DNA of 22,599 bases. Origin: Anaerolineae bacterium (lineage in GTDB: Bacteria > Chloroflexota > Anaerolineae > 4572-78 > J111). The notes beneath the pieces are model-generated. The model made no database searches, was not told the DNA's origin, and saw only the letters and a list, made by a program, of their open reading frames with translations. The DNA is taken from NCBI GenBank assembly GCA_020433835.1, contig JAGRBY010000041.1:1-22599 (forward strand), given 5' to 3'. Made by a program: the position numbers and the translations under genes. Shown here piece after piece: positions 1-22,599 of the stretch (its first letter is position 1; the number at the start of each line of letters is the position of its first letter).

Positions 1-123
1 CTCCATTTCTATGACCTCCTTGGCATCCATATTGAGCCTAACTCTATACTTAAAGTTTTTGCGGAAAGGCATAAACATACTTTAAACTTCATCATGAAAA
101 CATCAGGTTTAGCAAACGAGTGA
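1..123 (+). CDS. C-terminal end of an unidentified upstream protein (partial)
   Basis: An open frame runs from the window edge to a TGA at 121-123 and encodes about 40 residues, ending FIMKTSGLANE. The stop overlaps the GTG start of the next gene (GTGA), the usual sign of a real upstream gene in a compact operon. The visible part is too short to place in a family. The pattern 'YDLLGI' followed by a charged helix near the C-terminus is loosely like the tail of sulfotransferases, such as the one at 9290-10168, but this is only a resemblance. Confidence 0.6.
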   Translation, partial: LHFYDLLGIHIEPNSILKVFAERHKHTLNFIMKTSGLANE

Positions 124-1436
124 ACAACCATAACGTAACATTTGTTTTACCCGGTGGACTAACGCTAAGTGGTGTTGTGACTTGGTCAATTAAGCTATGT
201 AAAAAGTTAGCCGATTTGAACCGGCCGGTTGGACTAATACAACATCATGATATTGCTCCTAAACTAGAAATAGCGGTTCCCCCTAATATCAATGTTATTC
301 GCTGCAAAAACAAGGCATCTCCTCATAATTTCTATATCGAAAAAGATCTTAAAGGCTATCAAATCGACTATCTAAAGATGATGCCAAGTACCATTATTCC
401 TAATGGTGAAGCGGGAACTTACGCTACTTGCGCGTTGATAGCACAAGAGTCGCCTGACATTTTGCGAACCATTGGTATGGCTCACTCTGATGAACCAGGA
501 TATTATGATTGGCTTAGCTATTATGAACCGATCATTTATAAGTACATCGCAGTTAGTAATGAGATTGCAGAGAAGTTAACCCAATTGATACCGCATCGCG
601 CCGAAGATATTTTGATACGCCCCTATGCGGTTGACATCGAGCTGCAATTGCAAAGAGGTTACTCACCAGAACCTAAGCCTATCCAATTAATGTATGCGGG
701 GCGCATTGTGGAAAAACAGAAACGGGTTAGCGACCTGATTGAGCTAGTCAAGAACTTGGTCTCGAAACAAGTTAACTTCCAACTGCGACTCGTCGGAGAT
801 GGTCCGGATGTTAACAAACTCAAAACTCATTTTCAAACTTTAGGACAAACTATCTCTGATAGAGTTACTTTTGAAGGCAACTTAACGCCCCCACAAATTT
901 ATGAGGCCTGGCAGACCGCCGACGTTTGTATCCTGGTCTCTGAATATGAAGGTACATCGATTTCCATGCTTGAAGCCATGGCTTGCGGCTGCATTCCAGT
1001 GGTAACCAACGTTAGTGGCACGAAAGAGGTTATCGAGCAGAGTGTTAACGGTTTTACAGTAACGGTGGGCGATATGGCGGAAATGGCCTGCATTATCGAA
1101 ATGCTTGATGATGATAGAGGGATGTTAGCAGAACTGGGTCATAGCGCCCATGCAACTATTCTAAAAGGCTACAGTTACGATCGCTACGTTCCCTGGTTTT
1201 TAAACCTTATTGATGAAGTGTGGCAGCAATCTCCCCGTCGTTGGCCAGAAGGTTGGCCGTTGCATCGTTCTCCCACGCTTAAGGAACATATGATTGCATT
1301 TTCAGGAGAGGAGTTGAGCCAGCTTTTGCCTACGAAAAAATTGATAAAGGCTCTTGGATTTAAGGTGGCTGCCCATCCGGCCTTGAAGTGGCTACATCAA
1401 TTTCGCATTCTCGGTAAAAAAATCGTGGGCGATTGA
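120..1436 (+). CDS. GT4 family glycosyltransferase
   Basis: A retaining, nucleotide-sugar-dependent glycosyltransferase of 438 residues with a GT-B fold, expected in the cytoplasm or at the inner membrane face. The N-terminal Rossmann half begins with a beta strand (VTFVLPGG) followed by the Gly-rich turn that binds acceptor or phosphate. The C-terminal half contains the donor-site strand LMYAGRIVEKQKR (around residue 190) and the GT4 E-x7-E motif, E277 to E285, inside EGTSISMLEAMACG. The start is a GTG that overlaps the stop of the preceding frame (GTGA), with no strong Shine-Dalgarno, so translational coupling is likely. The last 70 residues are basic and could lie on the membrane. The sugar and acceptor cannot be read from the sequence. 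It probably adds one residue of the repeat unit. Confidence 0.93.
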   Translation: MNNHNVTFVLPGGLTLSGVVTWSIKLCKKLADLNRPVGLIQHHDIAPKLEIAVPPNINVIRCKNKASPHNFYIEKDLKGYQIDYLKMMPSTIIPNGEAGTYATCALIAQESPDILRTIGMAHSDEPGYYDWLSYYEPIIYKYIAVSNEIAEKLTQLIPHRAEDILIRPYAVDIELQLQRGYSPEPKPIQLMYAGRIVEKQKRVSDLIELVKNLVSKQVNFQLRLVGDGPDVNKLKTHFQTLGQTISDRVTFEGNLTPPQIYEAWQTADVCILVSEYEGTSISMLEAMACGCIPVVTNVSGTKEVIEQSVNGFTVTVGDMAEMACIIEMLDDDRGMLAELGHSAHATILKGYSYDRYVPWFLNLIDEVWQQSPRRWPEGWPLHRSPTLKEHMIAFSGEELSQLLPTKKLIKALGFKVAAHPALKWLHQFRILGKKIVGD

Positions 1437-2824
1437 AACAAATCCGCTATGGAGGCCACGCTACGAATCTTATCTTGACCACCCATCGTTTCTTTCCTCG
1501 CTTTTTCGGCGGGGTTGAAGCCTATACGCTGCGGCTGGCCCATGCGTTACAACAACGCGGCCATACGGTTCATATCCTCACCGGTGAGCCAATTGATAAA
1601 CCTGATCTAAGTATCGAAATAAAAAATGAACTATTTCAGGGTATACCGTTGATTCGCCTGGAGTATGATTTTTTGCGCCGCCCTGTAGCCTATCGCGCTG
1701 CTTATCACGACCCTGCCGTCACCGCTCAAATTAAAAGTATTTTGTACGAGGTTCAACCGGATGTGGTTCACGCCACAAGTCTGTCGCTATTGATGGGAGG
1801 AACGATTGAAGCAGCGAAATCTCTAAAGCTGCCCTTCATCTATACCGCAACAGATTTTGTCTTAACCTGTCGCCGTGGCACGTATATCAAATATGACAAT
1901 AGCATCTGTACAGAGAAAGAAGAGGTTGCATTGTGTACAGAGTGTATGAGGCCACACACAACACTCGAAATTCAGCTTGAGCGAGCTTATCGCCTCTTGC
2001 CAGAGACACTGGCCGGAGGTGTTTTACCGGTTTTAGAAAATTTTATCGGCAAACGCGCTGATTTTGTCCATGCTGCTACCAGCATCAAGCACCGATTTCG
2101 TTATCTGCCCTACTGGCGAGAGCAAATTGACCATGTAATTGCGCCCTCAAGCTATATTCGTGATAGGCTGTTGCTCAATAACTTTCCAGTAGAGCGAATT
2201 ACTGTTTCGCCCTATGGCATCACACCACCACCCCCAGATTTCAAAAAAATACCTTCATCAAAAATTCGATTTGGCTATATTGGCCGAATTACGCCTATCA
2301 AGGGTGTTCATTTGCTGATAGAAGCCTTCACCCGGCTCAATCTTCAAGACGGGGTTGAGTTAACGCTTTATGGTAAAGCCGATGTCAACGCTGAGTTGTA
2401 TATACAAAAGTTAAAGCAGAAAGTAGAGGGCGCAGCCAACATTAAATTCGCCGGATTTGTGGACAATGCCAAAATTTCGGACCTATATCAGAAAATCGAC
2501 GTTTTAGTAGTTCCCTCGATATGGCCGGAGAATAGCCCTATCACTATACTAGAAGCCCAAGCACACGGTATTCCGGTTATAGCCAGTGACGTTGGGGGAA
2601 TAACTGATTTAGTAAATCATGAGAGCAATGGATTACTCTTTGCTAATCAAAACGTCGATGATTTAATCAGACAAATAAAACGTTGCGTATCGTCTCCAGA
2701 ATTTGTTAGCAAATTGGCTACCCGGTCACAACTCATCAAATCAATAGATACAGATGCGAAAAAATTAGTAAGCTTGTATGAAAACCTCTGTACCCACCCA
2801 AATTCTAATATCCTTGATAAGTAA
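1433..2824 (+). CDS. GT4 family glycosyltransferase with a cysteine cluster
   Basis: A 463-residue GT-B glycosyltransferase. The start is the only reasonable one, a TTG at 1433 that overlaps the TGA of the previous gene (TTGA), so the two are probably co-translated. The N-terminus carries the family signature FFPRFFGGVEAYTLRLAHAL (acceptor side, Gly-Gly-x-Glu). The C-terminal half has GRITPIKGVHLLIEAF and the E-x7-E motif E366 to E374 in ENSPITILEAQAHG. Between the halves lies a cysteine-rich stretch, TC-RRG then C, then C-x2-C (about residues 146-172). It is shared by a subset of GT4 enzymes and may bind a metal or stabilise the fold. The last 20 bases overlap the convergent hydrolase gene on the other strand. 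The sugar specificity is unknown. Confidence 0.92.
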   Translation: MKQIRYGGHATNLILTTHRFFPRFFGGVEAYTLRLAHALQQRGHTVHILTGEPIDKPDLSIEIKNELFQGIPLIRLEYDFLRRPVAYRAAYHDPAVTAQIKSILYEVQPDVVHATSLSLLMGGTIEAAKSLKLPFIYTATDFVLTCRRGTYIKYDNSICTEKEEVALCTECMRPHTTLEIQLERAYRLLPETLAGGVLPVLENFIGKRADFVHAATSIKHRFRYLPYWREQIDHVIAPSSYIRDRLLLNNFPVERITVSPYGITPPPPDFKKIPSSKIRFGYIGRITPIKGVHLLIEAFTRLNLQDGVELTLYGKADVNAELYIQKLKQKVEGAANIKFAGFVDNAKISDLYQKIDVLVVPSIWPENSPITILEAQAHGIPVIASDVGGITDLVNHESNGLLFANQNVDDLIRQIKRCVSSPEFVSKLATRSQLIKSIDTDAKKLVSLYENLCTHPNSNILDK

Positions 2825-3791
2825 TCCCCAATGTTGTTAGATCTCCTTTTGAGTTTATGAGAGAGCAGTTTTTGTAATCTACACCATCTGAGTCCAGCGA
2901 AGTTATTCTATTTGCAAACCATGCATAGCGACCTATCCAGGGTGTACTATTTAACCAGGGGGTTGTCTTCTCCATCGTCTTCTTTATTTCAGAGGTAGAG
3001 CCATTAACGCATCGCCCTCCGTATTCAAGCAACCAAAACGGCACGTCATACCCTCGGGTCAGGGCTTCATTTCGGCGGGCATTGAGGAAAGATTTTATTT
3101 CGCTATCAGTTTCCTTGTAGATATTCCAACCTAGAGCATCAAAGTGCGGTTTAGTGCCATACAAATCTTCATACTCATCCACCATATACCAGGTCCATTG
3201 GTGTCCATAAGGTTGTCCATTCTGACCCGGATACCACTGATTGGGCGAAGGGGAAACTAACTTTATACCTTTAGGCAACGCGGCATTTTCAATCTGTCGC
3301 CACAGCTTTGCTCCCTGATTAGGAGACACATTGCCTTGCCATGGCAAATTTGGTTCGCTAAAGCCAACAAGCCATCCTGAAGCCTGCGCATTTTGAATGG
3401 CAATATCAAGATCGCCCATGCTATCGGCGTTATATATTCTCGGCACAAACTTTTCAAGATTACTAGGTCCACAGTTCGAGTCTGGCCTGGGTCCCCAATT
3501 AAAATACCAAGAGGCTTTTAAGCTATCCAGATCATCGCAAGCCGGAGAAGACTTTGCTCCAAACCCTTTTTTGAGGTTCAATGGTGGATTAACGACAATG
3601 GGTATGTATACTGTATAGGCGGTTGTATTATTTATAACTAAAGATTCTTCTTGAACAAGATCAGCAGAGATCTCATTTAACGCATCGTTTAAATAAGGCT
3701 GAGGTCTAATAAGTTTCAACATCGCGAACCCTAGTAAAATTGAAACGAGAAAAGGAAAAATCAACGCGACAACCTGAATAAATTTTTTCAT
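2805..3791 (-). CDS. Membrane-anchored GH128-like glycoside hydrolase
   Basis: A 328-residue exported protein. Residues 9-28 form one hydrophobic segment after MKK, without a clear signal-peptidase site, so it is probably an N-terminal anchor. After a linker containing TVYIPIVVNPP the catalytic region starts near residue 93 (SWYFNWG). It follows the 'glycosyl hydrolase catalytic core' pattern of GH128 (beta-1,3-glucanase/Asl1-like TIM barrels): GFSEPNLPWQGN with E146 as likely acid/base, DALGWNIY in the middle, and FWLLEYGG with E256 as likely nucleophile. The start is supported by GAGAGG five bases upstream of the ATG (3797-3802 on the minus strand). It is the only gene in this part on the minus strand and overlaps the GT4 gene by 20 bp. 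It could trim, release or turn over an extracellular glucan-type polymer. The substrate is an inference. Confidence 0.8.
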   Translation of the reverse strand: MKKFIQVVALIFPFLVSILLGFAMLKLIRPQPYLNDALNEISADLVQEESLVINNTTAYTVYIPIVVNPPLNLKKGFGAKSSPACDDLDSLKASWYFNWGPRPDSNCGPSNLEKFVPRIYNADSMGDLDIAIQNAQASGWLVGFSEPNLPWQGNVSPNQGAKLWRQIENAALPKGIKLVSPSPNQWYPGQNGQPYGHQWTWYMVDEYEDLYGTKPHFDALGWNIYKETDSEIKSFLNARRNEALTRGYDVPFWLLEYGGRCVNGSTSEIKKTMEKTTPWLNSTPWIGRYAWFANRITSLDSDGVDYKNCSLINSKGDLTTLGITYQGY

Positions 3792-3850
3792 GAAAACCTC
3801 TCTAACAAAAATACTTTTGGATACGGCAACCTTCTTGATCTTACTGAAGA

Positions 3851-3878
3851 TAAATATTAAAACAAGTTAAATAGACAA
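3851..3878 (-). promoter_or_regulatory. Possible promoter for the GH128-like gene
   Basis: Read on the minus strand, TTGTCT (3873-3878) and TATTTA (3851-3856) are separated by 16 bases in an AT-rich stretch, about 60 bases upstream of the hydrolase ATG. The match is weak in an AT-rich background and is offered only as a candidate. Confidence 0.3.
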
Positions 3879-3918
3879 AGTGCATAAAAAGCAAAAGTTA
3901 ATCACTATTCATAGGCAA

Positions 3919-3947
3919 TTGCCAAGATAAATAAACAAAGGTATAGT
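3919..3947 (+). promoter_or_regulatory. Sigma70-like promoter for the flippase operon
   Basis: TTGCCA (3919-3924), a 17-base spacer, then TATAGT (3942-3947) make a close match to a housekeeping -35/-10 pair. Transcription would begin near 3954, about 20 bases before the ATG at 3977. It would leave almost no leader before the TTG at 3959, which argues for the ATG as the start. This would drive the long rightward run of glycan genes. Confidence 0.5.
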
Positions 3948-3976
3948 GCAACGTACTATTGCTTACACATATAACG

Positions 3977-6532
3977 ATGAAAAATCTTATTTCGATTGCA
4001 GCTCGAAATTCCTTTTTTAGCACGTTCGGCAAGCTGGGCGTCAAAATTCTTTCATTTGCCTTTACCATTTTTATCATTCGCTGGTTGGGCGATGCGGACT
4101 ATGGGCAATATGTTATCATTTGGTCATACGTAAGTATCTTTGCCATGTTGTCCGATGCCGGCTTGAATATGTATGCCATTCGCGAAATTGCCAAGCATCA
4201 ATATGGCAGTCAATTTATCGCTGGCAACATTATTGTTTTGCGTCTGGGATTAGCTGTAGTTACGATAATACTTATCAACGTATCCGCATGGTTGGCGGGG
4301 TACTCTACTCAATTTATCGAATACATCCTTATCGCCAGTCTCATTTTATTACTTTACGCTATACAAGACCCCTTTGATGCTATTCTTCAAGCCTATGAAC
4401 GTTTTGATTTATCTGCCTTCAGTGTTATTATTGGGCAGCTTGCCTTTGTTATAGTGGGTTCTATCTTATTACTAATGGGCTGGCACGTTTTCGGGCTAAT
4501 TATTGCTGGGCTGGTCAATGTAATTGTTTCGGCAATAAGCGCATGGTGGATGATTCGACAAGCCTATGCATCCAGTTTGCATTGGCAGTTAACTCCTAGC
4601 CGATGGTGGAGCTTTCTTCGCACCTCTTTTCCGTTTGGATTGATTAAAATATGGTTGAGCTGGTCCTTAAAAATTGATATTGTAATTTTATCATGGTTTT
4701 GGTTTGAGCAGATGGCCGGCTGGTATGGTGCAGCTTATGCTATTGTTTCGGGAATAACGGTTATCTCAACATCAATCAATGCCGCGCTGTACCCATCGCT
4801 CAGTCGCCAAAATGCCGAAAATGCCACCAGTCTGCCCCAAATTTACCGCCATGTGTTGAAATACCTTTTGATTTTGTCATTGCCTATCGCGGCGGGCGTA
4901 TTTCTCACGGCAAATAAATGGGTTGGGCTTTTATACGGTCATGAGTTTAAACCGACAGCCGTAGTTTTGTCCATCCTCATCCTTTCCGTGCCATTACTCT
5001 TTATCTCCGAATTTTTTCGGTATGCGATGTTAGCCACTAACCGAGAACATATTGCTGTAAGAGAGTTAGGCTGGGCGGTATGTCTTAATGTGTTGCTTAA
5101 TCTCTGGTGGATTCCCCGTTATGGTTTTGTAGCTGCCTCAATTATTACTGTTATATCTGAAGCAGTGTTAGTCTTTTTATACTTATGGCAGTTGAGAAAC
5201 GAGGTAGGATTTTTTACATTTTTGAAAATTGTGGCCAAACCTTTGCTGGCCACAATAGGGATGACGATAATTATTGCAGAATTTTCTACAAATAGCTTAC
5301 TTGTGCAGGTAATCTTGGGAGGAATTACTTACACAGCCTTAATTTGGCTTTTGGGGAGCCTTAACTCTGAAGATTTTTGGATATTGTTTAGCGATCCATC
5401 CAAGCCATACGGAGGAGAAATGATTAATTCCAAAAAACAGCAACCTGACCACCCAGTATTCATAAGTGTATTTATCTTGGTTTACAATACTGAAAAATTT
5501 ATAGACCAAGCGATACAAAGTGTTTTACACCAAACTTATCAACACTTTGAACTCATCATCGTCGATGACGGCTCAACAGATAATACCAAAGACGTTTTAG
5601 AAAAATATGCCAATCACCCGAAAATGCAAATTTTTTATAACAAACAAAACCGTGGCATATCCCCCTCATGGAACTTCGCTATAAAACAATGCCATGGCGA
5701 ACTTATCGCCAAACTTGATGCCGATGACTTCTACGAACCAGACCAAATGGCAACCGTCGTTAAATTTTATCAAGAGCATCCCCAAGTAGGCTTTATTTTT
5801 TCAGGATTAAATCTGGTTTACCCCGATGGTCGTCGCGAACCCGAAATGGTATTTCTCAAAAATTGGGTGCGCGAGCGACAAGAATTTTTACCGACACTCC
5901 TTCGTCTATGTGTGGTCAGAGCGCCCACGGTTTTTGTTAATCGAGACTGTTACCAAAAGTTGGATGGAGTTATAGAGGCAATGACGCTCCATTCCGATTG
6001 GGAATTGTGGGTTAAAATAGCGGCGCATTACCCGGTGGGCTACATAGCACAGTGTTTGGCTAATTATCGAATGAGCCATGGTACAAATGTAACGGCCCTA
6101 GCGGCCATCGACGGACGCAGTATGCATGATATTCGGCTTTGGTTAGATTTGCTTAACCACAATAAACTACCTTACACATTAACAAAAGCTGAACTCACGC
6201 AATTTAGGTGGGGTATTTACGAATTAGAAATGCATTTTGCGGCTAAATCTGCCTACTATCAGCAGATAGAATTGCAAAAAACATATACCACCTTTGCCGA
6301 AGAAATTTTACCCAGCCGTTTACCTGAGGCTGAAATGATTAAAATGCGTCAGGTTCACACCCATCTGCATCAAGGTATCTTTGCCTTTCGCGATAGAAAA
6401 CTAAAAGAAGCCCGTCGTTACTTTTTAAAGGCCATTCGATCAGGTCCAAAATATTGCAAAGCCCCCTGGATTTGGAGTAAATTGCTACTTACGTTGCTCG
6501 GTCGAACCAAATGGGGCGTTTTATACAAGTAA
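3977..6532 (+). CDS. Wzx-type polysaccharide flippase fused to a GT2 glycosyltransferase
   Basis: An 851-residue protein made of two complete modules. Residues 1 to about 470 are a multi-pass membrane domain of the MOP/polysaccharide-synthase flippase family: the N-terminus ARNSFFSTFGKLGVKILSF, then IRWLGDADYGQY, and roughly 12-14 hydrophobic segments. It would move a lipid-linked oligosaccharide across the inner membrane. From about residue 482 a GT2 enzyme follows (FISVFILVYNTEKF, IIVDDGSTDNT, the D581-A-D583-D584 metal motif, and HSDWELW as the acceptor/base region). It ends in a helical tail with a TPR-like sequence (ARRYFLKAIRSGP). ATG 3977 is chosen over an in-frame TTG at 3959 because it fits the promoter and the family N-terminus. 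The junction contains a strong Shine-Dalgarno and an in-frame ATG at 5420, so the GT2 may also be made separately. These modules are normally separate genes. Confidence 0.87.
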   Translation: MKNLISIAARNSFFSTFGKLGVKILSFAFTIFIIRWLGDADYGQYVIIWSYVSIFAMLSDAGLNMYAIREIAKHQYGSQFIAGNIIVLRLGLAVVTIILINVSAWLAGYSTQFIEYILIASLILLLYAIQDPFDAILQAYERFDLSAFSVIIGQLAFVIVGSILLLMGWHVFGLIIAGLVNVIVSAISAWWMIRQAYASSLHWQLTPSRWWSFLRTSFPFGLIKIWLSWSLKIDIVILSWFWFEQMAGWYGAAYAIVSGITVISTSINAALYPSLSRQNAENATSLPQIYRHVLKYLLILSLPIAAGVFLTANKWVGLLYGHEFKPTAVVLSILILSVPLLFISEFFRYAMLATNREHIAVRELGWAVCLNVLLNLWWIPRYGFVAASIITVISEAVLVFLYLWQLRNEVGFFTFLKIVAKPLLATIGMTIIIAEFSTNSLLVQVILGGITYTALIWLLGSLNSEDFWILFSDPSKPYGGEMINSKKQQPDHPVFISVFILVYNTEKFIDQAIQSVLHQTYQHFELIIVDDGSTDNTKDVLEKYANHPKMQIFYNKQNRGISPSWNFAIKQCHGELIAKLDADDFYEPDQMATVVKFYQEHPQVGFIFSGLNLVYPDGRREPEMVFLKNWVRERQEFLPTLLRLCVVRAPTVFVNRDCYQKLDGVIEAMTLHSDWELWVKIAAHYPVGYIAQCLANYRMSHGTNVTALAAIDGRSMHDIRLWLDLLNHNKLPYTLTKAELTQFRWGIYELEMHFAAKSAYYQQIELQKTYTTFAEEILPSRLPEAEMIKMRQVHTHLHQGIFAFRDRKLKEARRYFLKAIRSGPKYCKAPWIWSKLLLTLLGRTKWGVLYK
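5411..5422 (+). promoter_or_regulatory. Internal Shine-Dalgarno and ATG at the flippase/GT2 junction
   Basis: GGAGGAG (5411-5417) lies directly before ATG 5420, in frame with the fused gene. It is the strongest ribosome-binding site seen in the window and sits exactly where an independent GT2 gene would start. The codon just before it (5408-5410) is TAC, one base away from TAA or TAG. Confidence 0.6.
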
Positions 6533-6543
6533 AAATCGATAAT

Positions 6544-7521
6544 ATGAGCCATTCATTACGAATAGATCCCGTATCGTCTCCATCAAAAAATCATCAATTT
6601 ACAAATCGTCCCGGCGTGTCGATTATTATTCCGGCATTTAATGAGCAAAATGGGATAAATGGTGTCTTGACCCAACTGCATCACACAATGATGAACTTTG
6701 GCGAAACGTATGAAATCATTGTTGTTGATGACGGCTCAGTCGATGAGACTGCTGCTCAGGTTGATCCCAAAAAAAATCGACTCCTACGCCATTCTACCAA
6801 TCGAGGCTATGGAGCAGCTCTAAAAACAGGTATCCGCCACGCTGCCTACAACATTATTGCCATGACCGATGCCGACGGTACATATCCTAATGACTGCATC
6901 CCTGATCTACTGCAAATTCTGCGTCAGGGAGAGTGTGACATGGTCGTAGCGGCTCGTACCGGAGAACAGGTATTTATCCCTTGGCTACGTCGGCCCGCCA
7001 AATGGGCCATCACCCGGTTAGCCGAATTTGTGGCAGGGCAATCCATTCCAGACCTCAACTCTGGCCTACGACTCTATCGCCGAACAACCGTGTTCCAATT
7101 TCTAGATCTATTGCCCAACGGCTTCTCATTTACAACAACTATCACCTTAGCCATGTTAAGCAATGGTTATCTGGTGAGGTATGAACCCATTAATTACCAC
7201 CCCCGCATTGGCCGTTCAAAAATACGGCCTATTGCCGATACACTTAATTTTATTGGCTTGATCTTACGGATTGCCCTATACTTTGCTCCCTTAAAAATCT
7301 TTTTACCACTGGGAATCCTATTGCTCATGGTCGGTATTTTCTGGGGGCTGTATACAAAATTCGCTTTTGGTCAACTGGCCGACGTATCAACGATGATGAT
7401 CATCATGTCGGCCTTTCAAATATCAGCATTAGGTTTGCTGGCCGAACTCATCAATAAACGGCTACCAGCCCCCTTAAAAACCTTAGAGCAATTACCTTTT
7501 CACAAGGAAGATTATGACTAG
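6544..7521 (+). CDS. GT2 polyprenyl-phosphate glycosyltransferase (DPM1/GtrB-like)
   Basis: A 325-residue GT2 enzyme with C-terminal membrane helices. The catalytic domain shows VSIIIPAFNEQNG, IIVVDDGSVDET, the GYGAAL loop, the metal-binding D109-A-D111 in TDADGTYP, and GLRLYRR further on, all typical of enzymes that transfer a sugar to polyprenyl phosphate. Two to three hydrophobic segments follow from about residue 235. The likely role is to make the polyprenyl-phosphate sugar used as donor by the GT-C enzymes encoded downstream at 11286 and 14228. The ATG at 6544 is preferred because it clears the previous gene by 11 bases and begins close to the conserved domain. An in-frame ATG at 6511 would add 11 residues and overlap the flippase-GT2 gene. 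The 3' end overlaps the next gene by 8 bp. Confidence 0.9.
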   Translation: MSHSLRIDPVSSPSKNHQFTNRPGVSIIIPAFNEQNGINGVLTQLHHTMMNFGETYEIIVVDDGSVDETAAQVDPKKNRLLRHSTNRGYGAALKTGIRHAAYNIIAMTDADGTYPNDCIPDLLQILRQGECDMVVAARTGEQVFIPWLRRPAKWAITRLAEFVAGQSIPDLNSGLRLYRRTTVFQFLDLLPNGFSFTTTITLAMLSNGYLVRYEPINYHPRIGRSKIRPIADTLNFIGLILRIALYFAPLKIFLPLGILLLMVGIFWGLYTKFAFGQLADVSTMMIIMSAFQISALGLLAELINKRLPAPLKTLEQLPFHKEDYD

Positions 7522-9247
7522 TTTACGGGATGTCTACGCCCAAAAGGCCTTAAACCAAATTCCGCGTCTTTTAGGCAATTTAGATCGCAACCCATTTTCA
7601 CCAACCTATGGCTGCTTTCATCGAGATTATTGGCTCGATAAAACTTCCGACTTTCCTGATGCGGTTCGTCAATTTGCCGTTCATGCTCTGGCGCTGGTTT
7701 ACAAACACCATTTTCCTGGCAGCCCCTACCAAGGCCAACCCAAAATTAGAGATTGGGCCATTGCTGCGATTGATTATTGGACTAAAATCCAACACGGGGA
7801 TGGCTCTTTTGACGAATTTTATCCCTACGAACGCGGTTGGGTTGGGCCGTCGGCTTTTACATGCTTTACCATCATCGAAACTTATCGCCTGTTGCAAGAT
7901 GAAATACCGGCGGAGGTCCAAGAGCGAACCTTAGCCGCTATTCGGCGCACCGCTTATTTCATTGCAGCCGGCGAGTCAGAAGAGGATCACCTCGCTAACC
8001 ATCACGCTATGGCCTGTTTGGCGGTTTGGAAAGCCTATATGCTTTTAGGCGATACCGAATTAAAATCCGGCTTCAACCGCCTATGGCAGGGGTTCTTGAC
8101 ATATCACAACGCCCGCGAGGGATGGTCTCGTGAGTATGACGGTGTTGATCCCGGTTACCTTTCGGCCACGGTTTCCTTTTTCGGTAAAATCTATCAGGAA
8201 AACCCTGATCCGGACATTTTTAAGATTTTACAGCAATCGGTCGAGTTTGCGGCTTACTTTGTATACCCCAACGGTTATTACGCCGGCAGCATGGGCAGCC
8301 GCAATACGCTTCATTTTTACCCCCATGGCTTTGAAATCCTGGCCGATAAAATACCTATGGCCGCCGCCGTAGCCGAGAGGTTACTGCAAGGGCTGGCCGA
8401 AAACGCCTTGGTACCACCCGACATCGTCTCCGACCGTTATGTTGTTTATCGTGTGCCGGAATTCTTACAATCCTACCTTGATTACCAGCCGCGCCCTCAA
8501 ACACTGCCTCAACTGCCATATCAATGCGATGACATGCGGAAATACTTTCCAGAGTCGCGCATCTTCGTTGAAACCAAAGCCAAAACTTACCAAATCGCCA
8601 ATTTGGCCAAGGGCGGGGTCGTCAAGTTATTTGATCGCCATAGCAAACAGCTTCTGCTCAACGACTGTGGTCTCATAGGAAAGTTAGCCGATGGTCGAAT
8701 CATTTCAAGCCAGTGGATCGATCCCGACTACGACAGCCACGTTACGCAAACCGGATGGGAAGTGAGCGGCCATTTTCATTTGGTTCCATCAAACAAACTA
8801 TTCAATCTATCCAAAAATATTCTATTTCGATCTACCTTGCTAACCTTAGGCTGGAACAAAACTTTCTCCCATTCGCTCAAAGGCAATATCCGTAAGGTGT
8901 TAATTCTTGGGCAGCGCGCTGTACCGGTGCGCTTTCGGCGACAGGTGACATTTACCAATGATCAATTCACTATCCAGGACGATATCACTATCGATGGTGA
9001 TGTTAAACTCGATGCGTTGTCTGTAGGGGATGAGTTTTTTGTGCGTTACGTTCCCCAGAGTCGTTATTTTCAATTTCAAGAATTGGCTGTTGCAGGGTAT
9101 CCGCTCACGCAATCATTGCTCGATATTCTCAATCATCAACGACAATTATCAATTATTCAGACCTTAGCCTTAGATGGTACACCTTGTCCCCAAATTCGCA
9201 GACGAATTTCATCTCCGCAACGACCGATGCCATCCCCCGATCAATAG
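7514..9247 (+). CDS. Cytosolic alpha/alpha-toroid protein, heparinase II/III-like
   Basis: A 577-residue protein with no signal peptide or membrane segment. Residues 1 to about 330 are helical, with repeated aromatic-rich helix pairs such as FHRDYWLDKTSDFPD, QHGDGSFDEFYP, EEDHLANHHAMACLAVW and EYDGVDPGYLSATVSF. This layout is that of an (alpha/alpha) toroid. From about residue 350 the sequence becomes beta-rich (YQIANLAKGGVVKLFD, RRQVTFTNDQFTIQDDI), like the beta-sandwich after the toroid in heparinase II/III-type polysaccharide lyases. The conserved-looking NHH and Tyr/His residues are candidate active-site positions. The whole-protein match is only architectural, so lyase, hydrolase or epimerase activity is open. 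AAGGAAG (7504-7510) precedes the ATG, which overlaps the preceding stop (ATGACTAG). Lying between a GT2 and a sulfotransferase, it probably acts on the glycan or its precursor. Confidence 0.6.
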   Translation: MTSLRDVYAQKALNQIPRLLGNLDRNPFSPTYGCFHRDYWLDKTSDFPDAVRQFAVHALALVYKHHFPGSPYQGQPKIRDWAIAAIDYWTKIQHGDGSFDEFYPYERGWVGPSAFTCFTIIETYRLLQDEIPAEVQERTLAAIRRTAYFIAAGESEEDHLANHHAMACLAVWKAYMLLGDTELKSGFNRLWQGFLTYHNAREGWSREYDGVDPGYLSATVSFFGKIYQENPDPDIFKILQQSVEFAAYFVYPNGYYAGSMGSRNTLHFYPHGFEILADKIPMAAAVAERLLQGLAENALVPPDIVSDRYVVYRVPEFLQSYLDYQPRPQTLPQLPYQCDDMRKYFPESRIFVETKAKTYQIANLAKGGVVKLFDRHSKQLLLNDCGLIGKLADGRIISSQWIDPDYDSHVTQTGWEVSGHFHLVPSNKLFNLSKNILFRSTLLTLGWNKTFSHSLKGNIRKVLILGQRAVPVRFRRQVTFTNDQFTIQDDITIDGDVKLDALSVGDEFFVRYVPQSRYFQFQELAVAGYPLTQSLLDILNHQRQLSIIQTLALDGTPCPQIRRRISSPQRPMPSPDQ

Positions 9248-9289
9248 AGCACAGATCGCGGGCAGTCCAACATTTCGGGATGCACCTTT

Positions 9290-10168
9290 ATGGATCAACT
9301 CACCTTTGCCTTTAGAAACTTTTCCGACAAATTAATAAAAGGGGTAAAACACCCTTCAACATTCAAATTTTACTGGCAAACTTATGTTCTCAATAAACTG
9401 AACAAAGTAGCGCCGAATATTTATATCGTCTCCTACCCAAAATGTGGGCGAACCTGGCTTCGCTTTATTCTTCAACAATATTTACAGCAGCAGTATCCTC
9501 AGTTACCGCAATTTGAAAACCGTTTTCTGCTCCGCTTGCCTCAAGACATGATACTTAAATTTGAACATGATCAGGGCAATTGGGTACCCGCCCCGCCTAA
9601 AGTTTCGCAACTTTCATTTAATATTACCAAGTATACGGGCAAAAAAGTGATTTTTATGGTCCGTGATCCCCGCGATGTTCTTATTTCAAGTTGGTATCAT
9701 TTAAGATACAGAGAAAATATTTATCAAGGCAGCCTTTCAGAGTTTATTCGCGATGATTTAGTGGGTATTCATAAAGTCGTTGCGTTTATGAATTTGTGGC
9801 TTGATAATCGTCATGTTCCCGCCGATTTTTTACTTATCAGCTATGAACAATTCCATGCAGACTCGGCCACGCATTTTCGACAGATACTGGAATTTATGAA
9901 CATTGCCGTTGATGACTCAGCGGTAGCAATGGCTACCCAGTCCGGCTCCTTTAGGGAAATGAAAAAAGTTGAAATCGAGCAAGGCAGCGACGAACCCTGG
10001 CTGCGCCCCGGCTCTACAAATTCAGAAAACTCCATGAAAATCCGTAAAGGAAAAATCGGCGGCTTCAAAGAAGAACTCTTAACCGAGGATATCGCTTACC
10101 TCAATTCAGTCATCCAGACCGAGCTTTCCCCTCTTTTACCCTATCATCAAATTCCAAAGCATGACTAA
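9290..10168 (+). CDS. PAPS-dependent sulfotransferase
   Basis: A 292-residue cytosolic-type sulfotransferase (Sulfotransfer_1 family) that would move a sulfuryl group from PAPS to a hydroxyl or amine of a carbohydrate or lipid. The 5'-phosphosulfate loop is YPKCGRTW (residues 49-56; K51 is the expected catalytic lysine). The 3'-phosphate site is VRDPRDVLISSWYH (R125 and the Ser133/134 pair). The C-terminal RKGKIGGFK (from R252) matches the PAPS-binding RKGxxGDWK motif, with Gly-Phe in place of Asp-Trp. No membrane segment is present, so the acceptor must be available in the cytoplasm, for example a lipid-linked oligosaccharide before flipping. It lies 42 bases after the toroid gene and overlaps the next gene by 8 bp (ATGACTAA). 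The family call is firm; the acceptor is unknown. Confidence 0.9.
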   Translation: MDQLTFAFRNFSDKLIKGVKHPSTFKFYWQTYVLNKLNKVAPNIYIVSYPKCGRTWLRFILQQYLQQQYPQLPQFENRFLLRLPQDMILKFEHDQGNWVPAPPKVSQLSFNITKYTGKKVIFMVRDPRDVLISSWYHLRYRENIYQGSLSEFIRDDLVGIHKVVAFMNLWLDNRHVPADFLLISYEQFHADSATHFRQILEFMNIAVDDSAVAMATQSGSFREMKKVEIEQGSDEPWLRPGSTNSENSMKIRKGKIGGFKEELLTEDIAYLNSVIQTELSPLLPYHQIPKHD

Positions 10169-11111
10169 AACCCGTTTACTCATCTTGGTTGGGAAGCTTG
10201 CCTTAGGGCTTATTCTGTTAATCGCCCTTATTGAAGTGACGGGCAGTTTACAAGATGCCCGCGAACTATTGGACCTGAATTGGTATCAGGCCTGGCCGGT
10301 ACTGGGGTGGACGCTGCTGCTCAATGCTATAGCTACCTGGCGCTGGCAGATTCTTATCCGCCAATTTGGACTACCCCATATTCCCTTTCCCAGTTTGCTA
10401 AAAAGCGTGGTCGTGGGCCGATTGGTCGGTAACTCCACCAGTCAGGTTATTGGTGATATTAGTGCCCGATCAATTTATTTAAAATCTCATGGTGTTGACC
10501 TTAAACAGGGTGGATTAACTATTATTGCCGACAAACTGTTTGAGGTTGCTTTTGCACTTGCTGTAAGCATTGTTTTTTTTGTTTCAATCATAACAGGGCA
10601 ATTTGCAGTCTGTCCGGGGTGTTTTCCCTTAGCCACATTAGGTGTGTTTGCAGCAGCCACCTGGAGTTTACCACAACTGCTTAAACTGTTTGGTCATTTG
10701 CCTTGGATTGCGCAACGTATCACGCCACTTCCCGATTTTCTTTTCGATCATACTCGCTGGTTGCTAGCGGGGTTAACAATTATTAAATATGGTGTAGTGG
10801 TATTACGTTATGATTTTATCCTACGCTTTTGTGGAATTACGAATTTAAGCTTAGTATCGGTCTTCTTTGGTACCGCTTGGGCACAAGTTGGCTTAATGCT
10901 AGCTTTTACGCCCGGCGGGCTAGGTTTTGTAGAAGCAGGTTGGACGGGGGCCTTAATCTATTTTTCTGTCGCGAATTCGGCTATCTCAAAATTTCTTATT
11001 GCCCAACGGCTACTGATCACCCTTTCTGTAATTTTATTGGCTCCTTTAACCATGGCATTCGAGACGTTCGCAAAATTTAATCTCAACAAAAAAGAGCGAC
11101 GTACTACGTAA
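10161..11111 (+). CDS. LPG-synthase-TM / UPF0104 family membrane protein (flippase-like)
   Basis: A 316-residue integral membrane protein with about eight hydrophobic segments. The pattern WRWQILIRQFG, then VVVGRLVGNSTSQVIGDISARSIYL, then GGLTIIADKLFEV, and near the end AFTPGGLGFVEAGW is that of the lysylphosphatidylglycerol-synthase transmembrane domain family. These stand-alone members occur widely in glycan and glycolipid loci. They are usually described as flippase-like, and their biochemical role is unsettled. It overlaps the sulfotransferase stop by 8 bp, so the two are probably translated together. A plausible role is moving a lipid-linked sugar, such as the product of the GT2 at 6544, across the membrane. 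That is inferred from context only. Confidence 0.85.
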   Translation: MTKTRLLILVGKLALGLILLIALIEVTGSLQDARELLDLNWYQAWPVLGWTLLLNAIATWRWQILIRQFGLPHIPFPSLLKSVVVGRLVGNSTSQVIGDISARSIYLKSHGVDLKQGGLTIIADKLFEVAFALAVSIVFFVSIITGQFAVCPGCFPLATLGVFAAATWSLPQLLKLFGHLPWIAQRITPLPDFLFDHTRWLLAGLTIIKYGVVVLRYDFILRFCGITNLSLVSVFFGTAWAQVGLMLAFTPGGLGFVEAGWTGALIYFSVANSAISKFLIAQRLLITLSVILLAPLTMAFETFAKFNLNKKERRTT

Positions 11112-11182
11112 GGATCGTGAATACAATAACTTCCGCATTTGCGTTTAGGGATTTGGTAAATAGGTATTGGTAAGTGGTTATT

Positions 11183-11224
11183 CAATCTCCAGTCTCCAAT
11201 TACCAGTTACCAATTACAAATTAC
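11183..11224 (+). repeat. Tandem heptamer repeat in an intergenic spacer
   Basis: Six successive 7-base units: CAATCTC, CAGTCTC, CAATTAC, CAGTTAC, CAATTAC, AAATTAC. They alternate A/G at the third base and change from CTC to TAC at the end. Just upstream (about 11160-11180) the opposite orientation appears (GGTATTGGTAAGTGG), so the spacer can fold into an imperfect hairpin. It fills the largest gap in the rightward run (11112-11285), where no clear promoter was found. It resembles the short tandem heptamer repeats known from cyanobacteria. Confidence 0.75.
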
Positions 11225-11285
11225 CCGACAGAATTGGGTAAGTTAATTAATTCTCATTCCTAAGTAAGTTATTGCCAGAGACACT

Positions 11286-14219
11286 ATGCAATTACTATTT
11301 CTCCTTGATGTTCTTCTCATTTTTACAAGCGCATATCTATTTATTGCCATGTGCCGATTGCCTTCATTGGCCGCCTCAATAGTCGGTCTATGGATAATGG
11401 CTTATGGCAGTATAGTTTTAATAGGTTTAATAGTCGCCGAATTGGGCTTCCTCAATGCCCCATTTGCTCATTTTATTGGGCATCTGCTGCTCCTGGCAGT
11501 AATAGCATTGATTTGGCACCTACGCAAACGGCCTCGTATTAACTTTTCTCCTTTAGCCCATCAATTTATCCCTCGCAGCCTTATCTCAACACTGCGAACC
11601 GCGCCCGATGTTTTCGTCTTGGTTGCTGGCACAAGCTTATTGTACTTGTTAGGTATCTATCTCATTTGGTCGCTGCCTTACGGTAGTCATGATAGTATGG
11701 CCTACCACCTGGCGCGTATTGGCTACTGGTTGCAGCACAACTCCCTACGCCCCTATCCTACCTATGAAATTCTACAAACCAGCTTTCCGGTTAACTCATC
11801 ATTGACCATGCTCTGGCTGATCCTCTTTTGGGGCAGCGATCAACTGGTGGGCCTGGTTCAATGGTTGGCTGTGTTAGGCACCGTTCCAGTCATTTATGGG
11901 CTGGCGCGGCTCATTGGCGGATCACGCCGCCAATCACTCTTTGCTGCGCTGTTGTGGCCAACTCTCCCGGTCGTTATTTTACAATCAACTACAACCCTCA
12001 ATGATATGGTTACCGCCTTTCTGGCCACGACCACCACCTACTTCTTACTCTTTGGCATACGCCGCCATTCTTACAGCGCTCTACTACTATCAGGTCTAGC
12101 CTTAGGCTTGGCTTTTGGCACTAAAGGGACAATTTATATGTTCCTTCCATCCCTCTTAGTAGCAGGTCTGTTTTTTCTCGTAAAAGACCGATTGACTGCT
12201 CTGCGCCCGCTACTCTTTTGGGGTGGAGCCTGCGCTACCGGGATATTACTTTTTGGCTTTTATATTTATTTCATTAACTTCGTAACCTATGCCAACCCTT
12301 TAGGCCCCCATGCCGAACGGGGCACGGCCACAGTAGCCAATCCCACACCGGAAACAATTGTCACCAATATAGCTCGCTATCTTTACCAAATGGCCGATAC
12401 AGCCGGGGTGCCTGCAAATTTTGTTGCAGCTATCCAACCCTCATTGGCACAGGCAGGTCATCGAACATTTGAAATATTTCATCTCGATCCGAACCTACCG
12501 GCAGCTACTCGCCCCACCACGGCTTTTACGTTTGATGGTTCACCCCCCAACTTGGCTAATGTTACCGAAATAGGCCCCTTAAAAAATCGAAATCATGAGG
12601 TTTTTGCCTGGTATGGTCCGTTGGGATTCCTTTTGTTTTTACCGGCTATCCTTTTTAGCCTCATTTTCGCACCGATCCGTGGTCAGTATGACCGTTGGTT
12701 GTTAGCTTTGATGGCAACCACCTACTTCTTTGTGCTGTGCTATCTTATGCGCTGGAGTCCCTATCGAGGCAGATTTATGGCCACAGCTATGGCAGTATCC
12801 ACACCATTATTAATTATCTATTTCCAACGTGGATGGGGTGGTAGAATTTTACGTTGGGGAATAGTTAGCCTGACCTTATTTTTTGCTTTTTGGACAGCCA
12901 CCCATAATTTAGCTAAACCTCTACTCGGGCCGACTTCTATTTTTGATGTTGACCGTGCTGCGCAACGTGGTTTTTACGGCGGCCAGATTGATTTTGTCCG
13001 GGCCATAGAAACGTATTTGCCATCTGATGCCCGTGTTGGGTTGGTTGGCTACCAGTTGTGGGAGTATCCATTATTCGGCCCCAACTTCAGCCGAACTATC
13101 AAACCGCTCTTTCCTCCGCCAGATAAAATCGACGCTCAAAGCTTGAAACAAAATCAGCTTAACTATTTAGTTGTCAGTAGCTACCTTGTTAACTTGCAGC
13201 CAGATATCGCTGACGACATCCGATTACTAACTCAAGGCCATGGCTGGAAAATTTTCACTCCGGTTGAAAATTTTCCAAACTGGCTGACATGGGCAACAAA
13301 TCAATCAACTCCCCAAACACAGTCAACAAATCAATCACTTTTTACAGTTAGTAACCCGATCCGTGGTTCAACTCAAATTGACCTGCACCTTCCTCCCCAC
13401 GGTGTTGAACAGCTCGGACAACAGCCGGTGTTATGGCTTGGTGAGGAGCAAAATAATAGTATTGAGGGTATAATCACATCCGCTCGCAATCAATCCGTGC
13501 AATTGGCTCTTGACACTCTACCTTTAGTTGACAAAACATTACCTGTGGAGTTCACATTTTCCAACCCACAAGGTACCTGGACAGAAACCCGCTCACTCAA
13601 CGAACGAACCGAAATACAATTTGAGTTGCCTCTGCAAGAAGGCGAAAATAGCTTTACTTTAATTACGCCGGCTGCCTCTGATAATAGCGGCAGTCAACAG
13701 CAAAAACCAACATTACTAATAAGCCAAATAGAACTCGACTCGATTGCCGCCACCGGAGCCTCAACTCTGGGACCGACGGCCAATCCGTTGGTGCTGGTCG
13801 ATACAGCTTTAGCCAACTCAGTTGGTGTAGAACCGGACGCTCAAATTCCCTGGCCTCTCGACATCGAAAATGATCGCCCATTTCTGTGGTTAGGTCAGGG
13901 TGAGGCAGGTGGACTAGGCGGCACCATTCTATCGAATACAACCCAGCCGGTAGTGCTAAACTTTGACGTTTCACCAGGACCCGCTCGGTCAGACCAACAG
14001 CGCACCGTTCAAATGGTTAATCAGAGCGGCGATGAGGTCGTCACTCAAACAGAAACCTTCAACCAGGCTACCGTTATAAATTTTCCGGTTCAACTTCAAG
14101 CCGGCCGCAATCATTTCCAATTTACGGTTTTAGACGAACCCACGCAGCTTGCACAAGCGGATGGGGAGACACGCCCTTTACTTGTACGTTTGAACCAAAT
14201 TACGATTAGAGCACCATAA
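11286..14219 (+). CDS. GT-C membrane glycosyltransferase with two C-terminal beta domains
   Basis: A 977-residue protein. Residues 1 to about 560 are a multi-pass membrane domain of the PMT/ArnT-like GT-C superfamily (RgtA/B/C/D-like). The first large outer loop has GSHDSMAYHLARIGYW, with D136 as the likely catalytic aspartate, followed by STTTLNDMVTAFLATT. Such enzymes use polyprenyl-phosphate sugars and act outside the membrane. A mixed region (about 580-690) leads into two similar beta-rich units that begin PVLWLG (714) and PFLWLG (865). These would sit outside the cell and may bind or present the acceptor glycan. Most family members end near 500-700 residues, so this tail is an addition. 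ATG 11286 follows a 174-base spacer with the heptamer repeat. The sugar and acceptor are unknown. Confidence 0.82.
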   Translation: MQLLFLLDVLLIFTSAYLFIAMCRLPSLAASIVGLWIMAYGSIVLIGLIVAELGFLNAPFAHFIGHLLLLAVIALIWHLRKRPRINFSPLAHQFIPRSLISTLRTAPDVFVLVAGTSLLYLLGIYLIWSLPYGSHDSMAYHLARIGYWLQHNSLRPYPTYEILQTSFPVNSSLTMLWLILFWGSDQLVGLVQWLAVLGTVPVIYGLARLIGGSRRQSLFAALLWPTLPVVILQSTTTLNDMVTAFLATTTTYFLLFGIRRHSYSALLLSGLALGLAFGTKGTIYMFLPSLLVAGLFFLVKDRLTALRPLLFWGGACATGILLFGFYIYFINFVTYANPLGPHAERGTATVANPTPETIVTNIARYLYQMADTAGVPANFVAAIQPSLAQAGHRTFEIFHLDPNLPAATRPTTAFTFDGSPPNLANVTEIGPLKNRNHEVFAWYGPLGFLLFLPAILFSLIFAPIRGQYDRWLLALMATTYFFVLCYLMRWSPYRGRFMATAMAVSTPLLIIYFQRGWGGRILRWGIVSLTLFFAFWTATHNLAKPLLGPTSIFDVDRAAQRGFYGGQIDFVRAIETYLPSDARVGLVGYQLWEYPLFGPNFSRTIKPLFPPPDKIDAQSLKQNQLNYLVVSSYLVNLQPDIADDIRLLTQGHGWKIFTPVENFPNWLTWATNQSTPQTQSTNQSLFTVSNPIRGSTQIDLHLPPHGVEQLGQQPVLWLGEEQNNSIEGIITSARNQSVQLALDTLPLVDKTLPVEFTFSNPQGTWTETRSLNERTEIQFELPLQEGENSFTLITPAASDNSGSQQQKPTLLISQIELDSIAATGASTLGPTANPLVLVDTALANSVGVEPDAQIPWPLDIENDRPFLWLGQGEAGGLGGTILSNTTQPVVLNFDVSPGPARSDQQRTVQMVNQSGDEVVTQTETFNQATVINFPVQLQAGRNHFQFTVLDEPTQLAQADGETRPLLVRLNQITIRAP
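13425..14141 (+). repeat. Two homologous beta-sandwich-like units in the GT-C protein
   Basis: Residues about 714-799 and 865-952 share an order of motifs: P(V/F)LWLG, then G-x-I with a Ser/Asn turn, then Q-x-V-x-L, an aromatic or hydrophobic strand ending in a polar run (TETRSLNE and VTQTETFNQ), then I-x-F-x-(L/V)-x-LQ-(E/A)-G-(E/R)-N. The similarity is at protein level, so the duplication is old. The linker between them (about 800-864) is Ser/Thr/Pro-rich. Confidence 0.6.
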
Positions 14220-14227
14220 CATTCCGC

Positions 14228-14944
14228 ATGATGAACGCTGTCGTAAAGCAAATGAGAGATATAAATCGAGAAACATTCGTTTCTACATCAACAATCGAAT
14301 ATGCATTGGTTCTGGTATGTCTAATCTTGATATTCTTCGGGGTATTCAATTCGGCGCTACAGGCACAATTTGCGCTTATAGATGACCACACCATCCTAAC
14401 AGTAGCTTTATCTAAACAGCCTATTTGGGAAACAATTCAATATGCCTTCACCTCCAACATTGCCACTGGAGGTCGATTTAAACCAGGTCATGTTTTAACC
14501 CCATTCATAGGGATAGCACTGGTAAGGACAAACCCAAAGCTATGGCATCTGGCAATGATCTTGGCCGGCCTATTGACCTGCTTGTTTTTCTACGCCTCAC
14601 TTCGCAACCTCGGTCTTGATATCATTTCATCCCTGTTTTTTATTTTGTTATTTACTATCGTCGGCGCTCAAAACAGCATCTGGTATCGGTTACTGACCGG
14701 TGAAACGTGGGGTATACTTTTTATAGCCATTGCGGTCTGGGCGGGTGTCTATGCCGCCAAAACCAGCAAGTCACCAATTTGGGACATCGTTTTTGTCGCG
14801 GCACTGTTCCTGGCTGCAAACTTCAAAGGAAGCTTCGTTCTAACAATTCCGGCCTTACTACTGCTACGCTGGCTACTGCCGGATTATCACTCAGTTCATT
14901 CAACCCGAGCCGCTGGTACAGCAATTTTGAGCCTGCCGATGTAA
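14228..14944 (+). pseudogene. GT-C-like membrane glycosyltransferase, N-terminal part (frameshifted)
   Basis: A 238-residue frame holding the N-terminal half of a membrane protein. It has a first hydrophobic helix (residues about 25-45), the outer-loop motif LIDDHTIL (D52, D53, H54) typical of the GT-C catalytic loop, then GGRFKPGHVL and four to five further helices up to LLLLRWLLPDY. It stops at TAA 14942-14944 in the middle of the membrane domain. The rest of the protein continues in the frame one base back, up to 15726, so the gene has a single -1-type shift somewhere in 14880-14940. The whole gene would be about 499 residues. It may be a real inactivating mutation or a base error in the assembly. 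It starts 8 bases after the previous gene. The family call is moderate. Confidence 0.65.
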
Positions 14945-15726
14945 TTTTGATCAGCTATTCTATTCTTATTTTCGCGATACTGCTCTTTCGCTATCGTGAA
15001 CCGAGTGGGCATAAACTGCGCTTGATGATTTTAGCTATAACAGCTTTCGGCCTAGTTTGGACACTACCTCAACTCGTGCTACACAGCCACGGTATGGAGG
15101 GTCACTATCGCGTACCGGCGGTTATCGGCTGGTTTGTTTCCGCCAGCTTAGGAATGCATCTTCTCTGGCGACAGCGTCGTTGGATTTTGTGGGGCGGAAC
15201 CAGCGTGCTTTTTACAATTTTGCTTGCACTAAATTTAGGGCCAACTGTAGCTCGGTTCAGTTACTATACCGCTGACTCTTTAGCCTTAAACCAGATGACT
15301 GACTACCTTGTCCAACACGTCAACAAGCATCAAGCTATTGTCATTAGTCTAAATCCGATAACCCATCAAGAAAGTGCCTTCTCTCTACAATCACATTTAA
15401 ACTTTGTCGGGTTAAACAGTCCTATATATCTGCTTCCAGTCTACCAAACAGAGCATCAGCAAAACCATCCTCTCGTTGAGCAGCTCATCACAAACGCTGG
15501 TTTTGCCGAATTTGCTGATCTGGAAAAATTAGCCGCTAATGAGGTTGGGGCAATCATCGGAATTGACGCACCCAATGAGATAACGCAGATTCCGTCTTGG
15601 TATCTCCCGGCTGAGTGGGAGCGAGTTGTATTCTCAGCACCTTATTACACACTATCTTTAAAAAAGTTAGACTCTGTTAAACTGAATAATTTTGACTATA
15701 CTATCTTGACGCCTATAGAGCAATGA
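14887..15726 (+). pseudogene. GT-C-like membrane glycosyltransferase, C-terminal part (frameshifted)
   Basis: This frame continues the broken gene. It holds four hydrophobic helices (from VILISYSILIFAILLF to SVLFTILLALNLG) followed by a soluble domain of about 150 residues (LNQMTDYLVQHVN through EVGAIIGID to YTLSLKK), the usual end of a GT-C glycosyltransferase. Upstream of about 14887 the same frame is open back to an ATG at 14707, but that stretch is Cys- and basic-rich, unlike a membrane protein, and is out-of-frame noise. If translated alone, the first in-frame start inside the real part would be TTG 14947. The TGA at 15724 overlaps the ATG of the following GT2 gene. Coding quality stays high to the end, so the break is recent or an artefact. 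Confidence 0.65.
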
Positions 15727-16559
15727 CTGTAATGCTTCCTTTAATATCCATCATCACGCCATCTTACAACCAAGCCAGTTACATCGAGGCTACCATCCAG
15801 AGCGTACTGGCCCAAAACTATCCCCATCTCGAACACCTTATCATCGATGGCGGCTCAACCGACGGCACCCTAAAAATCCTGCAAAAATACGAGTCTGTTT
15901 TACAATGGGTGTCTGAGCCGGATACCGGCCAGGCCAACGCCATCAATAAAGGCTTCAAAAAATCAACCGGCGAAATCGTGGCCTGGCTTAATTCTGACGA
16001 TATCTACATGCCGGCAGCGCTTCACCGCGTCGCCAAGTTTTTCAACGAGCACCCCCATATCGATATCCTCTATGGCGATTACCACCTCATCGACCAATAC
16101 GGCCACGTTTTGCTCCGCAAACAAGAAATCCCGTTTGACTACAATATTTTACTTTACGGGCTAGACTACATCAGCCAACCGACCACCTTTTTCCGCCGCT
16201 CCGTTTTTGAGCGCTCCGGCTATTTAGATGAAAGCCTGCACTACGGCCTCGATTGGGAATACTGGCTGCGTTTGGCTAATGACGGTTGTCAATTTGCCCA
16301 TTTGCCTTACTATCTGGCTGCCACCCGCTGGCACACCGACGCCAAAACCCTGGTTGCTCCACCAGAGATGTACGCTGAGCATGAGGCTATTCGGGCCAGA
16401 TACTGGAAAAAGCAAAAACTCTCATCTGTTCGACTGCACCGAGCTTATGAAGTTTTGCTTAATAAATATTATCGCGCTAAACGCCAGTTCATAAAACTTA
16501 TTCATCGCCGTACCATCGACTTTCCCCCTGGTCATTGGATCATGTATAATCACAAATAA
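15723..16559 (+). CDS. GT2 family glycosyltransferase (WcaA-like)
   Basis: A 278-residue inverting GT-A glycosyltransferase without membrane segments. It shows ISIITPSYNQASYIEATIQSV at the N-terminus, IIDGGSTDGTL for nucleotide binding, the metal-binding LNSDD (D92, D93), and YGLDWEYWLRLA near residue 180, where the acidic residue acts as base. ISQPTTFFRR is also typical of this subgroup. The ATG overlaps the preceding stop (ATGA); a second ATG three codons later is possible. It would add one sugar to the lipid-linked repeat unit on the cytoplasmic side. The sugar is not predictable. It is the last glycan gene before the toxin-antitoxin pair. Confidence 0.93.
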   Translation: MTVMLPLISIITPSYNQASYIEATIQSVLAQNYPHLEHLIIDGGSTDGTLKILQKYESVLQWVSEPDTGQANAINKGFKKSTGEIVAWLNSDDIYMPAALHRVAKFFNEHPHIDILYGDYHLIDQYGHVLLRKQEIPFDYNILLYGLDYISQPTTFFRRSVFERSGYLDESLHYGLDWEYWLRLANDGCQFAHLPYYLAATRWHTDAKTLVAPPEMYAEHEAIRARYWKKQKLSSVRLHRAYEVLLNKYYRAKRQFIKLIHRRTIDFPPGHWIMYNHK

Positions 16560-16586
16560 AAATAAACTGTAAAATAAGAGGGCCTT

Positions 16587-16823
16587 ATGGATGATCTATT
16601 GAACAGGATCACCTTTGATAAAGAAATACTTGGTGGCAAACCACTTATTCGAGGCATGCGCATTTCTGTTGAGATGATTCTCGAGCTATTAGCTAAGGGA
16701 GCAACCACATCAGAAATCTTGGAGGATTATCCCGAACTTGAAACGGACGACATCAGAGCGACACTGATTTATGCTCATCACCTTATCTCTGGCGAGACAG
16801 TCCATGTCAGAGTTACAGCGTGA
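16587..16823 (+). CDS. DUF433 family antitoxin
   Basis: A 78-residue protein matching the DUF433 family: ITFDKEILGGKPLIRGMRISVEMILELLAKG, then EILEDYPELETDDIRATLIYA. The family folds as a small winged-helix-like domain and is found next to PIN-like toxins, as here. GAGGG (16578-16582) precedes the ATG, giving it its own ribosome-binding site in a region where most genes lack one. It overlaps the next gene by 4 bp (GTGA), the usual antitoxin-first arrangement. It probably binds and neutralises the DUF5615 protein and may repress the pair. Confidence 0.88.
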   Translation: MDDLLNRITFDKEILGGKPLIRGMRISVEMILELLAKGATTSEILEDYPELETDDIRATLIYAHHLISGETVHVRVTA

Positions 16824-17170
16824 AAATTCTTGTCGATGTTAACGCCAGCGGAGCAATAGCGAATTGGTTAGAGAGTATGGGGCATGACATCGTCAGAGCA
16901 AGTACAAAAGATCCGCGCATGTCAGATGATGACATCTTAACTTGGGCTGTGCAGGAAAATAGAGTCATCATAACAACCGACAAAGACTTTGAGGAAATGG
17001 TTTGGCGAGCACAGAGACCACATAGAGGCATTTTGCGTTTAGAAAATTTACCGCGTCAGGAAAGAAAACTATTGCTTGAAGAAGCCATCGAACACTATCA
17101 ACAAGAATTAGAAAATGGAGCTATTGTTATAGCTCAGCAGAAAAAATTCCGCGTTAGAAAATCTCGCTAG
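16820..17170 (+). CDS. DUF5615 PIN-like toxin
   Basis: A 116-residue protein of the PIN-like DUF5615 family, a predicted ribonuclease. It begins MKILVDVNAS, where most members have an Asp-Glu-Asn start; here D6 is kept but the following acidic residue is Val7. It continues with a helix and the strand VIITTDKDF (D54, D56), the second acidic cluster of the metal site, then HRGILRLENLP. The Lys/Arg-rich C-terminus ends the domain. Start GTG 16820 overlaps the antitoxin stop. It lies 6 bases before the next glycosyltransferase gene, so it is embedded in the glycan operon. The toxin role is a family-level inference, and the Val7 change leaves its activity uncertain. Confidence 0.85.
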   Translation: MKILVDVNASGAIANWLESMGHDIVRASTKDPRMSDDDILTWAVQENRVIITTDKDFEEMVWRAQRPHRGILRLENLPRQERKLLLEEAIEHYQQELENGAIVIAQQKKFRVRKSR

Positions 17171-17176
17171 ATTTCC

Positions 17177-18382
17177 GTGAAAAAAATCCTCGTCACCACC
17201 ACCAGCTATCCGCCGGCCATCGGCGGAGCACAGTTACACACCCACCAAATTCTCAAGCGTCTGTCGCCCAATTTTCCGGTGCAGGTCATCACCCACTGGG
17301 CCGAAAACCGCACCGATTGGCTCTTCGGCACAACCCTCAACGCTCCGGCTAAGCCGAAAGCTTATACCTTCGAAGATATTCCTGTTCAACTTATCACCCT
17401 TACCCGCCAGGAACGCCGCCAACTTTGGCCCTATGTCCTCGGCTATTACGCTATCAAACCAACGGCCATCGACAAAATCGCGGCTCGTCTTATGCCGAAA
17501 ATCGAGCTGCTAGCCCGCGATTGCAGCTTAATCCACAATATGCGCATCGGCCGCGAACCCATCAGCTTTGCCTCATTCAACGTTGCCAGAAAACGCGGCA
17601 TTCCGTTTGTCTTTGTCCCTTACCACCATCCTCGCTGGGTGGGGTGGAAATATCGCGAATACCTCAATCTCTATCGGCAGGCCGATGCTTTGATTGCGCT
17701 CACCCAGGCCGAAAAAGAAACGCTCATCGCCTTAGGGGTTGCTGCCGATCGCATTTTTGTAACCGGTATCGGCCCCGTCATCGCCGATCAAACCGATCCG
17801 GCGGCGTTTCGAGAGCAGGTTGGGATACCATCAGCCGCGCCGCTCGTACTGTTTCTCGGCCAAAAATATCGCTACAAAGGCTACGAGGCCCTGGCGGCGG
17901 CGGCCAAAATTGTCTGGGCGAAACTGCCGGAAACGCGTTTTCTATTCATCGGGCCGCAGACAACCGCCTCGAAAAAGTTTTTCGCCCGGCACCAAGATCA
18001 TCGGGTGATAGAATTGGGAAAAGTTGATGTACAGCAAAAGTCCGATGCGCTAGCCGCCTGCACGCTGCTCTGTCTGCCTTCTACCCAGGAGAGCTTCGGC
18101 GGTGTGTATACCGAGGCCTGGTCGTTCGGCAAACCCGTTATCGGAGCGAACATCCCGGCCGTAGCTGAAGTGATCGACGACGGAATTAACGGCTATGTTG
18201 TTCCTCCCATGCCGCAGGAGATCGCCGAAAGGATCCTCTATCTGCTCAATAATCCGACAATAGCCCATCAACTGGGCCAGGCCGGCCGACAAAAAGTGAT
18301 CGAAAAATACAGTTGGCACAAGTTGGCGCAAAAAACTGAAGAAATCTATACTACCATTTTAACCGGTCACTCCAGGACTTGA
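17177..18382 (+). CDS. GT4 family glycosyltransferase
   Basis: A 401-residue GT-B glycosyltransferase. The N-terminal half has TTTSYPPAIGGAQLHTHQIL (Gly-Gly-Ala acceptor-side loop). The C-terminal half has LVLFLGQKYRYKGYEALAAAA, FLFIGPQT and the E-x7-E motif E305 to E313 within ESFGGVYTEAWSFG, then the GKPVIG strand. Start GTG 17177 lies 6 bases after the toxin stop and has no clear Shine-Dalgarno. Its codon use is richer in G and C than the genes left of 16559, like its right-hand neighbour. With the WecG-type enzyme that starts two codons later it may form an older or separately acquired unit. The sugar is unknown. Confidence 0.93.
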   Translation: MKKILVTTTSYPPAIGGAQLHTHQILKRLSPNFPVQVITHWAENRTDWLFGTTLNAPAKPKAYTFEDIPVQLITLTRQERRQLWPYVLGYYAIKPTAIDKIAARLMPKIELLARDCSLIHNMRIGREPISFASFNVARKRGIPFVFVPYHHPRWVGWKYREYLNLYRQADALIALTQAEKETLIALGVAADRIFVTGIGPVIADQTDPAAFREQVGIPSAAPLVLFLGQKYRYKGYEALAAAAKIVWAKLPETRFLFIGPQTTASKKFFARHQDHRVIELGKVDVQQKSDALAACTLLCLPSTQESFGGVYTEAWSFGKPVIGANIPAVAEVIDDGINGYVVPPMPQEIAERILYLLNNPTIAHQLGQAGRQKVIEKYSWHKLAQKTEEIYTTILTGHSRT

Positions 18383-18383
18383 G

Positions 18384-19187
18384 ATGATTACCAAGAATCA
18401 TGAATTGAGGCTTAATTTGGGAGCGCTCCCAAAAGTCAATATCTTGGGCGTTGGTGTCCATGCGATCACGATGGCGCAAGCCCTCGCCCAGATTTCAAAC
18501 TGGATAGAGCAGGGAATACGCCAGTATGTCTCGATCTGCACTGTGCATACCGTAATGGAATGCCAACGCAGCGAGCCAGTTCGCCGGGCCGTCAATAGCG
18601 CCGGGTTAGCTACGCCCGACGGGATGCCGCTGGTCTGGTTGGGCCAACTCAAAAGCAAACTCGCCGTTACTCGCGTTTACGGCCCCGACCTTATGCTGGC
18701 CCTGTGTGAGCTATCAGTCCAACGCGGCTATCGCCACTACTTTTACGGCGGCGCAGACGGCGTGGCCGAACAGTTGGCGCAGCGGCTGCAAACACGATTC
18801 CCCGGTCTGCATATGGCCGGAACCTACTGCCCACCTTATCGTCCTGCTTTCCACCAAGAGGATGATCACATCATCGAGCAGATTAACCAAACTAGCCCCG
18901 ATATTATCTGGGTTGGCCTCGGTACGCCCAAACAAGATTTGTGGATGGCAGCTCATCGCGATCGGCTGACTGCGCCGGTTCTCATAGCGGTAGGGGCCGC
19001 CTTCGATTTTCACACCGGCCGCCTGCCCCAGGCCCCGCACTGGATGCAGCGCAACGGCCTGGAGTGGTTCTTCCGTTTGCTTCAGGAACCCCGCCGGCTG
19101 TGGCATCGCTATCTTGTTTATAATCCCCTCTTTATACTTCTCATCATAGCCCAAGCACTGGGGCTAAAAAAGTTCTCTTTAGATTAA
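18384..19187 (+). CDS. WecG/TagA/CpsF family glycosyltransferase (GT26)
   Basis: A 267-residue GT26 enzyme. It has VNILGVGVHAITMAQALAQI at the N-terminus, ATPDGMP with D79 as the likely catalytic base, VYGPDLM, the nucleotide-site GLGTPKQDLWM, and the C-terminal signature AVGAAFDFHTGRLPQAP followed by GLEWFFRLLQEPRRLWHRY. The basic C-terminal appendage with its hydrophobic end (LFILLIIAQALGL) is the part that docks such enzymes to the membrane so that they reach a polyprenyl-diphosphate sugar acceptor. Known members add ManNAc(A) or glucose-type residues as the second sugar of a lipid-linked glycan. The donor here is not readable. The ATG follows the previous TGA by one base, and CCAGGA upstream may serve as ribosome site. 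It is the last rightward gene. Confidence 0.94.
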   Translation: MITKNHELRLNLGALPKVNILGVGVHAITMAQALAQISNWIEQGIRQYVSICTVHTVMECQRSEPVRRAVNSAGLATPDGMPLVWLGQLKSKLAVTRVYGPDLMLALCELSVQRGYRHYFYGGADGVAEQLAQRLQTRFPGLHMAGTYCPPYRPAFHQEDDHIIEQINQTSPDIIWVGLGTPKQDLWMAAHRDRLTAPVLIAVGAAFDFHTGRLPQAPHWMQRNGLEWFFRLLQEPRRLWHRYLVYNPLFILLIIAQALGLKKFSLD

Positions 19188-19218
19188 ACAAAAAGGCGTG
19201 AAAGAGCATTTTCACGCC
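19188..19218 (-). terminator. Rho-independent terminator for the leftward PA14/PKD gene
   Basis: GGCGTGAAA (19195-19203) pairs perfectly with TTTCACGCC (19210-19218) around a 6-base loop. On the minus strand the stem is followed by TTTTTGTTT, as an intrinsic terminator requires. On the plus strand there is no T-run after the stem, so it would end rightward transcripts less well. It lies about 170 bases beyond the leftward stop codon and right at the end of the rightward GT26 gene, so it also keeps leftward transcripts out of the glycan operon. Confidence 0.75.
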
Positions 19219-19262
19219 TCAACGGAAATGGAGCATCAAAGCTTGTTTTGATATTTCCTCTT

Positions 19263-19280
19263 GACAAAGCCAGCTTTGTC
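19263..19280. repeat. Short palindrome (8-bp arms)
   Basis: GACAAAGC and GCTTTGTC face each other across two bases. It lies between the two convergent genes with other inverted repeats, including ATCAAA/TTTGAT at 19235-19252. It may be part of a dispersed palindromic element. Confidence 0.6.
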
Positions 19281-19301
19281 GCTCCTTTGAAAATAGCTTG
19301 T

Positions 19302-19327
19302 GTAGGGCAAACTTAAGTTTGCCCTAC
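19302..19327. repeat. Perfect 26-bp palindrome
   Basis: GTAGGGCAAACTT is followed directly by its exact reverse complement, AAGTTTGCCCTAC, with no loop. No T-run follows on either strand, so it is a poor intrinsic terminator. Its place in a convergent spacer is typical of REP-like dispersed palindromes, and it may also limit read-through from either side. Confidence 0.8.
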
Positions 19328-19390
19328 GGATGTTTTCATTGTCGCTGTCGTCTCAACCGAGACTGTAGGACTCCTAAAAAATATTACGCA

Positions 19391-22300
19391 TTAACTGGGG
19401 TTGTCGATCGACTCGGCTACGACATCAACCACCCGCTCGGCGCTGTTGGTTAGGCCTTGATCATCGGTGACGGTTAAAGTTACGGTGTAGCTTCCGGTCG
19501 CCTCATAGATGTGCGTGACCTCTACCCCGTTGTCGCCCCTATTGTCACCAAAATCCCAGACGTAATTGACGATTGTGCCATCCGCGTCGCTTGAGCCAAG
19601 GGCATCGAAGGACATCGGCTGGTTGACCACACCGCTGGTACTGCCGCCGATAACCGCTTCCGGTGGAATTTGGATCTGGATGGGTTCATCAATCTTGACT
19701 TCAATCGCTGCTGTACTCGATAGATCGGTGTTGTCGGTGACGGTTAACTTGACGGTATAGCTGCCCGAGGCGCTGTACGTATGGTTCACGTCAACCCCGT
19801 TACCCGTCGTGCCATCGCCAAAATCCCAGTCGTAGCGCGTGATTGTGCCATCGCTGTCCGATGATTTGCTGCCGCTAAACGCCATCACTGCGTCAACCAG
19901 GCCGCTGGTGGCACCGCTGATGACCGCCTGCGGCGGGATTGGATCGGGTGCCGGGGCGCTGATCTCTACATCAACCGTCGCCGAGTTAGTCAGGTTGCCG
20001 TTGTCGGTTACGGTTAGGGTTACTTGATAACGACCCGCTGCATTATAGACATGGTTCACTTTCGCGCCGCTGCCGGTCGCGCCGTCGCCGAAATTCCAGG
20101 CGTAGCTGATGATACTGCCGTCGCTGTCAGTTGAGTTGTTGCCGTTAAAGGTAACCGCTTCTCCGGCAATGCCCGTTGGGCTGCCTTTGATGACCGCCTG
20201 TGGCGGCTGATTGGATTGTGTTACCGTAACTTGGGTTTTGCTACTGGCCTGACCACCATCTTTGTCGATGACCGTTAGCTGCACCGTATAAGTTCCGGCC
20301 TTATCGTAAGCGTGAGCCACATTAGCCCGCTCGCCCTGGCTACCGTCGCCAAAATCCCAGCGATACTCAAGGCTGGCCTGATCGACCGAACCGGGATCGT
20401 TACCCTGGCCGACAAACCCCAGCGCGTTGCCAAGCTGCACCGAGTAAGGGCCACCGGCATTGGCCGTGGGCGGCACATTCTGCACGGTTACTTTGGCTGT
20501 GGCGATGCGGCTAGCGTTTTTGTTATCGGTCACCCGCAGCGCGATCAGACTGCTGGCCGGACCATCGTTGTATGGAATAGAGACCGACGGACCACTGGCA
20601 TCACGGCTAAAGGTACTGCCGTTGTAATCAAAATCCCATTCATACTGCGTAATCTGACCATCAGGGTCGTACGATCCGTTGCCGTTGACCGATAAAGCGC
20701 TGCCTTCTTTGACCGTGTACGGCCCGTTGAGAACGGCCTGCGGCGGTTGATTGGACGTCGGTTCGTCATCGATTTCTTCCCAACCGACCTTGATCTCGGC
20801 ATCGCCGTTACGCTCGTAATATTCAACTTCGATCCAATGTTTGCCGTCGCTCACCTTCTTGTCGACTTCGAGGTGGCGTGTTTCGCCATCTTGCCAGCTA
20901 TCGATAAGCAGCTTGTCATCCAGCCACAGCCGCATACCATCATCGACCGTCGCTTTAAAGCGATACATGCCTCCGTCAAAATCGATCTTGCGCGACCAGC
21001 GCACCGAGAAATCATCGGCGGGTAAGCCGCCGGCGGGCGTGCCACGCCCCCAATCGAAATCGATTTTCTTGTCGTTGCGAACCAGCACCGGGTTACCTTG
21101 CAGTTTACGGTTCGAGTAATACTCGGCCTTCCAGTCGGGATAGCTATCGACACGACTCCAGCTTAAGTGGGCTTGGGCATCATACCAGCGGTCAAAATAT
21201 TCCATTTTCAATGTATGCGATCCATCCGACAGCGTGACATCGGCCGTATACGTGGTTGGAGCCGTTTCGCGCCACTGATCAACCACCAGCCGGTCATCCA
21301 CCCACAGGCGCACGCCATCATCAACCGTAACGCTAAAACGATAGGTTCCGGCTGAGAAAGAGGCTTGCCGCGTCCAGCGCACCGAGAAGTTATCCGCCGG
21401 AACGCCCGCCCCCGGTGAATTGCTGCCCCAGTTGAAATTGATGGCGGAGTCGTTGCGCACCAAAACCGGCGCACCGCTTACATTGGTGTTGTTAAAGTAG
21501 GCCCCTTGCCAATCGGGGTAGCTGTTGGCCGCTTCCCAATTCAGTTGCGCCACGGCATCGCCAACGCGCTCGTAGTAGGCCATTTTCACGGTGTGCGAAC
21601 CTTCGGTTAGATAAACATTAGCCGTGTAGGTGGTCGCTGAACTATCGTGCCACTGATCGACAATGAGATTATCATCAACCCACAGGAGGACGCCGTCATC
21701 AGCCCGTACTTGAAAGCGATAGTTTCCCGCCGCAAAGTAGATGGTTCGCGTCCAGCGTGCAGAGAAGTTATCGGCACCCACTCCGGCGACAGGAGCACCC
21801 GTCCCCCAATTAAAGTTGATGCTCGAGTCGTTGCGGACAATGACGGGATTGCCGCTCATGGTCGGGTTATTGTAATACTCGCCGCGCCATTCGCTGATAA
21901 CCACCGGTTTGGCAGTCGGTTGAGGGATGGCGGTTGGCTGAGTCGGTACGGGCTGCGCTTGCACGATTGGGACGTTGTCCGTGTTTTGGGCTATTGTATA
22001 CTGAGCCGCCACCCAACCGCGTCCGCCAGCCGTGCCGGAAAAAGCAATTTGCCACCAGCGGCCATCAGGACTAAGCCCGGTAATCTCGGCGGTTTGGTCG
22101 GCTTTGAGCAGTCCTAAAATGGTATAGTCGGTACCTGGCCCACTGCGAACATTCAGATCGGCATTGGTCACCAGCATTGCGGCTTCGGCATCCGGTTCAG
22201 GCGTATCGGTTGGCGCAATGCTTACCGTGGGTGTGAGAGTCGGGGTAGCGGCAGCGATGGTATCCGTCACGGTAGCCGTCGGCTCGATAGCGTCATCAAG

Positions 22301-22599
22301 CAGGCTGAAAAATGCCTGAGCACCGGCCTCGCTCTCAGCGGTTCGCGCTACAACGCGCACCAAACCAGGGGCTTCCCAATCGGAACTGGCCGGGATGGGC
22401 AGTGTGACACTAAAGCGGCCCGCCGAGTCGGTCACGGCATTGGCCTGAGCAAAGTTGTTTAGATCGGTTTCCAGGCTGTAGGGCGAGGTCAGATATATGA
22501 AAATCGACCTTTCTGGCTGCCAGCCTTCGCCGATGACCGTTACCGTGGTATTGAGCGGGCCGGCGGCCGGATCGAGACGAATGGTCGAAATGCTGTTGG
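19391..22599 (-). CDS. Secreted SH3-PA14(x3)-PKD(x5) multidomain surface protein (5' partial)
   Basis: The reading frame is open to the window edge, so the GTG at 22435 is internal and the N-terminus is missing; 1068 residues are visible. In order: an IPT/TIG-like or Ig-like domain (about 1-95, RLDPAAGPLNTTVTVIGEGW then VTDSAGRFSVTLPIP), a Thr/Pro-rich linker, a bacterial SH3 domain (about 140-203, LNVRSGPGTDYTILGLL), a Pro-rich linker, three PA14 domains (about 234-356, 359-483, 485-610), and five PKD domains (about 618-1062), most with a WDFGD or close variant. PA14 and PKD domains in bacteria often bind carbohydrate or act as spacers. No catalytic domain, sorting signal or membrane helix is seen at the C-terminus, which ends just after the fifth PKD. 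A surface adhesin or glycan-binding role is an inference. It is convergent with the glycan operon. Confidence 0.9.
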   Translation of the reverse strand, partial: NSISTIRLDPAAGPLNTTVTVIGEGWQPERSIFIYLTSPYSLETDLNNFAQANAVTDSAGRFSVTLPIPASSDWEAPGLVRVVARTAESEAGAQAFFSLLDDAIEPTATVTDTIAAATPTLTPTVSIAPTDTPEPDAEAAMLVTNADLNVRSGPGTDYTILGLLKADQTAEITGLSPDGRWWQIAFSGTAGGRGWVAAQYTIAQNTDNVPIVQAQPVPTQPTAIPQPTAKPVVISEWRGEYYNNPTMSGNPVIVRNDSSINFNWGTGAPVAGVGADNFSARWTRTIYFAAGNYRFQVRADDGVLLWVDDNLIVDQWHDSSATTYTANVYLTEGSHTVKMAYYERVGDAVAQLNWEAANSYPDWQGAYFNNTNVSGAPVLVRNDSAINFNWGSNSPGAGVPADNFSVRWTRQASFSAGTYRFSVTVDDGVRLWVDDRLVVDQWRETAPTTYTADVTLSDGSHTLKMEYFDRWYDAQAHLSWSRVDSYPDWKAEYYSNRKLQGNPVLVRNDKKIDFDWGRGTPAGGLPADDFSVRWSRKIDFDGGMYRFKATVDDGMRLWLDDKLLIDSWQDGETRHLEVDKKVSDGKHWIEVEYYERNGDAEIKVGWEEIDDEPTSNQPPQAVLNGPYTVKEGSALSVNGNGSYDPDGQITQYEWDFDYNGSTFSRDASGPSVSIPYNDGPASSLIALRVTDNKNASRIATAKVTVQNVPPTANAGGPYSVQLGNALGFVGQGNDPGSVDQASLEYRWDFGDGSQGERANVAHAYDKAGTYTVQLTVIDKDGGQASSKTQVTVTQSNQPPQAVIKGSPTGIAGEAVTFNGNNSTDSDGSIISYAWNFGDGATGSGAKVNHVYNAAGRYQVTLTVTDNGNLTNSATVDVEISAPAPDPIPPQAVISGATSGLVDAVMAFSGSKSSDSDGTITRYDWDFGDGTTGNGVDVNHTYSASGSYTVKLTVTDNTDLSSTAAIEVKIDEPIQIQIPPEAVIGGSTSGVVNQPMSFDALGSSDADGTIVNYVWDFGDNRGDNGVEVTHIYEATGSYTVTLTVTDDQGLTNSAERVVDVVAESIDNPS
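19412..20746 (-). repeat. Five PKD domains in tandem
   Basis: Each unit of about 85-90 residues begins with PP-x-A and carries D-x-DG, then W-(D/N)-F-(G/D)-(D/Y), then Y-x-x-x-G-x-Y-x-V-x-L-x-V-x-D. The first unit is divergent (EWDFDYNG, and the Tyr-Gly strand is replaced). The last three are closest to one another, even at DNA level around the VTLTVTD segment, which suggests the most recent duplications are at the C-terminal end. Confidence 0.85.
20768..21895 (-). repeat. Three PA14 domains in tandem
   Basis: Each unit of about 125 residues has W-x-(G/A)-x-Y(Y/F)-x-N, G-x-PV-(I/L)-VRND, an F-x-WG turn, a (A/P)D(N/D)FS-(A/V)-RW strand, then the core D-DG-(V/M)-x-LW-(V/L)-DD-x-L-(I/V)-(V/I)-D-x-W and a closing GSH/GKH-x-(V/L/I)-x-(M/V)-x-Y(Y/F) strand. 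The paired Asp residues in the core resemble the calcium and sugar site of PA14 lectins such as fungal flocculins. Confidence 0.88.

What the first reader, a model, noticed from the sequence alone, without database searches (positions are those of the whole stretch)
5390..5440. Flippase-GT2 fusion with a lost stop codon and a surviving internal ribosome-binding site
The flippase domain reaches its natural end (a short acidic tail after the last helix), and the next codon, TAC at 5408-5410, is one base from TAA or TAG. Directly after it come GGAGGAG and an in-frame ATG (5420) that would start a complete GT2 enzyme. The simplest reading is two adjacent genes joined by one stop-to-Tyr change, which physically tethers a cytosolic glycosyltransferase to the exporter while possibly still allowing free GT2 to be made. 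A sequencing error at that base would give the same picture.
Basis: partly seen in the sequence, partly recalled or inferred. Interest (0 to 1): 0.75.

Follow-up and report, generated by a model that had tools for sequence, protein, structure and literature searches.

The report
Ancient flippase-glycosyltransferase fusion, possible internal start
A gene from an uncultured bacterium, probably of the class Anaerolineae, makes one protein that joins a sugar-lipid exporter to a sugar-adding enzyme; the join is old and shared by relatives rather than a fresh mutation or sequencing error, and a strong ribosome-binding site in the linker may also let the cell make the enzyme half alone.

Summary
The letters are as reported: one open frame (ATG 3977 to stop 6532, 851 aa), TAC 5408-5410, GGAGGAG 5411-5417, in-frame ATG 5420. 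The history proposed for them is not supported. 27 other fusions of the same layout were found (49-87% identity, 94-100% of the query covered); the closest reads TAT (Tyr) at the same codon, and no other of the 26 aligned fused proteins has Tyr there. So this is neither a fresh stop-to-Tyr change nor a base error. Trees place the window well inside a fused clade. Separate genes occur in an outgroup (in the order GT2, flippase) and again nested among fused ones, so old fusion with later fission is the simplest reading. The internal ribosome site is real as a pattern but is no visible relic: of three fused relatives whose DNA could be read, only the 87% one has it. It is the strongest Shine-Dalgarno match of 16 sites examined in the window, lies in a disordered linker with weak RNA structure, and adjoins a stretch of raised synonymous conservation; such stretches also occur in 3 of 22 other gene pairs. 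I give about 0.4 that it makes free GT2 as a second product. Untested.

The parts
3977..6532 (+). Flippase-GT2 fusion gene, 851 aa
   Evidence: 27 homologues of the same layout
3977..5389 (+). MOP-type flippase part (residues 1-471), MurJ/Wzx/MATE fold
5390..5461 (+). Linker, residues 472-495; 473-491 have pLDDT under 50
   Evidence: variable in length and letters among fused relatives
5408..5410 (+). TAC (Tyr478), the supposed lost stop; TAT in L001
5411..5417 (+). GGAGGAG, Shine-Dalgarno-like, pairing energy -10.2 kcal/mol with the anti-SD (anti-SD letters recalled)
   Evidence: identical in L001
5420..5422 (+). ATG (Met482), candidate internal start of a 370-aa GT2
   Evidence: stand-alone relatives start near the matching place
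5462..6532 (+). GT2 part (residues 496-851) with DDGSTD and LDADD motifs
5198..5617 (+). Stretch of raised synonymous conservation against L001
   Evidence: limits chosen after seeing the profile

Best explanation
The gene encodes a bifunctional membrane protein: a MurJ/Wzx-like MOP flippase for a lipid-linked sugar, joined by a disordered linker to a GT-A (GT2) glycosyltransferase with its motifs intact, so that the enzyme that adds a sugar to the lipid-linked unit is held at the cytosolic mouth of the exporter. The join is old; the simplest reading is one early fusion in one order of Anaerolineae with later fission in some lineages. In the window's own small clade a strong ribosome-binding site and ATG stand in the linker; their most likely single use is to make some free GT2 besides the fusion. 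Shown by calls: the fusion, its spread over homologues down to 49% identity, its nesting in trees, the linker, the site as a sequence. Inferred: one origin, cytosolic side, joint action on one lipid-linked substrate. The confidence below is for the old fusion; internal initiation alone I put at about 0.4.
For: Fusion real and old: 25 homologues covering 94-100% of the query (P0002 and P0026 are marked partial) plus 2; AF2 model with two well-formed domains and a linker of pLDDT under 50; MOP fold and GT-A fold. Tyr codon TAT in L001, with frame and site kept. Concatenated tree of 28 fused rows and 2 split pairs: the split pair P0244+P0126 lies inside the fused set, branch support 97/93; flippase tree: stand-alone P0028 is sister to fused P0013, 98/98. 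P0244 and P0126 are taken as one locus only because both come from the same source with a longest contig of 22048 bases. Internal start: strongest SD of 16 sites examined in the window (-10.2; next -7.6), -10.0 in L001; Gly codon GGA (17% of Gly codons) used twice; RNA around the start is weaker than at about 91% of gene positions; synonymous identity 46 of 51 codons in 5252-5431 against 411 of 662 over the gene, permutation p 0.001 for 45- and 60-codon windows, while amino-acid change is not lower there (20 of 140 codons in 5198-5617 against 81 of 664). A pattern taken for the 16S 3' end with CCTCC (recalled letters, not checked to be 16S) was found in 3 of 5 related genomes searched.
Against: For internal initiation: 15- and 20-codon windows give p 0.585 and 0.117; the top 45-codon window ends just before the SD; equally extreme peaks (p 0.002 or less) occur in 3 of 22 other gene pairs; only one relative with readable DNA has the site; neighbouring genes mostly lack strong SDs, so SD strength may say little here; another internal ATG of the window (6940) has a stronger SD; Met in the linker is not enriched over the family (16 of 30 rows, 13.0 expected); the pattern for the 16S end was not found in L001's own genome G001. 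For one origin with later fission: many inner branches are unresolved, the outgroup pair is a long branch (2.18), and four 'stand-alone' GT2 proteins lie on contigs of 1.0-2.2 kb and P0027 on 2.2 kb, so may be cut. For the flippase function: MATE drug transporters fit the model about as well as WzxE.
Confidence: 0.8

Rival explanations
1. Recent fusion of two adjacent genes by a stop-to-Tyr change, with the old ribosome site left behind.
For: The flippase fold ends before the Tyr; a stand-alone flippase (P0244, 484 aa) and GT2 (P0126, 365 aa) exist in a relative.
Against: 27 fused homologues; TAT in L001; Tyr at that column in 2 of 26 fused rows only, read by eye; the outgroup pair of G108 has the opposite gene order; 250 of 851 codons are one step from TAA/TAG.
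Confidence: 0.03
2. The SD-like stretch is an elongation pause in the linker, giving the flippase time to insert before the GT2 is made, and not a start site.
For: SD-like elements were reported to trigger pauses in E. coli membrane proteins (PMC4359368, abstract and section list seen). The place, just after the last helix, suits it.
Against: That abstract places the pauses in the early stages of translation. A pause needs no ATG at start spacing; the window and L001 both keep the ATG.
Confidence: 0.2
3. The SD and ATG are chance and without effect; only the fusion protein is made.
For: Two of 68 internal ATGs in the window have SDs as strong; peaks of synonymous conservation are not rare (3 of 22); two sister sequences share most letters by descent; no linker Met enrichment.
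Against: Coincidence of strong SD, less used Gly codons, weak structure, linker position and raised synonymous conservation.
Confidence: 0.37
4. Sequencing or assembly error at base 5410.
For: None beyond possibility; no reads were available.
Against: Another assembly, 83% identical in DNA over the gene, has TAT there with the same frame; 27 fused homologues.
Confidence: 0.01

Closest known systems
MOP flippases Wzx/WzxE and MurJ (PF01943, PF13440)
   Same: Domain matches and fold of residues 1-471.
   Different: A GT2 enzyme follows on the same chain; no PDB chain matched the flippase half by sequence (E up to 0.01).
GT2 (GT-A) glycosyltransferases of polysaccharide clusters, e.g. the K4 chondroitin polymerase module, TuaG-like
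   Same: GT-A fold and DXD-type motif; best PDB sequence hit 2z87 E 3.7e-27; best NCBIfam hit TuaG 103.8 bits for the whole protein.
   Different: Tethered to a flippase; far under the TuaG cut-off of 400, and no listed NCBIfam cut-off is reached.
YfhO-flippase proteins of Chloroflexi (about 1400 aa, PF09586 + PF01943)
   Same: Flippase fused to another membrane-glycan part (P0276-P0281 and P0283, precomputed Pfam).
   Different: The partner is itself a large membrane protein, not a C-terminal soluble GT2; in the one read, L054, the flippase is C-terminal.
Genes-within-genes with internal initiation, e.g. RpnL/RpnS and Cas10d/Cas11d
   Same: A C-terminal part is made alone from an internal start in frame (PMC10327210, passages seen).
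   Different: Not shown here; the second product would be a free enzyme, not an antitoxin or complex subunit.

Membership tests
MOP flippase | Pfam PF01943/PF13440 above cut-off | tested here: met
   87.2 bits (cut 28.2) and 78.5 (cut 23)
MOP flippase | MOP fold | tested here: met
MOP flippase | Flips a lipid-linked sugar | not testable with these tools
   needs an assay
GT2 glycosyltransferase | PF00535 above cut-off | tested here: met
   112 bits (cut 23.3)
GT2 glycosyltransferase | DXD-type metal site | tested here: met
   LDADD at 580-584; D581 and D583 invariant in 26 fused rows
TuaG (NCBIfam NF047683) | Curated cut-off | tested here: not met
   103.8 bits (whole protein), 107.5 (GT2 part), cut-off 400
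Gene within a gene (internal initiation) | SD and in-frame start | tested here: met
Gene within a gene (internal initiation) | Site kept in relatives beyond near-identity | tested here: inconclusive
   kept in L001 (83% DNA identity over the gene); L002 and L003 have GTG with weak SD instead; no DNA at hand for the 75% relative P0003
Gene within a gene (internal initiation) | Second product seen | not testable with these tools
   needs proteomics or ribosome profiling

The most novel reading that the evidence does not exclude
An old flippase-GT2 fusion has, in one lineage, gained an internal ribosome site that makes the tethered and the free glycosyltransferase from one gene: a living intermediate between fused and split genes, which would explain how fission can occur in this family without loss of either function.
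Probability: 0.4. Interest if true: 0.55.

Novelty: new variant of a known kind. Interest (0 to 1): 0.4.

Why it matters
Flippases and the glycosyltransferases that build their cargo are usually treated as separate proteins working in sequence (general knowledge). A conserved covalent fusion suggests that a cytosolic sugar transfer and the flip can be coupled, and names the pair without a screen. If the internal start is real, the gene is also a dual-product case and a path by which fused genes may split again. Six of the seven named homologues among P0002-P0026 are called only 'glycosyltransferase', which hides the flippase half; the seventh (P0017) names both.

Tried and rejected
Tried: whole-genome look-up for the window (none held). 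Viral contigs: 4 loci, only weak GT2 similarity, no fusion. Enrichment of Met in the linker over the family: none. HSG25/HSG24 as a positive control for synonymous peaks next to a gene start: rejected, since in the peak at the 3' end 45 of 45 residues are the same and several downstream genes are near-identical between the two, so a recombination boundary explains it; as a negative control, the junction of that pair shows no peak (0.58 for 45 codons, rank 479 of 805). Sigma-70-like promoters in 3800-6600: 10 against a mean of 8.4 in shuffles, no signal. Literature: none of the titles and abstract starts listed (15 of 25 papers listed; 4 of 4) tells of a flippase-GT fusion; two searches returned none; one search returned one paper (PMC3412221, only the listing seen, on a Wzx flippase of Pseudomonas). 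The library is open-licence PMC only. One search gave 2 unrelated papers. PMC4039749, six passages seen, concerns network prediction. Fold searches: Foldseek, VIA-align; the structure was asked for and collected at 67.

Limits: two candidates per genome were scored and the printed list was cut, so 3 of 396 is a lower bound. (25 genomes) scored up to 38 each, at E up to 1e-110. Protein searches score at most about 8000 candidates and list part of the hits (120 of 127, 120 of 854). Rows left out: stand-alone proteins without a partner, and all outgroups but L030. One search skipped 8 near-identical pairs; some of its pairs may be paralogues.

Full report

Is it an error or a recent join? Very unlikely. 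The 87% relative L001 (MAG HKST-UBA12) has TAT at the same codon and the same GGA GGA GAA ATG after it. One search found 25 more fusions (49-87% identity, 94-100% of the query covered; P0002 and P0026 are marked partial); one search added P0241 and P0242. The linker varies in length and letters, and by eye Tyr stands at that column only in the window and P0002 of 26 fused rows. Being one base from TAA/TAG holds for 250 of 851 codons, so that observation carries little weight.

Who has it? In a class-wide draw of 396 genomes a match over both halves appeared in 3 (two candidates per genome scored, list cut). In the order of L001's genome, 25 genomes are held: 3 have the fusion (G001, G002, G003); G004 has a stand-alone GT2 of this type, with no flippase among 8 of 15 ORFs of the locus that were searched in Pfam; G108 has both genes separate and adjacent in the order GT2, flippase. 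In G108 a piece of a glycosyl hydrolase of the same Pfam family (PF11790) as the window's 2805-3791 gene lies next to the pair, which suggests a shared locus.

Direction of change. GT2 tree, 47 rows: fused and stand-alone labels need 7 changes, of which well-supported branches force 3; stand-alone P0130 is sister to fused P0131 and P0025 (100/99); four stand-alones (P0121, P0122, P0124, P0129) lie on contigs of 1.0-2.2 kb and may be cut. Flippase tree, 36 rows: 3 changes, 2 forced; G108's flippase is sister to 28 others (100/100), of which 26 are fused. Concatenated tree, 30 rows: the split pair P0244+P0126 lies inside the fused set (97/93), and the window groups with P0002, P0003 and P0004 (100/92 or better). 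One early fusion with at least one later fission is the simplest reading; repeated fusion is not excluded. The pairing of P0244 with P0126 rests on their shared source and contig length.

The internal site. Pairing with the anti-SD is -10.2 kcal/mol, the strongest of 16 sites examined in the window (15 ORF starts or alternatives, and this one; next -7.6); of the other 67 internal in-frame ATGs one, at 6940, pairs more strongly (-11.2). L001 gives -10.0; the HSG25 and HSG24 fusions (L002, L003) have no ATG there but a GTG with -4.0 and -4.7. So the site is not visible as ancestral in the readable DNA. Of 28 fused proteins (P0001-P0026, P0123, P0131), 12 have no Met in the 24 residues before the GT2 strand; over the 30 rows of that one search have one against 13.0 expected, so there is no enrichment. 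GGA is 17% of Gly codons in 12 window ORFs and used twice here; RNA around the ATG is weaker than at about 91% of positions in the gene.

Synonymous conservation. Against L001 the gene keeps 411 of 662 codons with unchanged residue, but 46 of 51 in 5252-5431. Permutation p is 0.001 for 45 and 60 codons, 0.003 for 30, 0.117 for 20 and 0.585 for 15. Amino-acid change is not lower there (20 of 140 codons in 5198-5617, against 81 of 664), so a recent recombination patch is a poor explanation; Fisher p for the ratio of residue to synonymous changes is 0.001 with limits chosen after the fact, and 0.08 and 0.11 for two narrower stretches. The top 45-codon window covers the end of the flippase part, just before the SD. 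Base rate: 3 of 22 other gene pairs have peaks with p of 0.002 or less (8 near-identical pairs skipped). The peak is suggestive, not proof.

Verdict. An old and conserved flippase-GT2 fusion, not found in the papers that I could search, with a candidate internal start seen in the window and its nearest relative. Confidence in the old fusion is high; dual product about 0.4.

Noticed in passing
L054 and other matches: A different flippase fusion seems common in this class: proteins of about 1400 aa with a YfhO-type part and a flippase (PF09586 + PF01943 in P0276-P0281 and P0283). At least 30 genomes listed have a flippase match in an open frame of 1300-1500 aa; these frames were not themselves domain-searched.
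   Followed up: partly
window 14228-15726: Two overlapping ORFs in different frames (238 and 339 aa) look like one broken membrane-protein gene; L001 has only two short similar pieces of it, between its genes.
   Followed up: no
window 6533-14345 against L001 2418-5195: Between shared flanks the two clusters carry different gene sets (GT2, sulfotransferase and others in the window; one PMT-like gene in L001): looks like a swapped cassette.
   Followed up: no
window 6511-6532: The next GT2 gene (6511-7521) has its ATG inside the last codons of the fusion, a 22-base overlap; L002 shows the same overlap (10532 against 10553).
   Followed up: no
window 16820-17170: A DUF5615/Mut7-C gene, of a kind seen in toxin-antitoxin pairs (recalled), sits inside the polysaccharide cluster.
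   Followed up: no
L002 8001-19209 against G003 contig 183: HSG25 and HSG24 differ over the fusion but are near-identical in several genes downstream, with the change near the 3' end of the fusion: looks like a recombination boundary.
   Followed up: partly
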